Assembly (NCBI RefSeq): GCF_013205025.1
Contig: NZ_JABMLE010000003.1
Coordinates: 651,332 to 715,331, forward strand
From: Rathayibacter sp. VKM Ac-2857
GTDB lineage: Bacteria; Actinomycetota; Actinomycetes; Actinomycetales; Microbacteriaceae
DNA length: 64,000 bases
Direction: 5' to 3'
The translations under genes and the position numbers were made by a program. Position 1 is the stretch's first letter, and each line of letters opens with the position of its first letter. The notes under the pieces are model-generated. The model had not been told where the DNA came from. It did no database searches and was given only the letters and a program-made list of their open reading frames with translations. Positions 1 to 64,000 of this stretch are shown here, piece after piece.

Positions 1-136
1 CGGCACGCAGAGCGACGGCGTCGACAAAGTGCAGGTCACCGCCCCCGCGAGCGAGCACGCCGCGATCGAGCGGGTGCTGAGCGAGTCGGGCCTGTCCGTC
101 GCGGAGCTGCCGGTGCGGTTCCTGCCCGAGAGCTGA
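1..136 (+). CDS. 3' end of an unidentified gene
   Basis: Only the last 44 codons are in the window (frame starting at base 2), ending at the TGA at 134-136. The readable tail includes VQVTAPASEHAAIERVL and ends LPVRFLPES. Codon use is typical of the window. I do not recognise the family from this fragment. The gene is convergent with the next one, with 14 bases between the stop codons and no obvious hairpin in that gap. Confidence 0.6.
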   Translation, partial: GTQSDGVDKVQVTAPASEHAAIERVLSESGLSVAELPVRFLPES

Positions 137-150
137 GCCGCCGGGCCTGC

Positions 151-570
151 TCAGAGGTGCAGCAGGCTCCAGTCGATGATGACCGCGAGCGCGGTGAACA
201 GTGCCGCGACCGCCCCGACCGCTTTTCCGGCCCGGTCGAGGTCGCTGCGCGGTCCGGGCCGCATGTCGGCGACGACGCGCAGCAGCGCCCCGAGCAGCGC
301 GATCACGGTGACGGCCAGTATCCAGACCTTGAGCGACACGTGCGAGTCGACGTCGAGCAGGGTGAGGGTCACCACCGGCACGAGCACCGCGAGGAACGAC
401 ACGACGACCAGCAGGACGCCGCGCCGCGTGAGGTCGGTGGGGCCGTAGGAGCCCTCGCTGAGCCAGGCGCGGAGGGGGCGCCGGGACGCGGCGGCGGCGG
501 TCCGGCCGTCTGCGGTCTCGGCCTCGTCGGCCTCGGCCGGGGCGGAGGCCTGGGGTGCGCTCGTGCTCAC
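151..570 (-). CDS. small three-helix membrane protein, unknown function
   Basis: This encodes a 139-residue protein. The first 50 residues are Ala/Glu-rich and probably cytoplasmic. Three hydrophobic segments follow, at about residues 51-73, 80-100 and 117-136, so it is an integral membrane protein. It starts with GTG at 568-570, preceded at a good distance by an AGGAG Shine-Dalgarno. No catalytic motif is visible. Small membrane proteins of this layout are common and poorly characterised in Microbacteriaceae. The closest upstream gene on the same strand is separated by about 140 bases and a hairpin, so it probably has its own promoter. Confidence 0.7.
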   Translation of the reverse strand: MSTSAPQASAPAEADEAETADGRTAAAASRRPLRAWLSEGSYGPTDLTRRGVLLVVVSFLAVLVPVVTLTLLDVDSHVSLKVWILAVTVIALLGALLRVVADMRPGPRSDLDRAGKAVGAVAALFTALAVIIDWSLLHL

Positions 571-662
571 GGGCGGGCTCCTGAGGTGGGTGCGGGAGTG
601 GCGCTGCCGCGGGCGAAGAGGGGTCGGTCGAGTCTGGCGCCGCGCGGGCGTCGGCGGAAGAG

Positions 663-688
663 CCGCTTGCGGACGTGTCCGGAAGCGG
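663..688 (-). terminator. possible hairpin terminator
   Basis: Arms at 663-673 and 678-688 (CCGCTTGCGGA against TCCGGAAGCGG, one mismatch) enclose a 4-base loop. The hairpin lies just beyond the stop of the gene ending at 709 and before the start of the next minus-strand gene. There is no clear U-run, so it is only a candidate. Confidence 0.4.
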
Positions 689-708
689 ACAGGGGGGTCA
701 GGGGCGGA

Positions 709-2244
709 TCAGGCGGTGGTCACGGCCGGGACGCTGGCGAGATACTCCTCCGAGGCGACGTCGGTCCGGAATTCGAGGATCTCGACGGAGTGTGCCTTGA
801 GAACGCCGAGGACGTCTTCGGGAGTGACGTAGAAGAATTCGCGCCGGAGATTGACGCGGTTGACGCGCTTGTCCGAGAACGTCTGGTGGAGCATCGTCTC
901 GATTCCGACCGCGTCGTCCGCGAAGAACAGCGCGTGGACATCGAACCGGAACGGTACCGAGGCGTCACCGAGCTCGTTCACCCGGTCCATCGGCTCGAGG
1001 CGTCTCGTCATGCCGATCTTCACCATCCGATCGCCGAACGCGCCCCTGTTCGAGATGACGTAGACGTATCCCGCCCGGATGTTCGCAGCGCGGTAGTCCA
1101 CATCGTGGAGCGCTCGATCGACATCCGCGATCCTCGCGCGGAGTCTCTCAGCGCCTTCCAGATCGCCGTTGGCCTCCAGGGCGGTGAGAGTGGCCGTGTA
1201 GTGCGCCTTCTCCTTATCGAGCCGCTCGTGCTCGCGCGCCAGTTCCTGCTCCGCCTTGCGCTGCTCGCGCAGCTCTTCCCGACGAGCGCGCTCCATCTCC
1301 TTCTCCCGCTGCAGAGCCTGAAGATGCTGATTCGCGAGCTGGATCTCGGTCAGCCTCAGGTGGTGGTACTCGGGATCGATGGTGAGCGCGATCATCGATC
1401 CTTGACGCTCGATCATCTCCGCGGCCTTGCTCAGCCTCGCCTGCGCGACCGCGAGATTGCCCGCACGGACCGTCTTCACGCAGTTCTCCGCCTCGGCGTT
1501 GTACGCCCGCAGGAGGATCTTCGTCATGTCGCTGACGAACCGCTTTCCCTGGGCCTGGGAGTTGTTGAAGGTGAAGGCGCTCGACGCCCGCGCGGCTCTC
1601 TTGTCCCGGATCGCCGCTTTGATGCGGGAGCGGACGACCTCCAGTCGCGTCGCGAGGTCTGCCGATGCCTCGGCGGGATGCTCGTAGTCGTAGAGGCCGA
1701 GCTCCTGGATGTCGACCGTCTGACGGACGCCGATGATCTGGTCCGCGAGCTCCTCGAACTCTCGGCGCCGGCGAGCGACATGCGTTTCTATCTCTTCGAG
1801 GACCGCGCGTGACGCGGCCGCGCGCGCCTCGTCCTGGGCGGCGCGGGTCGCGACGTCGTTCTGCCACCGAGCCTGCTCCTCGGCGATCTCGGCACGCCGG
1901 CGGCTCTTCTCCGCGTCGAGCTCCGTCAACTCGAGCAGTCCGTAGCGCTGCTGAGCGCGCTCCAGTTCGGCGACACGCGCTGCGAGCTCCTTCGCCGCTT
2001 TTCTCGCTCCGAAGAACGGGATGTCCGGGGTGCTCTCCGACGTCGCCTCCGCGGCCGGCGCGCGCCGGCTCTCCACGGCGTTCTGCTCGGCCTGCCGGAT
2101 CTCGCGGCGAGAGGCGGACTGCTGATTCGCCGTCGTTTCGGCGGGTGCGACGGGATGGGTGTGCTCCGTCCAGGCAGTGCCGTCCCAATAGCGGAGGAGC
2201 GAAGGGTCGGAGGGGTCGGGATACCAGCTGGCGGCGGCAGTCAT
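709..2244 (-). CDS. DUF2510-DUF4041-T5orf172 (GIY-YIG-like) protein
   Basis: This is a 511-residue protein with three recognisable parts. Residues 6-26 form a DUF2510 module (WYPDP...LLRYWDGTAWTEH), a short domain usually found at the N-terminus of actinobacterial membrane-associated proteins. Residues about 80-165 and 300-385 are charged coiled coil around a DUF4041 core, whose typical start is ELGLYDYEHPAEAS near residue 181. Residues 391-475 match the T5orf172/MUG113 domain, a GIY-YIG-related fold (AGYVYVIS, then MVKIGMTRR, then HQTFSDKRV and REFFYVTPEDV). DUF4041-T5orf172 proteins are known from phages and mobile DNA, and a nuclease or DNA-associated role is inferred. The gene is divergent from the DUF726 gene, with only 29 bases between the annotated starts. 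Fusion of a DUF2510 module to this nuclease-like protein is uncommon. Confidence 0.8.
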   Translation of the reverse strand: MTAAASWYPDPSDPSLLRYWDGTAWTEHTHPVAPAETTANQQSASRREIRQAEQNAVESRRAPAAEATSESTPDIPFFGARKAAKELAARVAELERAQQRYGLLELTELDAEKSRRRAEIAEEQARWQNDVATRAAQDEARAAASRAVLEEIETHVARRRREFEELADQIIGVRQTVDIQELGLYDYEHPAEASADLATRLEVVRSRIKAAIRDKRAARASSAFTFNNSQAQGKRFVSDMTKILLRAYNAEAENCVKTVRAGNLAVAQARLSKAAEMIERQGSMIALTIDPEYHHLRLTEIQLANQHLQALQREKEMERARREELREQRKAEQELAREHERLDKEKAHYTATLTALEANGDLEGAERLRARIADVDRALHDVDYRAANIRAGYVYVISNRGAFGDRMVKIGMTRRLEPMDRVNELGDASVPFRFDVHALFFADDAVGIETMLHQTFSDKRVNRVNLRREFFYVTPEDVLGVLKAHSVEILEFRTDVASEEYLASVPAVTTA

Positions 2245-2273
2245 AGGTCTGAGCGTAAGGGGAGCGGAACTGT

Positions 2274-4007
2274 TTGTCCGATGCTTGTGCGACTATCGGA
2301 TCATGCCCGGCTCACTGCATTCCCACATCGTCGAAGGATCGCGTCTCCGAGTGGATGTGGTCGGATCAGGGAGCGACGCTCTCTCTGATCGGCGACTACA
2401 CCGATCTCGAGCCGAGTGTTGAGAGCGGCGGAGTGCTGGAGAGCAATCCCGCACTCCGCAGCAACATGTGGGCCTTTGCGAAGACCCGGCACGCCGCCCG
2501 GACGGCATCGAATCTGGAGGCACTCGGCATCGCTGATCCTGCGGAGCAGAAGGCCGCCTTGAAGGTGCTGGAGATCGAGCGCAAGACCGCGGAGAAGCGC
2601 GCGGACGAGTACGCCAGGACGGCCCAGTGGATCGCCGACGTCGCCGACGACGTCTCGCTCCTGACGGTGGAGCGCGGCTGGTGCTCGTCCTGCTTCTTCC
2701 ACACGGAGCACCGGAAGTCGAATCGACCCGCGGGCCAGCTCCCGGTCTACGTCTGCCAGGGCTGCGGCTCTCCGACCCTCCCGTGCATGGCTCCGGGCTG
2801 CGACAACATGGCGGTCCGGGATCGTGGTGCCCTCCGCGTCCCGCAGTTCTGCGCGGAGCACAAGCGCGAGATCCCGGGCTTCGAGAAGGCCCAGGGCTCC
2901 TTCGGGGAGCTTCACGACTACGAGGAGTTCTTGAAGTACGAGAAGCCCGACCTCGACGCGATCTCGAAGATCGCGGTCGGAAGCGTCGTCGCTCTCGGAG
3001 TCGCTGCGCCGCTCGCTCTCGTCGCCGCGCCCGCGATCGGCGGAGCGCTGGGCTCGCTCGGAGTGTTCGGCGGCCTGTCCGGCGCCGCCGCGAGCTCCCA
3101 TGGCCTCGCCCTGCTGGGTGGGGGCACCCTCGCCGCCGGCGGGCTCGGAATGGCCGGTGGCACTGCGGTCGTCACTGCGGTCGGTGCGGCGGTCGGAGGA
3201 GCGCTGGGCGCATCGGTGTCGAACGCCTACCTCCGAGAGGACAAGTCGTTCCGGATCGAGCTGCTCCGGCCCGGCAAGGGCGGAGTTCCGGTGATCGTCG
3301 CCAACGGTTTCCTCACCGACGGCAAGAGCGAGAAGTGGGGAGGGTGGAAGGCGATCGTCGACGCGCGCTACCCGGATTCGCCTGTCTACCGGGTTCACTG
3401 GGGCTCCAAGGAGCTCGACGACCTCAGCGACCTCCTTGCGGGAGTCGCCGGCAAGGTCAGCGGGCTCGGGCTCGTCAAGGCGGCCGCAGCAATCGGCACT
3501 AAGGCCGGCGCAAGATTCCTGGGGAACATCGTCGGTCCGGCGTTCATCGCCGCTGATCTCCTCAAGAACCCCTGGCATGTCGCGAAGAGCCGGGCGGACA
3601 AGACCGGCGTCATCGTCGGGGATCTCCTGGCCCGGACCGACGCCGAGTCCTACGTGCTCATCGGGCACAGTCTCGGAGCACGGCTGATGGTCGTCGCCGC
3701 TCAGGCGCTCGGCACCAAGCCCGGCCGGCCGCGGATCGAAGCCGCGCACCTGCTCGGCGCCGCCATCGGAGCGAAGAACAACTGGGACTCGCTGACCGCC
3801 GCGGTCGACGAGGCGGTCTACTGCTACCACTCGCTCAACGACGCCGTCCTGAAGTACGTCTACCGGACCGCACAGGGCGGCGAGACGGCGGCAGGTCTCG
3901 TCGGCATGAGTCCGGCATCGAGCAAGCTGCAGAACATCGACGTCTCGGACGTCGTCAAGACGCACTTCGACTACCAGGACGAGGTCCGCCTCCACGCCGC
4001 TGTGTAA
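2274..4007 (+). CDS. zinc-ribbon / DUF726-type alpha/beta-hydrolase protein
   Basis: This is a 577-residue protein if it starts at the TTG at 2274, which has GGAG nine bases upstream. An in-frame ATG at 2355 would give 550 residues. Residues about 135-195 carry four CxxC-like cysteine sets (C137/C140, C161/C164, C171/C176, C193 followed by H196), so a zinc ribbon is likely. Residues about 235-320 are Gly/Ala-rich and hydrophobic, probably a membrane-inserting hairpin. The C-terminal half has a DUF726-like alpha/beta-hydrolase core: VIVANGFLTDG, YRVHWGSKE, the nucleophile elbow LIGHSLGAR (Ser about 466) and a late CYHSLNDAVLKYVYR. DUF726 is the TMCO4-like family, whose substrate is unknown. 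Membrane-directed lipase or esterase activity is an inference. A strong hairpin follows the gene. Confidence 0.75.
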   Translation: MSDACATIGSCPAHCIPTSSKDRVSEWMWSDQGATLSLIGDYTDLEPSVESGGVLESNPALRSNMWAFAKTRHAARTASNLEALGIADPAEQKAALKVLEIERKTAEKRADEYARTAQWIADVADDVSLLTVERGWCSSCFFHTEHRKSNRPAGQLPVYVCQGCGSPTLPCMAPGCDNMAVRDRGALRVPQFCAEHKREIPGFEKAQGSFGELHDYEEFLKYEKPDLDAISKIAVGSVVALGVAAPLALVAAPAIGGALGSLGVFGGLSGAAASSHGLALLGGGTLAAGGLGMAGGTAVVTAVGAAVGGALGASVSNAYLREDKSFRIELLRPGKGGVPVIVANGFLTDGKSEKWGGWKAIVDARYPDSPVYRVHWGSKELDDLSDLLAGVAGKVSGLGLVKAAAAIGTKAGARFLGNIVGPAFIAADLLKNPWHVAKSRADKTGVIVGDLLARTDAESYVLIGHSLGARLMVVAAQALGTKPGRPRIEAAHLLGAAIGAKNNWDSLTAAVDEAVYCYHSLNDAVLKYVYRTAQGGETAAGLVGMSPASSKLQNIDVSDVVKTHFDYQDEVRLHAAV

Positions 4008-4013
4008 CTGAAT

Positions 4014-4061
4014 CGCCCGAGAAGGCTCGTTCTCGGGGTGGAGAACGAGCCTTCTCGGGCG
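4014..4061. terminator. strong bidirectional terminator
   Basis: This is a perfect 21-bp inverted repeat (arms 4014-4034 and 4041-4061) with a 6-base loop GGGGTG. It lies between the convergent DUF726 and cell-wall-binding genes and can serve both strands. Confidence 0.85.
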
Positions 4062-4100
4062 AGTGAGCGGCCGGGTGAGCGGCCGAGTGGAGGCGGGCGG

Positions 4101-5537
4101 CTAGCGGCAGGCCGTCAGGCTCGCCACTCCGTCGGAGAGGGTGCCGGTGCCGCCCAGGAGCACGACGCTGGTGGCGCCGAGGCTCTTGATGTCGTCGAGG
4201 ACGGGCTGGGGGACGCAGTCGGGCTTCACCGTGTAGAGCGGGTTGCGGGTGAAGCCGGCGGCGGCCGCTCCGGAGAGGGCGTCGGGGAACTTCTCGCCGG
4301 TGGCGAGGTAGACCGTCGACGCGGCCGTGAAGGCGGCGCGGTTGAGCTGGACCGAGGTGTCGTAGCGGTCGACGCCGCCGATGCGGATCGGCGTGATGCG
4401 GAACGAGTTCTCGATGCCGGTGCTGACCGAGAGGGGGTCGCCCGCGATCGTCAGCTTCTTGACGCCGAGGCCCTGCACCAGGGAGCGGGTGGTGTCGTCG
4501 ACGGCGCTGAGTCCGCCGTTCACCAGGAGGACGGGCGCCCGGACCGAGCCGGCTGCGGCTGCGGCGGCGAGGGCGTCGGGGAACTTCTCACCGGTGGCGA
4601 GCCACGCCTGCGAGGAGCCCTTCGGGAAGGCGGCTTCGACGAGCTTCGCCGCGGTGTCGTAGCGGTCGACGCCGCCGATGCGCTGAACCTCGCCGGTCTT
4701 CGCGTAGGCGGCGAGCTCGGTCACGAGGCGGTCGCTGACGCTCAGGTTCGAGCCGACGACGACGATCTTGCTCGGCTTGAGGCGGCGCAGCTCGTCGCGG
4801 ACCGGCTGCGTCATCGAGTCCTGGTCGACCAGCAGCAGCGGGCCGTTCTGCTTCGCGGCGGCGGGTGCCGCGGCGAGGGCGTCGGGGAAGTTGCCGCCGG
4901 TGGCGATGAAGACGACCGGCACGTTCGCCTTGAACGTCGCGGCCGAGACCTTCGCAGCGGTGTCCTGGCGGTCGACGCCCGCGATGCGGGTGACGACCAC
5001 GGGGCCACCGGGCGTGGGGGTCGCGGTCGGCGTGGCGGTGGGGGTCGCCGTGGGAGTGGCGGTGGGCGTGGCCGTGGGCGTCGCGGTAGGAGTCGCGGTC
5101 GGCGTGGCCGTGGGCGTCGCGGTCGGCGTGCCGGTGGCGGTCGGGGTCGGCGTGGGCGTCGATCCGTCGTCGCAGGACGCGGCGGTGACGTCGTAGCTGT
5201 ACTGGACGTTGGCCGAGCTGCCGGCCCAGACGACGAGCCTGTCGCCCGTCTTGACGGGCACCGGGTCGAAGGCGAACGGGCCGCCGGTCGCCGGAACGGT
5301 CGTCTGGTCGGCGGTCGTGCCGTTGACGGCCAGTCCGAGGGTCGTGGCCCCCGTGCCGGCGACCGGGCCGCCGGTGTCGCCGGCGACGACGGCGCTGACC
5401 GGGGCGCCGTCGGTGCAGGTGACGTCCGTCGAGGCGGTCGGAGCGGCGGCCGCGCTGAGGGCGGGCGTGAGGCCGACCGTGCCGGCGATCACCGCGGCGG
5501 CGATCAGGGCGACCCGTGAGCGGCGCGGGGCCCTCAC
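4101..5537 (-). CDS. secreted cell-wall-binding repeat 2 protein
   Basis: This is a 478-residue exported protein. The GTG start at 5535-5537 puts a signal peptide at the N-terminus (RAPRRSR, a hydrophobic stretch, then cleavage near ALSAAAAP about residue 32). Residues 35-122 form a small beta-rich domain with two cysteines. Residues about 126-180 are a low-complexity Thr/Pro/Ala linker. The C-terminal 300 residues are three CW_binding_2 repeats (PF04122), each with an RI(A/G)GVDR(Q/Y)DT motif and an ATGxxFPDALxAA motif. In other bacteria such triplets anchor proteins non-covalently to the wall. Here most of the protein is the anchor, and the short N-terminal domain would be the payload. The open frame extends further upstream to 5909, but that extension lacks a signal peptide and looks non-coding. 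Confidence 0.85.
   Translation of the reverse strand: MRAPRRSRVALIAAAVIAGTVGLTPALSAAAAPTASTDVTCTDGAPVSAVVAGDTGGPVAGTGATTLGLAVNGTTADQTTVPATGGPFAFDPVPVKTGDRLVVWAGSSANVQYSYDVTAASCDDGSTPTPTPTATGTPTATPTATPTATPTATPTATPTATPTATPTATPTATPTPGGPVVVTRIAGVDRQDTAAKVSAATFKANVPVVFIATGGNFPDALAAAPAAAKQNGPLLLVDQDSMTQPVRDELRRLKPSKIVVVGSNLSVSDRLVTELAAYAKTGEVQRIGGVDRYDTAAKLVEAAFPKGSSQAWLATGEKFPDALAAAAAAGSVRAPVLLVNGGLSAVDDTTRSLVQGLGVKKLTIAGDPLSVSTGIENSFRITPIRIGGVDRYDTSVQLNRAAFTAASTVYLATGEKFPDALSGAAAAGFTRNPLYTVKPDCVPQPVLDDIKSLGATSVVLLGGTGTLSDGVASLTACR
5027..5160 (-). repeat. TPTA low-complexity linker repeat
   Basis: About 18 near-identical short tandem units (GTGGGxGTCGCG on the plus strand) encode the Thr-Pro-Thr-Ala linker of the cell-wall-binding protein. 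Such tracts change length easily by slippage. A similar but independent TP tract lies in the GH105 gene at about 44460-44590. Confidence 0.85.
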
Positions 5538-5924
5538 AGTGCCACCACCGCGGCGGTCGGCGTGCAGGAGAGGTGGAGCGATGACGACATCGTGTCGCCT
5601 TTCTCGAGAGGGCGGATCGGGCCGCTCCGGTCCCTCGGCGCGATCCCTCCTCCCTCGCGGCCGCGGCATCGCGGGCGGGGGTGTCGGGGTCGACAGGGGA
5701 ACGGATCGGTGCTCGAAAGCTAGCGAGACGGCCGCCGCCTCGGCAATGGGCAGCGGCAGAGGGTCCCCCTGTCGGGGGGCGTTCGGCGTGCCTGCCTCGA
5801 CGGACTGCTGGCCGAGCGTCCACGAGCCCGGAACCCGGCCGAGCGGGACGGTGACGCGCTGCCGGATAGTGTCGTCGGACACGGGAGCCGAGCCTGCCGT
5901 CGTGATCACGGAAGAGGCGCCCGC
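5538..5924. other. gene-free stretch
   Basis: This is the upstream region of two divergent genes. The frames on both strands lack convincing starts and have poor codon bias. No hairpin terminator, known riboswitch or repeat was recognised. It presumably holds the promoters for the cell-wall-binding gene (leftward) and the amidase (rightward). Confidence 0.5.
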
Positions 5925-5993
5925 ATGACCAGCCCCATGACCAGCCCCGGCGCGAGCAGCGGCCCGACGAGCACCGTGAGCACCGGGGCGTGA
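5925..5993 (+). CDS. 22-residue upstream ORF coupled to the amidase
   Basis: An ATG at 5925 follows a strong Shine-Dalgarno (GGAAGAGG at about 5910-5917). It opens a 22-codon frame, MTSPMTSP..., with two copies of MTSP, that stops at the TGA at 5991-5993. That stop overlaps the GTG start of the amidase in the pattern GTGA. The amidase itself has no comparable Shine-Dalgarno, so translation could reach it by re-initiation from this short ORF. The alternative is that a frameshift separates the true amidase start (5925) from the rest of the gene. Confidence 0.45.
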   Translation: MTSPMTSPGASSGPTSTVSTGA

Positions 5994-7309
5994 GCGTCGG
6001 GAGCATCGCCGAGCTGCGCGCCGCGCTCGCCGTCGGGGCGGTGTCGGCCGTCGAGGTCGCCGCGGACCGGCTCGCCGCCGTCGCGGCGCAGTCCGGCACG
6101 GTCGTGGCGTGGGACGAGGAGGCGGTCCTCCGCGCCGCCGCCTCGGTCGACGAGCGCCGCCGGCGGGGGGAGCCGCTCGGGGCGCTCGCGGGCGTCCCGA
6201 TCACGGTGAAGGACTCGTTCGACGTCGCCGGGTTCGACGGCAGCGTCGGCACGGCCGAGAGCGTGCACCGCTCCGTCGCGGACGCCCCGGCGGTCGCCGC
6301 GCTGCGGGCCGCCGACGCCGTGATCCTCGGCAAGACGGCCGTGCCGCCGTTCCTCGATTCGTTCGATACCGCGAGCGCACTTCACGGCCGGGCGGTGAAC
6401 CCGTGGGGCGCGCAGCTCACGGCGGGCGGCTCCTCCGGCGGGTCCGCGGCGGCGGTCGCCTCGGGGCTGTCCTGGGGCGACCTCGGCAGCGATCTGACCG
6501 GCTCGATCCGCGTGCCGGCCGCGTGGAACGGCGTCTGCGGGCACCGGCCGAGCAGCGGAGTGATCTCCAAGCGCGGGCACCTGCCCTGGCCGGTCGGCAC
6601 CCGGCTCGAGCCGTCCGCCTCCGCCGCCGGGCCGATCGCCCGCAGCGCCGACGACACCGCGGCGCTCTTCGCCGTGCTCGCCGGGTCGGTCTCCTCCGGC
6701 CCGTGGCGGCTCGCCCTGCCCGAGCCGCGGTTCTCGCGGCTGAGCGAGCTGACCGTGGGCCTGTGGCTCGCGGAGGAGAGCGCGCCGGTCGACGACGAGA
6801 CGGAAGCGGCGCTCGCCGGCCTCGCCGACCGGCTGCGCGATTCCGGGGTGACGGTGGTGGATCTCGGGCCGTCGGTGCTCGGCACCGCGGAGGCCGAGGC
6901 CCTGTTCGACCGGCTGGTCCTGCACGAGATCGCCTACCCCGGCGGCTCCGGTGCTCCGATCGCGCAGGTCTGGGCCGACTGGGACGAGCAGCTGCGGCTG
7001 CGCGCGGAGTGGGAGCGGGCCATCGCCGCGGTGGACGTCGTGCTCGCGCCGGTGGTGCCGTTCGCGCCGCCCGCGTTCCCGCTCGCCGAGGCCGACTGCC
7101 GGGCGATCGGCCGCTGGAGCTGCCTGGCGAACCTGGCGATGGGCCCGTCGACGGTGCTCCCGATCGGCCTCGGCGCGACCTCGGGCCTGCCGCTCGCCGC
7201 GCAGCTGATCGGCGCGCACGGCGACGACCTGGCGACCCTCGGCGCGGCCCGACTGCTGGCGGCCGAGGGCCTGGTGCCGCAGACGCTGCGGGCGCCGGAG
7301 ACGGCCTGA
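5990..7309 (+). CDS. amidase signature family enzyme
   Basis: This is a 439-residue amidase-signature hydrolase (PF01425), which cleaves C-N amide bonds. The Ser-cisSer-Lys triad can be placed: Lys74 in VPITVKDSFD, Ser148 in TAGGSSGGS and Ser172 in GSDLTGSIRVPA, with the 24-residue Ser-Ser spacing seen in FAAH-type enzymes. The late motif ...NLAMGPSTVLPIGLG...GLPLAAQLIG fits the family. No signal peptide is present, so it is cytoplasmic. It is not next to gatC/gatB and lacks GatA context, so a stand-alone amidase is more likely than tRNA amidotransferase subunit A. The substrate cannot be told. The start overlaps a 22-codon upstream ORF, and an intrinsic terminator follows 27 bases after the stop. 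Confidence 0.9.
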   Translation: MSVGSIAELRAALAVGAVSAVEVAADRLAAVAAQSGTVVAWDEEAVLRAAASVDERRRRGEPLGALAGVPITVKDSFDVAGFDGSVGTAESVHRSVADAPAVAALRAADAVILGKTAVPPFLDSFDTASALHGRAVNPWGAQLTAGGSSGGSAAAVASGLSWGDLGSDLTGSIRVPAAWNGVCGHRPSSGVISKRGHLPWPVGTRLEPSASAAGPIARSADDTAALFAVLAGSVSSGPWRLALPEPRFSRLSELTVGLWLAEESAPVDDETEAALAGLADRLRDSGVTVVDLGPSVLGTAEAEALFDRLVLHEIAYPGGSGAPIAQVWADWDEQLRLRAEWERAIAAVDVVLAPVVPFAPPAFPLAEADCRAIGRWSCLANLAMGPSTVLPIGLGATSGLPLAAQLIGAHGDDLATLGAARLLAAEGLVPQTLRAPETA

Positions 7310-7336
7310 CGCCGTCCCATCGGGACAAAGAGAAAA

Positions 7337-7357
7337 CCCGGCCCCAGAGGGGCCGGG
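7337..7357 (+). terminator. intrinsic terminator after the amidase
   Basis: A perfect 9-bp stem (CCCGGCCCC / GGGGCCGGG) with an AGA loop is preceded by AAAA. A short T-containing tail follows. It is suited to ending the amidase transcript and possibly the convergent NYN transcript. Confidence 0.8.
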
Positions 7358-7415
7358 TGGTATTCGAAAATCATAGCCGAACGCCGCCTGCGGGCGGTGA
7401 CGTGGCGCCGGACTG

Positions 7416-8150
7416 TCACCAATCGTCCGGTCGGGAGAGCCTGTCGATCCGCTCGGGGAGCTGCGAACTCCGAAGATCGTGGTCGGTCAGCTCGTACCAC
7501 CAGTGGCCGCCCGCACCCTCGTCAGGTTCTCCCGCGAGCGCGCCCGCGCGGTAGGCGGGAGTGGGGTTGACCACCCCGACCGGTACCCGACGACGCGCTT
7601 CGCGGATCGGGAACTCGAGATCGCTGTCATTGCTGATAACGACCGCGGCGTCGACCGAGCGTTCCAGCACATCGATCAGAAGGTGCGAGGCGACGTTGAC
7701 GTCGGATCCCTTCTCCTCTCGTCGGGCGATCGAAGCCATGAAGGTGGCGCCCGGGGCGTCGGCACCGTCCTGGCCCCTGATCATCAGCGGCCAGGAGGGT
7801 GTGCTGAGGACTGGGCGGCCGCGTCTGTCCGGTGTCGCGAGTGGAGCGGTCGCCACCCGCGAGACATAGGTTCCGAGAGCAAGGACGTCGATGGATCCGT
7901 GCCGCTGCAGTGCGCGGAGGTAGGTGTCCTGATCGCGTTGCCCCTGCGGATGATAGGCCCCGCTGACGCGAGCGGTGCAGAAGACGATGCGCGTGCTCGA
8001 TACCGCACCCCATCCCGCGCCGGGACCGGTGAGGAGGCCAGCGGCGAGCGCGCGAAGGTCGAGCCAGCGCCACCCCGTCGTGCCGCGGCCGCAGATCCGG
8101 CGTGCTCCGTAGTAGAGGTTGAACCCATCGATGTAGACGCCCACTCGCAT
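7416..8150 (-). CDS. NYN domain (PIN-like) ribonuclease
   Basis: This is a 244-residue protein with the NYN/PIN-like fold throughout. The first acidic motif, [10 protein letters not shown], sits at residues 5-14, and the [16 protein letters not shown] motif lies near residue 170. These supply the metal-binding aspartates of Mg-dependent RNases. The start is the ATG at 8148-8150; the longer upstream frame runs through the acetyltransferase and is not used. NYN proteins act in RNA turnover and some belong to defence or toxin systems. Nothing here fixes the target. There is no obvious partner gene: its neighbours are the convergent amidase and, upstream on the same strand, the GNAT gene about 60 bases away. 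Confidence 0.85.
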
Positions 8151-8212
8151 GGACGGACGATAGACGTGTCGATGTCCGACCGGTGGCCGGTGGCGCCTGA
8201 TCCGCGCCGCGC

Positions 8213-8677
8213 TCACCCGCGGCGCTTCACCATCCGCCAGTTCACCAGCTCGACGCCCGCGCGCACCGGGTGCTGCTCGGCGACCGCGACGAAGCCGTGG
8301 CGCTCGAAGAAGGGGCGCGCGGTGATGCTCACGTCGGCCGACAGCTCCGGTGCGGTGGGCGCCTGCGATTCCGCCTCGGCGAGCAGGCGGGTCGCGACGC
8401 CGCGGCGGAGGAAGCGCGGGGCGACGAACATCATGTCGATGTACCCGGTGACGCTGACGTCCGAGAAGCCGGCGAGCTCGCCGTCGACGGTGGCGACGAA
8501 GGCGTTCCGCGCCTGCATCGCGAGATGCCACGTCGGGACGTCGCGCTCGCCGGCCCAGGCGCGGATCTGCTCGGGGGAGTAGTCGGCGGCGGCCGTCTCG
8601 GTGACGGCGGCGAGGAAGACGGCCAGGGTGCCGGCGGCGTCGGACTCGGCGTAGGGGCGGATCGCGATCGGAGGCAC
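8213..8677 (-). CDS. GNAT family N-acetyltransferase
   Basis: This is a 154-residue protein from the GTG at 8675-8677, chosen because a GGAGG Shine-Dalgarno sits about eight bases upstream. An in-frame GTG at 8704 would add nine residues but starts inside a palindromic repeat. The GNAT layout is clear: an N-terminal [18 protein letters not shown] strand-helix, [14 protein letters not shown], a substrate strand [20 protein letters not shown] carrying the acetyl-CoA-binding (R/Q)xxGx(G/A) loop (RRGVAT), and a C-terminal [13 protein letters not shown]. It transfers an acetyl group from acetyl-CoA to an unknown amine. Confidence 0.85.
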
Positions 8678-8691
8678 CCCGACACCCTCCG

Positions 8692-8752
8692 CGCGAGATG
8701 CCACTTATGAGCCCGACACGCCGAGGAATCGCGTCATAAGTGGCATCTCGCG
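8692..8752. repeat. palindromic repeat, copy A
   Basis: Arms 8692-8710 and 8734-8752 are a perfect 19-bp inverted repeat, CGCGAGATGCCACTTATGA and its complement, around a 23-base loop containing CGACACGCCG. The element lies in the gap between the stop of the glycosyltransferase (8760) and the start of the acetyltransferase. It is one of four copies of the same family in the window. Confidence 0.9.
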
Positions 8753-8759
8753 AGGGGGG

Positions 8760-9797
8760 TCAGCGCCCCAGCACCCGGGCGTACACGCGGAGGTAGTCGT
8801 CGACCATGCGCTCGACGGCGAAGCGGCGGACGGCCGTCTCGCGGACCAGCGCGCGGTCGAGCAGGCGGGCGCGCGGCACCGCGGCGACCGCCTCCGCCGC
8901 GGACTCGACGACGAAGCCGCTCACGCCCTCGTCGACGATCTCGGGCATCGAGCCGCGCCGGTACGCGATCACGGGGGTGCCGCAGGCCATCGCCTCGACC
9001 ACCGAGAGGCCGAACGGCTCGTCGAAGCCGATCGGGTGCAGCAGCGCGACCGCCGAGCCGAGCAGCGCCGCGCGCTCGGCCGGCCCGACCGAGCCGGCGT
9101 AGACCACCCGGTCGCCGTCGACGTGCGGTTCGACCTCCTCGCGCCAGTAGCGCTCGTCCTGCACGATGCCCGCGATCACGAGGCGCAGGCCCGCGGCGGC
9201 GGCGATGCGCACCGCCTCCGCCGTGCCCTTGTCCGGGTGGATGCGGCCGAGGATCACCAGGTCCTCACCCGAAACACCTGAATACGGCAGCTCCGACAGG
9301 TCGATCCCGTGGTGCACCGTCGCGACGTAGTCGAGCTCGGGCGAGCGGTCGTTCTCCGAGATCGAGACCAGGGTCGCCGTCAGCGGGTGCCGCAGCGCCT
9401 CGCGGTAGGCGGGCAGGATGCCCGGGCCGGAGAAGCCGTGCACCGTCGTCACCAGCGGCACCGGCCACTGCGCCGCGAGCGCGAGCGGCAGCCAGTCGAG
9501 GTGGTTGTGCACGAGGTCGAACTCGCGCGAGCGGGCGAGCGCGTGCGCGATGTGCAGCGACTCCTGGACGCGGCCGTCCGCGCCGGACTCGGCGTAGCCC
9601 TCCGGCACGACACTCGAGAGGCGCGCCGCGGTCACGGAGTCGCCGGTCGCGAACAGCGTCACGTCGACTCCGCGGCGCACCAGGCCCTCGGTGAGCAGGC
9701 TCGCGACCCGCTCCCACGGCCCGTAGTGCCGCGGCGGGGTGCGCCAGGCGACGGGCGCGAGCATCCCGACGCGCAGGCCGCTCAGAACAGCGGTCAC
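8760..9797 (-). CDS. GT4 family glycosyltransferase
   Basis: This is a 345-residue GT-B fold retaining glycosyltransferase. The N-terminal Rossmann half includes RVGMLAPVAWRTPPRHYGPWE, the usual glycine-rich/acceptor loop, and HNHLDWLPL. The C-terminal half carries the nucleotide-sugar signature: LGRIHPDKGTAEAV, then FDEPFGLSVVEAMACGTP with the E-x7-E motif, then RGSMPEIV. It starts at the GTG at 9795-9797, which overlaps the stop of the upstream gene (GTGA), so it is the last gene of a translationally coupled three-gene operon. No signal peptide or membrane segment is present, so it acts in the cytoplasm. Donor and acceptor are unknown. A palindromic repeat follows directly and may end transcription. 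Confidence 0.9.
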   Translation of the reverse strand: MTAVLSGLRVGMLAPVAWRTPPRHYGPWERVASLLTEGLVRRGVDVTLFATGDSVTAARLSSVVPEGYAESGADGRVQESLHIAHALARSREFDLVHNHLDWLPLALAAQWPVPLVTTVHGFSGPGILPAYREALRHPLTATLVSISENDRSPELDYVATVHHGIDLSELPYSGVSGEDLVILGRIHPDKGTAEAVRIAAAAGLRLVIAGIVQDERYWREEVEPHVDGDRVVYAGSVGPAERAALLGSAVALLHPIGFDEPFGLSVVEAMACGTPVIAYRRGSMPEIVDEGVSGFVVESAAEAVAAVPRARLLDRALVRETAVRRFAVERMVDDYLRVYARVLGR

Positions 9798-10861
9798 GCC
9801 GCGGCCGCCTGCGCGAGCTCCGCGCGGCGGACGACGAGCGAGGTGTGCAGGGCCGCGATGGTCGACTCCGCGCCGCGGTTCTCGTTGCGGCCGGTCGGCG
9901 TCAAGCCGTCGTAGCCGGCGCCGGTGACCGGGTCGATCATCACGGTCCCGGAGTCGTTGACGCCCCCGAACCAGGCCCAGCACGCGGCGAGGCCGTCGCG
10001 CCAGAGCGGGTCCTCCTCGATCGTCAGCGCGCGGGCGCAGGCGGCCGCGAGCGCCGCGACCTCGATCGGCTGCTGGTCGAAGAGCGCGCCGGTCTCGCCG
10101 GGGCCGCGGCCCGCGACTCCGCAGACCGACAGGCCGTTCTCGCCGGACTCGAGCGCGAGCAGGAACGCCAGCTGCTGGAAGCCGCGGGCGAGCAGCACGG
10201 GGTCGCCGAGCGCCGCGCCGGCCGCGAGCAGCGCCTCCGGGACGCAGCCGTTCGCGTAGCGCAGCCGCGGCTCGGGCCAGGGCCAGTCGGCCGCTGTGAT
10301 CCGAAGGGGCGGGGCGTCGTGCAGCAGCGCCGAGCCGTCCGCGACGAGCTGCGCGGCCGCGGCGCTCTCCGGATGCGCCTCGAGCACCTCGACCGCGCCG
10401 AGCACGGCGGAGGTCATCGCGCGCAGGTGCGGCGAGCGCCGCGCGGCGAGGCGCTGGAACAGCCGCGACCCGCGGTGCCGGGTGAGCGGCAGCTCCGCCC
10501 GCGCCGCGACGACGCCGGCGGCCCAGACGGCGCGGCCCCACCAGTCGCCGAGCGACGGCTCCTCCGGGGAGTCGCCGTCGGCCGAGACCCGGTTGCGCAC
10601 CGTGCCGTCGGCGGCGGTCGCGCGCTCGAGGAAGCGCAGGTACTGCTCGGTCAGCCTCCGCGTCACCTCGGACTGCTCCGGCTCCTGCGCCACCACGATC
10701 AGCGCGCGCGCCACGTCGTCGACGCAATAGCCGTGCTCGCGCCGCGGCGCGTCGAGCAGCGCGTGCTCGAAGAGCCCGCCGGCATCGGTGAGCGCGTCGA
10801 GGTGGGAGTAGGGGAGCGCGGGCGAGAGGACCTGCGCAGCGCCCTCCGCTCGAAAGATCAC
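9794..10861 (-). CDS. predicted (alpha/alpha)-barrel glycan enzyme between two GTs
   Basis: This is a 355-residue soluble protein that I recognise only by context. It is rich in helices and aromatic pairs, with conserved-looking blocks such as REHGYCVDDVARALIVV near residue 42, SLGDWWGRAVWA, RYANGCVPEALLAAG and PTGRNENRGAESTIAAL near the end. These resemble six-hairpin glycosidase-like proteins that accompany GT4 genes. The Asp/Glu-rich loops would fit sugar binding. Both ends overlap neighbours by four bases (GTGA), so the three proteins are made together in fixed ratio. Function: possibly trimming or phosphorolysis of the glycan made by the flanking transferases, but this is inference. Confidence 0.7.
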   Translation of the reverse strand: MIFRAEGAAQVLSPALPYSHLDALTDAGGLFEHALLDAPRREHGYCVDDVARALIVVAQEPEQSEVTRRLTEQYLRFLERATAADGTVRNRVSADGDSPEEPSLGDWWGRAVWAAGVVAARAELPLTRHRGSRLFQRLAARRSPHLRAMTSAVLGAVEVLEAHPESAAAAQLVADGSALLHDAPPLRITAADWPWPEPRLRYANGCVPEALLAAGAALGDPVLLARGFQQLAFLLALESGENGLSVCGVAGRGPGETGALFDQQPIEVAALAAACARALTIEEDPLWRDGLAACWAWFGGVNDSGTVMIDPVTGAGYDGLTPTGRNENRGAESTIAALHTSLVVRRAELAQAAAA

Positions 10862-12045
10862 GCCGCCCGCTCCACCCGGAGCCGCTCGACCAGGTCCAGG
10901 TAGCGGCCGGCCGCGGCGGGCCAGGACAGGGTGCTGCCGGACAGCACGTCGAGATCGGGCACGGCGACCGTGGTGTCGGCGAGCACCTGCTGCAGGGCGT
11001 CGGCCATCGCGGCCGGGTCCTCGTGCGCGACGGTGCGGCCGCGGTGCGCGGTCAGCAGCTCGAGCGCGTGCGGGAACGCGGTCGCGACGACCGGGCGGCC
11101 GGCGGCGAGCGCCTCCACCAGCACGCCCGAGGTGACCTGATTGCGGGAGTCGTAGGGGAGCAGCACCGCGTCGGCCTGCGCGACCGCGGCGGCGAGCTGG
11201 GCCGGGTCGAGGTAGCGGCCGTCGAGGACGACCTGCTGCTCCAGCCCGAGCTCGGCCACGAGCGCGGCGAGCGACTCGCGGTACGCCTCCCCGTGCGAGG
11301 CGACGACCTTCGGGTGCGTCTGCCCGAACACCGTGTAGCGGGCGTCGACCCCCGCGTCGCGCAGGAGTGCCGTGGCGCGGATCCCCCACTCGATGCCCTT
11401 GCCGGGGCCGATCAGGCCCCAGGTGATGATCTGCGCGGTGGCGCTCGAGTCGGCGGCAGCGGCGGTGCGCTCGGCACTGCCCGTCCAGACCGGCACGCCG
11501 TGGGCGATGACGCCGACCTTGCGGGTGTCGACGGCGTAGCGGCGCTCGAGGATCTCGGCGGCGACGGCCGTCATCACGACGACCGCGTCGGCGAGGGCGG
11601 CGACCCGCTCCAGCACCGAGCGCTGCGTGTCGCTCGGCGTCTCGAGGACGGTGTGCAGGACGACGATCGCCGGGACCGTGAGCTGCTCCATCAGCGCGAG
11701 GACCTCGTCGCCGTCCGGGCCGCCGTAGATGCCGTACTCGTGCTGGATCACGGCGACGTCCGTCCGGCTGAGCTCGGCCGCGGCGTACGCGATGCTCGCC
11801 GGGTCGCCCGCCACGAGCTCGGCGGCGACGGTCCGGCCGACGGCCGAGCCGGGGACGGCGAGCTCGTCCATCACGCGGACGGTGCGGATCGTCGCGCCGT
11901 GCTCCGCCGTCAGGGCGTCGCCGAGCGACTGCGCGAAGGTCGCGAGGCCGCAGCGGGTGGGCGGGAAGGTCGAGAGCATCCCGACCGTCGTGCCGCTGCC
12001 GTGCGGGAAGGGGAGGTGCTGCGTGGGGGAGAGGGGGTGCGCCAT
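10858..12045 (-). CDS. GT4 family glycosyltransferase
   Basis: This is a 395-residue GT-B glycosyltransferase and the first gene of the operon. The start chosen is the ATG at 12043-12045, which has a CTGGAG Shine-Dalgarno five bases upstream and gives MAHPLSPTQHL. The longer frame to 12117 has no such site. Motifs: GMLSTFPPTRCGLATFA (N-terminal loop), VIQHEYGIYGGPDG, ITWGLIGPGKGIEW and TSGVLVEALAAGRPVVATAFPHALEL. The last corresponds to the GT4 donor-site E-x7-E region with the first Glu replaced (S/T-SGVLVE). Proteins with FPPTRCGLATF and EYGIYGG are commonly annotated as mannosyl- or glucosyltransferases in actinobacteria. The exact product is not known. Confidence 0.85.
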   Translation of the reverse strand: MAHPLSPTQHLPFPHGSGTTVGMLSTFPPTRCGLATFAQSLGDALTAEHGATIRTVRVMDELAVPGSAVGRTVAAELVAGDPASIAYAAAELSRTDVAVIQHEYGIYGGPDGDEVLALMEQLTVPAIVVLHTVLETPSDTQRSVLERVAALADAVVVMTAVAAEILERRYAVDTRKVGVIAHGVPVWTGSAERTAAAADSSATAQIITWGLIGPGKGIEWGIRATALLRDAGVDARYTVFGQTHPKVVASHGEAYRESLAALVAELGLEQQVVLDGRYLDPAQLAAAVAQADAVLLPYDSRNQVTSGVLVEALAAGRPVVATAFPHALELLTAHRGRTVAHEDPAAMADALQQVLADTTVAVPDLDVLSGSTLSWPAAAGRYLDLVERLRVERAA

Positions 12046-12231
12046 GCTGACTCCAGCCGCGGTCGTGCGGCCTCGAGGGAGCGACCGCCAACGGGCGAGG
12101 CGACTGCCGGCCGGCACCCCTCGCGGGATCGCGGCAACCGGATCCGGTCCAGCGCCGGCGGACCGGTCCTGAGTGACGTCACCCTAGAGGGGGTGGATGA
12201 ACATCCGGGGTCGACGTCGTTCTCCGGCCAT

Positions 12232-12288
12232 CGAGATGCCACTTGTGCACGCTTTTCACGGCGTGTCGCGTGCACAAGTGGCATCTCG
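12232..12288. repeat. palindromic repeat, copy B (inverted orientation)
   Basis: Perfect 21-bp arms at 12232-12252 and 12268-12288 flank the loop 12253-12267. The loop reads TTTTCACGGCGTGTC, which is the reverse complement of the copy C loop except for one base. The element sits between the stop of ltrA (12298) and the upstream region of the GT operon. The rest of 12046-12297 shows no gene. Confidence 0.9.
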
Positions 12289-12297
12289 CGGCGGGGG

Positions 12298-13458
12298 TCA
12301 GACGCGGGGGAGCGTCAGTGCGGTGGCCACCAGGGTCGCGCAGAGGAGGGCGACGGCGATGAGGGCGGCGCCGACGCCGAGGGGCGCGGCGAGGAGGGGG
12401 GTCGCCAGCACCGCGAGGGCGGCGGGCAGCACGAGGGCGGCGCGGAGCGGGCGGCCCTCGCCGAGCGGCAGGTGCACCGCCCACAGCATCACCAGGAACG
12501 CGGCCACCGGCACGGCCACCGCCGCGCCGACCACCGTGTCGCTCGCCTCCAGGTGCCCGGCCGTCGCCGCGACCGCCACCTCGAGCCCGGCGCCCAGCCC
12601 CCCGAGCGCCGCGAAGATCACGAAGTGCGCGTACCCCCACGCGAAGGAGAGGCCGCGCCGCCGCTCGAGCAGCTCGCCCGAGGGGTGCAGGAACGACAGC
12701 CACCACAGCGCGAAGACGATCACCAGGGCGCACGCCGCGACGACCACGAGCGAGAGGCTCACCCCCGACTCCGTCACCGCCTGCTGCACCCCGGTCACGG
12801 CCGCGAGCACGCCCTCGCCGAGCAGGATGATCGTGAACAGCCCGTAGCGCTCGGCGATGTGGTGCGGATGCCAGCTCGACTCGCCCGCTCGCAGCGCCCA
12901 GAGCGGCACGGCCAGTTCGAGCGCCGCCAGCACCACGAAGCTCGACACCCCGAACTGCTCCGGCAGCAGGAGCCGCAGCAGCCAGCCGACCTGCACGAGC
13001 GAGAACCCGCCCGCGCTGCGCAGCGCCGAGACCCGCTGCTCCGGATTCGACACCGCGACCCGCAGCCACTGGCTCACCAGCGCGAACCGCATGATCGCGT
13101 AGCCGACGGTGATCGCCGTGAAGTCGCCCTCCTCGAACGCCGTCGGCACGCCGGCCGCGAGCACCAGCACCCCGCCCATCTGCGCGAGCGTGAGCAGTCG
13201 GTAGGGCACGTCGTCGGTGTCGTAGCCGGAGGCGAACCAGGTGAAGTTCATCCAGGCCCACCAGATCGCGAAGAACACCATCGCGAACGGCAGGACCGTC
13301 TCGCCGAGGTGCCCCTCCTCCGTCGCGTGCGCGAGCTGCGCGGCGATCTGCGCGATGGCGACGACGAAGGTCAGGTCCACGAGCAGCTCGAGCGGCGACG
13401 ACACCCGGTGCGGCTCGTCGACGGCGCGCGGGCGCATCCGGACGTGGAGGAGGGTCAT
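12298..13458 (-). CDS. ltrA: low temperature requirement protein LtrA family
   Basis: This is a 386-residue polytopic membrane protein of the LtrA family (PF06772). The family hallmark VSSPLELLVDLTFVVAIAQIA... appears at residues 20-40. After it come FFAIWWAWMNFTWFASGYDTDD and HHIAERYGLFTIILLGEGV, both diagnostic. About ten hydrophobic helices follow one another. The ATG at 13456-13458 is preferred over the in-frame start 54 bases upstream because it leaves the family-typical short N-terminus. LtrA was named for cold-sensitive growth in Listeria; the molecular function is not established. The gene is divergent from the broken methyltransferase gene. Confidence 0.9.
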   Translation of the reverse strand: MTLLHVRMRPRAVDEPHRVSSPLELLVDLTFVVAIAQIAAQLAHATEEGHLGETVLPFAMVFFAIWWAWMNFTWFASGYDTDDVPYRLLTLAQMGGVLVLAAGVPTAFEEGDFTAITVGYAIMRFALVSQWLRVAVSNPEQRVSALRSAGGFSLVQVGWLLRLLLPEQFGVSSFVVLAALELAVPLWALRAGESSWHPHHIAERYGLFTIILLGEGVLAAVTGVQQAVTESGVSLSLVVVAACALVIVFALWWLSFLHPSGELLERRRGLSFAWGYAHFVIFAALGGLGAGLEVAVAATAGHLEASDTVVGAAVAVPVAAFLVMLWAVHLPLGEGRPLRAALVLPAALAVLATPLLAAPLGVGAALIAVALLCATLVATALTLPRV

Positions 13459-13510
13459 GCGCTCATCCTGCACCCGGGGCGCCGCGCCCGCGCTGCCGTA
13501 CTCTGCTGCC

Positions 13511-14448
13511 ATGCATCGAGGGGAGGCCGCGCGGTGGGCGCGCGCCTACTTCGCCGTGCAGGCGCTCGGCGGGGCGGCCTGGTGGCTGGCGGTCGCGCTC
13601 GTGCCGGAGGTGCGGCAGGCGACGCTCGGTCCGCTCGATCCGGTGCCGACCGCCGTGCTCGACCTGCCGCTGTTCGTCGGCGCCTCCGCCCTCGCGGCGC
13701 TCGGCCTGCGCGGGGCGGCGTGGACCGCGACCGTCTGGACCCTGCTCGTCACCGTCGCGCTCGCCGTGGTCGCGACCGTCACCGGCGAGGCAGGCTGGGG
13801 CGTCCTCCTGATGCTCGCGGCATCGGGGGGCTCCGTCGCGGCGCTCTGCCTGCTGACGCTCGGGCGGATCCCGACGCGCTGGCTCGCCTCCGGGCCGTTC
13901 GCCTTCCGGCTGGCCGCCCGCGGCCGGACGCCCGCGGCCGGACGCCGCTCGCGCACCTCGCGGCGACGCTCGGGCAGATCGCGGTGTTCTGGGGCGGCGC
14001 GCTCGTCGTGATCCCGCTGGTCGTCGCGGCGCTGGAGTCGCGCTGGGGGCTCGCCGTGGCGTTCCCGGAGCCGCTGCGCGTGGTCGGGCTCGCGCTGCTC
14101 GTGCTCGCGAGCGCGCTCGGGCTGTGGTCGGGAGCGACGATGTCGCTGCTCGGCGACGGCACCCCGCTGCCGGTCGCGATGACGAACCGCCTCGTGATCG
14201 CCGGCCCCTACCGCTGGGTGCGCAACCCGATGGCGGTCGCGGGGATCGGCCAGGGCGTCGCGGTGGGGCTGCTGCTGTCCTCCTGGCTGGTCGTCGTCTA
14301 CGCGCTGCTGGGCGCGCTGGTCTGGAACCTCGCGGTGCGCCCGCTCGAGGAGGCGGACCTCGAGGCGCGGTTCGGCGCCGAGTTCCGGCGCTACCGCGAC
14401 GCCGTGCGCTGCTGGCTGCCGGGGCGTCCGGTGCCCGGCGCGCGCTGA
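13511..14448 (+). pseudogene. isoprenylcysteine methyltransferase-like membrane protein, frameshifted
   Basis: The ATG at 13511 opens a frame encoding several membrane helices (WWLAVALVPEV..., LALVVATVTGEAGWGVLLMLAA). It reads to about residue 138 and then drifts into Arg/Ser-rich nonsense and stops at 14011. The rest of the protein continues in another frame from about 13945 to the TGA at 14448. That part includes the ICMT/PEMT-type C-terminus GPYRWVRNPMAVAG and a late FRRYRDAVRCWLPG, which bind S-adenosylmethionine in this family. The break coincides with two direct copies of a 14-base unit. Removing one copy restores a single 307-residue frame reading ...AARGRTPLAHLAATLG. The gene is therefore intact apart from this duplication, which may be real or an assembly artefact. 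Confidence 0.85.
13917..13944 (+). repeat. 14-bp tandem duplication causing a frameshift
   Basis: CCCGCGGCCGGACG occurs twice head to tail (13917-13930 and 13931-13944). One extra copy shifts the reading frame by two bases inside the methyltransferase-like gene. Confidence 0.9.
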
Positions 14449-14464
14449 GTGCCCCCCGCCTACG

Positions 14465-15523
14465 ATGGTCCGGATGACGATCGACAGGGCGACCGCCACC
14501 TCCGAGCGCGGAACGACTCCGCCCGGAAGCACCCGCGTCGTCCTCGCCCGCCGCCTCGCCCTCGGCCTCGCGCTCGTCGCGGCCGCCGCGCTCCTCCGCG
14601 TCCTCTCGCCCGACGCCGCCGGCGACGTCCTCTCCGACGCCGTCCGCGACTTCCTCACCCTGTCGATCAGCGTCGTCATCGAGTCGCTGCCGTTCGTCTT
14701 CCTCGGCATCGTGCTCTCGATCGCCGTGCAGCTCTGGGTGCCGGAGGCGGTGCTGCTCAAGATCCTCCCCAAGCGCGCCCTGCCGCGCCGCCTGGTGATC
14801 TCGCTGCTCGGCGTGCTGCTGCCGGTCTGCGAGTGCGGCAACGTGCCGCTCGCGCGCGGGCTGATCGTGAAGGGGCTGTCCGTCTCGGAGTCGATGACGT
14901 TCCTGCTCGCGGCGCCGATCGTGAATCCGATCACGATCATCACGACCTACCAGGCCTTCGGCTGGGCCGACGGGATCCTGGTCTGGCGCATCGTCGGCGG
15001 CTTCGTCATCGCGAACCTGGTCGGCTGGATCTTCAGCCGGCACACCGACCCGATGGCGCTGCTGACCCCGCGGTTCCGCGCGGCCTGCGAGGCGGGCGAG
15101 CGGCCCTCCCGCACCGTGCGCGCCAAGGCCCGTCGCAGCGTGCTGCTCTTCGCGGAGGAGACCGGCGCGATGCTTCCGGCCCTCTTCGTCGGCGCGGCGA
15201 TCGCCGGCCTCATCCAGGTCGGCGTCTCCCGCGACGTGCTGACCACCCTCGGCGGCGACCCGCTCTGGTCGGTGCTCGCGCTGATGGTCCTCGCCTTCGT
15301 GATCTCGATCTGCTCCAACGTCGACGCGTTCTTCGTGCTCTCCTTCGGCTCGACGTTCCTGCCCGGCGGCATCATCGCTTTCCTCGTCTTCGGCCCGATG
15401 ATCGACATCAAGATGCTCGCGCTGCTGCGCACCACTTTCTCCGCGCGCACCCTCGTGCGGATCACCGCGCTGGTCGGCCTCTGCGCCGCGGTCCTCGGCC
15501 TGGCGGTGAACCATGCGCTCTGA
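14465..15523 (+). CDS. DUF318 / YraQ-YcgR-type permease
   Basis: This is a 352-residue integral membrane protein of the permease family PF03773. Two related halves each end in a cysteine-containing helix motif: LLPVCECGNVPLARGL near residue 118 and FVISICSNVDAFFVLSFG near residue 280, which are diagnostic for the family. About eight helices can be counted. The next gene is TIGR03943, the usual partner (YcgR-YcgQ in Bacillus subtilis), and the two overlap by 11 bases. Family members have been linked to divalent metal export or metal-dependent processes, and the metal is not determined here. ATG 14465 is used; ATG 14474 is an alternative. Confidence 0.85.
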   Translation: MVRMTIDRATATSERGTTPPGSTRVVLARRLALGLALVAAAALLRVLSPDAAGDVLSDAVRDFLTLSISVVIESLPFVFLGIVLSIAVQLWVPEAVLLKILPKRALPRRLVISLLGVLLPVCECGNVPLARGLIVKGLSVSESMTFLLAAPIVNPITIITTYQAFGWADGILVWRIVGGFVIANLVGWIFSRHTDPMALLTPRFRAACEAGERPSRTVRAKARRSVLLFAEETGAMLPALFVGAAIAGLIQVGVSRDVLTTLGGDPLWSVLALMVLAFVISICSNVDAFFVLSFGSTFLPGGIIAFLVFGPMIDIKMLALLRTTFSARTLVRITALVGLCAAVLGLAVNHAL

Positions 15524-16286
15524 GCGCCTGCTCGCCCACTGGAAGGGCGTCGTCCTCAGCCTGATCGGCGTCGTCTCGACGCTCTGGCTCGCGGCGACCG
15601 GCCGCCTCGGCCTCTACATCCACCCGCGCTACTTCGAGTTCTCGGTGATCCTCGCGGCGGTCGCGGCGGTGCTGCTGATCTGCGCCTTCGCGATCGTGCC
15701 GGGGGCGGAGGAGGACGACGGGCACGCGGAGGACCACCTGCACGAGCACGCCCCGCGCCGCCGCTGGCGGGCCGGGCTCGCCGCGCTCGGGAGCCTCGCG
15801 GTGATCGCCTGCGCCGCCGTGGCGCTGCTCGTCGTGCCGCCGGCCGCGCTGACCGCCTCGACCGCGACCCAGCGCGAGGTCAACACCAGCGCCGTCGACG
15901 CCTCCGTCACCGCGCAGGCGCCCACCGGCGACACCGCGTCCTTCACCGTGCGCGACTGGGCGACGCTCCTGCGCCAGGGCGCGAGCGAGCAGTTCCTGGC
16001 CGGCCGCACCGCGACGGTCAGCGGCTTCGTCACCCCCGACGCGAGCGACCCCGAGAACGTCTTCTACGTCGCCCGCTTCATCGTCACCTGCTGCGCGGTC
16101 GACGCCCAGCCGGTCGGCGTGCCGATCCACCAGCCGGGCTGGGCCGAGACGTACACCGAGGGCGAGTGGCTCGAGGTGACCGGCGGCTTCGGCGCCAACC
16201 CGAGCGTCACCAGCGCCGAGGCGGTCGTCCTCGAGCCCGACGTCGTGACGCCGATCGACGAGCCGGCGATGCCGTATGTCTACTGA
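15513..16286 (+). CDS. TIGR03943 family membrane protein
   Basis: This is a 257-residue protein of the TIGR03943/DUF1980 family (YcgQ-like). Two N-terminal helices (residues about 11-30 and 37-60) are followed by a His/Asp-rich loop (DDGHAEDHLHEHAPRR), which looks metal-binding. A third helix (about 92-112) and an extracytoplasmic OB-fold-like domain of about 120 residues follow. That domain contains the conserved VSGFVTPDASDPENVFYVARFIVTCCAVDA. The CC pair and the His-rich loop support a metal role together with the upstream permease. The start overlaps the permease stop and its own stop overlaps the next start, each by 11 bases, so the three genes are co-translated. Confidence 0.85.
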   Translation: MRSERLLAHWKGVVLSLIGVVSTLWLAATGRLGLYIHPRYFEFSVILAAVAAVLLICAFAIVPGAEEDDGHAEDHLHEHAPRRRWRAGLAALGSLAVIACAAVALLVVPPAALTASTATQREVNTSAVDASVTAQAPTGDTASFTVRDWATLLRQGASEQFLAGRTATVSGFVTPDASDPENVFYVARFIVTCCAVDAQPVGVPIHQPGWAETYTEGEWLEVTGGFGANPSVTSAEAVVLEPDVVTPIDEPAMPYVY

Positions 16287-17682
16287 GCGCCGTGCTTCTC
16301 ATGAGCGCCGCGGCGGGGAGCGCAGCTTCTCGAGGGTCTTTTGGACCGCCACCGCCGTTCTCGTCCTCGCCGTCGGCGGCCTGACCGCCGCCACGATCGG
16401 CAAGGGCCCGCGCGTCGCGTCCCTCGAGGTCAGCACCTCGGGCGTCGTCGAGCGCGACGGCGGCCGCGCCCGCGTGCACCTCGACCAGACGATCGAGCCC
16501 GACGCCCTCGACCGGGTGCGCGTCACTCCGGAGACCCCGCACACCGCCGAGCTCGAGGGCGGCGTGCTCACCGTCACCTTCGACGACACCCTCCGCTACG
16601 CCACCGAGTACGAGATCGCGATCGACGACGCGCAGGGCACCGCGACCGGCGCCGAGTCCGACCTCTCCGCCGCCTTCACCACGAAGGACCCCGACCTCTT
16701 CACCCTCGACCGCACCGCCGAGGACCCCGCGCAGCCCGACGCCATCCGCGTCCGCCCGCTCTCCGGCGGCGACACCCGCGTCCTCTACACGGCGGACCGG
16801 ATCCAGGACTACGCCGTCGTCGGCCCGGTGCTCGTCGTCGTGACGCTCGAGCCCGACGACACGACCCTGATCCGCACGCTGACCCTCGACACCGGCTCGG
16901 AGGGCGTCATCCCGCTGCCCGGTCCCGGCGTCGTCCGCGAGCTGCACGCCTCGCCCGAGAAGGGCGTGCTCGGCTGGACCTTCACCGGCTCCGCGCCCAC
17001 CGGCCCGCTCGACCGCGCGCTCTACGCCTACGACCTCACCGACCAGAAGGCCGAGGCCGTGCCGATCACCGGCATCGACGGCGGCCCGCTGCGCGCGACC
17101 GACTGGATGTTCGTCCCCGGCACCACCTCCGTCGTCACGCACTCGCTCGACGACACCGTGCTGCTCGTCGACCTGCTGACCCCCGGCACGATCAGCCCGC
17201 TCGGCCAGCACGCCGAGCTGCGCGGCTTCGTCCCCGGCGCGAACCGGCTGGTCGTCGCCGACCCCGACTCCGGCTCCGTGATCGACCTCGCCGACGGCTC
17301 CGTCGAGACGCTCGACCTGCCGCCCGCCGACGTCGGCCCGGCCACCTCACCCGTGCAGCTGCTGCTCCTGGACTCCTCCAGCTACCTCGAGCTCGAGGCC
17401 GACTACTCGCCCGAGACCGGCACCGCCCAGTACTCCGTCGTCCGCGTCGACGCGAGCGGCACGACCGAGATCTTCCGCACCTCGCCGACCGGCCGGATCC
17501 GCGGCGTCTGCCTCTCGCCCAACGGCCAGTTCGCCGCCGTCGAGGCCGTCTCGGCGGAGGGCGTCCCCGACGACTACCCAGACGTCCCCGGCTTCAGCGC
17601 CACCTCCACCGTCCTCGTCGACCTCGGCACCGGCGACACCTCCCGCAGTGTCAACGGCGTCTCCCGCGACTGGTGCGCCTAG
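16276..17682 (+). CDS. membrane-anchored beta-propeller protein
   Basis: This is a 468-residue protein with one N-terminal anchor (residues about 22-42, FWTATAVLVLAVGGLTAATIG) after a charged cytoplasmic stub. Residues about 47-128 look like an SbsA-type Ig-like domain (LDQTIEPDALDRVRVTPE..., LRYATEYEIAIDDAQGT). The remaining 330 residues are beta-strand repeats with Asp/Gly turns (VLYTADRIQDYAVVGPVL, LLVDLLTPGTISPLG, VVADPDSGSVIDLADGS), consistent with a WD40/YVTN-like propeller outside the membrane. No catalytic residue stands out. It is the third gene of the permease/TIGR03943 operon and may be an accessory or sensor subunit of that putative transporter. That role is inference. Confidence 0.7.
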   Translation: MSTERRASHERRGGERSFSRVFWTATAVLVLAVGGLTAATIGKGPRVASLEVSTSGVVERDGGRARVHLDQTIEPDALDRVRVTPETPHTAELEGGVLTVTFDDTLRYATEYEIAIDDAQGTATGAESDLSAAFTTKDPDLFTLDRTAEDPAQPDAIRVRPLSGGDTRVLYTADRIQDYAVVGPVLVVVTLEPDDTTLIRTLTLDTGSEGVIPLPGPGVVRELHASPEKGVLGWTFTGSAPTGPLDRALYAYDLTDQKAEAVPITGIDGGPLRATDWMFVPGTTSVVTHSLDDTVLLVDLLTPGTISPLGQHAELRGFVPGANRLVVADPDSGSVIDLADGSVETLDLPPADVGPATSPVQLLLLDSSSYLELEADYSPETGTAQYSVVRVDASGTTEIFRTSPTGRIRGVCLSPNGQFAAVEAVSAEGVPDDYPDVPGFSATSTVLVDLGTGDTSRSVNGVSRDWCA

Positions 17683-17773
17683 CCCCGCAGGGCTGCCCTC
17701 CATGCTGGTCGACCAGCCCCGCAGGGCTGCCCTTCATGCTGGTCGAGTAGCCCCAAGGGGCGTATCGAGACCC
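17683..17773. repeat. REP-like cluster, locus 1
   Basis: Two units contain CATGCTGGTCGA(G/C)(T/C)AGCCCC followed by GGGCTGCC, and the second runs into GGGGCGTATCGAGACCC. The cluster belongs to the dispersed family seen at six loci in the window. It starts directly after the stop of the propeller gene. Confidence 0.85.
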
Positions 17774-17935
17774 GCCGTCACCAGCACGGCAGGTCTGCAG
17801 ACTCCTATTCTGGCGCGGGTGAATCCCGATTCCCCCGCTGCGTGGACTCTCGATCAGCATGGACTCCCGCCGCCGGATGCCCTAATGGCCTGAGCCGAAC
17901 GCGGTCCGACGGGCCGCAGGCGGGTCGCCCGGCAG

Positions 17936-18045
17936 TCATGCGTCCTTGAGCCGCAGCGTCGGCCGCTCCGCCAGCCACCAAGCCCAAGCCTAAGCACCAG
18001 CTACCGCACCTCCATAGGTACAGACCGAAGGAGAAGTCACGTACT
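17936..18045 (-). pseudogene. remnant of an acyltransferase-3 gene (3' end)
   Basis: Read on the minus strand, DFSFGLYLW (near 18030) and a later L-R-L-K-D-A-stop (TGA at 17936-17938) match DFSYGLYLW and LRLKDA of the intact acyltransferase at 20770-21774. The DNA between these blocks aligns with the intact gene except for an internal deletion of roughly 80 bases and scattered changes. The fragment is therefore a decayed duplicate of that gene's 3' end. It lies on the other side of the Septu-like island and retains a natural stop codon that the intact copy lacks. Confidence 0.75.
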
Positions 18046-18159
18046 CGCCAGGCACGCCCCATGTGGGCCCGCCGCGCCTCAGAGTTTATTCGGCGCCAAG
18101 GTCAAGCCGCCAGTTCCAAGACCTGATTGAATAGATGCGAATATCAAGAGTTGCGCACC

Positions 18160-18999
18160 CTAGAGAATGGCGAACCCACCTGCGCAATACCAATCATCCC
18201 CTGCAAGCGCTTCGAGCATTGCGCCTTCGCGAGAGTTCGAATCGAAACTAAATTCCTGCCGCGCAGACTCGCTGAGGTGCTCTCTAATCAGTTGTTCATG
18301 AGCGGATGGGAAATATCTTCCCAGTTGCTGATTTAGCTTTGCTAGATCGGCCCCAGAAACCTTTGAATATAAAGCAGCAAGCCCCAAGTCGTCGAAGCTT
18401 TGGGAGATCCTGCGCGACACGGTCGAATCGACCGAAGAGTCTGTCTCAACGAAAAAGCTGACAGTTCCCGCGTCTGAGTTTAGAACAGCCCTGAGCCACC
18501 TTCCCATATTCGGAAGTGCATAGGGGTGCAGGGCCTGAGTGTCAGGCGTTGTCCTGAAGACTGACAACATTCGGTGATTACAATCCCAGCAACAAGGAAT
18601 TAGGTTCCAGGGATCGATCGCCAAACCAGGAACTTTATCTTTTGGAATGAAATGATCGAGAGTAGAAGCCGCCCCATATTGACAGTAGCTGCACCGGTTC
18701 TGTCTCGCGCCGAGTAAGATCTCATCGTAAAATTCTCGTGCAGGCCTACCGATAGACGCGACTTGATTGGAGTAAAGCTTCTTGAGTTCACCCTCCGTCA
18801 AGCGTGAGATTGCGAAGGATTCTTTCGAGATAAGATAGATGAGGTGATTTTCAGCCGCTTCTTGCAGGCGAACGCTGTTTGTCTCAAACTGGTCAAGCTC
18901 CAGGCGCACTCGATCGGCGAGATCTCGATCATTCATCACCTCTACGCACGCTTCTGCGACTTGAGTCGCAGTTGCGGCAGGTGATCTAACGGGCCACAT
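18160..18999 (-). CDS. ptuB: HNH endonuclease, Septu PtuB-like
   Basis: This is a 279-residue protein with a central HNH nuclease core of the PtuB type. It has C103-x2-C106 (NRCSYCQYGA), then STLDHFIPKDKVPG with Asp115-His116, then DPWNLIPCCWDCNHRM with Asn132 and C137-x2-C140. The four cysteines would hold the zinc and His116/Asn132 belong to the active site. The flanking regions are helical. The start overlaps the end of the ATPase gene by 14 bases, so the pair is coupled. In Septu systems the ATPase (PtuA) and HNH protein (PtuB) together give phage resistance. Base composition is clearly more AT-rich than the surroundings, which fits acquisition by transfer. Confidence 0.85.
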   Translation of the reverse strand: MWPVRSPAATATQVAEACVEVMNDRDLADRVRLELDQFETNSVRLQEAAENHLIYLISKESFAISRLTEGELKKLYSNQVASIGRPAREFYDEILLGARQNRCSYCQYGAASTLDHFIPKDKVPGLAIDPWNLIPCCWDCNHRMLSVFRTTPDTQALHPYALPNMGRWLRAVLNSDAGTVSFFVETDSSVDSTVSRRISQSFDDLGLAALYSKVSGADLAKLNQQLGRYFPSAHEQLIREHLSESARQEFSFDSNSREGAMLEALAGDDWYCAGGFAIL

Positions 19000-20506
19000 C
19001 GGAAGTATTGCGGAGGTTGTACATCATGGCACGCAATATTGCTCGCCCCTCTTCGCCCAGTTGTCCTCCAAAAGAGGCAAGCGCTGAATCGTACGAATCG
19101 TGCGTCCCTGCCGCGGTGCTGAGCATGCGGTGAAACCCAGATGCAGTTACTTCGAGTCCGAACACCTCACTTGTCAAAGTGCCAACATTCTCACCGAAAG
19201 TTTCTTTATTCAGCCGGTCAATCGATGATTTATTTCCCCACCTATTGATCCTCCAGACGCAGGATCGAGGAACCTCTTGCAGAACGACAGGGGAATGTGT
19301 CGCGACAATGGCGACGCCATTGCGGTTGGTTAGGAGGTCGCTAAGCGCCCTAATAAAAGCAGAGAGAAGAGGCGGATGCAGGTGGGCTTCGGGCTCGTCG
19401 AGAAGCACAAGACTCTTTTCCTCGACTGTCTCAATCAGCTTTGTGATAGTTAGAAGAACGATCTTGTGACCAGAGCTGAGTAGCCCGAATATTCGCTCCA
19501 GATTGAAAAGGACGTCTTTGTCCGTGGCGCCATTCGTGATGATGTTTGAAATGTCTATCCGTCGAAAGACAGGGTCGCCCTCAAGAAGATCGAGCGCCCG
19601 TAACCATCGACTCTTTTTCGCCGGGAGAAGGCAAGACCTTGCCGATGCTAAAAGTTCCGCTGCTAGGTCGCTCGTCGACCTTGTCAGATAAACATTGTTT
19701 GTGTCCTGCGAGAGCTTTTTCAGTCCGACGTAATGGTAGGTAGGCCCTGTTGCGCGGTCCTCCGGCACATCGATCGGCTCGAATGCGTCGAAGGCTGAAA
19801 ATGATACGGAGACAATGTTACTGACCTGATCGTTCGTGCCCTGTTTCACCATGTGGTTCGTAAGCGTGTTCAGAAGAGTGCTCTTTCCAACGCCGTTCCG
19901 GCCAATCAAGACATGGATGTTCGAAGGGGGCAGTGAGTTTGGTTCGACCTCAAAGACCAGAGTGCTGGGTTCCGGGTGTGTCCAAAGCAGTTGGTAGCTG
20001 AAACGGAAGGGTGTTAGCTTCACGCCTCCGTGAGCCATTCGCGCAAATTGATCTCTTACGGTTTGCAGGGAGACATCGCGCAGTAGAGAAACTTTGGTAA
20101 CGTCTTCTTCCAGCGCACGCTCCAAAGAGTCTAAGTCGAATGCCAGATCCCTTAGATCGTGAAGAATCGAATTTCTTTTCTGATCCCCAAGCTTGGATAA
20201 TTCTTCATAGAAGTCGGCATCCTGTCCAATTGAGAAAAAGGAAGTGTCCAATGATTCGAACTCCGGCGGCAACGGCGGAGTTCGATGACCTAGTATCTTT
20301 TCGTCTTTTGATGACCGAGGCAGAAGGCCATTCATACCAATTTTTGTGCTGCCGATTGAGTGGCGGGTACCGTCGGCATCGACGTAAGAGACCGTATATA
20401 GAGTCTGGTATTTGAACCAATCGTCCCAGTAGGAGAGCGTCAAGTAGACAGCATCGCGCTCGAGTTCATGAGGGTTCGAAGACGAGCGTTGAACGATATA
20501 TTTCAC
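18986..20506 (-). CDS. ptuA: AAA/ABC-type ATPase, Septu PtuA-like
   Basis: This is a 506-residue ATPase. Walker A is at residues 202-210 (GRNGVGKST), an ABC-signature-like LSSGHKIV at 343-350, Walker B with the catalytic Glu at 365-373 (SLVLLDEPE) and the switch histidine in IVATHSPVVLQ at about 400-410. This arrangement is that of AAA_21/OLD-like ATPases used by PtuA. The first 190 residues have no domain I recognise and are longer than in many PtuA proteins. They could be a sensor region or mark a Septu subtype. The GTG start at 20504-20506 follows a G-rich Shine-Dalgarno. It is the first gene of the pair and is AT-richer than its neighbours. Confidence 0.85.
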   Translation of the reverse strand: MKYIVQRSSSNPHELERDAVYLTLSYWDDWFKYQTLYTVSYVDADGTRHSIGSTKIGMNGLLPRSSKDEKILGHRTPPLPPEFESLDTSFFSIGQDADFYEELSKLGDQKRNSILHDLRDLAFDLDSLERALEEDVTKVSLLRDVSLQTVRDQFARMAHGGVKLTPFRFSYQLLWTHPEPSTLVFEVEPNSLPPSNIHVLIGRNGVGKSTLLNTLTNHMVKQGTNDQVSNIVSVSFSAFDAFEPIDVPEDRATGPTYHYVGLKKLSQDTNNVYLTRSTSDLAAELLASARSCLLPAKKSRWLRALDLLEGDPVFRRIDISNIITNGATDKDVLFNLERIFGLLSSGHKIVLLTITKLIETVEEKSLVLLDEPEAHLHPPLLSAFIRALSDLLTNRNGVAIVATHSPVVLQEVPRSCVWRINRWGNKSSIDRLNKETFGENVGTLTSEVFGLEVTASGFHRMLSTAAGTHDSYDSALASFGGQLGEEGRAILRAMMYNLRNTSDVAR

Positions 20507-20769
20507 GCTACCCCCGCATAGATCGATCTTGATGTTGCTTAGGAGCCTAGTGCTGCAAGCTTCGTTGTGGCCAGTCGTATGCGCCTCCGATTGCGTACCG
20601 AGTCGAGCACAAGTTCGACTTGGGGAGGGGGAGCATGGAATCGATTACCTGAATGAAGCTCATATCCTTTCGCGCGGGACGTTCGGCCAACGAGCGATCG
20701 AAGTTACGAATTATGCGCAGAGGGCGAGTTGCGGCCCCGTGGGAGGGATGCAGGTGATACTTGCGGAGC
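20507..20769. other. AT-richer upstream region of the Septu-like pair
   Basis: No gene is seen here. The sequence shares the lower GC of the island and presumably contains the ptuA promoter. The junction with typical chromosomal DNA lies near 20800, inside the 3' end of the acyltransferase frame. Confidence 0.5.
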
Positions 20770-21774
20770 TCAGGACAATCCGTTTGAGCGATCTTTGCCC
20801 GGCTGCCGCGCGTCCTTCAACCGCAGCGCCGGCCGCTCCACCAGCCACCACGACGCCACCGCGAGCAGGAGCGTCACCACCACGACGAGCGCCAGGTCCG
20901 CCGCCATCGGCAGCCGCCCCAGCACCTCGAGCACGAGCTGCTGCACCGGATAGCTCCACAGGTACAGCCCGTACGAGAAGTCGCCGAACCGCGCCGCCCG
21001 CCGCAGCACCGGCAGCGATCCGGTGCCGACGACGATCACGAGCACCGGCAGCGCGATCCACAGCGCCACCTGCTGCAGCGGAGTCCCGGCCGCGAGGAGC
21101 AGCACCGCGAGCGCCACGACGCCGGCCGGCCAGCGCAGCCACCGGGCCGGCACCAGCAGCCGCACCGCCGCGGCCGCCGCGAAGAACGCGCACAGCTCCG
21201 CGGAGGACCCGAGCGCTCCGCCCAGCCCCGTCACCACCCCGAGCCCCACGAGCGCCACCACCGCGAGCACCCCGCGAGCCCGCCCCGGCACCCAGCGCAG
21301 CGCCAGCACCCCGAGGTAGCAGCAGAACTCCACCCCGAGCGTCCACAGCGAGCCGTTCACCGCCGGCCGCGCGTGCACCGCCGAGTCGAAGACGCCCGGC
21401 AGCTCGTACTGCGCCAGCAGCGGCACGTTGAGCGCGTAGGCCCAGGTCTGCGGCGAGGAGAAGTACGCCCCGACCGGCAGCGACGACACCAGCGGCCCGA
21501 GCAGGAGCATGCTCACCGCGACCACGACGATCAGCGCCGGGAAGATCCGCAGCACCCGGTGCCAGAGGAACCGCCCCGCGCTCGGCGCGCGCTCCATGCT
21601 CCCCGCGATCAGGAACCCGCTGACGCAGAAGAACACCGAGACCCCGAGCGAGTGCACGGGCAGCCCGAGCAGCCGCGGCGCCGGCTCGCCGAGCAGCACG
21701 GCGCCGTGCCCGACGATCACCATCAGCGCGGCGACCAGCCGCAGGGCGTCGAAGTCGTTGCCGCGCGCAGTCAC
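20770..21774 (-). CDS. acyltransferase 3 family membrane protein
   Basis: This is a 334-residue polytopic protein of the acyltransferase-3 family (PF01757), which O-acylates exported sugars or peptidoglycan. Diagnostic features are NDFDALRLVAALMVIVGHGA at the N-terminus with the catalytic-type His, SVFFCVSGFLIAGS, and a late GDFSYGLYLWSYPVQQL with VERPALRLKDA. About ten helices are present. The start is the GTG at 21772-21774. The last ten residues (RQPGKDRSNGLS) lie beyond the family-typical end and are encoded by sequence that belongs to the adjoining island. The degenerate copy at 17936 stops right after LRLKDA. The gene thus seems to have lost its native stop when the island joined. Confidence 0.85.
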   Translation of the reverse strand: MTARGNDFDALRLVAALMVIVGHGAVLLGEPAPRLLGLPVHSLGVSVFFCVSGFLIAGSMERAPSAGRFLWHRVLRIFPALIVVVAVSMLLLGPLVSSLPVGAYFSSPQTWAYALNVPLLAQYELPGVFDSAVHARPAVNGSLWTLGVEFCCYLGVLALRWVPGRARGVLAVVALVGLGVVTGLGGALGSSAELCAFFAAAAAVRLLVPARWLRWPAGVVALAVLLLAAGTPLQQVALWIALPVLVIVVGTGSLPVLRRAARFGDFSYGLYLWSYPVQQLVLEVLGRLPMAADLALVVVVTLLLAVASWWLVERPALRLKDARQPGKDRSNGLS

Positions 21775-21811
21775 GCCCTCACCGTAGGGGGCGCGAGCGA
21801 CACCGCGAGCC

Positions 21812-22261
21812 TCAGTCGAAGCGCATCCCCTCCGGCCGCGGCGGCAGCACGAACAGGATCAGCAGGAACACCGCGCCCGCGATCGGGATGAACAGCGCGA
21901 AGATCCACATCCCGCTGCGGTTCACGTCGTGCAGCCGCCGCCAGATCAGCGCGAGCGAGGGCACCAGCGTGCCGAGCGCGATCGCCCCCGCGAGCACGGC
22001 GACCCACGGCGTCGCGAAGTCCAGCTCGCCCGAGCGGAACGGCGTGAACGACAGCTGCAGCCCCGGCTCCGAGCCGTCGAGCAACTGCAGCGCGAGGTTC
22101 AGCAGGGTCGCCGCCAGGATGATCCACCAGTACTCCGCGCGGCTCGCCCTGCCCCGGAAGCGCGCGTACTGCGCGAAGAAGCGGCGCACCGCGGCGAGCG
22201 GAGGAGCGCCGTAGTACGGCTGGCCGAGGGCGGGAGGCGTGCTCAGATCCATGCCCTCCAC
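21812..22261 (-). CDS. DUF805 membrane protein
   Basis: This is a 149-residue DUF805 protein. It opens with a cytoplasmic head, then FRGRASRAEYWWIILAATLLN, which is the family signature. Three more hydrophobic segments follow, with LIWRRLHDVNRSGMWIF (a second signature, RRLHDxxxSG) near residue 110, and it ends RPEGMRFD. Family function is unknown. The GTG at 22259-22261 or the ATG at 22250-22252 could be the start; the GGAGG nearby sits too close to the ATG to decide. Confidence 0.85.
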   Translation of the reverse strand: MEGMDLSTPPALGQPYYGAPPLAAVRRFFAQYARFRGRASRAEYWWIILAATLLNLALQLLDGSEPGLQLSFTPFRSGELDFATPWVAVLAGAIALGTLVPSLALIWRRLHDVNRSGMWIFALFIPIAGAVFLLILFVLPPRPEGMRFD

Positions 22262-22315
22262 GCTATCCGGCAGTCATCGGGCAGGTCATCGCCCGCCGGG
22301 AGGAGGCGCCTCGCC

Positions 22316-23563
22316 CTAGCGGACCGCCGCGCCCTGCTCCCGCCGCACGGCGCTCGTCGCGCGCGCCTCCACGACCAGGCTCACCACGAGCCCGACCGCG
22401 ATCATCACGATCGCCACCCACGGCAGCAGGTCGAGTCCGCTCAGGTCGATGGTCAGCCCGCCGACGATCGCGCCGCCGCCGATGCCGATGTTGAACGCCG
22501 TCGTCTGCAGCGCGGCGGCGAGGCTGCGCAGCTGGAACGACGAGGTGCGCAGCATCCGCGTCTGCAGCATCGCCGGGATGCCGCCGAAGGCGATGTTCCA
22601 GACGATCGCGGCGACGACGATCGCGACCGTGGCCTGCGAGCCGGCGGCCAGCCCGAGGGCGACCAGTGCGATCACGACGGCGATCGCCGCGACCACGAAG
22701 CCGGAGCGCGGGAAGCGGTCGGTCGCGAAGCCGGCGAGCACGAGGCCCACCGCCCCCGCGCCGCCGAACGCGAAGAGGAGCAGGGGCACGCTGTCGGAGG
22801 AGAACGACGCGTTCTCGAGCCACGGCGTGATGTAGGTCGAGAGCGTGTTCTGGCCGATCAGCACCAGCAGGATGACCACGCAGACGCCGATGATGCGCGG
22901 CAGGCTGCGGTCCTTGCGGGCGGGCAGCCGGATCTCGCCAGTGCGCAGCGGGATGCTGTGGTCGACCGCCGGCAGGAACTTCACGACCAGCAGCGCCAGC
23001 AGCAGCACGATCGCGCCGAGGATCGCGAAGGTCGGCCGCCAGCCGAACGCGTGGCCGAGCGCGGTGCCCACCGGCACGCCGAGCACGAACGCCGCCGAGC
23101 CGCCGCCGGCCGTGATCGCGGTCGCCCGGCCGAGGTGCTCCGGAGCGACGAGGTGCGCCGAGTAGGCGGCGACGATCGCCCAGAACAGCCCGTGCGCGAG
23201 TCCGCCGAGGATGCGCGCGCCGACCAGCAGCGCGAACGTCGGCGCGAGCGCGGCCAGCACGTTCGCGACCGCGATCGTGCACAGCGCGATGAGGAGCAGG
23301 CTCTTCCGCGAGAACCGCTGCGTCACGAGCGTCAGCGGCGTCGTCGCGATCACGACGGTCGCCGCGAAGATCGTCACCAGCTGACCGGTCAGCGGGATGC
23401 TCACGCCGAGTTCCCGCGACATGTCCGGGATGAGGCCGGTCGGCAGGAACTCGCTGGTGACCGACACGAAGACGGCGCCGGCGAGCGTGAGCAGGCCGAT
23501 CCAGGGGAAGGCGGCGGGGGAGGTCGTGCGGGTGCTGGAGCTGGTGCGCGGAGGGGTGTTCAC
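22316..23563 (-). CDS. MFS transporter, DHA1-type efflux
   Basis: This is a 415-residue major facilitator with 12 predicted helices. The N-terminal half carries SEFLPTGLIPDMSRELGVS and the A-loop-type motif TLVTQRFSRKSLLLIAL. The ARILGGLAHGLFWAIV motif is typical of the AraJ/YdhP-type drug or sugar efflux group. The C-terminal half repeats the pattern. It starts with GTG at 23561-23563. The segment between its start and the next gene contains CCTGAGGG and CCCTCAGG facing each other 50 bases apart, possibly part of its leader. The substrate is not known; small molecule or sugar export is likely. Confidence 0.85.
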   Translation of the reverse strand: MNTPPRTSSSTRTTSPAAFPWIGLLTLAGAVFVSVTSEFLPTGLIPDMSRELGVSIPLTGQLVTIFAATVVIATTPLTLVTQRFSRKSLLLIALCTIAVANVLAALAPTFALLVGARILGGLAHGLFWAIVAAYSAHLVAPEHLGRATAITAGGGSAAFVLGVPVGTALGHAFGWRPTFAILGAIVLLLALLVVKFLPAVDHSIPLRTGEIRLPARKDRSLPRIIGVCVVILLVLIGQNTLSTYITPWLENASFSSDSVPLLLFAFGGAGAVGLVLAGFATDRFPRSGFVVAAIAVVIALVALGLAAGSQATVAIVVAAIVWNIAFGGIPAMLQTRMLRTSSFQLRSLAAALQTTAFNIGIGGGAIVGGLTIDLSGLDLLPWVAIVMIAVGLVVSLVVEARATSAVRREQGAAVR

Positions 23564-23656
23564 GGTGTCCTGAGGGAGGTGGGGCGGGCGGCGACCATCA
23601 AGCCTCGCACGCCCCGGCCCCCCTCAGGTGTCCGGCGGGTTACTTCGCGACGGTGC

Positions 23657-24722
23657 TCACTTGACGACCGTCTTGGCCGCGCTGGTCTTGCTCAGCGTCG
23701 TGTAGCCCGCCTTCGTGCCGGTGACCGTCACCGTGATCGCCTTGCCCGCGTCCGCCGACACCGTCTTGTAGGTCGCGGACGTCGCGCCCGAGATCGCCGT
23801 GCCGCCGCGCTTCCACTGGTAGCTCAGCGCGACGGGCGCCGGCGACCAGGTGCCCGGCACCGCGGTGAGGGTCTGGCCGACCTTCGCCGTGCCGGTGATC
23901 GTCGGGGTCGCGCCGGTCAGCACGCCGCCGGTGACGACCGCCGTGGTGGCGCTGGTCTTGGTGGCGGGGGAGTAGCCGGTCCTGGTGGAGGTGACGCTCA
24001 CGGTGATCGTGGCGCCGGCGTCCGAGGCCTTGAGCACGTAGGTCTTCGCGGTGGCGCCGGTGATGTACGTGCCGCCGTTCTTCTTCCACTGGTAGCTCAG
24101 CGTCGTGCCGGAGTCCCAGGTGCCCGGGTTCGCGGTGAGGGTCGAGCCGACCTTCGTCGTGCCGGTGATCGTCGGCGTCGGCATGAGCGTCTGCAGTGCT
24201 GCCTTCGCCGTGACCGCGGCGCTGGTCTTGGTGACCGCGGTGTAGCCGGACTTGGTGCCGGTGACGGCGACGGTGATCGCCGCGCCGGCGTCGGCCGCGA
24301 CGAGCGTGTAGGTGCTCGCGGTCGCCCCGCTGATCGCGGTGCCGTTGCGCTGCCACTGGTACGCGAGCGTGACGGGCGCGGGCGTCCAGGTCCCGGGGAC
24401 GGCGGTCAGCTTCTGGCCGACGGTCGCGGTGCCGGTGATGGTCGGCGTCGCTCCGGTGATGACGGCGCCGTTGGTGACGGCCGCGGTCGTCGCGCTGGTC
24501 TTGGTGGCGGGGGAGTAGCCGGTCTTGGTGCCGGTGACGCTCACGGTCAGCGTCGCTCCGGCGTCGGAGGACTTGAGCACGTACGTCTTCGCGGTGGCGC
24601 CGGAGATGTAGGTGCCGCCGTTCTTCTTCCACTGGTAGCTCAGCGTCACGCCCGAGTCCCAGGTGCCCGGGTTCGCGGTGAGCGTCGACCCGACGGTGGT
24701 GCTGCCGGTGATGGTCGGCGTC
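23657..24722 (-). repeat. 543-bp tandem duplication within the Ig-like gene
   Basis: The sequence GCATNAGCGTCTGCAG recurs at 24181 and 24725, and the segments between recur with few changes. Two 543-bp (181-codon) units each encode two Ig-like repeats. The high identity implies a recent duplication and possible copy-number variation. Confidence 0.8.
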
Positions 24723-26335
24723 GGCATCAGCGTCTGCAGCGGCAGCCCGATCTGGGTGGCCGAGCTCGTGCGGGTCGCGGTCGTGTAGCCGTACTTCGTG
24801 CCGGTGACACTGACGGTGAGCGCGGTCCCGGAGTCGGCCGACGTGACGGCGTAGCTGCTCCCCGTGGCCCCCGCGATCGCGGTCCCGTTGCGCTTCCACT
24901 GGTACGCCAGCTCGACGGGCGCGGGACCCCAGTTGCCCGGGTTCGCGGTGAGCGTCCCGCCGATCGCGGAGGACCCGGTGACGGTCGGCACGGAGTTCGT
25001 GAGCGACCCCGCGGTGACGGTGACGGCGGCACTGGTGCGCGAGGCCGTCGCGTAGCCGGCCTTGGTACCGGTGACCTGCACGGTGATCGCGTTGCCGAGA
25101 TCCCACTGCGAGACGACGTACTGAGGACCGGTCGCGTCGCTGATCGGAGAGCCGTTGCTCAGCCACTGGTAGCTGAGCGCCACCGGCGAGGGGCCCCAGG
25201 TGCCGGGAACCGCGGTCAGCGTGTCACCCGCGGTCGCGGACCCGCTGATGGTCGGCGTCGGCGCGGTGAGAGTGCCGACGTTCGCGAGCGTCAGAACGAA
25301 GTCGCCCTCGTGGAAGGAGTAGTTGCCCACCTGGATGAAATACGTCCTACCGGCTGTCGCGGGGAACTCGACATTGGCGCGGTCAGCGGAGTGCTCGTTG
25401 TACCCGGGCTCCGCATCCGCGTCTCCGCAACCGAGCTCACGACCCGGCGTCACGCCATCGGATTCGAAAACGGCGACGTTCATCGGCGAGTAGCTGTCGC
25501 CGACGTCCGCCCGCAAGCTTCCCGTGGAGGTCGCCCGGTACTTGTACCAAACCGACCCCATGAACGGGTTGTAGTCGCATCCCGCGTACGGCTGATACCA
25601 GTTGCTGTCGACCTTGAGGGTCGACCCCTCGATGGTCGCCGGGAGGGTGGAGATCGAGGAGGCCGAGGAATAAGTCGTGTTCGGGACTGCAGCGCTGGCA
25701 GAGAGGGAGAACTGCGCAGTTCCAGTCGGCACGTCCAACGAGGAGATGTCGGAGCTGACCTGGAAGTAGTAGGTGCGGCCGGCCTCCGCCTGCACGAAGT
25801 TCTGATCGCGGTAGCCGATCTCGGCGCAGCTGATCCGTGTCGCGTCCGTGATCGGGCCCTCGACGAAGGCGCTGGTGATCTGTGTGTACCCCGGCGACTT
25901 CCCGTTGAAGGTCAGCGTCTGCCGCTTGGTCGAGACGTACTTGAACCAGATCGAGCTGTCTCCGCCCTCGAAGTACTCGCTGTAGTCCGGATCAGTGGTG
26001 CGGCATGTTGAAATCTCGCCCTCAGACAGCGTCGCGCCCTCGTAAGGAACGCCGTACGCGGAGTACGGCAGGCTCGTGACGACGGTCGCGTTCTCGCGCA
26101 GGTCGTTCGCGGGCGGCGTCGCGGCGACCAGCGCACGCGGCTCGGCGGCCTGCGGCGCGGCCTGGCGGGCGGCCGGTTCCTTCGTGTGCCACTCCCCGGA
26201 GGTCTCCGAGACCGGCGCGGCCGACGGTGCGGCTTCCGCGGCAGCCGCCGCCGGAGCGACCAGCAGCCCGAAGCCGACCGCGAGGGCGGTGGCGAGGGCG
26301 AGGACCCGCGCGCGGGCGGGACGGTGTTCGGGCAT
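23657..26335 (-). CDS. large secreted protein with six Ig-like repeats
   Basis: This is an 892-residue exported protein starting at the ATG at 26333-26335, with GGAG seven bases upstream. A signal peptide (ARVLALATALAVGFGLLVAPAA) is followed by an Ala/Pro-rich stretch. Two beta-rich domains of about 150 residues then occur, each with a WFKYVSTKRQT/VWYKYRATSTG motif and a GRTYYFQV/GRTYFIQVG motif, like pre-peptidase C-terminal domains. The last 530 residues are six tandem Ig-like repeats of about 90 residues: TPTI(S/T)G, LTAxPGxW, YQW, GAT, GTKxGY. Repeats 3-4 and 5-6 are nearly identical pairs. There is no sortase or membrane anchor, so it is probably released or held to the surface non-covalently. 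Adhesion or surface coating is a guess. Confidence 0.85.
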   Translation of the reverse strand: MPEHRPARARVLALATALAVGFGLLVAPAAAAAEAAPSAAPVSETSGEWHTKEPAARQAAPQAAEPRALVAATPPANDLRENATVVTSLPYSAYGVPYEGATLSEGEISTCRTTDPDYSEYFEGGDSSIWFKYVSTKRQTLTFNGKSPGYTQITSAFVEGPITDATRISCAEIGYRDQNFVQAEAGRTYYFQVSSDISSLDVPTGTAQFSLSASAAVPNTTYSSASSISTLPATIEGSTLKVDSNWYQPYAGCDYNPFMGSVWYKYRATSTGSLRADVGDSYSPMNVAVFESDGVTPGRELGCGDADAEPGYNEHSADRANVEFPATAGRTYFIQVGNYSFHEGDFVLTLANVGTLTAPTPTISGSATAGDTLTAVPGTWGPSPVALSYQWLSNGSPISDATGPQYVVSQWDLGNAITVQVTGTKAGYATASRTSAAVTVTAGSLTNSVPTVTGSSAIGGTLTANPGNWGPAPVELAYQWKRNGTAIAGATGSSYAVTSADSGTALTVSVTGTKYGYTTATRTSSATQIGLPLQTLMPTPTITGSTTVGSTLTANPGTWDSGVTLSYQWKKNGGTYISGATAKTYVLKSSDAGATLTVSVTGTKTGYSPATKTSATTAAVTNGAVITGATPTITGTATVGQKLTAVPGTWTPAPVTLAYQWQRNGTAISGATASTYTLVAADAGAAITVAVTGTKSGYTAVTKTSAAVTAKAALQTLMPTPTITGTTKVGSTLTANPGTWDSGTTLSYQWKKNGGTYITGATAKTYVLKASDAGATITVSVTSTRTGYSPATKTSATTAVVTGGVLTGATPTITGTAKVGQTLTAVPGTWSPAPVALSYQWKRGGTAISGATSATYKTVSADAGKAITVTVTGTKAGYTTLSKTSAAKTVVK

Positions 26336-26514
26336 GACGACTCCAGGGCGAGCGGCGAGCGGGTGGCAGTGCGGTGCCTGCGGGACACGAGCGCGGCTGA
26401 ACGACGTCCGTCGAGAAGGCTCCTCAGTGTGATGAGATTCACAGGGAGCGGATACCACCCGTTCGGGGCGGCCTGGAGAGAACTACTCAGTGGCGCACTG
26501 CTCGGCGCCGGCCA

Positions 26515-26706
26515 CTACTCGAGCGGATACGCGCGCCCGTTCACCAGCAGGGTGTCGCCCGCGGCGCTGTCCGGCCCGATGTGGTCCTCGAGCGACGCGG
26601 CGGCCGTGTCGGCGGCGGCGCCCTGGGCGACTGCTCCGGTCGAGAGCAGCAGGCCGCAGGCCAGTGCGGTGATCACGGTCGTGCGGTTGCTGGGCATGCG
26701 GTTCAT
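26515..26706 (-). CDS. small secreted protein, unknown
   Basis: This is a 63-residue ORF with a convincing signal peptide (NRTTVITALACGLLLSTGAVAQGAAA). The mature part is only about 32 acidic residues, ending LLVNGRAYPLE. It starts at the ATG at 26704-26706 and ends with TAG at 26515-26517. It matches no family I know. It is upstream of, and on the same strand as, the Ig-like protein, separated by about 180 bases. Confidence 0.5.
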   Translation of the reverse strand: MNRMPSNRTTVITALACGLLLSTGAVAQGAAADTAAASLEDHIGPDSAAGDTLLVNGRAYPLE

Positions 26707-26859
26707 CGGCGTCGTCCTTGGCGTCGTGGCGGTCGCCGCCCCGGGGTGTGGGAGCGGTTTCAGAACGCTCCGAGCCTACGGCTCCGACCCGATGCGCCGC
26801 CTGGCACCTTTCTGGGGTTCCCCTGTGCGCCTTCTGGTTCGGCAGCACGGAGGCCCCGG

Positions 26860-27549
26860 TCACGGACGTGCGGAGATCGTGTCCGACGCTCGGCTCGTAC
26901 TGACGATCTGATCTCCGAGGTCCGGGGAGAGCGAGCGGGCGACGAAGACGAGCGAGCGACGGATGTTCTCGGGACGGCGGTCGAACACGGACTCGTTGTG
27001 AGCGAGACGGTTCCTGACATCTCGTAGGTCCGTAAGGGCGGCATGGATCTTCACACGATCGGTGCCGGGCCGGTACGCCCGATTCAGGGCCGGTACCCAG
27101 AGCGTCTTCTCGTGGAGCCCGTCCGAGAGGTACGTCCAGAAGCCGAACATCAGTTCCGCGATGACCTTGCCGCGGGGCGTCCGCCCGCCGGCGGTGTACC
27201 TCGCGTACCTGCGGGCGGTCTTGATCGCGGAGCGCGGGGTCGCGTTCTTGTCCTGAGGCACACCGTGAGAGTCGAGAGCCAGGTGCACGGGCAGTAGTTG
27301 CTCATACGTCGCTTGCTCGATCCAGTCGCGGCCGTGAATGGCAGGGTGGGCGAGCAGCGCTCGGTCGTAGGCGTTCCGCAGTCCTACCTCGAGGTGACCG
27401 AGGTCGTGGAGCAGCTCCGCCGACAGGCGCGCGTTCCACTCGTAGAAGGCGAGAGCGCGAGCGTGGTCACCCCCTGCAGCCCGCACATATTTCGCGAAGC
27501 GCTCGACAGTGAGCCATTCGACGACCCATGGTCCAGCGCTGCTCGGCAT
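26860..27549 (-). CDS. Abi-like protein with a HEPN RNase motif
   Basis: This is a 229-residue protein of the Abi_2/AbiF-like group (PF07751). WLTVERFAKYVRAAGGD and ALAFYEWNARLSAELLHDLGHLEVGLRNAYD form the typical N-terminus. The C-terminal part has IAELMFGFWTYLSDG, then LRDVRNRLAHNESVF, in which R-N-x3-H is the HEPN ribonuclease signature. Such proteins cause abortive infection or growth arrest by cutting RNA and are kept inactive by an antitoxin. The ATG at 27547-27549 was chosen for the GGAGGG six bases upstream; the in-frame start at 27636 would read through the upstream region. No antitoxin protein gene is adjacent, but a candidate small RNA is divergently encoded directly upstream. Confidence 0.8.
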   Translation of the reverse strand: MPSSAGPWVVEWLTVERFAKYVRAAGGDHARALAFYEWNARLSAELLHDLGHLEVGLRNAYDRALLAHPAIHGRDWIEQATYEQLLPVHLALDSHGVPQDKNATPRSAIKTARRYARYTAGGRTPRGKVIAELMFGFWTYLSDGLHEKTLWVPALNRAYRPGTDRVKIHAALTDLRDVRNRLAHNESVFDRRPENIRRSLVFVARSLSPDLGDQIVSTSRASDTISARP

Positions 27550-27566
27550 CCTCCGCCCTCCCGGCG

Positions 27567-27673
27567 TACAATCGATCCATCGAGAGCCTTTGATGACCGA
27601 TATCGCCGCGGCGACACGTCCCTCTGGCCACGACACGGGAACCCCGGTATCAGGCTACTGACCCGGGGTTTTC
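27567..27673 (+). ncRNA. candidate small RNA divergent from the Abi gene
   Basis: On the plus strand a consensus-like -10 box TACAAT (27567-27572) is followed about 68 bases later by a canonical intrinsic terminator. The terminator has stem AACCCCGG (27640-27647) and CCGGGGTT (27663-27670), an inner TCAG/CTGA stem and a T-run to 27672. This predicts an RNA of about 95 bases from near 27579. No ORF occupies it. Structured RNAs upstream of abiF-type genes have been described (the abiF RNA motif), and this may be a relative acting as the RNA antitoxin. No -35 box is obvious. Confidence 0.45.
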
Positions 27674-27730
27674 CTCTGCCCGCCCTGTCGCCCCGTGCTG
27701 CCGCGCGCACGCCCGCCGTAGGCTGGCCGG

Positions 27731-28582
27731 ATGACGTCCCGGGTGCGCCTCCTGCTGGCCTCGTCGCATCCCGGGCCGACCGTCACCGTCACCGTGCTGG
27801 CGACCGTGCTCGCCGCCGCGTCCGGGCACGCAGCAGGGATCGTCGTCCTCGTGGCGCTCGCCGTGTTCGCCGGGCAGCTCTCGATCGGGCTGGCGAACGA
27901 CTGGATCGACGCCGACCGCGACCGCGCCGTCGGCCGCACCGACAAGCCCGTCGCGCTCGGCCGGATCAGCGTCGGCGAGGTCCGCGCCGCCGCACTCGGC
28001 ACCGCCGCCGTCGCCGTCGTGCTCTCGCTCCTGCTCGGGCCGGTCGCCGCCGTCGCGCACCTCGTGCTCGTCGCCGCGGGCTGGGCCTACGACGCCGGGC
28101 TCAAGCGCACCGCGTTCTCGGTCGTGCCGTTCCTCGTCGCCTTCGGGCTGCTCCCCGTCGTCTCCGTCGCGGCGGGCGGCGGGCAGCTGCCGGCCTGGTG
28201 GGCGATCGCCACGGGCGCGGTCTTCGGCTTCGCGATCCACTGCACCAACGTGCTCCCCGACCTCGTCGACGACGCGGCGACCGGCGTCCGCGGCTTCCCG
28301 CACCGCCTCGGCCTGCGGCTCTCCGGCGTCGTCGCCTTCGGCTCGCTGATGCTCGGCGCGGTGCTCGTGCTGCTCGGCCAGGTCGTCGGCGACGATCCGG
28401 TCGGCGGCGCGGGAGTCGTCCTCGCCGTCGTCGCGACCGTCGCGGTCCTCGTCCTCGCGGCCGCCGGCATCCGCCTGGTGCTCACCGGCCCGCCGACCCG
28501 CACGCTGTTCCGCCTGGTGATCGCCTCCTCGCTCGTCCTCGTCGTCGAGCTCGGCCTGGCGGGCGCGCGGCTGGTCGCCTGA
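27731..28582 (+). CDS. UbiA family prenyltransferase
   Basis: This is a 283-residue integral membrane prenyltransferase with about eight or nine helices. Both Asp-rich motifs of the family are present: NDWIDADRDRAVGRTDKP at residues about 56-73 and NVLPDLVDDAATGVRGFP at about 172-190. These bind Mg and the prenyl diphosphate. UbiA-type proteins make quinones, hemes, carotenoid modifications or decaprenyl-phosphoribose. The FAD monooxygenase that follows, convergently, might act on the same lipid, but the orientation argues against an operon. The precise product cannot be assigned from sequence. Confidence 0.85.
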   Translation: MTSRVRLLLASSHPGPTVTVTVLATVLAAASGHAAGIVVLVALAVFAGQLSIGLANDWIDADRDRAVGRTDKPVALGRISVGEVRAAALGTAAVAVVLSLLLGPVAAVAHLVLVAAGWAYDAGLKRTAFSVVPFLVAFGLLPVVSVAAGGGQLPAWWAIATGAVFGFAIHCTNVLPDLVDDAATGVRGFPHRLGLRLSGVVAFGSLMLGAVLVLLGQVVGDDPVGGAGVVLAVVATVAVLVLAAAGIRLVLTGPPTRTLFRLVIASSLVLVVELGLAGARLVA

Positions 28583-28609
28583 GCAGCCCCGGCAGCCCGA
28601 CCAGCAGCC

Positions 28610-29797
28610 CTACGACCACCGCATCGAGTACACCCGCGCCAGCAGGTCCGAGGTCGGCAGCGCCAGCAGCGCCCGCAGCAGTCCCTCGCGCCCGAGCAGC
28701 CCCGCGCCGCCGGCCGGCCGCCCCGCCGCCATGTTCAGCTCGGCCTGCCGCGCCGCCCGCCGGGCCACCCGCATCCGCCGCCGGGCGAACGCGGGGAACG
28801 GCCCTGCCGAACCGCTCCGCACCGCGTCCGCGAGCAGCGGCGCGAGTTCGGCCGCGTCCAGCCAGCCCAGGTTCATCCCCTGCCCGCCGATCGGGCTGAT
28901 TTCGTGCGCCGCATCCCCGATCAGGACCACCCGCCCGACGCCGATCCGCTCCGCCGCCCGCCGCCGCACCTGGAAGCCGCTGAGCATCGTGCAGGTCGCC
29001 GGGTCGGGCTCCGCGCCGGTCCGCGCCCGCACCACGGTGCTGAGCGCCAGGGCGGCGACCGGATCGGGCGCCGCATCCGGCCGCCACGCGGGCGCCACCA
29101 GATCGTCACCGGCGAGCGCCACGTAGCGCCGCCGCCCGCCCGGCAGCGGGAACGACTCCACCACGCCCTCCGGCCCGACGTCGACGAGCGCCGACGACGC
29201 CCGCGCGGCCGGCTCCGGGTCGGCGAAGTCGCCCATCACGTAGGAGTCCGGGTAGTCGCGGCCCGTGCTGCGGATCCCGAGCAGCTCGCGCACCGCGCTG
29301 CGCGCCCCGTCCGCGCCGACGACGAAGGCGGCGCGGACCGTCACCGGCGCACCGTGCTCATCCGCCCCGGTCGCGTCGACGTGGTCGCGCCCGCGGGCTA
29401 GCCCGGTCAGCGTGACGCCCGAGCGCAGTGCGTCCGGCGCGACCTCGCGAAGCCGCTCGCGCAGGATCGACTCGGTGCGGTGCTGATCGAGGGTGACCAC
29501 GTACGGATGCGTCCGCGAGGCCCGCGCGAACGACAGCGCCCCGAGCACCCGGCGCCGGCTCACCGCGACGCCCTCGGCGACCCGGACGCCCTCGGCGAGG
29601 ATCCGCTCGGTCGCGCCGACCTCGGCCATCGCGTCGAGCGAGGGCGGATGGATGCCGATCGCCCGCGAGCCGGCGGGCACCGCGGTCCGCCGCTCCCAGA
29701 CCTGCACGTCGACCCCGCGGCGGGCGAGCAGCGCGCCGAGCAGCACGCCGACCGGTCCGCCGCCGACGACCAGCACGTCGGTCCGCTGCAGGCTCAT
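28610..29797 (-). CDS. FAD-dependent monooxygenase (PHBH fold)
   Basis: This is a 395-residue flavoprotein. Near the N-terminus is the Rossmann fingerprint [21 protein letters not shown] followed by the ribose-binding acidic residue in VQVWERR. The middle motif [16 protein letters not shown] is the DG motif of class A monooxygenases. The late [22 protein letters not shown] is the GD motif contacting the flavin ribityl chain. Such enzymes hydroxylate aromatic or isoprenoid substrates with NAD(P)H and oxygen. It starts at the ATG at 29795-29797; longer frames upstream lack support. It is convergent with the UbiA gene. Confidence 0.85.
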
Positions 29798-29939
29798 CCC
29801 CCCATGCAAGCAGACGCGCGGGAGCGACAGGCCGGAGCAGAACGTCACGGCCCCGAAACAGCCCCGGCATCTGCGCTCCCTAGCCTGGCCACGGTCTCCG
29901 CGGTCGGCGCGGAGCACGACGCCGCTGAACGGGGCACAC

Positions 29940-32117
<2,178 letters not shown>

Positions 32118-32169
32118 AGCGGCCGGGGCGGGTCGGGCGGCCGGGACGGCCGGGGTAGGTTGGGCCGTC

Positions 32170-33692
32170 GTGTCCGTCCCCACCTCCCCCGCCGCAGGCC
32201 TGCCCGCCGGGCCCGCCGCCCCGCGCCGCGCGATCACCGTCCTCGACGCCCTCCGCTCGCCGCGCCAGCTCTCCCGCGAGGTGCTCGCCGGCATGGTGAC
32301 GACGCTCGCGCTGGTGCCCGAGGTGATCTCCTTCTCGGTCGTCGCGGGAGTGGACCCGATGGTGAGCCTCGTCGCCTCGATCGTCCTCGCCCTGACCATG
32401 TCGATCCTCGGCGGACGCCCCGGCGTGATCACCGCGGCCGCCGGCTCCGTCGCGCTGGTCATCGCGCCGCTCGTCTCGGAGCACGGCGTCGAGTACGTGC
32501 TGCGACGGTGATCCTCGCCGCGGTCATCCAGATCGTCTTCGGCTTCGCCGGTCTCGCGAGGCTGATGCGGTTCATCCCGCGCTCGGTGATGATCGGCTTC
32601 GTCAACGCGCTCGGGATCCTGATCTTCCTCGCGCAGGTGCCGCACGTGATCGATGTGCCGTGGATCGCTTACGCGCTCTTCGCCGCGACCCTGCTGATCA
32701 TCTTCGTGCTGCCCCGCTTCACCACCGCGGTGCCGGCCCCGCTCGTCGCGATCGTCGTCGTGACGGCCGTCGTCATCCTCGCGAACCTGGCCGTCCCCGA
32801 CGTCGCCGACGAGGGACCGCTGACCGGGCAGCTGCCCGGCATCACCCCGTTCCTGGTGCCGCTGGACCTCGCGACGCTGCAGCTGATCCTGCCGACCGCG
32901 CTCAGCGTCGCCTTCGTCGGCCTGATGGAGACGCTGCTCACCGCCAAGCTCGTCGACGAGATGACCGGCACCCCCTCGCACAAGGGCCGCGAGTCCTGGG
33001 CGCTCGGCGTCTCGAACCTGCTCGCCGGCTTCTACGGCGGCATCGCCGGCTGCGCGATGATCGGCCAGACCGTCCTCAACGTGAAGACCGGCGGCGCGCG
33101 CACCCGGATCTCGACGATCGTCGCCGGCGTCTTCCTGCTCGCGCTGGTCACCGGGCTCAGCTCGGTGATGGGCCGCATCCCGATGGTGGCGCTGGCCGCG
33201 GTGATGATGATCGTCGCGATCAGCACCGTCGACTGGCACAGCCTCCGCCCCTCGACCCTGCGCCGGATGCCCGTGCCCGAGACGCTCGTGATGGTCGTCA
33301 CCGTCGTGGTCGTCGTCGCGACCGACAACCTCGCGCTCGGCGTGCTGGTCGGCGTGATCCTGGCGATGATCCTCTTCGCCCGCCGCGTCGCCCACGTCAT
33401 CGCGGTCGAGCGCGCCGTCGCCGACGACGGCGCGTCCGTCCGTTACACGGTGACCGGCCCGCTCTTCTTCGGCAGCAGCAATGACCTCGTCGACCGCTTC
33501 GCCTACTCCGACGACCCGTCCGCCGTCGTGATCGACCTCGGCCGCGCCCAGATCTGGGACGCCTCCACCGTCGCCGCCCTCGACTCCATCGAGACGAAGT
33601 ACCGCGACCACGGCGCCACCGTCACCATCGAGGGCCTCGACGAGCGCAGCACCGGCTTCCACCGCCGCCTGACAGGCCGCCTCGGCAGCTGA
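32170..33692 (+). pseudogene. SulP family anion permease with STAS domain, single-base frameshift
   Basis: The GTG at 32170 opens SulP-like helices (VLAGMVTTLALVPEVISFSVVAGVDPM, AAAGSVALVIAPL). This frame ends at a TGA near 32511 after EYVLRR. From 32504 the next frame continues without a gap in homology: ATVILAAVIQIVFGFAGLARLMRFIPRSVMIGF, the central transport helices, and a C-terminal STAS domain (VIDLGRAQIWDASTVAALD). Adding one C in CTG-CGACGG to give CTG-CCG-ACG restores a 507-residue protein reading EYVLPTVILAAV. The lesion is a single-base deletion around 32503-32506. It is either a real recent inactivation or a sequencing error. SulP proteins carry sulfate, bicarbonate or other anions. 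Confidence 0.85.
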
Positions 33693-33705
33693 CCCGGGAC
33701 GCCCC

Positions 33706-33953
33706 ATGCTGATCGATCATGTTGATCGATTAGCCCGCGCAGCGAGCTCCCCCATGTTGATCGAGTAGCCCGCGGAGCGAGCTCCCCCATGTTGATCGAG
33801 TAGCCCGCGGAGCGGGCGTATCGAGATCCACCACCGTCAGAACGCGAGTCTGCAGCCCCGCCCTGCTGACGATGGCAGGTCTCGATACGCCCCTGCGGGG
33901 CTACTCGACCAGCATGAAGGGGGCGCCGCGCATCCTCTCCCTCGACCAGCATG
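33706..33953. repeat. REP-like cluster, locus 2
   Basis: Three direct units of CATGTTGATCGA(G/T)TAGCCCGCG end in GGGCGTATCGAGATCC. After a spacer of about 65 bases the opposite orientation begins: GGTCTCGATACGCCCC, GGGGCTACTCGACCAGCATG and a degenerate CTCGACCAGCATGG. The whole is a large imperfect palindrome. It fills most of the gene-free stretch 33693-34050. Confidence 0.85.
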
Positions 33954-34050
33954 GCCCGGGTTGCGCGCCGGGAACCGAGTGGAGGAGCCTCGGAGGCCCC
34001 CGGAGTACGCTCGCGCGCACCTCTTCCGACGCTCAGCAAGGAGCACGACC

Positions 34051-34506
34051 ATGACCGACGACGCTGGCTTCACCCTCACCCGACTGTTCGACGTGACGCC
34101 CCAGGAGATCTGGAGCGCGTGGACCGACCCCGACGAGCTCGCCCAGTGGTGGCACCCGCGCGGGCTGACCACTCCGCGCGAGACGGTCGAGGTGGACCTC
34201 AAGGTCGGTGGCACGTACGCCTACACGATGGTCTCCACCGCGAGCGAGGAGACCTACCCGACCGGCGGTGTCTACCGCGAGATCAAGGCCCCCGAGAAGC
34301 TCGTCTTCACCTGGGGTGAGCCCGGCGACGCGGACGCGCCCGTCGTGACCGTGTCGATCCGCTCGGCCGGCGAGCTGACCCGGCTGACCTTCGAGCTGGC
34401 CGGCGTCGACGGCGAGAAGGGCGACGACTCGTTCTACGACGGCTGGGATCAGGCGATCGACGCGCTGGCCGACCACCTCGATCCGGCCGCCACCGTCGCG
34501 GGCTGA
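34051..34506 (+). CDS. SRPBCC / AHSA1-like domain protein
   Basis: This is a 151-residue single-domain protein of the START-like superfamily, Hsp90-activator AHSA1-like group. Its signature is FTLTRLFDVTPQEIWSAWTDPDELAQWWHP at residues 7-36. It continues with GGTYAYTMVSTASEE, GVYREIKAPEKLVFTW and the C-terminal helix FYDGWDQAIDALADHL. Such proteins bind hydrophobic ligands in a deep pocket; the ligand is unknown. The ATG at 34051 has AAGGAG eight bases upstream, so the longer frame from 33961 is not used. Confidence 0.85.
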   Translation: MTDDAGFTLTRLFDVTPQEIWSAWTDPDELAQWWHPRGLTTPRETVEVDLKVGGTYAYTMVSTASEETYPTGGVYREIKAPEKLVFTWGEPGDADAPVVTVSIRSAGELTRLTFELAGVDGEKGDDSFYDGWDQAIDALADHLDPAATVAG

Positions 34507-34615
34507 GCCCTCCTCCTCGAGGCTCGAGGCCGTCAACCCCCTGTGGCCTATGCCGCGGCGCGGGGTTGTCTGGTGGGCCCGGCCTCTCCGCGAGGCAGGG
34601 AGAGACGGAGGCGCC

Positions 34616-34810
34616 TTGACTGCGCACACCACCGGGACCACCAGCGACCGCATCGCCGCCATCGAGACCTACGCCGACGACGCCGGCTGGCACAACCGCA
34701 TCGCGGGTGCCGCCGTCCCGCTCACCCGCCACGACTCCCGCGAGGAGGCCGAGAGCGTCGGCGCCGAGATCGCGCAGCAGCGCGGCAGCGGGCACCGGGT
34801 GCTCGCGTGA
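34616..34810 (+). CDS. small DUF2188-like protein
   Basis: This is a 64-residue ORF starting with TTG at 34616 (GGAG five bases upstream), reading MTAHTTGTTSDRIAAIETY. The rest resembles DUF2188: GWHNRIAGAAVPLTRHDSREEAESVGAEIA, with the usual R/K-D-S-x-E-E-A helix. Its stop overlaps the start of the amino-acid permease (GTGA), so the two are coupled. Its function is unknown, but the tight coupling suggests a link with the permease. Confidence 0.6.
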   Translation: MTAHTTGTTSDRIAAIETYADDAGWHNRIAGAAVPLTRHDSREEAESVGAEIAQQRGSGHRVLA

Positions 34811-36138
34811 GCGCGACCGACCGGCAGAACTCCACCGGCGAGAAGCGCACGTCGCTCCGGCGCCGCATCACCGGTCCGCTGCTCTACTTCTTCATCCTCG
34901 GCGACGTCCTCGGCGCCGGGATCTACGCGCTGATGGGCACCCTGTCGGCGGAGGTCGGCGGCGCGGTCTGGCTGCCGCTGCTGGTCGCCCTCGGCCTGGC
35001 GCTGCTGACCGCCGGCTCCTACGCCGAGCTGGTCACCAAGTACCCGAAGGCGGGCGGCGCGGCCGTCTTCGCCCAGCGGGCCTTCCGCCGCCCCATCGTC
35101 TCGTTCCTGGTGGGCTTCGCGATGCTCGCGGCCGGTGTCACCAGCGCCGCGGGCCTCTCGCTCGCCTTCGCGGGCGACTACCTCGGGACCTTCCTCGACG
35201 TGCCGGCCGTGCCGACGGCGATCGTCTTCCTGGTGCTCGTGGCCTGCCTCAACGCTCGCGGGGTGGCGGAGTCGCTGCTCAGCAACACGGTGATGACCGT
35301 GATCGAGGTCGGCGGGCTACTGATCGTCATCGTCTGCGTCGCAGTGATGGTCGCGGCCGGCGGCGGCGACCTCGGCCGGACCGTCGAGCTGAGCTCCGAG
35401 CAGGCGCCCGTGCTGGCCGTGCTCGGCGCCGCGATCATCGCCTACTACTCCTTCGTCGGCTTCGAGACCTCGGCCAACATCGCCGAGGAGCTGCGCGACC
35501 CGAGCCGGATCTACCCGCGCGCGCTGTTCGGCGCGCTGATCACCGCGGGCGGCGTCTATCTGCTGGTCGGCCTGGCCAGCTCGATCGCCGTGCCCGCCGA
35601 CGATCTGGCCGGCTCCTCGGCCCCGCTGCTCGACGTCGTGACCGCGAGCGGCGCGGGCGTCCCGGCCTGGCTGTTCAGCGTCATCGCGCTGATCGCGGTG
35701 GCGAACGGCGCCCTGCTGACGATGATCATGGCCAGCCGTGTCACCTACGGCATGGCGAAGGAGGGGCTGCTGCCGGGCGTCCTCGGCCGGGTGCTGCCGA
35801 AGCGGCGGACGCCGTGGGTCGCCATCGCCGTCACGACCGTCGCCGCCGCGCTGCTGACGCTCGTCGGCGATCTCGCGACGCTCGCGCAGACCGTGGTGCT
35901 GCTCCTGCTGCTGGTGTTCATCAGCACGAACGTGTCGGTGCTGGTGCTGCGGCGCGACCGCGTCGAGCACGAGCACTTCCGGGTCTGGACCGCGATACCG
36001 GTGCTGGGGGTCGCCTCCTGCGTCCTCCTGCTCAGCCAGCAGGAGCCGACGGTCTGGCTCTCCGCCGGGGCCCTGCTCGTCGTCGGCGTGCTGCTGCACC
36101 TGATCACCCGTCGCCGGGGCGCCCGCACGGACGCGTGA
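34807..36138 (+). CDS. APC family amino acid permease
   Basis: This is a 443-residue, 12-helix transporter of the amino acid-polyamine-cation superfamily. The first helix motif GDVLGAGIYALMGTLSAEVGG contains the unwound substrate loop (GAGIY). Helix 2 has LLTAGSYAELVTKYPKAGGAAVF. Helix 6 is IIAYYSFVGFETSANIAEELRDPSRIYPRAL, the classic APC consensus. The start is GTG 34807, overlapping the previous gene. The lack of a long C-terminal domain places it with shorter bacterial APC transporters. The substrate is unknown. Confidence 0.9.
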   Translation: MSATDRQNSTGEKRTSLRRRITGPLLYFFILGDVLGAGIYALMGTLSAEVGGAVWLPLLVALGLALLTAGSYAELVTKYPKAGGAAVFAQRAFRRPIVSFLVGFAMLAAGVTSAAGLSLAFAGDYLGTFLDVPAVPTAIVFLVLVACLNARGVAESLLSNTVMTVIEVGGLLIVIVCVAVMVAAGGGDLGRTVELSSEQAPVLAVLGAAIIAYYSFVGFETSANIAEELRDPSRIYPRALFGALITAGGVYLLVGLASSIAVPADDLAGSSAPLLDVVTASGAGVPAWLFSVIALIAVANGALLTMIMASRVTYGMAKEGLLPGVLGRVLPKRRTPWVAIAVTTVAAALLTLVGDLATLAQTVVLLLLLVFISTNVSVLVLRRDRVEHEHFRVWTAIPVLGVASCVLLLSQQEPTVWLSAGALLVVGVLLHLITRRRGARTDA

Positions 36139-36207
36139 CCGGACGCGGTCAACCCCTTCGTTCCTCGCGCCGGATCGCGTGGGATGGAGGGAACGGAAGG
36201 AGACACC

Positions 36208-36546
36208 ATGTCGAACACCCCCTCTCGCGAGGACCTGCCGCTGCCCGACTGGAACGACATCCCGCTGGGCACGCTCGCCGAGCGGATCCGCCCGCTCGAC
36301 GAGGAGGCGCTCACGACGCTGCTCGCCTACGAGGAGGCGCACGGCGACCGCCTGCCGATCACCGTGATCGTCCGGTCCCGCCTCGAGCAGCTGCGCGGCG
36401 GAGCGGAGCCTGCGGGAACCGTCGCCGAGGAGCTGCCCGAGGTCTCACAGTCGTCGTCCGGCTCGCGGGTCGCCCCGCAGACGGCGGCGACGCCCTCGGA
36501 TCCGGCGCCGCACGGCCTGGACGCGGCGCGCCAGGAGGACCGCTGA
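36208..36546 (+). CDS. hypothetical protein, conserved-looking N-terminus
   Basis: This is a 112-residue soluble protein. The start is the ATG at 36208 with a GGAAGGA Shine-Dalgarno. The first 70 residues are structured and acidic (DLPLPDWNDIPLGTLAERIRPLDEEALTTLLAYEEAHGDRLPI), predicted helical. The last 40 are a disordered Ser/Pro tail. I do not recognise the fold. Codon use is native. The guanidine-III aptamer begins 70 bases after its stop, so the exporter behind it is separately controlled. Confidence 0.65.
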   Translation: MSNTPSREDLPLPDWNDIPLGTLAERIRPLDEEALTTLLAYEEAHGDRLPITVIVRSRLEQLRGGAEPAGTVAEELPEVSQSSSGSRVAPQTAATPSDPAPHGLDAARQEDR

Positions 36547-36616
36547 CGCGACCGGATCGCTGCCCAGGGCCTGCCCAGGGCGCGGTGACAGGCTGGCGGG
36601 AGCCGATGACGGCGAT

Positions 36617-36659
36617 CCGGACGAGGGAGCAGTACCCGGCAGCACGACAAGACTGACTC
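36617..36659 (+). promoter_or_regulatory. guanidine-III (ykkC-III) riboswitch aptamer
   Basis: The sequence contains the near-invariant blocks CCGGACGAGG (36617-36626), GTACCCGG (36632-36639) and ACAAGAC (36647-36653) of the guanidine-III class, in order and at normal spacing. GAGCAGT at 36627-36633 can pair with ACTG-A-CTC at 36652-36659, with one bulged A. That gives the class-specific pseudoknot. The gene behind it is an SMR exporter of the guanidinium type, as expected for this class. Confidence 0.9.
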
Positions 36660-36672
36660 GAAGGAGTGAGTC
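36655..36672 (+). promoter_or_regulatory. Shine-Dalgarno-sequestering hairpin of the riboswitch
   Basis: GACTC (36655-36659) can pair with GAGTC (36668-36672), leaving AAGGAG, the exporter's ribosome-binding site, in the loop. GACTC is also the 3' strand of the aptamer pseudoknot, so the two structures exclude each other. Guanidine binding would free the ribosome-binding site, giving an ON switch at translation. Confidence 0.7.
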
Positions 36673-36675
36673 GTC

Positions 36676-36990
36676 GTGTCCTGGATCGTCCTGATCGTCT
36701 CCGGTGTCCTCGAGGCCGTGTGGGCCACCGCCCTCGGCAAGTCGGAGGGGTTCACCCGCCTCTGGCCGACCGTGATCTTCGGAGTCGGCGTCGTCGCCAG
36801 CCTGTCCGGGCTGGCCTACGCGATGCGCGACCTGCCCACCGGAACGGCCTACGCCGTCTGGGTCGGGATCGGCGCCTCGCTGACCGTGCTCTACGGCATG
36901 TTCTTCGGCGGCGAGGGCTTCTCGCTCGTGCGCACGCTGCTGGTCCTGGGGATCGTCGGCTGCGTGATCGGGCTGAAGCTGCTGCACTGA
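36676..36990 (+). CDS. gdx: SMR family guanidinium exporter (Gdx/SugE type)
   Basis: This is a 104-residue protein with four transmembrane helices. The small multidrug resistance signature includes the catalytic glutamate at position 13 (SGVLEAVWATALGKSEGFT), and GTAYAVWVGIGASLTVLYGMFFGGEGFS is characteristic of the Gdx/SugE subgroup. These proteins work as antiparallel dimers exchanging guanidinium for protons. The preceding guanidine-III riboswitch supports this substrate strongly. Start GTG 36676 follows AAGGAG at 36661-36666, the element masked by the riboswitch hairpin. Confidence 0.95.
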   Translation: MSWIVLIVSGVLEAVWATALGKSEGFTRLWPTVIFGVGVVASLSGLAYAMRDLPTGTAYAVWVGIGASLTVLYGMFFGGEGFSLVRTLLVLGIVGCVIGLKLLH

Positions 36991-37114
36991 GCCGGCGCCT
37001 TCCCAGGCGACGTTCCGCGCCAGCGCATTGCAGGAGAACGATCGTTCCCCTAGGCTCGGGACCCCAAGGGAGAGCGCCGGTACGGCAGGTGCTCCCCGTC
37101 CCGAAGGAGGAACC

Positions 37115-37555
37115 ATGCCCACTCGTTCTGCACGCACCGCCTGGAACGGCTCGCTCGAGACCGGCGAGGGCCAGGTCGAGCTCTCGAGCTCGAAGCTCGG
37201 CACCTACGACGTCTCGTTCCCCAAGCGCGCGGCCGACGACGCCAACGGCTCGACCAGCCCCGAGGAGCTCCTCGGCGCCGCGCACTCCGCCTGCTACGCC
37301 ATGCAGTTCTCGGCCGTCCTGGGCCAGGCCGGCGGCACCGTCGAGGCCCTCGACGTCCGCGCCGACGTCTCGCTCGGCCCGGACTCGGCCGGCGGCTTCA
37401 AGCTGACCAAGATCGCCCTCGTCGTCAGCGGCGAGGTCTCCGGCATCGACGAGGCCGCGTTCCTCAAGGCCGCCGAGGACGCGAAGAACACCTGTCCCGT
37501 CAGCAAGGCGCTCACCGGAGTCGAGATCACCCTCGACGCCACCTTCGAGGGCTGA
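37115..37555 (+). CDS. osmC: OsmC family peroxiredoxin
   Basis: This is a 146-residue OsmC/Ohr-type thiol peroxidase. The two redox cysteines are Cys60 (GAAHSACYAMQFS) and Cys127 (NTCPVSKAL). The N-terminal ARTAWNGSLETGEGQVELSS and TSPEELLGAAH place it with OsmC rather than Ohr. It reduces organic hydroperoxides, acting as a dimer in the cytoplasm. The start is the ATG at 37115, preceded by GAAGGAGG; the longer frame from 37028 is not supported. A strong terminator follows. Confidence 0.93.
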   Translation: MPTRSARTAWNGSLETGEGQVELSSSKLGTYDVSFPKRAADDANGSTSPEELLGAAHSACYAMQFSAVLGQAGGTVEALDVRADVSLGPDSAGGFKLTKIALVVSGEVSGIDEAAFLKAAEDAKNTCPVSKALTGVEITLDATFEG

Positions 37556-37573
37556 CGCTCCTCGCCCACGCAC

Positions 37574-37610
37574 AGAAGCACCCCGTCGCGCACTGCGGCG
37601 GGGTGCTTCT
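37574..37610. terminator. terminator after osmC
   Basis: A perfect 12-bp stem AGAAGCACCCCG / CGGGGTGCTTCT (37574-37585 and 37599-37610) with a 13-base loop lies between the convergent osmC and flavin-monooxygenase genes. It may serve both. Confidence 0.8.
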
Positions 37611-37650
37611 CTGCGTGCGGTGGGCGGATCTCGAGACGCCCGATGCCCCC

Positions 37651-37692
37651 CATGCTGGTCGAGTAGCCGCGGCACGCGGCGTATCGAGACCC
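37651..37692. repeat. REP-like element, locus 3 (single unit)
   Basis: One unit reads CATGCTGGTCGAGTAGCCGC, four bases, then GCGGCGTATCGAGACC. It is the simplest copy of the family and shows the basic hairpin GTAGCCGC / GCGGCGTA. It lies just after the stop of the flavin monooxygenase gene. Confidence 0.85.
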
Positions 37693-37697
37693 GGGCG

Positions 37698-39074
37698 TCA
37701 GGCGTCCGCGCGGTAGCGGAAGCCGGCGCCGAGGTGCTCCTCGGGCAGGCGGTCGCCGCGGCCGTGCAGCTTCTGGCGGAGGCTGCCCTCGACGTACTCG
37801 TCGGGGTAGGCGCCGCGGCGGCGCAGCTCCGGCACGATGAACTCGACGACGTCCTCGAAGGTGCCCGGGGTGATCGCGTAGGCGAGGTTGAAGCCGTCGA
37901 CGTCGGTGTCCTCGACCCACTCCTGCAGGTGGTCGGCCACCTCGGAGGGCGAGCCGACGATGAACGGGCCGAGCCCGCCGATCGCTCCGAGCTTGGCGAT
38001 GTCGCGGACCTTCCACTCGCTGCCGTCCTCGTTCGCCTCCTGGAAGTTGGCGACGGTCGACTGGATCGCGTTGCTCTTCACGTTGCCGATCGGCTCGTCG
38101 AGGTCGTACTGCGACAGATCGATGCCCATCCAGCCGGACATGAAGACCAGCGCGCCCTCCTCGCTCGCGTAGGAGAGGTAGTCGCGGTGCTTCGCGTGCG
38201 CCTTCTCGCTGGTCTCGTCGGTGATGATCGTCAGCAGCGTGTAGATCTTCGCGGAGTAGCGGTCGCGGCCGGCCGCCTCGAGTGCGTCGCGGATCCGCGA
38301 GACCGTGGCCTTCAGGCCGGCCTTGGTCGAGGACGCGACGAAGATCGCCTCCGCGTTGCCCGCCGCGAAGCGGATCCCGCGCGGCGAGGCGCCGGCCTGG
38401 TAGATGACGGGGGTGCGCTGCAGCGACGGCTCCGAGAGGTGGATGCCGGGCACCGTGAAGTTCTTGCCGCGGTGGCCGATCTCGTGCACCTTCGCCGGGT
38501 CGGTGAACACGCCGGACTCGCGGTCGCGGATCACGGCGTCGTCCTCCCACGACCCCTCCCACAGCTTGTAGAGGACCTCGAGGTACTCGTCGGCGACGTC
38601 GTAGCGGTCGTCGTGCTCGAGCTGGTCCTCGTGGCCCATGTTGCGGGCGGCGCTGGGCAGGTAGCCGGTGACGACGTTCCAGCCGACCCGGCCCTTGGTC
38701 AGGTGGTCGAGCGTCGACATGCGCCGCGCGAACGGGTACGGGTGCTCGTAGGCGGTGCCGGCCGTGATGCCGAAGCCGAGGTGCTCGGTCGCCGCGGCCA
38801 TCGCCGAGACGAGCAGGATCGGGTCGTTCACCGGGACCTGCGCGCCGTGCCGGATCGCGGCCTCGTTCGAGCCGCCGTAGACGTCGTAGGTGCCGAGCAC
38901 GTCGGCGATGAAGATGCCGTCGAAGGTGCCCCGCTCGAGCAGCTTCGCCAGATCGGTCCAGTAGGAGAGATCCTTGTAGCGCCAGGACTGGTCCTGCGGG
39001 TGGCGCCACATGCCCGAGCTCTGGTGGGCGACGCAGTTCATGTCGAAGGCGTTAAAGCGGATCTGGCGAGTCAT
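37698..39074 (-). CDS. LLM-class FMN-dependent monooxygenase (NtaA/SnaA/DszA type)
   Basis: This is a 458-residue bacterial-luciferase-like flavin monooxygenase. Motifs of the NtaA/DszA group are present: FNAFDMNCVAHQSSGMWRHP at residues 7-26, FDGIFIADVLGTYDVYGGS, GITAGTAYEHPYPFARRMSTLD, KGRVGWNVVTGYLPSAARN and VIYQAGASPRGIRFAAGNAEAIF. Such enzymes use reduced FMN from a separate reductase to oxidise chelators, sulfonates or sulfur heterocycles. No reductase gene is adjacent. The start is the ATG at 39072-39074. It diverges from fic, and a double palindrome lies between the two starts. Confidence 0.9.
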   Translation of the reverse strand: MTRQIRFNAFDMNCVAHQSSGMWRHPQDQSWRYKDLSYWTDLAKLLERGTFDGIFIADVLGTYDVYGGSNEAAIRHGAQVPVNDPILLVSAMAAATEHLGFGITAGTAYEHPYPFARRMSTLDHLTKGRVGWNVVTGYLPSAARNMGHEDQLEHDDRYDVADEYLEVLYKLWEGSWEDDAVIRDRESGVFTDPAKVHEIGHRGKNFTVPGIHLSEPSLQRTPVIYQAGASPRGIRFAAGNAEAIFVASSTKAGLKATVSRIRDALEAAGRDRYSAKIYTLLTIITDETSEKAHAKHRDYLSYASEEGALVFMSGWMGIDLSQYDLDEPIGNVKSNAIQSTVANFQEANEDGSEWKVRDIAKLGAIGGLGPFIVGSPSEVADHLQEWVEDTDVDGFNLAYAITPGTFEDVVEFIVPELRRRGAYPDEYVEGSLRQKLHGRGDRLPEEHLGAGFRYRADA

Positions 39075-39159
39075 TCCTCGATCGTGCCGAGTGTGCCCGG
39101 GAGTGCGCTCCGCGGCCGACGCGCGACGTCACAAACCGATGGCCGTCGGTCTGCGCGCC

Positions 39160-39235
39160 GCAACCCGAAACAGCTACGGCGCTGATTCGGGTTGTACGGT
39201 TAAGCCGAAACAACGCGCCCGCTGATTCGGGTTGT
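39160..39235. promoter_or_regulatory. two tandem palindromic operators between the monooxygenase and fic
   Basis: Two dyads with right arm GCTGATTCGG and left arms CCGAAACAGC (39165-39174) and CCGAAACAAC (39205-39214) have a 6-base spacer each. The right arms are at 39181-39190 and 39221-39230. The units are exactly 40 bases apart, four helical turns, so two dimers could bind on one face. Flanking GTTGT extends the right arms and, in unit 1, ACAAC-like bases extend the left. The position in the divergent promoter region suggests a repressor site for one or both genes. Confidence 0.65.
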
Positions 39236-39248
39236 CGAAGGGAGCCCG

Positions 39249-40454
39249 ATGACGTCCGAGTGGCCGGCGCACGAGTACGAGACACGCCCTTGGCGGCAGA
39301 CCGTCCGAGCCGGCACACGCGCGGACCGGATGCTCAGCGAGGTCGTGGTCGCCCTGCCGCCGCTGATCGCGGAGTCGTCCTGGGAGCCGCCGTCCGCCTC
39401 CCGGCCGGCCCTCGACGACGCGCGGCACGCGGTCGTCGCCTTGGACGCCGAGTACGGGAACCGGCTCGGCGTGCTCGGCAGGCTCCTGCTCCGGACCGAG
39501 GCGGTCTCCTCCTCCAAGATCGAAGACGAGAACGCGAGCCTCGAGGACTACGCCCGCGCCACGATCGGTATCCGGGCGAACTCCAGTGCGACGTCGATGG
39601 TGGCCGCGGCCGAGGCGATGACGGGCATGGTCGACGCCGCCGGCCGGACCGGCGTGATCGACGAGGCGGCGATCCTCGCGGCGCACCGGGTCCTGATGGC
39701 CGACGACCTGGTGGACGCGCGGTACGCCGGGGCCTACCGGCCGATGCAGAACTGGATCGGCGGCAGCGACCACTCCCCGCGCGGTGCGGTGCACGTCCCG
39801 CCGCCGCCCGAGGCGGTCCCGGCGCTGATGGCCGATCTGATCCGGTTCTCGAATCGGAGCGACCTCGATCCGATCGTGCAGGCCTCGATCGCGCACGCGC
39901 AGTTCGAGTCGATCCACCCCTTCACCGACGGCAACGGGCGCATCGGCCGAGCGCTGATCACCGCGATCCTCCGCCGTCGCGGGCTGACGAGGACCACGGT
40001 CGTCCCCGTGGCGTCGGCGCTCGTCGCGGATCGCGAGCGCTACTTCGAGCTGGTGAACGACTACCGGGACGGCGCGCTCGCGCCCTTCGTCGACGAGCTC
40101 GCGCGGGCCTGCGCGGTCGCGGCTCCGGAATCGGCCCGGACGGCCGCCGTCCTCGAGGCGCTCCCGGCGTCGTGGCGGGCCGCCGTCCGGCCGCGCGCGG
40201 GGAGTGCGGCGGCGCTCCTCCTCGACGGGCTCCTCGACCACCCGATCGTCACGACCGCTCGCGCGATCGAGCTGACCGGACGGGCGCCCTCGAGCGTCGG
40301 CGCGGCGATCGGGCAGCTCGTCGCCGTCGGTGTGCTGACTCCGCTGACCGACCGGAAGCGGGACCAGGCCTGGGTCGCGGTCGACGTCCTCGACGAGCTG
40401 GCCGATCTGGAGGACCGCATCGGCACGGCGATGCTCGACGCGCAGTCGGGCTGA
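39249..40454 (+). CDS. fic: Fic family protein (AMP-transferase type)
   Basis: This is a 401-residue Fic protein. The Fic core motif is at residues 223-234 (HPFTDGNGRIGR), complete with the catalytic His and the phosphate-binding GNGR. An N-terminal inhibitory-type helix motif SSSKIEDENAS is present (Glu92 would be the clamp residue), so it is a self-inhibited class II Fic enzyme. After the core a winged-helix-like C-terminus follows (TTARAIELTGRAPSSVGAAIGQLVAVGVLTPL). It AMPylates an unknown target, perhaps itself. The C-terminal DNA-binding-like domain and the double palindrome upstream suggest autoregulation. No antitoxin gene is adjacent. Confidence 0.9.
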   Translation: MTSEWPAHEYETRPWRQTVRAGTRADRMLSEVVVALPPLIAESSWEPPSASRPALDDARHAVVALDAEYGNRLGVLGRLLLRTEAVSSSKIEDENASLEDYARATIGIRANSSATSMVAAAEAMTGMVDAAGRTGVIDEAAILAAHRVLMADDLVDARYAGAYRPMQNWIGGSDHSPRGAVHVPPPPEAVPALMADLIRFSNRSDLDPIVQASIAHAQFESIHPFTDGNGRIGRALITAILRRRGLTRTTVVPVASALVADRERYFELVNDYRDGALAPFVDELARACAVAAPESARTAAVLEALPASWRAAVRPRAGSAAALLLDGLLDHPIVTTARAIELTGRAPSSVGAAIGQLVAVGVLTPLTDRKRDQAWVAVDVLDELADLEDRIGTAMLDAQSG

Positions 40455-40480
40455 GCGGCGTCGGCAGGGCCGGGCCGCGC

Positions 40481-41464
40481 CTACGCCAGCTCGCGGGCCA
40501 GGAAGCGCACGTGCTCGCGGATCTGGAACACCTCGCCGCCCTCGTGGCCGTTGAACGGGTAGACGCGGATCTCGCGCGGGCCGGCGTAGCGGTTGTAGGA
40601 GGCGTAGACGGTGGAGGGCGGGCAGATCTCGTCGAGCAGGGCGACGGAGAACATCGCCGGGACCTCGGCGTGCGGGGCGAACGAGGTGCCGTCGAAGTAG
40701 GACAGCGTGTCGAAGACGAACGACTCCGAGCCGCGGTGGGTGCGCAGGTAGCGCACGACCTCGCCGTAGGGCATGGTCTCCACGATCCGGACGGCGTGGC
40801 CGATGTGGCTGAGGAACGGGACGTCGATGATCGCGGCGCGCGCCGACTCCGACTCGCCGAGCAGGCCCACGATGCCGGCGACGGCGAGGCAGATGCCGCC
40901 GCCCTGGCTGCCGCCCGAGATCGCGACGCGCGCGGGATCGACGGCGGGGTGGGCTCGCAGCACGTCGAGTGCGCGGACCGCGTCGGTGAAGACGCGGCGG
41001 TAGAAGTGGTCGGCGGGCGACTCGATGCCCTGGGTCATGAAGCCGCTGACGTGCGGACCGCTGCCGACCGGGTCGGGGGTGACGCCGCCGCGGTGGCCGG
41101 AGCCCTGCCCGCGGGTGTCCATCACGAAGTGCGCGTAGCCGGCGGCGCTCATCGCGGTCCACTCGTCGACGAGGCCGCGGCCGCCGCCGTAGCCGATGTA
41201 GGTGACCAGGGCGGGGAGCGGGCCCTCGACGCCGCGGGGGAGGATCAGCCAGCCGCGGATCGGGTGGCCGCCGAAACCGGAGAAGGTGACGTCGAACATC
41301 TCCAGGAGCGGGAAGCCGGCGTCGACGGGCTCGAAGACGGGTTCGGTCGCGAGGCCGCGGGCCTCGGCGATCGTCTCGCGCCAGAAGTCCGCGAAGCCCT
41401 CGGGCTCCGGAAGGTCGGGCTGGTACTGCTCGAGGAGCTCGAGCGGGAGGTCGAACTGCGGCAT
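40481..41464 (-). CDS. AXE1 family acetyl xylan esterase / cephalosporin C deacetylase
   Basis: This is a 327-residue alpha/beta-hydrolase of the AXE1 family (PF05448). The nucleophile is Ser186 in ISGGSQGGG, the acid is Asp278 in LLDEICPPST and the base is His307 in NGHEGG, all in the usual order. The family features FADFWRETIAEAR near the N-terminus and MDTRGQGSG are present. It has no signal peptide, so it deacetylates imported oligosaccharides or small esters in the cytoplasm. It fits with the plant-polysaccharide genes in the 44-57 kb region, though it is not in their operon. Confidence 0.9.
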   Translation of the reverse strand: MPQFDLPLELLEQYQPDLPEPEGFADFWRETIAEARGLATEPVFEPVDAGFPLLEMFDVTFSGFGGHPIRGWLILPRGVEGPLPALVTYIGYGGGRGLVDEWTAMSAAGYAHFVMDTRGQGSGHRGGVTPDPVGSGPHVSGFMTQGIESPADHFYRRVFTDAVRALDVLRAHPAVDPARVAISGGSQGGGICLAVAGIVGLLGESESARAAIIDVPFLSHIGHAVRIVETMPYGEVVRYLRTHRGSESFVFDTLSYFDGTSFAPHAEVPAMFSVALLDEICPPSTVYASYNRYAGPREIRVYPFNGHEGGEVFQIREHVRFLARELA

Positions 41465-41595
41465 CGCGGTCTCCGGGGTCGTTCGTCAGCGGACGCTCGA
41501 ACCTATCGCGGCGGCGCACCCCGGTGGTGCCTGGACGCGGCGTGGGAGTGCGCCGTGGGACGGAATTCCTCCCCTCCGCGGGCGTTCCCTTCCCC

Positions 41596-42237
41596 ATGAC
41601 CACTTACGGAATCATCGGAGCAGGCAACATCGGCAGCCAGGTCGCGCGCGCGGTCCTCGCCCAGGGCGACGAGGTCGTGATCGCGAACTCGCGCGGTCCC
41701 GAGACCCTCGCCGACCTCATCGCGGAGCTCGGCCCGAAGGCGCGCGCCGCCACGGCGCAGGAGGCGGCCGAGGCCGCGGAGATCGCGGTCGTGACCGTGC
41801 CGCTGAAGAACCTCGAGCAGGTGCCGGTCGAGCCGCTCGCCGGCAAGATCGTGCTCGACACGAACAACTACTACTTCGAGCGCGACGGCCGCATCGAGGC
41901 GCTCGACAAGGGCGAGACGACGGTCAGCGAGATGCTGCAGAAGCACCTCCCGACTTCGAAGGTCGTCAAGGCGTTCAACCACATCATGGCCGCCGACATC
42001 ACGACGACGGGCACGCCCGCCGGCAGCGACGACCGCCGCGCTCTCGCCACATCGAGCGACTACCCGGAGGCCGTGCACTTCGTCACCGACCTCTACGACC
42101 GCCTCGGCTTCGACACCGTCGCGATCACCCCGCTGAGCGAGTCGTGGCGCGTCGAGCGCGACCGCCCCGCCTACGTGGTGCGGCAGAACCGCGAGGAGCT
42201 CGAGGCCAACCTGGCGAAGGCGCCGCGCACGGTCTGA
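41596..42237 (+). CDS. NADPH-dependent F420 reductase-like protein
   Basis: This is a 213-residue protein with an N-terminal Rossmann fold of the F420_oxidored type (PF03807). GIIGAGNIGSQVARAVLAQGDEV gives the dinucleotide fingerprint, IANSRGPETLADL the phosphate-binding serine and arginine (NADP preference), and VVTVPLKNLEQ and VLDTNNYYFERDG follow. The C-terminal part is helical. Many such proteins reduce F420 or small carbonyls; the substrate is not determined. The start is the ATG at 41596. The closest same-strand gene is a lipoprotein about 100 bases downstream. Confidence 0.85.
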   Translation: MTTYGIIGAGNIGSQVARAVLAQGDEVVIANSRGPETLADLIAELGPKARAATAQEAAEAAEIAVVTVPLKNLEQVPVEPLAGKIVLDTNNYYFERDGRIEALDKGETTVSEMLQKHLPTSKVVKAFNHIMAADITTTGTPAGSDDRRALATSSDYPEAVHFVTDLYDRLGFDTVAITPLSESWRVERDRPAYVVRQNREELEANLAKAPRTV

Positions 42238-42339
42238 CCGGCGCCCCGGTCCCACGGGAGGGGGGCGGCGCCTGCGACACTGGAGCGAGACCCACCGCGC
42301 ACCAGTGAGCCCGCCGGCTCCGAGAGGAGAGGTCCGCGC

Positions 42340-43983
42340 ATGCCCCCCGAGACCCCTGGTTCCCCCGCCCTCGATCGGCTGTCCCGCCGCGGCCTGACCC
42401 GCCGCGGCGTCGTGCTCGGCGGGCTCGCCGTCCTGCCGCTGCTGAGCGCCTGCACCTTCGACTCCGCGTCCCCCTCGGACTCCGAGCCGCAGGAGGCGCC
42501 GCGCACGCAGGCCGCCGCGCCCGCCGGTCCGGTGGCGCTCGCCGCGGACGCCGCGAGCGCGAGCGCTCTGCTGTTCACCGCGGCGCCGCTCGTCGTCGTG
42601 GTGGAGGACGTGCCCGCGTCGGTGCTGCTCGCCGCGCAGGTGAGCATCGCCTGGGGCGTGCCGCTGCTGGTGGAGGGTGCCGCGTCGACGGCGACCGCGA
42701 CGGCCTCGCCCGCGCCGTCGGACTCGCCGGTCGACGCCGAGCTCTCCCGCCTCGGCACCACCCGGATCCTCGCCGTGGGGACCGTCGTCGAGCACGCGGG
42801 CGTCGAGACCGTGTCCGCCGCCGCCGAGGCCGCCGCGATCGAGGAGGCGACCGGAGTCGCGGTGGGCGCGCTCGACGTCGCGGCCCTCGTCGCCCTCGCG
42901 CCCGGTACCCCCGCGGAGCCGCCGTTCGGCGCGCTGCCCCCACGGGCCGACTCGCTGACCGGCGTGACCGCCCTCGCCCAGACGGCCGACGTCGCCGCCG
43001 TCGCGAACGCGCGCGCCGCGGGCGTCCCGGTGACCCTCGTCGCCGACAGCGTGACCGACCTGCTCGCCTCGGGTCCGGCCGTCACCGCGATCGCCGACGC
43101 TGGCGCGTCCTGCACCCTTCTGCTCGGCCCGGTGCTCGCCGCCCAGTCGCTGCCGGAGTGGTCCGTGCGCGCCGCCGCGAGCGGCTGGCAGCTGCCCGGC
43201 GGGGGCCAGCGCCTCTTCGGCGGGCACCTCTTCGTCGCGATCTACGGCACGCCCGGCGCGCCCGTCCTCGGCGTGCTCGGCGAGCAGGGCCTCGACGCGA
43301 CCATCGCGCGGGCGGAGGCGGTGGCCGAGCCGTACCGCTCGCTCACCGATCTGCAGGTGGTGCCGAGCCTCGAGATCATCACCACGGTCGCGGCGGGCAG
43401 CGCCGGCGGCGACGGCGACTACTCCAACGAGCTCGACCCGTCGGGCATCCGCCCCTACATCGACGCGGCCGCCGCGGCGGGGATGTACGTCGTGCTCGAC
43501 CTGCAGCCGGGCCGCTCCGACTTCCTCAGCCAGGCGCAGGCCTACGAGGAGCTGCTGCGGCTGCCGAACGTCGGCCTCGCGCTCGACCCGGAGTGGCGCC
43601 TCGCCCCCGACGAGGTGCCGCTCGCGCAGATCGGCCGCGTCCAGGCCGCCGAGGTCGACAGCGTCTCGAGCTGGCTCGCCGATCTCGTGCAGCGCGAGGG
43701 CCTGCCGCCGAAGATGTTCGTGCTGCACCAGTTCCGGCTGTCGATGCTGCAGGACCGCGGCAGCATCCGCCGCGACCGCCCCGAGCTCGAGTTCCTCATC
43801 CACGTCGACGGCCAGGGCGGCCAGCCCGACAAGCAGGCCACCTGGAACGCCCTGCACGAGGGCGCCCCCGACGGCATCGCCTGGGGCTGGAAGAACTTCT
43901 ACGACGAGGACCTCCCGATGCTGACCCCCGCCCAGACCATGTCCCAGGTCGCCCCCCTCCCCGACCTCGTGACGTACCAGTAG
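42340..43983 (+). CDS. lipoprotein with predicted TIM-barrel-like C-terminal domain
   Basis: This is a 547-residue protein with twin Arg pairs (SRRGLTRRGVVLGG) and a lipobox LPLLSAC (Cys about 38), so it is exported and lipid-anchored. The next 270 residues are Ala/Val-rich alpha/beta and lack a recognised fold. The last 230 residues contain VVPSLEIITTVAAGSAGGDGDYSNEL, GMYVVLDLQPGRSDFLSQAQAYEELLRLPNVGLALDPEWRL and EFLIHVDGQGG, suggesting a TIM-barrel-like domain with acidic strand ends. Similar domains are widespread in actinobacteria without known function. The gene is followed by a perfect palindrome (repeat copy C), which probably ends transcription. Confidence 0.7.
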   Translation: MPPETPGSPALDRLSRRGLTRRGVVLGGLAVLPLLSACTFDSASPSDSEPQEAPRTQAAAPAGPVALAADAASASALLFTAAPLVVVVEDVPASVLLAAQVSIAWGVPLLVEGAASTATATASPAPSDSPVDAELSRLGTTRILAVGTVVEHAGVETVSAAAEAAAIEEATGVAVGALDVAALVALAPGTPAEPPFGALPPRADSLTGVTALAQTADVAAVANARAAGVPVTLVADSVTDLLASGPAVTAIADAGASCTLLLGPVLAAQSLPEWSVRAAASGWQLPGGGQRLFGGHLFVAIYGTPGAPVLGVLGEQGLDATIARAEAVAEPYRSLTDLQVVPSLEIITTVAAGSAGGDGDYSNELDPSGIRPYIDAAAAAGMYVVLDLQPGRSDFLSQAQAYEELLRLPNVGLALDPEWRLAPDEVPLAQIGRVQAAEVDSVSSWLADLVQREGLPPKMFVLHQFRLSMLQDRGSIRRDRPELEFLIHVDGQGGQPDKQATWNALHEGAPDGIAWGWKNFYDEDLPMLTPAQTMSQVAPLPDLVTYQ

Positions 43984-43995
43984 CCCCCCCCTCTC

Positions 43996-44056
43996 CGCGA
44001 GATGCCACTTGTGCACGCGACACGCCGTGAAAGGCGTGCACAAGTGGCATCTCGCG
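43996..44056. repeat. palindromic repeat, copy C
   Basis: Perfect 23-bp arms at 43996-44018 and 44034-44056 (CGCGAGATGCCACTTGTGCACGC and its complement are the arms) surround a 15-base loop GACACGCCGTGAAAG. It lies exactly between two convergent genes (stops at 43983 and 44071), where it can work as a bidirectional terminator. Confidence 0.9.
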
Positions 44057-44070
44057 GGAGGGAGGGAGGG

Positions 44071-45771
44071 TCAGCCCGTGATGAGGACGGCGTCGAGGAG
44101 GAGGGTCCTGCCCTTCGCGGCGGGGTTGCGGTCGGCGGTGGCGCGGAACGAGACGGTGTGCACGCCGGCGGGGAGCACGGCGCTGGTCCAGACGGTCCGC
44201 CGGTACTGCGTCGTGCTGCTGTAGCGGTCGATCCGGGCGACGCGGACGCCGTCGAGGTAGACCTCGTTGATGCCGCCGGAGGGCGAGAGCCGGCTGATCC
44301 ACTGCACGCCGGTGCCGGTGAACGTCATCGTCGCGGTCGCGGTGGCGCCCGTGCTGTAGGCCGAGCCGCCGCCGTCGTCGGACGCGGCCTTGAGGGTCGT
44401 CCAGGTGCCGGAGCGGGTGAGGGCGGGCGAGGACTCCTGGTAGCGACCCGGTCCGGAGACGCCGGGCGTCGGGGTGGGAGTGGGGGTGGGCGTGCGGGTC
44501 GGAGTCGCGGTGGCCGTCGGTGTCGGTGTCGGTGTCGGTGTCGGAATGGCGGTGGCTGTCGGCGTCACGGTCGGCGTCGGCGTCGATCCGCCGCCCAGCG
44601 CCGCGATGGCGCTGCCCGCGAGCAGGAGGGCGCCGACGCAGAAGGGCGGCGAGTCGGCGATCAGGGTGCCGGCCGAGGTCGCCGTCGCGGCCGTGCGCGG
44701 CGCGGCCGCGGTGTAGCTCCCGGCGGGCTGGAAGCCGACCGACTGGCAGCCGCTCACGAAGCCGCTCGGCTTCAGCGAGACGGTCGTCAATCCCTGCCAC
44801 GCACGCGTGACGGCGGGCAGGTAGACCGCCCGGTCTAGGGTGCCGGAGGAGATCCCGGAGGCCAGCGCGTAGGCGAACAGCGCGGTCGCGCTCGTCTCGG
44901 GCGCGGGGAAAGCGCTGCTGTTGAGCAGGCTCGATCGCCAGAGCCCGTCGGAGCCCTGCAGTCCGATGACGCGGGCGGCCATCGTCCGCAGCATGGCCCG
45001 GTACGGGACGGCGCGCGCGTCGCCCGCGGGGAGCGCATCGATCACGTCGGCCATCGCGGCCATCGCCCAGCCGTTTCCGCGGCCCCAGAAGACCTTGTTC
45101 CCGCCGACGTCAGGCACGCCGACGTAGCGGCAGTCGCGGTACCAGAGCCCCTCGGCGGCGTCGAAGAGCCCGGACTGCGGCACCGCCCGCCCTGCGCAGC
45201 GGTCGCTCGTCGCGCCCTGGTCGCGGGACCACTCGTAGAGGGCGTCCATCTTGGCGAGGTAGGCGGGGTCGTTCTTCCGCTTCGACCAGGAGGCCCAGTT
45301 CGGCAGCCCCATGAAGAGGGCGTCCGACCAGTCGTACTGGTCGAGCGGGAGGGTCGCCAGCCCCTGCGCCATCCGGGCGTCCATCGAGGTCAGCGAGGCG
45401 CGCGGGTCGGAGTCGTTCAGCGCGTGGTAGACCTGCCCGGCCTTGAGGTCGTCCGGGTCCAGCCCGGTCGTCGCGACCTTCCAGGAGGTGAGGCCGCCCC
45501 AGGTCATCCCGTCCGCGAGGTAGGCGGGATTCCCGGACGCCGAGTACATCGCGTTCTCGCCCTGCGCGAAGGTCGCCCACGACCAGCCGGCGAGGGTCGA
45601 CACCGGGGCGAGGCGGAGGATCGGGCGGTAGTAGTCAGCCGCGAGCGACGTCTTCTCGAGGATCGCCGAGGCGGAGGGCAGTGCCGACGCGGGTGGATCC
45701 GCCGCCTGCACGACACCGGCGGTCAGCAGGGGGACGAGGACGAGGGCGAGTGCCGCCCGCAGAGCCGACAT
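44071..45771 (-). CDS. secreted GH105/GH88-type hydrolase with C-terminal beta-sandwich
   Basis: This is a 566-residue exported enzyme. A signal peptide (RAALALVLVPLLTAGVVQAA) is followed by a (alpha/alpha)6 domain of the unsaturated rhamnogalacturonyl hydrolase type. Its motifs include QYDWSDALFMGLPNWAS, whose Asp150 is the likely acid, VFWGRGNGWAMAAMADV and GSDGLWRSSLL. These enzymes remove unsaturated uronic acid from pectin fragments. A Thr/Pro tract at residues about 395-445 then leads to a 115-residue beta-sandwich (TGVQWISRLSPSGGINEVYLDGVRV), probably carbohydrate- or wall-binding. The start is the ATG at 45769-45771. It lies between two copies of the palindromic repeat (C and D). Confidence 0.88.
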   Translation of the reverse strand: MSALRAALALVLVPLLTAGVVQAADPPASALPSASAILEKTSLAADYYRPILRLAPVSTLAGWSWATFAQGENAMYSASGNPAYLADGMTWGGLTSWKVATTGLDPDDLKAGQVYHALNDSDPRASLTSMDARMAQGLATLPLDQYDWSDALFMGLPNWASWSKRKNDPAYLAKMDALYEWSRDQGATSDRCAGRAVPQSGLFDAAEGLWYRDCRYVGVPDVGGNKVFWGRGNGWAMAAMADVIDALPAGDARAVPYRAMLRTMAARVIGLQGSDGLWRSSLLNSSAFPAPETSATALFAYALASGISSGTLDRAVYLPAVTRAWQGLTTVSLKPSGFVSGCQSVGFQPAGSYTAAAPRTAATATSAGTLIADSPPFCVGALLLAGSAIAALGGGSTPTPTVTPTATAIPTPTPTPTPTATATPTRTPTPTPTPTPGVSGPGRYQESSPALTRSGTWTTLKAASDDGGGSAYSTGATATATMTFTGTGVQWISRLSPSGGINEVYLDGVRVARIDRYSSTTQYRRTVWTSAVLPAGVHTVSFRATADRNPAAKGRTLLLDAVLITG

Positions 45772-45962
45772 GATCGCTCCGGATCGTGCGCGACGGGGTA
45801 GGGCCGCGCTCAGGGGGGAGCTCGGGGGAGAGGTCCCGAGGGGGGAGTTCACGCCCGGAGTCAGAGGCTGCATCTGCGGGGATCCGGTCAAGCGCGCGTC
45901 ATCGAGCGGCAGCACGCCCGACAGTAGACCTCCGGGTGGCCCGCGCAACACCCTCCCGCCGC

Positions 45963-46023
45963 CGCGAGATGCCACTTATGAGCGCGACACGCCGAGGAGA
46001 GCGCGCACAAGTGGCATCTCGCG
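45963..46023. repeat. palindromic repeat, copy D (asymmetric)
   Basis: The outer arms CGCGAGATGCCACTT (45963-45977 and its complement at 46009-46023) are perfect. The inner part mixes the ATGAGCGCG half of copy A with the GCACAA half of copy C and contains GCGACACGCCGAGGA. It looks like a hybrid of the two subtypes. It lies between the stop of the DUF916 gene and the GH105 upstream region. Confidence 0.85.
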
Positions 46024-46039
46024 GAGGGGAGGAGACACG

Positions 46040-47071
46040 TCAGGAGGGCTGGTGGGCGGCCTCGCGGCGGCCCTCCTCCTTGGCCTGCTCGACGAGGGTG
46101 GCGACGCGGCGGCGGGAGCGGGTGCGGCCGGCGAGGAGCGCGGCGAGGATCAGGGCGAGGCCGAGGAGGACGGCGAGCTGGGGCAGGGGGACGGCGGCGG
46201 TGGTGGTCGACTCGGTGAGCGGGGCGATGTCGACGGGGTCGAGGCCGTCGGGGGTGACGACGGTGGGGGCGACGGTGAGGTCGGTGCCGACGGCGAAGAG
46301 GGGCCAGACGTCGTCGAGTTGGAGGGTGACGGCGCGGCGGTCTCCGGGGAGGAGCTCCTGCTGGGCGGCGTCGGCGGCGACGAGCGGGGCGGTGGCGCTC
46401 TGGGCGGTGGCGCTGCCGTCGAGGAGGAGGCGGACGTTGCCGGTGTTGACGATGTCGGCGGTGACGGTGAGCGAGCCGGGCTGGAAGGGGTTCCAGGACA
46501 GGCGGTAGTCGCCGGTGAGGTTCTCGACGGCGACGGCGGGGGCGACGTCGCCGGTGACGCGGGTCATCACGCGGAAGCCGATGCGGCTCTCGACGCCGAC
46601 GGAGGAGCCGCCGACGTCGGTGCCGACGGAGACGAGGGAGGCGGCGATGCCGGCGGCGTGGTCGCCGGGCTCGGCGTCGTCGGGGACGGTGACGGTGAAG
46701 GGGACGATGCCGGTGCCGCCGGGCTCGACGGTGACGGTCTCGGGGGCGGTGATCCAGGTGCCGGCGTCGACGGACTCCTGGTCGGAGGGGAGCATGTTGA
46801 AGCGGCCCTTGTCGGTGAAGTAGCCGTCGGCGGTGTCGATGCGGAAGGTGACGGTCTGGTCGCTGAGGTTGCGGACGGCGGCCTGCTCGTCGGCGGTGGC
46901 TCCGGGGTCGAGGTCGAGCTCGACCCAGGAGCGCTTGTCGACGGCGCCGTCGGTCGCGGGGCTGACCGCCCAGGTGATCTGGTCGGTCGCGGCGGCGAGG
47001 GCCGGGGGAGCGGCGGAGAGCGCGAGCGCGCCGACGAGGACGGCGAGGAGGGCGCGGAGCACGGAGGTCAT
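46040..47071 (-). CDS. DUF916-type surface protein (WxL-partner family)
   Basis: This is a 343-residue protein with a signal peptide (LLAVLVGALALSAAPPALAA), two beta-sandwich regions and a C-terminal membrane helix (LPQLAVLLGLALILAALLA) followed by an Arg-rich tail. The motif RSWVELDLDPGATADEQAAVRNLSDQTVTFRI and the later GSLTVTADIVNTGNVRLLLDG match DUF916/WxL-partner proteins, which display surface complexes. It is anchored in the membrane with the domains outside. A WxL-like protein gene lies upstream on the same strand, separated by a REP-like cluster. The two probably form one surface complex. Confidence 0.8.
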   Translation of the reverse strand: MTSVLRALLAVLVGALALSAAPPALAAATDQITWAVSPATDGAVDKRSWVELDLDPGATADEQAAVRNLSDQTVTFRIDTADGYFTDKGRFNMLPSDQESVDAGTWITAPETVTVEPGGTGIVPFTVTVPDDAEPGDHAAGIAASLVSVGTDVGGSSVGVESRIGFRVMTRVTGDVAPAVAVENLTGDYRLSWNPFQPGSLTVTADIVNTGNVRLLLDGSATAQSATAPLVAADAAQQELLPGDRRAVTLQLDDVWPLFAVGTDLTVAPTVVTPDGLDPVDIAPLTESTTTAAVPLPQLAVLLGLALILAALLAGRTRSRRRVATLVEQAKEEGRREAAHQPS

Positions 47072-47093
47072 GGGGAGTCCAGGTTCTCACGGG

Positions 47094-47363
47094 GTGGGTC
47101 TCGATACGCCGCCTGCGGCGGCTACTCGACCAGCATGCACAGCGCAGGCCGTCGCTTAGAACCGCTGCAGGAGCAGCCCGCGGGCGGGGCCGCTTCATGC
47201 TGATCGAGTAGGCCGCGCAGCGGGCGTATCGAGATCCACCGTGTTCAGGAGGGTGGGTCTCGATACGCCGCCTGCGGCGACTACTCGACCAGCATGGGCG
47301 CCGCCGGAGGCGGCTACTCGACCAGCATGGGCGCCGCCTGCGGCGGCTGCTCGACCAGCATGA
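47094..47363. repeat. REP-like cluster, locus 4
   Basis: Several units occur in both orientations: GGGTCTCGATACGCCGCC...GGCGGCTACTCGACCAGCATG, then CATGCTGATCGAGTAGGCC...GGGCGTATCGAGATCC, then inverted copies repeated three times. It fills the gap between the DUF916 and WxL-like genes. No gene is present. Confidence 0.88.
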
Positions 47364-47387
47364 GGGTGCGGTTCTCGGCCGCTGGGC

Positions 47388-48011
47388 TCACTCGAAGAGG
47401 GAGAGGGTGAGCGTCGAGCTGTAGTCGCCGGCGTCGACGGTGGTCGGGGTCTTGAGGGTCAGGGCCGCGTTGGCGGTCCAGGAGCCCTCCTCGGCGACTC
47501 CGGCGCTGTCGTTGGTGATGGCGAGCAGCTCCTGGTCGACGAGGCCGACGCCGTCGGGGCCGCCGTCGATGGCGGTGTCGACGACGTCGCCCTCGGCGAC
47601 CAGGCCCGAGTCGCCGCCGTCGATCAGGTTCGGCGCCCAGCCCAGGTTCTCGGCGCCGATGGTGTCACCGGTCGACGAGACGAAGTCGCTCGCGGTGCCG
47701 AGCACGTACCAGCCGGCGCCGTCGGGGATGTCGGCGGCGTCGCGGGTGTCGGTGACGGTGACCGTGGGCAGGGTGCCCGTGAACTGGCGGACCACGCTGG
47801 TCGAGCCGTTCTCGGTCAGGGCGGTGGAGTCGCTCGCGACGGTCATCGAGAGCGAGCCGGGCGTGGTGAGTGGCGCGATCTGCACGTTGACGTCGACGTC
47901 GTCGTTGCCGAGCTCGACTTCGGCGGCGAACGCGGTCCCGGCGACGCCGAGCAGGAGCAGGCCTCCGGCGATGCCGGCAGCGCCACGGGTGAGGAGGGAT
48001 CGGGTGTTCAT
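47388..48011 (-). CDS. WxL-like secreted surface protein
   Basis: This is a 207-residue protein. A signal peptide (RGAAGIAGGLLLLGVAGTAFAAEV) is followed by a beta-rich domain with TTPGSLSMTVASDSTAL, TLPTVTVTDTRDAADIPDGAGWYVLGTASDF and ending SSTLTLSLFE. This resembles WxL-domain-type proteins, with the final hydrophobic strand replaced by LTLSLFE. WxL proteins bind peptidoglycan in firmicutes, and actinobacterial relatives are less studied. The start is the ATG at 48009-48011. Together with the DUF916 protein it makes a secreted pair. Confidence 0.75.
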   Translation of the reverse strand: MNTRSLLTRGAAGIAGGLLLLGVAGTAFAAEVELGNDDVDVNVQIAPLTTPGSLSMTVASDSTALTENGSTSVVRQFTGTLPTVTVTDTRDAADIPDGAGWYVLGTASDFVSSTGDTIGAENLGWAPNLIDGGDSGLVAEGDVVDTAIDGGPDGVGLVDQELLAITNDSAGVAEEGSWTANAALTLKTPTTVDAGDYSSTLTLSLFE

Positions 48012-48108
48012 AGCGGGTGTTCTCCGTTCTCGAGACGGCGTCGTCGCCGTCCGGTTCAGTGGTGTGGGGTCAGTGGTGTCGGGTGGTGGAAGGAGGGGCG
48101 ACCGCGCG

Positions 48109-51100
48109 TCAGCCGCAGCTCGCCGCCGCGTACGGCGCCGTGGCCGTGGCGGTGGCCGGCTTGCCTGCGACGAACGCGGTGGCCGTCGCGGTCGCGGAGC
48201 CGGCGGGCAGCGCGGCGGTGCGGGTCGTGAAGGAGTGGGTCACGCTCTTGCCGGCGGCGACCTCCTCGAACGTCTTGGAGCCCGAGGTCGAGGTGACGAC
48301 CATCTTCACCGGGAAGGCGTTCGGGTTCGTCGCGACGACCGAGAGGACGACCTTGCCCTGCACGCAGCGAGTCGAGGCGGTGGCGGTCGCCGTGATCGCG
48401 GGGGCCGCGGTCGGCACCGTCTGCGGGCTGACGCTCGTGAGGGTCGGGACGACCTTCTGCATCAGGCCGGTCGCCGGGTCGAAGGTCACCTTGTCGATGG
48501 TCGTCTCGCGGTGCTGGCCGTCTCCGCCGGGGATGGCGAAGCGGTGGTAGGCGATGTACCAGTCGTCGGTGCCGGGGACGTTGACGATCGAGCTGTGGCC
48601 GGTGGCGAGGATGCCCTGCGAGGGGTCCTTCTCCAGGATCACGCCGCGGTAGGTCCACGGTCCGTCGATGCTCGTCGAGGTCGCGTAGCCGACCTTGTAG
48701 TTCTCGGAGCCGGTGTCGTCGATCGAGTAGGTCAGGTGGTAGAGCCCGTTGCGGTAGTTCATGAACGCGCCCTCGCGGAAGTCCGTGAGGCCCGAGATCG
48801 TCTTGATGGTGCCGGCCTTGACCGAGAGCATGTCGTCCGAGAGCTCGGCGTACACGGGTGCGCCGTTGCCCCAGAAGAGGTAGCTCTTGCCGGTGGCCGG
48901 GTCGGTGAACGCGGCCGGGTCGATGGCCTGGCCGGACTTCACGGACTCGCCGTTGGTGATCATCGCGGTCGGCTGCGCGGTGAACGGGCCCATCGGGCTC
49001 GACGCCACGGCGACGCCGATGGTCTTGCGGTCGAGCGCCGCGTTGTGGCCGGAGAAGTAGAAGTAGTACTTCCCGCCCTTCTCGATGATCGTCGGCGCCC
49101 AGGCGTTGCCGGTCGCCCACGGGACGTTCCCGTTCGCGCCGTCCAGGGTGAGGATCGGCTGCGCGGAGCGGGTCCAGTCGACGAGGTTCTTCGACGACCA
49201 GGCGTAGAAGGTCTTGCCGCCCCAGCCGGGGAAGCCGTCCGAGGTCGCGTAGAGGTAGTAGGTGTCGCCGAAGACCGCGATGTTCGGGTCGGCGTAGAGA
49301 CCCGGGAGGACGGGGCTCTTCATCTCGACGGCCTTGAGCGTCCAGGTGGTGGTCGCGCCGCCGCCGGCCGGGGTCAGCACGACGGTCTGCGGGGTGCGCA
49401 GGTCGCGGACGGTGCCCGAGGCGGGGCTCGCGGTGACGCCCGCGGCGGTGGAGTAGGTGGCGGTCAGCTTCGAGCGATCCGTGCCGGGCTTCACCGGGAG
49501 GGTGACGGTGCGGGTCGCCTGGTCGACGATCGGTGCGGTCTTCAGCACGTCGCCGGTCAGCGTCACGTCGGCCAGCACGGTGGTGTTGCCGGAGGAGGCG
49601 AGCACCTCGGCCGAGCTCAGCGCCCGGTTGTAGAGGGCGAACTCGCGGACTTGGCCGCGGAAGCGGTTGTCGGCGTCGTAGTTCGAGCGGCCGATGGAGT
49701 TGGCCGTGGTCGTGCCGCCGCCGATGTCCTTCGGGTCGGCCGTGACGGTGCCGCCGCCGACGCGGACGCCGTCGAGGTAGAGCGTCGCGGTGGTGCCGGA
49801 GAGCGTGTAGGTCAGCTGCGCCCACTGGCCGCGGGGCAGGGCCGAGCCGGAGGAGACGGTCTGCTCGGTGGTCCAGTTGCCGGTCGCGAGGCTGGTGCGG
49901 TAGTTGTTCCCCGAGGTGAACAGGTAGCCGTCGCCCGCGCCGCTCGTCGTGTTGCCGAGGCCGTAGAGGAAGTAGGCGCCGCTCTGCGCGGGGTCGATCC
50001 AGACCTCGGTCTGCACGGTGACGTCGGTGACGCCGGCGAGCAGGTTGTCCGGCAGCTTGATGTAGTCGTCGGTGCCGTCGAGCTTCACCGAGCCGGTCTG
50101 CCAGGCGCCGCCCGAGACGATCGTCGCGTTCTGGCCGTTGCCCGAGACGTCCTGCACCGTGGTGCCGGAGCCGCCGTCGAAGGAGTAGCGGAGGATCTCG
50201 CCCTTCGCGTTCACCGGCTTCGGGGTCGGTCCGGCGGTCGTGCCGCCGTAGGCCGCGTTCAGGCGGGCCTCCTCGGCGCTGGAGAGCCGCAGCACCGAGC
50301 CGTGACGGAAGGGCTTCGAGAAGGAGTAGGTGTTCGCTCCGGTCGTGCCCACCGGCAGCGCCGTGAACCGCATGTCCGCGAGGGTGTCGGTGACGTAGGC
50401 GGAGTAGCCGAACGAGTCGCCCATCACGACCCAGCGGCCGTCGGGCAGCTGGTAGACGGTGAGGCCCTCGAGGTGGTCGGCGAGGCCGCGGGAGGTCTCC
50501 TCGCCGCGGGCGATCACGCGGGTCCAGGGGCCGGCCAGGCTGGTCGCCTTGTCGACGACGGTGCGCCAGTCGGAGGTGGAGAAGCGGTAGTAGACGCCGT
50601 TCTCGACCGCGATGGTGGTGTCGATGATGTTCGGGCCGTCGGCGTTGTTGGTCGGCGAGTTCTCGTCGAGCCAGACCGTCGGGGCGGAGAAGGTCTGGAA
50701 GTCGCGGGTGGTGCTGACGTAGACGCGCAGCGCCCAGTCGTCCGTGTTCACCTGCGTCTTGTCGCGGCCGGACCAGTAGACGTAGTACTGGCCGGTGGCC
50801 TCGTCCCAGATCGCCTCGGGCGCCCAGACGTTGCCCGCGTTCGGCGCGCCGGCGAAGACGAGGTTCTGCTGACCCCAGGTCACGAGGTCGGTGGAGCGCC
50901 AGACGACGAGCTTCTGGCTGGCGTTCACCTGGTCCCAGGAGCCGCCGCCGGCGGTGCCCTCGGCGTGCAGGTCGGTGCCGAGGATCCAGTACTCGTCACC
51001 CGTGGGGGAGCGGACCAGGTGCGGGTCGCGGACGCCGAGCGTGCCGGCGAGGTTGGCGAGCACGGCCTTGTCGTTGTTGAGCTTCGACCAGTGCAGGCCG

Positions 51101-52428
51101 TCGGTGCTGGAGCCGAAGTAGATCTTCTCGTAGTCGGTCGACGCGAAGTGGGTCCAAAGGTAGCCCGCGTCGTACTCGGTGTCGAGGTTCGCGGGCGCGG
51201 CGGTCACGGTGACCGGGAGCTGCCGGGTGGCGGTGGTGCCGGCGATCGTCGCGGTGAGGGTGACGGCGGTGGCCGCGGCCTGGCGCTTCACGACGCCGGT
51301 GGTGCTGACGACGACGGCGTTCGAGGAGGCCCAGGAGACGTCGTAGGCGCCGGCCTTCGCGGGCAGCGTCACGTTGCCGCGGACGTCGCCGGCGTTGACG
51401 ATGCTCAGGGCGTCGAGCGCCTTCTGCGCATCGGCGTTCGTGTTCTGCGCGGGCACGGTCGCGGTGAAGGTGCGCGTCTGCGTCGCGGAGCCGCGGGTGA
51501 CGGTGGCGGTGAGCACGGCCTGGGCGCTGCCCGTGGCCGGCCGGGTGACGACTCCGCTCGAGGAGACGACGGCGGTGTTGCTGGAGGACCAGGCGATCGC
51601 CGATCCGTTGGCGCCCGTGGTCGGCAGGGTGAGGTTCGCGGTCACCGCGGAGAGGTCGCCGAGGGTCAGCGCGGCGGCGTCGCGGGTGGTGCGCGTGGCG
51701 TCGCTCGCCTGGAGGGTGGCGACGTCGGCGGCGCTGAGCGCGCTGCTGTAGAGGCGGAAGTCGCGCACCGAGCCGGCCAGGAACTTGTCGCCGGTGTAGA
51801 CCGAGCGGCCGATCGCGTTCGCGGTGGTGCTGCCGCCGCCGATGGCGCCGGGGGTGATCGTCACGCCGGTCTGCTGCGCGACCTGGGTGCCGTCGAGGTA
51901 GAGCCGCGCGGTGTCGGAGGCGTCGTCGAGCGTGTAGGTGAGCGTCTTCCAGACGCCGCGGGCGAGGTCGGCGCCCGAGTTCACGGTCTGCTCGGTGGTC
52001 CAGTTGCCGGTCGCGATCGAGGCCTTGTAGCTGTTGCCCGTCGTGTACAGGTAGCCGTTGCCGGCGTTGCTCGTCGTGTTGCCGAGGCCCCAGATGAAGT
52101 ACGGGGTGCCCTGGCTCGGCTTGACCAGGACCTCGGTGCTGACGGTGATCGAGCTGAGGCCGGCGAGCACGTCGTTCGGCAGCTTGACGAAGTCGTCGAC
52201 GCCGTCGAGCGTCACGCCCGCGGCGCCCGAGGCGACCGCGCCGCCGGAGAGGATGCCGTTGCGCCCCTTGCCCGAGCTGTCGACGGCGACCGTGCCGCTC
52301 GTCTCGTCGAGCGCGTAGCGGAGGATCAGATCGTCGGCCGGGGCGGCTGCGGCGGACTGCGCCGTCAGCAGCGGGACGGTGAGTGCGAGTGCCGTCACGA
52401 GGACGACCGGTCGCAGGAAGGGCTTCAT
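48109..52428 (-). CDS. giant two-catalytic-domain GH43 / LamG glycosidase
   Basis: This is a 1439-residue secreted enzyme starting at the ATG at 52426-52428 (AGGAG eight bases upstream). The order is: signal peptide; LamG-type lectin domain (residues about 30-245); two bacterial-Ig-like segments; a first GH43-like five-bladed propeller (about 430-720, with VRDPHLVRSPTGDEYWILG and HLEGLTVYQ); a second LamG domain (about 748-955); an Ig-like linker; a second GH43 domain (about 1035-1320); and a C-terminal beta domain. The second GH43 has the three acidic residues: GLYADPNIAVFGDTYYLYATS, AIDPAAFTDPATGKSYLFWGN and LTDFREGAFMNYRNGLYHLTYS. It probably releases arabinofuranose or xylose from plant polysaccharides. 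The two halves look like an ancient internal duplication. Confidence 0.9.
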   Translation of the reverse strand: MKPFLRPVVLVTALALTVPLLTAQSAAAAPADDLILRYALDETSGTVAVDSSGKGRNGILSGGAVASGAAGVTLDGVDDFVKLPNDVLAGLSSITVSTEVLVKPSQGTPYFIWGLGNTTSNAGNGYLYTTGNSYKASIATGNWTTEQTVNSGADLARGVWKTLTYTLDDASDTARLYLDGTQVAQQTGVTITPGAIGGGSTTANAIGRSVYTGDKFLAGSVRDFRLYSSALSAADVATLQASDATRTTRDAAALTLGDLSAVTANLTLPTTGANGSAIAWSSSNTAVVSSSGVVTRPATGSAQAVLTATVTRGSATQTRTFTATVPAQNTNADAQKALDALSIVNAGDVRGNVTLPAKAGAYDVSWASSNAVVVSTTGVVKRQAAATAVTLTATIAGTTATRQLPVTVTAAPANLDTEYDAGYLWTHFASTDYEKIYFGSSTDGLHWSKLNNDKAVLANLAGTLGVRDPHLVRSPTGDEYWILGTDLHAEGTAGGGSWDQVNASQKLVVWRSTDLVTWGQQNLVFAGAPNAGNVWAPEAIWDEATGQYYVYWSGRDKTQVNTDDWALRVYVSTTRDFQTFSAPTVWLDENSPTNNADGPNIIDTTIAVENGVYYRFSTSDWRTVVDKATSLAGPWTRVIARGEETSRGLADHLEGLTVYQLPDGRWVVMGDSFGYSAYVTDTLADMRFTALPVGTTGANTYSFSKPFRHGSVLRLSSAEEARLNAAYGGTTAGPTPKPVNAKGEILRYSFDGGSGTTVQDVSGNGQNATIVSGGAWQTGSVKLDGTDDYIKLPDNLLAGVTDVTVQTEVWIDPAQSGAYFLYGLGNTTSGAGDGYLFTSGNNYRTSLATGNWTTEQTVSSGSALPRGQWAQLTYTLSGTTATLYLDGVRVGGGTVTADPKDIGGGTTTANSIGRSNYDADNRFRGQVREFALYNRALSSAEVLASSGNTTVLADVTLTGDVLKTAPIVDQATRTVTLPVKPGTDRSKLTATYSTAAGVTASPASGTVRDLRTPQTVVLTPAGGGATTTWTLKAVEMKSPVLPGLYADPNIAVFGDTYYLYATSDGFPGWGGKTFYAWSSKNLVDWTRSAQPILTLDGANGNVPWATGNAWAPTIIEKGGKYYFYFSGHNAALDRKTIGVAVASSPMGPFTAQPTAMITNGESVKSGQAIDPAAFTDPATGKSYLFWGNGAPVYAELSDDMLSVKAGTIKTISGLTDFREGAFMNYRNGLYHLTYSIDDTGSENYKVGYATSTSIDGPWTYRGVILEKDPSQGILATGHSSIVNVPGTDDWYIAYHRFAIPGGDGQHRETTIDKVTFDPATGLMQKVVPTLTSVSPQTVPTAAPAITATATASTRCVQGKVVLSVVATNPNAFPVKMVVTSTSGSKTFEEVAAGKSVTHSFTTRTAALPAGSATATATAFVAGKPATATATAPYAAASCG

Positions 52429-52488
52429 CGCACTTGCTCCTAGTTCGGCACCATTGCTGAAGGGAAAGGCTCCGGCACGCACCGGCGA

Positions 52489-52502
52489 TGTTCACGGTAA
52501 CA
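52489..52502. promoter_or_regulatory. 14-bp palindrome, candidate operator of the GH43 gene
   Basis: TGTTCACGGTAACA lies 61 bases upstream of the GH43 start. The same 14 bases, in reverse complement, occur upstream of the furanose-binding protein gene at 57601-57614. The TGTT...AACA symmetry and CG centre resemble LacI-type operators. Six bases further on is a second palindrome, GTTGACGTCAAC. Confidence 0.7.
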
Positions 52503-52586
52503 CGATGTTGACGTCAACGCGACGGCAGTCTGTCACGAATTCTCGGACCCGCGCTCGACCCGCGCTCGACCCGCGCGAGACGTCGA

Positions 52587-52621
52587 GAACGGTCGCCCCG
52601 AGCGTTCCGAGGCGACCGTTC
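52587..52621 (-). terminator. terminator of the furanose importer operon
   Basis: A perfect 11-bp stem GAACGGTCGCC / GGCGACCGTTC (52587-52597 and 52611-52621) with a 13-base loop lies just after the stop of the last permease gene. It separates the importer from the GH43 transcript. Confidence 0.8.
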
Positions 52622-52651
52622 GTGACGGATCGAGTGGGCTGCGGCCGGGCG

Positions 52652-53689
52652 TCAGGTCCGGTTGCGGGCCATCACCGCGCGCTGCAGGAGCACGAAGACG
52701 AGCAGGATGCCGCCGGTGATGATGGTGGTCGCCTCGGGCGGGATGCCGCCGTCGCGGGTGATCAGGACGTTCATCAGGCCGAGGACGAGGGCGCCGATCA
52801 CGGAGCCGAGGACGAAGCCGACGCCGCCGGTGAGCAGCGTGCCGCCGATGACGGTCGCCGCGATGGCGTCGAGCTCCCAGCCGGTGCCGGTGATGTTCTG
52901 CGCGCTGCCGAGGCGGGCGGTGTAGACCACGCCGGCGAGGCCCGCGAGGGTGCCGCTGATCACGTAGATGAGCAGCTTGGTCCGGACGACGGGCAGGCCC
53001 ATCAGCGCGGCCGACGGCTCCGAGCCGCCCATCGCGTACACCGTCCGGCCGAGGCGGGTGCGGTGCAGCACGAAGAACGCAGCGGCGACGACGATGACGG
53101 CGATGATCACGCCGGGGCTGATCACGAAGTCGTTGACCTTCGGTCCGTCGATCAGCTTCATCGGCGTCGCGAGCGACAGCACGGCCGAGTCCTCGGGGAG
53201 GCGCTCGGGGACCGTGCTCAGCATCGAGGCGAGACCGCGGGCCAGGAACATCATCGCGAGGGTCGCGATGAACGGCTGGACGTTGAAGTACTGGATCAGC
53301 ACGCCCGAGATCAGCCCGAACGCGGAGCCGATCAGCACCATCAGCAGCATCACGAGCCACGGGTTCCAGCCGCTGTTGATCAGCAGCACGCCGCTGACGC
53401 TGGTGAAGGCGATCACCGCGCCGACCGAGAGGTCGATGCCGCCGGTGAGGATCACGAAGGTGAGGCCCACGGCGAGGATGATCAGGTGCGCGTTGTTGAT
53501 CAGCAGGTTCGAGATCGTGCTCGCCTGGAGGATGCGCCCGTAGGCGATCTCGCCGTAGACGATCATGCCCAGGAAGATCACCAGGGCGGCGAGGGTGGGC
53601 AGCTTGTCGAGGTGCTGGCTGAGCCACGAGGTGGCGGAGGAGCGGTTCGACTTCGCCGGAGGGGCGGGTCGGGTCAGCACGGCGCTCAT
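52652..53689 (-). CDS. yjfF: ABC importer permease, YjfF-like
   Basis: This is a 345-residue integral membrane protein of the BPD_transp_2 (ribose/xylose/galactofuranose) permease family with about nine helices. The hallmark VGLTFVILTGGIDLSVGAVIAFTSVSG is at residues about 75-100, and GTGWELDAIAATVIGGTLLTGGVG near residue 275 is the second signature. The start overlaps the stop of the upstream permease (ATGA), so the two permeases are made in equal amounts and probably form a heterodimer. The last gene of the operon, followed by a terminator. The E. coli relative YjfF is part of a galactofuranose importer. Confidence 0.9.
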   Translation of the reverse strand: MSAVLTRPAPPAKSNRSSATSWLSQHLDKLPTLAALVIFLGMIVYGEIAYGRILQASTISNLLINNAHLIILAVGLTFVILTGGIDLSVGAVIAFTSVSGVLLINSGWNPWLVMLLMVLIGSAFGLISGVLIQYFNVQPFIATLAMMFLARGLASMLSTVPERLPEDSAVLSLATPMKLIDGPKVNDFVISPGVIIAVIVVAAAFFVLHRTRLGRTVYAMGGSEPSAALMGLPVVRTKLLIYVISGTLAGLAGVVYTARLGSAQNITGTGWELDAIAATVIGGTLLTGGVGFVLGSVIGALVLGLMNVLITRDGGIPPEATTIITGGILLVFVLLQRAVMARNRT

Positions 53690-54762
53690 GCGGGGATCGC
53701 CTCTTTCTGCGGGACGCTTCGGCGCGCCTCGCGACGGTTCTTGAAGGCGGAGCGGACCCGCTCCGACTGCAGCAGGCAGAGGGCGACGATGACGATCGCC
53801 TTGAAGGCGGGCGTCGCGGAGGACGAGACGCCGAGGAAGACGACGGTCTTGTCGAGGGTGGCGATCAGGATCGCTCCGACGGCCGCGCCCGTGATGTTGA
53901 ACTTGCCGCCCGCGAGGGAGGTGCCGCCGACCACGACCGCGAGGATCGCGTCGAGCTCGAGCTGGTAGCCGGTGCGCGAGACGTCGACCGTCATCACGCT
54001 CGCGGTGGCGAAGACGCCCGCGACGCCGGCGAGGACGCCGGAGCCGATGTAGGCGGTCATCAGCAGGCCGCGGCGGTTGATGCCGGCGAGGCGGGCCGCC
54101 TTCGGGTCCATGCCGATGGCCTCGATCATCAGGCCGAGCGCGCTGCGGCGCACCAGGACTCCGACGACCACGACGATCGCGATGGCGAGCAGGAAGACGA
54201 CGGGGAGTCCGAAGACGTAGCCGTTGGCGAGCCAGCGGAACGGCTCGTTCGTCGCGGCGGTGTTCTGGCCGCCCGTGATGACCTTCGCCAGGCCGCGGCC
54301 GGCGAGCATCACGACGAGCGTGCTGATGAAGGGCTGCAGCCCCACCACCGAGACCAGGATGCCGTTCACGGCACCGAGCACTCCGGCGACCAGCAGCGCG
54401 AGCGCGAAGGCGGCCGCGGCGGCGCCGAGCGAGTCCGGCGCGCCCTGGGCGTTGAGGAACTCCATCGAGACGGCGCCGGCGACGACCATGATCGAGCCGA
54501 CCGAGAGGTCGATGCCGCCCGTCGCGACCACCAGGCACATGCCGACCGCGATCATCAGGATCGGGGCGGCGGCGCGGGCGATGTCGATCACGTTGCCGAC
54601 GAGGTAGCCCGTGGTCGGGCTGACGGTGACGCCGAGGTAGCTCGGGTCCTTGACGACGTTGACGAGCAGCAGCAGCACGATGGCCACGGCTCCCCAGAAG
54701 TACTGACGGCGGATCAGACCCGCGAGGAGCGAGCCCCGGTCCGGTCGCGTGTCGCTGCTCAT
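53686..54762 (-). CDS. ytfT: ABC importer permease, YtfT-like
   Basis: This is a 358-residue permease of the same family as its neighbour, with about nine helices. It has VGMCLVVATGGIDLSVGSIMVVAGAVSM (the family hallmark) at about residue 78 and YQLELDAILAVVVGGTSLAGGK at about 262. Four-base overlaps join it to the ATPase gene upstream and the second permease downstream, so translation is coupled. It forms half of the transmembrane channel for a sugar importer. Confidence 0.9.
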   Translation of the reverse strand: MSSDTRPDRGSLLAGLIRRQYFWGAVAIVLLLLVNVVKDPSYLGVTVSPTTGYLVGNVIDIARAAAPILMIAVGMCLVVATGGIDLSVGSIMVVAGAVSMEFLNAQGAPDSLGAAAAAFALALLVAGVLGAVNGILVSVVGLQPFISTLVVMLAGRGLAKVITGGQNTAATNEPFRWLANGYVFGLPVVFLLAIAIVVVVGVLVRRSALGLMIEAIGMDPKAARLAGINRRGLLMTAYIGSGVLAGVAGVFATASVMTVDVSRTGYQLELDAILAVVVGGTSLAGGKFNITGAAVGAILIATLDKTVVFLGVSSSATPAFKAIVIVALCLLQSERVRSAFKNRREARRSVPQKEAIPA

Positions 54763-56333
54763 GATGCGGCCTCCTGCGTGGCGCCTTCGAGAACGACGAC
54801 GTCCTCGTCGACGACTCCCTCTGCGGCGATGGTAGTGACGATCGACTCCGCAGTGACAGCGGGACCGTTGAGGATCTCCGCGATCACGCGGTGATCCTTG
54901 AGGACGATGATGCGGTCGCTGAGGCGGACGACCTCGTCGAGCTCGGACGAGATGAAGACCACGGCGACGCCCTCGCCGGCCAGGGCGACGACCTTCTCCT
55001 GGATCTCGGCCTTCGCTCCGACGTCGATGCCGCGGGTCGGCTCGTCGAGGATGAGGATCTCCGGGGCGGTGGCCAGCCAGCGCCCGAGGAGCACCTTCTG
55101 CTGGTTTCCGCCGGACAGCTTGCTGATCGGGCGGTCCGGGTCTGCGGGGCGCACGTTGAGCTCGACCAGGTACTTCGCGACGATCTCGTCCTTCTCCTTC
55201 TTGGAGAGGGGGCGGGCCCAGCCGCGCTTCGCCTGGACGGCGAGGATCAGGTTCTCCCGGACCGAGAGGTCGCGGATGATGCCCTCGTCGCGGCGGTTCT
55301 CGCTCGAGAACGCGATCTTGTGCGCGAGTCCGGCGGTCGGCGTCGCGACGTCGATCTTCTTGCCGTGCAGCGTGATCTCGCCGGTGTCGGGCTTGTCGAC
55401 GCCGTAGATCAGGCGGGCGAGCTCGGTGCGGCCGGAGCCGAGGAGACCGGCGAAGCCGACGACCTCACCGCGGTGCAGCGTGAGGTCGGTCGCCTCGATC
55501 GAGCCCTTCTTGGAGAGGCCCTTCGCGGAGTAGAGCGGGGCCTCGCGGTAGAGGTGGTCGCTGTTCGCGCGCTCGGAGTCGAGGGAGCGCAGGGCGGCGA
55601 TGTCCTTGCCGATCATCTTGGAGATCAGCGAGGTGCGGTCGAGCTCGTGGGTGAGGTACTCGCCCACGTAGGTGCCGTTGCGCAGCACGGTGAGGCGGTC
55701 GCTGATCGCGTAGACCTGGTCGAGGAAGTGCGAGACGAACAGGATCGCGACGCCCTCCTCGCGGAGGCGCCGGATGACGACGAAGAGGTTCTCGACCTCG
55801 TTCGCGTCCAGGCTCGAGGTCGGCTCGTCGAGGATGAGCACGCGCGACTCGCTGACCGTGGAGCGGCTGATCGCGACCAGCTGCTGCATCGCGATCGAGA
55901 GCGAGGAGAGCGGGCGGCGCGGGTCGAGGTGGCCGAGGCCGAGGCGCTCGAGGGCGCGCTTGGCGGCGTCGTGGGTCGCGCGCCAGTTGATGCCGAAGGG
56001 GCCGCGGACCTCGTAGCCCAGCATGACGTTCTCGCCGATGCTGAGGTTGGTGCAGAGGTTGACCTCCTGGTAGACGGTCGAGATGCCGGCCGCCTGCGCG
56101 TCCGCGGTGCCGGCGAGGCGCCGCGGGGTCCCTCCGACGACGATCTCGCCGCTGTCGATCTTGTAGACGCCGGTCAGCGCCTTGATGAGGGTGGACTTGC
56201 CGGCGCCGTTCTCGCCCATGAGGGTGTGGACCTCGCCCGGGAACAGGCGGAAGTCGACACCGTCGAGGGCTTTGACGCCGGGGAAGCTGATCGAGATGTT
56301 CTTCATCTCGACGATCGGAGGCGAATCCGCCAT
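54759..56333 (-). CDS. ytfR: ABC importer ATPase, YtfR-like (duplicated NBD)
   Basis: This is a 524-residue ATPase with two fused nucleotide-binding domains, as usual for ribose-type sugar importers. The first domain has Walker A GENGAGKST, the Q-loop in TVYQEVNLC and Walker B VLILDEPTSSLD, with a weak signature (LSIAMQQ instead of LSGGQ). The second domain has a degenerate Walker A (GLLGSGRTE), signature KLSGGNQQK and Walker B ILILDEPTRGID. The combination of one degenerate site in each half is normal in this family. The gene is translationally coupled to the permease downstream. It powers uptake of a furanose sugar. Confidence 0.93.
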   Translation of the reverse strand: MADSPPIVEMKNISISFPGVKALDGVDFRLFPGEVHTLMGENGAGKSTLIKALTGVYKIDSGEIVVGGTPRRLAGTADAQAAGISTVYQEVNLCTNLSIGENVMLGYEVRGPFGINWRATHDAAKRALERLGLGHLDPRRPLSSLSIAMQQLVAISRSTVSESRVLILDEPTSSLDANEVENLFVVIRRLREEGVAILFVSHFLDQVYAISDRLTVLRNGTYVGEYLTHELDRTSLISKMIGKDIAALRSLDSERANSDHLYREAPLYSAKGLSKKGSIEATDLTLHRGEVVGFAGLLGSGRTELARLIYGVDKPDTGEITLHGKKIDVATPTAGLAHKIAFSSENRRDEGIIRDLSVRENLILAVQAKRGWARPLSKKEKDEIVAKYLVELNVRPADPDRPISKLSGGNQQKVLLGRWLATAPEILILDEPTRGIDVGAKAEIQEKVVALAGEGVAVVFISSELDEVVRLSDRIIVLKDHRVIAEILNGPAVTAESIVTTIAAEGVVDEDVVVLEGATQEAAS

Positions 56334-56432
56334 GTCGCGTCGTTCCGTTCTCGAGTGGCGCTGCTCTGCGCCGGAGGACGGAGCGACCGGGACCCGCGTG
56401 GGGCCCCGGTCGCCCCTGGTGGGGTGTGCTGC

Positions 56433-57431
56433 TTAGAACTTGCGGTCGGGCAGGGCGGTCGCCGCGGCCTCGGGCGAGTCGAAGGTCTCGCTCGGGACGA
56501 CGATCGAGGACTCGACGGTCTCGCCGGCGAGGGTCTTCTCGACGGCGTCGAGGGCGGTGTCGCCGAAGAGCGGGTTGTACTCGGCGACGAAGCTGAGCTC
56601 ACCGTCGGCGAGGGCCTGCAGGGCGTTCTTGGTGCCGTCGATCGTGGCGATCTTGACGTCGACGCCCGGGGTGAGGCCGGCCTCCTGGACGGCCTGGACC
56701 GCGCCGAGACCCATCTCGTCGTTCTGGGCGAAGACCATCTGGACGTCGTTGTTGTTCGACTTCAGGACGGTCTCGAAGACGCTCTTGGCCTCCTCGGTGG
56801 ACCAGTTGGCGGTCTGCGCGCCGACCTTGGTGAAGGCGGAGTCGGCGCCGATGACCTCGTCCCAGCCCTCGTTGCGCTCGTTGACGACCGAGACACCGGC
56901 GGGGCCCTCGAGGGTGAAGTACTTGGCGCCGTCGGGGAAGCTGCTCTTGGCCCAGTCGGCGACCGAGGTGCTGACCGCGATGTTGTCCGGCGCGATGCGG
57001 GTGACGTAGAGGTCGGTGTTGTCCGGCTCGATGCCGCGGTCGATCAGGATGACCGGGATCTCGGCCTCCTGAGCGCGCTCGAGCGAGTCCTCCCAGCCGG
57101 AGCCCTCGGTGGCCGACAGCAGGATGATGTCGACGCCCTCGTCCACGAAGGACGTGAAGGAGTCGATCTGCGACTTCTGGTCGCCGTTGGTGGCGGGGGC
57201 GTACTTGAGGTCGTAGCCCGCGTCGGCGGTGAAGGTCTCCTCGATGTTGGTCTCGTTCGCCTGACGCCACGCGCCCTCGGGGCCGACGGCCACGAAGCCG
57301 ATGGTGGTGACGTCGTCGCCTCCGCCGCCGGCGGCGGTGTCCGAGCCGCCGGAGCAGCCGGCGAGGCCGAGCGCGAGTGCGCCGACTGCTGCGAATCCGA
57401 GGAACTGGCCGAAACGCCTCGTGTTGTACAT
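56433..57431 (-). CDS. ytfQ: furanose-binding lipoprotein, YtfQ-like
   Basis: This is a 332-residue periplasmic-binding-type lipoprotein (PF13407). The start is the ATG at 57429-57431 behind AAGGAGGAG. A signal peptide with lipobox LALGLAGC is followed by a Gly-rich linker and the sugar-binding fold: TIGFVAVGPEGAWRQANETNI, SFVDEGVDIILLSATE, ILIDRGIEPDN and VFAQNDEMGLGAVQAVQEAG. The WRQAN region is typical of the galactofuranose-binding YtfQ group. It delivers sugar to the ATPase/permease complex encoded downstream and is the first gene of the operon. A candidate operator lies about 170 bases upstream. Confidence 0.92.
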   Translation of the reverse strand: MYNTRRFGQFLGFAAVGALALGLAGCSGGSDTAAGGGGDDVTTIGFVAVGPEGAWRQANETNIEETFTADAGYDLKYAPATNGDQKSQIDSFTSFVDEGVDIILLSATEGSGWEDSLERAQEAEIPVILIDRGIEPDNTDLYVTRIAPDNIAVSTSVADWAKSSFPDGAKYFTLEGPAGVSVVNERNEGWDEVIGADSAFTKVGAQTANWSTEEAKSVFETVLKSNNNDVQMVFAQNDEMGLGAVQAVQEAGLTPGVDVKIATIDGTKNALQALADGELSFVAEYNPLFGDTALDAVEKTLAGETVESSIVVPSETFDSPEAAATALPDRKF

Positions 57432-57600
57432 GGATCTCCTCCTTGAGATCACGGACGCGCGGGAGCGCCCGTGGGGTGCGGGCCCAGGGGCCCGGATGTG
57501 ATGAGTGCAGTGCGGGCCTGGCGCCCGAGGTGCAGTGAGTGCAGGATGTGCGGTGGACGCCCGTTGCGCGATGACACGTCCGGGTGCGTCCTGGGCAAAA

Positions 57601-57614
57601 TGTTACCGTGAACA
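57601..57614. promoter_or_regulatory. 14-bp palindrome, candidate operator of the furanose importer
   Basis: TGTTACCGTGAACA is the exact reverse complement of the element upstream of the GH43 gene (52489-52502). The shared site argues for joint regulation. Between it and the start codon at 57431 there is no gene. Confidence 0.7.
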
Positions 57615-57722
57615 ATTCTTGTGACGCAACAGCGTTCCGGCCGCTTCGGTAACGATCGTGCATTAACGCCGAAGACCCGCCGCCTCCCGGGGGAGGGGCG
57701 GGTCCGCACGCGGTGCTCGCTT

Positions 57723-58010
57723 CATGCCGATCGAGCAGCCCTCGCAGAGGGTGCCCGCTTCATGCTGATCGAGTAGCCCTCGCAGAGGGTGCCCGCTTCA
57801 TGCTGATCGAGTAGCCCTCGCAGAGGGCGTATCGAGATCCACCGTCGAAGAGACATGGGTCTCGATACGCCGCTCCGCGGCTACTCGACCAGCATGAAGG
57901 GGACCGCTCCGCGGCTACTCGACCAGCATGAAGGGGACCGCTCCGCGGCTACTTGACCAGCATGAAGGGGACCGCTCCGCGGCTGCTCGACCGGCAGGGG
58001 TGCGCCCCCG
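57723..58010. repeat. REP-like cluster, locus 5
   Basis: Three direct units (CGCTTCATGCTGATCGAGTAG + CCCTCGCAGAGGG) end in GCGTATCGAGATCC. After a 16-base spacer, GGGTCTCGATACGCC starts the opposite array of four units of about 34 bases: CGCTCCGCGGCTACTCGACCAGCATGAAGGGGAC, with drift. With the operator region upstream, this fills the gene-free stretch 57432-58016. Confidence 0.88.
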
Positions 58011-58016
58011 CAGAGG

Positions 58017-59237
58017 TCAGACGAGGGCGCCGCCCGAGGCGACGACCCGGCCGCGGTGCAGGACCAGGCGGTCCGGGTCGCGGTCCATCACGGCGGCCGT
58101 CGGGGTGTCGCCCCGCAGGACGACGAGCTCGGAGGGGTCGCCCACGGCGAGGCCGGGGCGATCGGCGGCGGAGGAGAGCCGGCGCAGCCCGCCGTCGATG
58201 ACGGAGGCACCGCCCCAGGTCGCGACGGCGAGCGCGTGCTCGATGTCGACGTCGTTGTCGAAACCCTGACCGTGCGAGAGCAGGAACGCCCGCTCGAGCA
58301 TGTCGCCGTTTCCCCACGGGGACCAGTAGTCGCGCTGGCCGTCCATGCCGAGGCCGACGCGCACACCGGCGGCGAGGAGATCGAGCAGCGGCAGCTCGGC
58401 GCCGTGCCCGGGCGCGATCGTGGTCAGCGCCACGTCGAGCTCGGCGAGGGTCTCGATGGCGGCGGCGACTCCGCGCGCGGGCGAGGACAGGGCGAACGCG
58501 TGCGAGATCGAGACGCGGCCCCGGAGTCCGTGCGCGCGGATCCGCTCGGCGATCAGGTCCATCGAGAAGAGGCCGAGCGAGCCGCGCTCGTGCAGGTGGA
58601 TGTCGAGTCCGACGTCGTGCTTCTCGGCGAGGGCGAAGACGGCGTCGAGGTGGCGGACCGGGTCGCGGTCGATCTCGCAGGGGTCGATGCCGCCGATCAG
58701 GTCGCCGCCGAGCGAGAGGGCCTCGTCGAGCAGCTCGACCACTCCGGGCTCCACGAAGACGCCGACCTGGGGGAAGACGACGATCTCGACATCGCTGCGG
58801 TCGCGGTGCGCCTCGCGGGCGGCGAGCACGCCCTCGAACTTCTCGAGTCCGGAGTCGGCGTCCACCTGCGCATGGCTGCGGACCCGGGTCGCGCCCTTCT
58901 CGATCATCGTCCGGAGGGTCGTGGTGGCCCGCTCGGCGACCGGCGCCTCGGCGCTGCGCCAGTGCGCGCGGTCGTTCATGATCCGGCCCCAGCGCCCCTC
59001 CTCGCCGGTCCGCGGCCGGAAGGGCAGGCCGAGCCGCGTCGAGTCGAGGTGCACGTGCACGTCCGAGAAGGAGGGGACCAGGATCCCGCCGTGGCCGTCG
59101 ACCACCGCGGCCGTTCCCTCGCCGGTCGAGCCCTCGCCGACCGCGCTGATCGCGACGATCCCGGTCTCGTCGACGACGACGTCGCGCGCCTCGCCTCCCC
59201 AGGGGCGGACGTCGCGGAGGAGCGTGGAGTGCGGCAT
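58017..59237 (-). CDS. cytosine deaminase-like amidohydrolase
   Basis: This is a 406-residue metal-dependent amidohydrolase. The motif sequence is that of the CodA branch: SFSDVHVHLDSTRLG (H-x-H), THIHLHERG-like DIHLHERGSLGLFSMD, VSISHAFALSS (metal His) and VGLGMDGQRDYWSPWGNGDML (catalytic Asp). Members deaminate cytosine, isocytosine or open cyclic amides. It has no signal peptide. It follows a Dpp/Opp-type ABC operon on the same strand and is separated from it by a REP-like cluster, which suggests that the substrate may be brought in by that importer. That is inference. The start is the ATG at 59235-59237. Confidence 0.88.
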   Translation of the reverse strand: MPHSTLLRDVRPWGGEARDVVVDETGIVAISAVGEGSTGEGTAAVVDGHGGILVPSFSDVHVHLDSTRLGLPFRPRTGEEGRWGRIMNDRAHWRSAEAPVAERATTTLRTMIEKGATRVRSHAQVDADSGLEKFEGVLAAREAHRDRSDVEIVVFPQVGVFVEPGVVELLDEALSLGGDLIGGIDPCEIDRDPVRHLDAVFALAEKHDVGLDIHLHERGSLGLFSMDLIAERIRAHGLRGRVSISHAFALSSPARGVAAAIETLAELDVALTTIAPGHGAELPLLDLLAAGVRVGLGMDGQRDYWSPWGNGDMLERAFLLSHGQGFDNDVDIEHALAVATWGGASVIDGGLRRLSSAADRPGLAVGDPSELVVLRGDTPTAAVMDRDPDRLVLHRGRVVASGGALV

Positions 59238-59276
59238 GTGCAGGGCCTTTCGGGTGAGGGGGTGGAGGAAGGGGAT

Positions 59277-59464
59277 CTCGATACGCCCGCTGCGCGGGCT
59301 ACTCGATCAGCATGGATCGCCGCTGCGCGGGCTGCTCGATCAGCATGGATCGCCGCAGCGCGGGCTGCTCGATCTGCGTGAGCCGTCGCGGCGCGGGCTG
59401 GTCGATCTGCGTGAGCCGCCGCGGCGCGGGCTGGTCGAGCAGCCCCGCAGGGGCGTCTCGAGAC
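59277..59464. repeat. REP-like cluster, locus 6, with 33-bp tandem units
   Basis: It begins TCTCGATACGCCCGCTGCGCGGGCTACTCGATCAGCATGG. It continues as five tandem units of 33 bases, each starting GCGCGGGCT(A/G), and finishes at GGGGCGTCTCGAGACCC. The units drift in their second halves (ATCAGCATGGATCGCC against ATCTGCGTGAGCCG). It separates the amidohydrolase from the binding protein gene. Confidence 0.85.
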
Positions 59465-59473
59465 CCGTCGCGG

Positions 59474-60994
59474 TCAGTCCGTGAACGTCACGTCGCTCAG
59501 GACGTACTCGCCGTCGGCGCGGGGCGTCCAGTCGAGGCCGGGAGCGACCGCGTAGTCGGCGTCCGGGGTGAACAGCGGGTCGATGTACGCGTTGTCGATG
59601 TTGGTCTGCGCGATCTCGGCGAACACCGCGGTGCGCTCGTCGCCGGTCACGGTGCGCTGCTTCTCGACGAGGGCCGCGAGCTCGGGCGCCTTCGCGTAGT
59701 CGTTCTGGCCGCCCGCGAAGAGGTTCGTGGCGGGCATGTCGCCGTCCATCGTCGACGGCGCCCAGGTGTTGAGGTACAGGCCCTCGACCGAGACGGTGCC
59801 GTAGATGATGTTCGAGAGGCTCGCCTGGTCGGTGCCCTTGAGCTCGACCGTCATGCCCGCCGCCTCGAGGTAGCCGCCGATCGCCTGCGCGATCTCGGAC
59901 GAGAGCGGGATGCGCCCCTCCGTCGCGTACTGCAGCGGGATGGTCTCGCCGCTGTAGCCGGCCTCGGCGAGGAGCGCCTCCGCGGCGTCGGGGTCGTACT
60001 CGGTGGCGTCGATGTCGGCGTGGCCGGTCACGTCCGGAGCGACGATCTGGTCGTTCGCGACCGCACGGCCGCTGAGCACGCCGTCGACCAGCGACTGCTT
60101 GTCGATGGCGAGCCAGACCGCCTGGCGGATGCGCGCGTCCGCGAGCACTCCGGTGCTCGAGTTCATCCCGAGGAAGGTCACGCCGTTCGCGGTGCGCGAG
60201 GCGACGTCGACGCCGCTCCCGCTGAGCGAGTCGACCTGGTTGGGCGAGATGAGCGCGATGTCGAGGCTGCCGGACGAGACTCCGTTCAGCCGTGCGTCGG
60301 AGTCGCCGACGGTCTGGAAGGTGACCTTCTCGACCTCGGGCTCCTCGCCCCAGTAGTCGGGGTTCCTCTCGATGACGTACTCGACGCCGCGGGTGTAGCT
60401 GACGAAGCGGAACGGGCCGCTGCCGACGGGGGCGGCGGCGAAGCCCTCCGAGCCGAGCTCGGTGTAGACCTTCTCGGGCACGATCGAGATCGCGGTCGTG
60501 ATCGACGGCCACGGCGAGAAGGGCGCGTTCAGGGTGAAGACGACGGTGGAGTCGTCGGTCGCCTCGACCGACTGCAGCACGCCCAGGTAGCCGAGGTTGT
60601 CGGAGTCGGGCGAGGCCAGGATCGTGCTGTAGGTGAACGCGACGTCGCCGGCCGTGACCGGGTCGCCGTTCGAGAACGTCGCGTCGTCGCGGAGGGTGAA
60701 GGTCCACGTCGTGAGGTCCTCGCTCGGCGTCCACTCGGTGGCGAGCGAGGGCTCGATCGCCCCGTCGGCGTCGAGCTTCGTCAGCTGGTCGAAGACGTTG
60801 TAGTAGTAGTTGTAGCCCGCGAGCGACCCGTCCATGATCGGGTCCGGCGCGCTCTCCGGCTCCGCCACCTGGCCGATGACGATGTCGCGGTCGGCCGAGG
60901 CTCCGCTCGAGGCGCCCGAGCAGCCGGTGAGGGCCGCGATCGTGAGCGCGAGGGTCGTGAGGGCGATGACGGGCGTGGCCCGGTTCCTGGTCAT
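59474..60994 (-). CDS. Dpp/Opp-type substrate-binding lipoprotein
   Basis: This is a 506-residue SBP_bac_5 family lipoprotein. A signal peptide ends in the lipobox LTGCSGASSG. Family motifs are EPSLATEWTPSEDLTTWTFTLRDDATFSNGDPVTAGDVAFTYSTI at residues about 80-125 and the typical VGSGPFRFVSYTRG near residue 195. It captures peptides or related amides outside the cell for the ABC transporter encoded just upstream; four bases overlap the second ATPase gene. The binding-protein gene comes last in this operon rather than first, an unusual order. Confidence 0.9.
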   Translation of the reverse strand: MTRNRATPVIALTTLALTIAALTGCSGASSGASADRDIVIGQVAEPESAPDPIMDGSLAGYNYYYNVFDQLTKLDADGAIEPSLATEWTPSEDLTTWTFTLRDDATFSNGDPVTAGDVAFTYSTILASPDSDNLGYLGVLQSVEATDDSTVVFTLNAPFSPWPSITTAISIVPEKVYTELGSEGFAAAPVGSGPFRFVSYTRGVEYVIERNPDYWGEEPEVEKVTFQTVGDSDARLNGVSSGSLDIALISPNQVDSLSGSGVDVASRTANGVTFLGMNSSTGVLADARIRQAVWLAIDKQSLVDGVLSGRAVANDQIVAPDVTGHADIDATEYDPDAAEALLAEAGYSGETIPLQYATEGRIPLSSEIAQAIGGYLEAAGMTVELKGTDQASLSNIIYGTVSVEGLYLNTWAPSTMDGDMPATNLFAGGQNDYAKAPELAALVEKQRTVTGDERTAVFAEIAQTNIDNAYIDPLFTPDADYAVAPGLDWTPRADGEYVLSDVTFTD

Positions 60995-61872
60995 GAGCGG
61001 CTGATTCCTTCGGTCGGAGATGCGGCGGGTGCGAGGGGGGAGGCGGCCGGCGCGTCGGGGCGCTGCCGGGGGTCGGAGAGGGGGATCGAGTCCAGGAGCG
61101 AGCGCGTGTAGGGGTGCGCGGGGGCGTCGAACACCTGGTCGCGGGTGCCGACCTCGACGAACTCGCCGCGGTTCATCACCGCGACGCGATCGGAGAGGTA
61201 GCGCACCACGGCCAGGTCGTGGGCGATGAAGAGGTAGGAGAGTCCGCGTGCGGCCTGCAGGTCCTTCAGCAGGTTGATGACCTGCGCCTGCACCGACACG
61301 TCGAGGGCCGAGACCGGCTCGTCGAGCACCAGCACGTCGGGCTCGAGGGCCAGGGCGCGGGCGATGCCGATCCGCTGGCGCTGCCCGCCCGAGAACTGGC
61401 CGGGGCGCCGCTCGAGCGCATCCGTGCCGAGACCGACGTCGTCGAGGAGCGAGACCACGCGGTCGCGGGAGTAGCGGCCGGCGATGCGCAGCGGCTCCGC
61501 CACGATCTCGTGCGCCGTCAGCCTCGGATTCAGGGCCGAGTACGGATCCTGGAACACCAGCTGCATCCGGTTCTGCACGCTCCGGCGCTCGCGGCTGGAG
61601 AGGGTGTCGAGCCGGCGCCCGAGCACCTCGATCGAGCCGCTCGCGACGGGGTTGAGGCCGAAGATCGTGCGGACGAGGGTCGACTTGCCGCAGCCGGACT
61701 CGCCGACGAGCCCGAGGGTCTCGCCGCGGCCGAGCTCGAACGAGACGCCCTTGACGGCGTCGATGACGCGACGCGAGCGGAGGCCCGTGCGCTGGCGGAA
61801 CCGCACGTGCAGGTCGTCGACCTTCAGCACCGCGTCCTTGAGCACCGCGTCCTTCGGCACCGCCGCGCTCAC
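60991..61872 (-). CDS. Dpp/Opp ABC transporter ATPase (F-type)
   Basis: This is a 293-residue ATPase starting at the GTG at 61870-61872, which overlaps the previous stop (GTGA). Walker A GESGCGKST, Q-loop LVFQDPYSALNPR, signature FSGGQRQRIGIARALA, Walker B VLVLDEPVSALD and switch His IAHDLAVV are all intact. The C-terminal region is short and has no cluster-type cysteines (oligopeptide/Ni type would have them). The N-terminus contains a small direct repeat, KDAVLKDAVLK. It forms a heterodimer with the next upstream ATPase. Confidence 0.92.
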   Translation of the reverse strand: MSAAVPKDAVLKDAVLKVDDLHVRFRQRTGLRSRRVIDAVKGVSFELGRGETLGLVGESGCGKSTLVRTIFGLNPVASGSIEVLGRRLDTLSSRERRSVQNRMQLVFQDPYSALNPRLTAHEIVAEPLRIAGRYSRDRVVSLLDDVGLGTDALERRPGQFSGGQRQRIGIARALALEPDVLVLDEPVSALDVSVQAQVINLLKDLQAARGLSYLFIAHDLAVVRYLSDRVAVMNRGEFVEVGTRDQVFDAPAHPYTRSLLDSIPLSDPRQRPDAPAASPLAPAASPTEGISRS

Positions 61873-62903
61873 GCCGTCACCTCGGCGGCGAACCGCGGGG
61901 TCTGCCGTGCGAAGTGGCAGGCGGCCCACTGGTCGCCTCCGACGTCCTCGAGCAGCGGCTCGAGCTGCGTGCAGAGCTCCGACTTGGCGGGCAGCTCGCA
62001 GCGCGGCGCGAACGGGCAGCCGCGCGGGCGGTTCTGCGGCGACGGCGGCGACCCGGGGATCGCGTAGACCCGGTCGCCACTGTGCTCGGCCGAGAGCAGG
62101 CTGCCGAGCAGCCCCGCCGTGTACGGGTGCGTGGGGTGCGCGAAGACGTCCCAGACCGAGCCCCGCTCGACCACGCGGCCGGAGTAGAGGATGCAGACCA
62201 CATCGGCGACCTCGGCCACGAGGCCGAGATCGTGCGTGATGAGCACCATCGCCGCGTCGGTCTTCGCCCGCACGGTGCCGAGGACGGTCATGATCTGCGC
62301 CTGGATGGTGACGTCGAGCGCGGTCGTCGGCTCGTCGGCGATCAGGACCGACGGCTCGTTCGCCATCGCCATCGCGATGACGGCGCGCTGCCGCATGCCT
62401 CCCGACCACTGGTGCGGGTAGGCCTTGGCGCGCTGCTCCGGGTCGGGGACCCCGACGTCGGTGAGCAGGCCCGTGACCCGGCGCCGCACCTCGGCGCGGC
62501 CGAGCGAGCGGTCGTGCACCTTCAGCGCCCGCCCGATCTGGCCGCCGACCCGCTTGACCGGGTTGAGGGCCGTCATCGGGTCCTGGAAGATCATCGCGAG
62601 CTCGCTGCCGCGCAGGCCCCGCAGCTCCTGCTCCGGCATCCCGAGCACGTCGCGGCCGCGGTAGTGCACGGTGCCGCCGAGCACCTCGAGCCCCGCGGGG
62701 AGCAGGCCGAGCACGGCGAGCATCGTGACGCTCTTGCCCGAGCCGGACTCGCCGACGAGGCAGAGGACCTCGCGCTCGTGCAGGGTGAACGAGACGCGGT
62801 CGACGAGGACGACGGTGTCGCCGTGCTCGTCGGTGTAGCCGACGCTGAGGCTCCGGACGTCGAGGAGGACCGCGCGGTCCTCGGGGGAGGCGGTGGTGGT
62901 CAT
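61869..62903 (-). CDS. Dpp/Opp ABC transporter ATPase (D-type)
   Basis: This is a 344-residue ATPase with Walker A GESGSGKSV, Q-loop MIFQDPMTALNP, signature WSGGMRQRAVIAMA, Walker B VLIADEPTTALD and switch His ITHDLGLV. The oligo_HPY C-terminus includes GCPFAPRCELPAKSELC, with three cysteines in the pattern known to bind a cluster or metal in DppD-type subunits. The start is the ATG at 62901-62903. It is coupled by four-base overlaps to the genes on both sides. Confidence 0.93.
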   Translation of the reverse strand: MTTTASPEDRAVLLDVRSLSVGYTDEHGDTVVLVDRVSFTLHEREVLCLVGESGSGKSVTMLAVLGLLPAGLEVLGGTVHYRGRDVLGMPEQELRGLRGSELAMIFQDPMTALNPVKRVGGQIGRALKVHDRSLGRAEVRRRVTGLLTDVGVPDPEQRAKAYPHQWSGGMRQRAVIAMAMANEPSVLIADEPTTALDVTIQAQIMTVLGTVRAKTDAAMVLITHDLGLVAEVADVVCILYSGRVVERGSVWDVFAHPTHPYTAGLLGSLLSAEHSGDRVYAIPGSPPSPQNRPRGCPFAPRCELPAKSELCTQLEPLLEDVGGDQWAACHFARQTPRFAAEVTA

Positions 62904-63820
62904 CGGAGGCTCCGCTTCACGGATCGTCGTGACGTGCGTCGGACAGTGGTGGCCGAGCCCTCGGCGGTGAAGCGCTGGCTCAGCAGGTTGGTGCCGGCGA
63001 CCGTGAGGAAGATCGCGACGCCGGGGATGATCGCGAGGTGGGGCGCCTGGCGGACGTAGTCCTGGCCCTCGCTGATCATCAGTCCCCAGCTGGGCGTCGG
63101 CGCCTGCACGCCGAGGCCGAGGAAGTCGAAGGAGGAGGTGAGCAGCATGACCGCGCCGATGTCGCTGGAGGCGAGGATCATCATCTGCACCGCCACGTTC
63201 GGCACGATGTGCCGCCGCACGGTCCACAGCCCGCCCGCGCCCTGGATCCGCGGGGCGAGGACGAAGTCGCGGTCGCGCAGCGCCATCGCGGTGCTGCGGG
63301 CGACGCGAGCGTAGCCGACCCAGTAGGTCGCGGCGAGCACGGTGATCATCAGCCAGACGCTCGGGCCGAGCGAGGCCGCCAGGGCGATCAGCACCAGGAT
63401 CACGGGCATCGCGAGCTGGATGTCGGCCAGCCCCATCAGCACGTTGTCGGTCCTGCCGCCGACGTAGCCCGACCAGGTGCCGACCGCCATGCCGACGAGG
63501 CTGTTGACGACCACGATCAGCAGGACGATCCCGAGCGTGACCCGGCCGGCGAGCGCGAGCCGGCTGGCCTCGTCGCGGCCGAGCGCGTCCGTGCCCAGCC
63601 AGTGCTCCGCGAAGGCGCCGGGTGCGGCGAGCACCTTCGAGAGGTCCTGCGCGAAGGGGTCGTAGCCGGGCAGGAGCGGGTAGACGAGGGAGAAGAGGAC
63701 GATCGAGGCGACCATGGCGGCGCCGAGGACCTGCAGCGCTGGCACCCGGCGACCGCGGGCGAAGGCGGTGGTGATGCCGGCGCGCAGGGCGCCGGTGCGG
63801 ATGATCTCGGTGGTGGTCAT
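62900..63820 (-). CDS. Dpp/Opp ABC transporter permease (C-type)
   Basis: This is a 306-residue membrane protein of the BPD_transp_1 family. It starts MTTTEIIRTGALR and has six helices. The family signatures are HWLGTDALGRDEASRLALAGRVTLGI (N-terminal GTDxxGRD motif of DppC/OppC) and the EAA loop WTVRRHIVPNVAVQMMILAS. It forms the channel with the partner permease that is cut by the window edge; the two overlap by four bases (ATGA). Confidence 0.92.
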   Translation of the reverse strand: MTTTEIIRTGALRAGITTAFARGRRVPALQVLGAAMVASIVLFSLVYPLLPGYDPFAQDLSKVLAAPGAFAEHWLGTDALGRDEASRLALAGRVTLGIVLLIVVVNSLVGMAVGTWSGYVGGRTDNVLMGLADIQLAMPVILVLIALAASLGPSVWLMITVLAATYWVGYARVARSTAMALRDRDFVLAPRIQGAGGLWTVRRHIVPNVAVQMMILASSDIGAVMLLTSSFDFLGLGVQAPTPSWGLMISEGQDYVRQAPHLAIIPGVAIFLTVAGTNLLSQRFTAEGSATTVRRTSRRSVKRSLR

Positions 63821-64000
63821 GCGAGCCTCACTCGGGGATCGATGAGCCCGGACACGAGGTCGACGAGCAGGTTGGCGAGGATGAACAGCAGGGCGACGAC
63901 GATCAGTCCCGACTGGACGACCGGGAAGTCGCGCGAGTAGACCGCGCCGAGCATCAGCTGCCCCATCCCGGGCCAGGCGAAGACGTTCTCGACGATGACC
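63817..64000 (-). CDS. Dpp/Opp ABC transporter permease (B-type), 5' part outside window
   Basis: Only the last 60 codons are in the window, ending with TGA at 63817-63819. The tail reads VIVENVFAWPGMGQLMLGAV, then YSRDFPVVQSGLIVVALLF, and ends DLVSGLIDPRVRLA. This is the standard C-terminus of DppB/OppB permeases (VETVFxxPGxG, IDPRxR). It is the first gene of the operon seen here and would continue beyond the right edge. Confidence 0.9.
   Translation of the reverse strand, partial: VIVENVFAWPGMGQLMLGAVYSRDFPVVQSGLIVVALLFILANLLVDLVSGLIDPRVRLA

Follow-up and report, generated by a model that had tools for sequence, protein, structure and literature searches.

A conserved structured RNA divergent from an AbiF-like HEPN RNase gene in Rathayibacter and its likely role as antitoxin

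What restrains an Abi-like protein whose gene has no evident protein partner is the question raised by one locus of the window, the window being the whole stretch of 64,000 nucleotides from Rathayibacter sp. VKM Ac-2857 that was analysed. The gene (26860-27549, - strand) encodes an Abi_2/AbiF-like HEPN RNase of 229 aa, and a first-pass annotation had proposed that a non-coding RNA, either a new one or a relative of the abiF motif, is read from the opposite strand upstream of it. This proposal holds in that the RNA is conserved, structured and associated with the gene. The properties computed here are the conservation of the RNA, its strand, the geometry of its promoter, its structure, its association with abi and the co-inheritance of the two; the RNA is most likely the antitoxin of the AbiF-like gene. 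The pair in the window would be a two-part toxin-antitoxin-like module in which a divergent abiF-like RNA holds a HEPN RNase off, a reading to which we give a probability of about 0.8.

The Abi gene and its surroundings

Homologues place the start of abi at the ATG at 27549, as opposed to the GTG at 27636 of the mechanical ORF. Alignment of the homologues locates the HEPN catalytic motif R-N-R-L-A-H at residues 179-184 (26998-27015, - strand), the R-polar-xxx-H motif being present as RNRLAH, and R179, N180, R181, A183 and H184 are nearly invariant among 24 Abi homologues. With Pfam PF07751 (Abi_2) the protein scores 22.9 bits (E 1.2e-4), which is below the gathering score of 25.6, and with a Cas13e model it reaches only an E of 0.064. 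The PADLOC model of PD-T4-5, from a library that gives no cut-off, matches it with an E of 2.4e-9 and 34.9 bits. The structure model of the protein has the AbiF fold, and its best match among solved structures is AbiF with bound RNA (PDB 8VZ6).

No antitoxin-like protein gene adjoining abi was seen among the neighbours, as had already been remarked from the open reading frames. These neighbours include a 933-aa Ig-like repeat protein (23657-26458, - strand), which matches several Ig-like domains weakly and is likely to be secreted or at the surface, a 63-aa ORF with no Pfam match, and ubiA (27731-28582, + strand), which lies downstream of the RNA. Compared with a sister genome in which the flanks are nearly contiguous, abi and the RNA form an inserted module at 26832-27715. 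In that genome (G007, locus L125) positions 26515-26831 and 27716-29000 of the window match 1156-1472 and 1486-2764 of the locus with 13 bases between them, so the insert in the window is ~884 bp and contains hardly more than abi and the RNA. A further genome (G010) has at L004 1501-1668 a short piece of Abi (58 residues, 61% identity) embedded in an unrelated open frame, an apparent relic of a lost module. Relatives are also found on plasmids of Rhodococcus, Mycolicibacterium, Streptomyces and others, with a match in 271 records. The genome of the window itself has Abi paralogues (L006 and L007) with divergent hairpins and -10 boxes belonging to other RNA types, these elements being found by script at L007 and by eye, and without a clear U-run, at L006. 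Elsewhere in the window a Guanidine-III riboswitch (Rfam RF01763; 36597-36662, + strand) stands just before ORF 36676-36990, which we take to resemble a small multidrug-resistance (SMR/Gdx-type) transporter.

Promoter, fold and strand of the divergent RNA

The TACAAT box noticed earlier upstream of the Abi-like gene, on the opposite strand, is present at 27567-27572 (+), 17 nt from the abi ATG, and its position as the -10 element of the divergent promoter is kept across loci. A sigma-70 consensus scan of 26500-28500 gave one site, TCGGCA-18-TACAAT, in which 9 of 12 positions match, whereas 50 shuffles gave a mean of 0.0 sites (sd 0.2). Its -35 half (TCGGCA) is a poor match. With its 5' end placed from this -10 element, the non-coding RNA would be ~95 nt long and run from about 27579 to 27673 (+ strand); the RNA model R2, of which the window itself is a seed member, matches 27581-27673 with 72.3 bits.

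The fold comprises two hairpins. The core hairpin (27586-27628, +), as defined by the alignments A6 and A9 and their pair counts, has P1 at 27586-27588/27626-27628, P1b with GAC at 27595-27597 and GUC at 27618-27620, the loop CGAU at 27598-27601, P2 at 27603-27607/27610-27614 and AC at 27616-27617. The 3' hairpin with its U-run (27640-27672, +) has a stem at 27640-27647/27663-27670, of which 6 of the 8 outer pairs are double-changed in A9, an inner CAG/CUG at 27651-27653/27658-27660, a conserved UAU ... A internal loop and the U-run at 27669-27672, so that the 3' end of the RNA reads AACCCCGG-UAU-CAG-GCUA-CUG-A-CCCGGGGUU, then UUUUCC. The first-pass annotation had called this a textbook intrinsic terminator; hairpin and U-run are indeed plausible as a terminator, but with just four U and an internal loop that term flatters it, and a mechanical scan that asked for at least 5 T and allowed no internal loop listed none. 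The 95 nt fold with a z-score of -1.87, and 8 of 200 shuffles fold equally well, which is weak alone; the evidence for the RNA of the window is comparative.

A scan of homologues gave 42 loci, one of the genus a few more and one of the class 29 further loci, and in most of them a -10 box and an RNA hairpin were seen, by eye and by script, reading outward from abi on the opposite strand. The hairpin is thus conserved upstream of homologous genes, the lack of such conservation having been named at first pass as one of the findings that would count against the RNA. Of the 56 loci with a core located automatically, 49 have TANNNT at a distance of 16-21 nt upstream of that core and at no other distance within the 45 nt examined, the chance being about 0.011 per position. 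The counts are not independent, since many of the loci are closely related (L061 is identical to L080). Among the seven misses, L009, L012 and L013 do have the box, the script having taken in too little of their upstream sequence, L056 and L057 were mislocated, and L047 and L059 are without it; the window, L011 and L014, not among the 56 for the same shortage of sequence, each carry TANNNT. TTGACA is found 16 nt before the -10 in L071, L072, L081 and L082.

In type A of the RNA the terminator hairpin stands apart, downstream of the core hairpin (the window, L009-L015, L055 and the plasmid loci L141-L144), and in type B the core is enclosed in the terminator stem. The core runs in the order P1, a 3-bp helix, CNCU, a P2 hairpin or short loop, A(U/C) and the helix partners; the 3-bp helix is GAC/GUC in the clade of the window and GGC, CGC or GAU elsewhere, and the CNCU position reads CGAU in the window and CGGU in L056, L057 and L145. 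The helices covary among homologous loci, a check that had been suggested at first pass. In A9, consisting of 18 matches to the type A model (L146, really type B, included) and biased towards that model by having been aligned to it, 95.8% of cells pair, both partners vary in 13 of the 21 pairs and 58 cells are double-changed against 18.5 in shuffles. MAFFT alignments gave 17 double changes against 5.4 shuffled (A4) and 23 against 8.3 (A6), with A2 and A3, in which P1 is out of register, excluded from the counts. A literal letter search for the hairpin motif in relatives failed because the letters change and the structure stays. Outside their seeds the models find L144 (90.6 bits), L143 (82.5), L141 (78.1), L142 (76.8), L056 (35.8), L145 (34.4) and L057 (29.9) with R2, and L146 (53.4), L139 (38.0) and L138 (24.8) with R1; R1 has no match upstream of the Abi genes in L140 and L147.

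The strand of the RNA can be read from the kind of mismatch that its helices tolerate. In A9 the ratio of G-U to A-C cells is 29:2 on the divergent strand, with 10 of the 29 G-U at one pair, which argues for an RNA on that strand since an RNA of the abi strand would give the reverse. The tails after the hairpin are T-rich on the divergent strand, the mean maximum of T per 8 nt being 4.5 against 3.0 (51 loci). Judged from the G-U count, the position of the promoter and these tails, all of them features of sequence, we regard the direction of the RNA as settled in favour of the divergent strand. Of 76 loci, a scan for the core grammar placed 52 on the divergent strand and 11 on the abi strand, compared with a mean of 14.9 loci and a maximum of 20 in 20 rounds of shuffles, numbers that are descriptive only as the grammar was built from those same loci, and the scan misses the window and other short-P1 type A loci. 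At L063 and L066 another, different conserved hairpin and a strong terminator apparently stand on the abi strand instead (by eye), which suggests that the orientation of the RNA flips within the family. The Klebsiella plasmid loci L136 and L137, whose Abi genes are on IncF plasmids, have by eye a divergent promoter-like site and a terminator, with an RNA outside the core grammar; records that match the L137 stretch number 259, and 167 of them cover most of it.

Association and co-inheritance of RNA and toxin

When R1 alone was run over 296 genomes of the class it gave 28 matches in 17 genomes, and for 23 of the 28 a separate protein profile places an Abi gene nearby, with the RNA 38-289 nt upstream of it and in all 23 cases on the opposite strand. 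Seeds make up 7 of the 28, and 16 of the 21 non-seed matches adjoin an Abi gene, with L103 identical to a seed. Five matches (L086, L097, L098, L100 and L102) have no Abi gene in the fetched flanks and are possibly solitary antitoxins, partners of other genes or remnants; L086 and L102 have strong R1 scores and, by eye, promoter-like sites. R2 gave 10 matches at E <= 0.01 in the same 296 genomes, of which those in the window and G502 belong to the seed, those in G646, G375 and G606 adjoin Abi genes and five weak ones do not. These five (L117-L121), beside which the profile finds no Abi gene, are probably chance matches and were rejected. The RNA is in places repeated, with tandem copies at two G502 loci (L101/L110, 65 nt apart; L107/L108, 66 nt apart) and 205 nt apart at one G581 locus (L109/L111); at L107 and L101 both copies are apparently behind one TTGACA-16-TANNNT promoter. 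One RNA-bearing Abi locus (L092; genome G572, C23) has its gene broken by one stop codon.

The type of RNA core follows the toxin. On the tree of Abi proteins (75 rows) the core type changes 5 times, compared with 25.6 times when labels are shuffled (0 of 200), and the GAC type and the type A form each need one change; the labels came from the grammar scan, model matches and eye, 17 rows are unlabelled, and the tree is a quick one with weak deep branches.

Losses are seen within the clade of the window. L020 and L022 are without the RNA and without the N-terminus of Abi, and L032 is without the RNA and without the segment bearing the HEPN motif, these counts being small and two of the losses maybe single contiguous deletions. 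The RNA is retained with a damaged or absent abi in L036, L144 (two ORFs) and the sister genome G009. In the last (L123 1351-1443) the RNA and ubiA remain and abi is gone, the match beginning at 27578; its RNA has 3 substitutions in ~95 bases, all compatible with the fold, and this shows no strong extra constraint on the RNA since the whole 1,424-base match is just 93.7% identical. Presence of the RNA and an intact toxin are associated in the closer clade (29 rows) with a Fisher p of 0.001, or 0.012 if L033, L045 and L059 count as intact genes without RNA. That all three RNA-less genes are broken is likewise a statement on closer clade members, with L033, L045 and L059 left out. The automatic table over all 75 rows gives p 0.13, which is not significant, because the models miss RNAs of distant clades and some labels are wrong (L060 was missed; L073, L078 and L083, with RNRIMH, and L007, with a split domain, were wrongly flagged). 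Amongst closer clade members it thus appears that the RNA alone is tolerated and the intact toxin alone is not seen, as expected of an antitoxin.

Known relatives, rival readings and a possible mechanism

The obvious relative is the abiF RNA. In the Rfam search suggested at first pass, RF03085 (gathering score 37 bits) has no match with E <= 10 in 27400-27800 of the window and none in its genome, yet by eye the core repeats the order of parts of the abiF consensus, CCCGCC-A-AGC-CUCU-CAACG-AU-GCU-CAAAUC-GGCGGG, that is P1, a 3-bp inner helix, CUCU ... AU, inner helix and P1. Related loci gave no RF03085 match either, 19 being searched at E <= 1 and sets of 16 and 7 at E <= 5, nor did any family reach its gathering score at the RNA when Rfam was searched at lax thresholds. 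R1 gives no score to the abiF sites of L051-L054 and RF03085 none to the divergent RNAs; a distant kinship of the two RNAs is nevertheless likely from the order of their parts. The Abi profile detects a gene in two of the four RF03085 loci fetched, L051 and L054, in both on the strand of the RNA. The C. difficile abiF RNA RCd22, about 100-130 nt with a predicted terminator, is described in PMC12373285 as lying upstream of abiF, co-directional and partly co-transcribed with it by read-through, and as neutralising the AbiF protein by direct binding. The window pair is similar to RCd22/AbiF and to PbAbiF-ncRNA (8VZ6) in having an Abi_2-type HEPN protein of similar fold and a small structured upstream RNA. 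The abiF RNAs of L051, L054 and RCd22 are on the strand of the toxin, whereas RNAs of the window type are divergent in 23 of 23 Abi-adjacent matches and have their own promoter, pointing away, so that the levels of RNA and toxin could be set separately. Most relatives of the window RNA add a P2 hairpin and have GAC/GUC (or GGC, CGC, GAU) as P1b, and the Abi protein, at 229 aa, is shorter than the 8VZ6 chain (about 300 aa). RF03085 was found in 4 of 396 genomes of the phylum, one above the cut-off, and R1 in 17 of 296 of the class, so the divergent RNA may be the commoner form in the phylum, with samples and thresholds that differ.

Type III toxin-antitoxin systems (ToxIN, TenpIN, CptIN) also have a structured RNA, sometimes tandem, upstream of an RNase toxin, and a direct inhibition of protein by RNA would by analogy be expected for the window pair. 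Their RNA heads the toxin operon, whereas that of the window is divergent, single-copy and has its own promoter. The toxin of the window is also distinct in being HEPN, unlike the ToxN type. PMC12165695 mentions neither AbiF nor any non-coding RNA. PD-T4-5, whose PADLOC model matches the window Abi, is an anti-phage abortive-infection system and a plasmid-borne distant AbiF/D relative counted among toxin-antitoxin-like systems, and the available part of its account mentions no RNA (PMC9519451). The E. coli plasmid locus nearest to that model (L135, E 1e-133) differs from the window in having no recognisable RNA of the divergent kind upstream. Directly upstream in L135, on the abi strand, is an RNAI gene (Rfam RF00106; 693-793, +), and the PD-T4-5 match there is near full-length. 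In the open literature, as far as it was accessible, no printed account of the divergent RNA was found.

It might be assumed that promoter and hairpin both belong to ubiA, the hairpin acting as a regulated terminator within the ubiA 5' leader, as the RNA ends 57 nt before ubiA and runs in the same direction. This reading was rejected and is very improbable indeed, since of 13 genomes of the genus with ubiA, 11 of the 12 others are similar by blastn only from 27716-27717 onwards and just G009 shares the RNA, whilst in L138, L139 and L144 the next gene faces the RNA, which there leads into no gene; the RNA, moreover, tracks Abi genes across genomes. That the element instead acts on the abi strand as a leader of abi, the divergent promoter being incidental, could be argued from the abiF RNAs at L051, L054 and RCd22 (the last in PMC12373285), which sit on that strand. 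Against such a leader, which we think hardly credible, stand the TANNNT at a fixed spacing, the 29:2 excess of G-U over A-C and the T-rich tails (4.5 vs 3.0, 51 loci), all on the divergent strand.

Another reading is a type I-like antisense action, in which the RNA pairs with the 5' leader of abi mRNA and blocks expression; the -10 is only 17 nt from the abi ATG, and an abi leader could overlap the RNA. With the start at the ATG at 27549 there is however no overlap with the abi ORF, an antisense RNA needs neither covarying helices nor G-U pairs on one strand (29:2), and the characterised relative works through protein binding according to PMC12373285, all of which makes antisense action unlikely. 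A Cas13-like activator or guide of the RNase, rather than an inhibitor, is brought to mind by the tandem copies at some loci, which recall repeats, and by AbiF being held to be the ancestor of Cas13 in PMC12737573. It is very unlikely, as RNA without a working toxin exists and an intact toxin without RNA is unseen in the closer clade, which fits an inhibitor.

An antitoxin acting on the protein is therefore the reading preferred. The - strand gene would encode an AbiF-like HEPN RNase, and a separate promoter facing the opposite way would make a structured RNA of ~95 nt ended by its own terminator. This RNA would most likely bind Abi, probably as a dimer, via the conserved CNNU/A(U,C) internal loop of the core, the 3' hairpin perhaps also contacting Abi, and once bound would keep the RNase off. 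Phage infection or another stress may then lower the amount of RNA or alter the complex, freeing the RNase and arresting the cell. That the RNA inhibits Abi is an inference from work on the AbiF family (PMC12373285) and from the way in which RNA and toxin are lost, and direct binding, inhibition, toxicity and a role in defence are likewise expected by analogy with studies of AbiF.

On balance it seems that AbiF-like HEPN toxins of a large clade, mainly of Actinomycetota and apparently also of Acidobacteriota, Deinococcota and Pseudomonadota, are held by an uncatalogued superfamily of RNA antitoxins. This superfamily would have descended from, or arisen parallel to, the abiF RNA, been reversed in orientation to a divergent promoter of its own and, together with its toxins, split up into mutually specific types (GAC, GC, GAU and AUU cores) as well as into forms that are single, tandem or fused to the terminator. 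'Abi family protein' genes are common and often appear to be without an antitoxin, and a partner RNA, unrecognised by Rfam in these searches, is now proposed for the whole clade with coordinates, structure models and strand; if true, the superfamily would be the missing antitoxin of many such seemingly solitary genes. The binding loop, the orthogonality of the types and the coupling of RNA and toxin under separate promoters are points that can be tested. As AbiF is considered, in PMC12737573 and PMC12373285, to be the ancestor of Cas13, a second and differently wired RNA family on the AbiF fold would make the co-evolution of toxin and RNA open to test.
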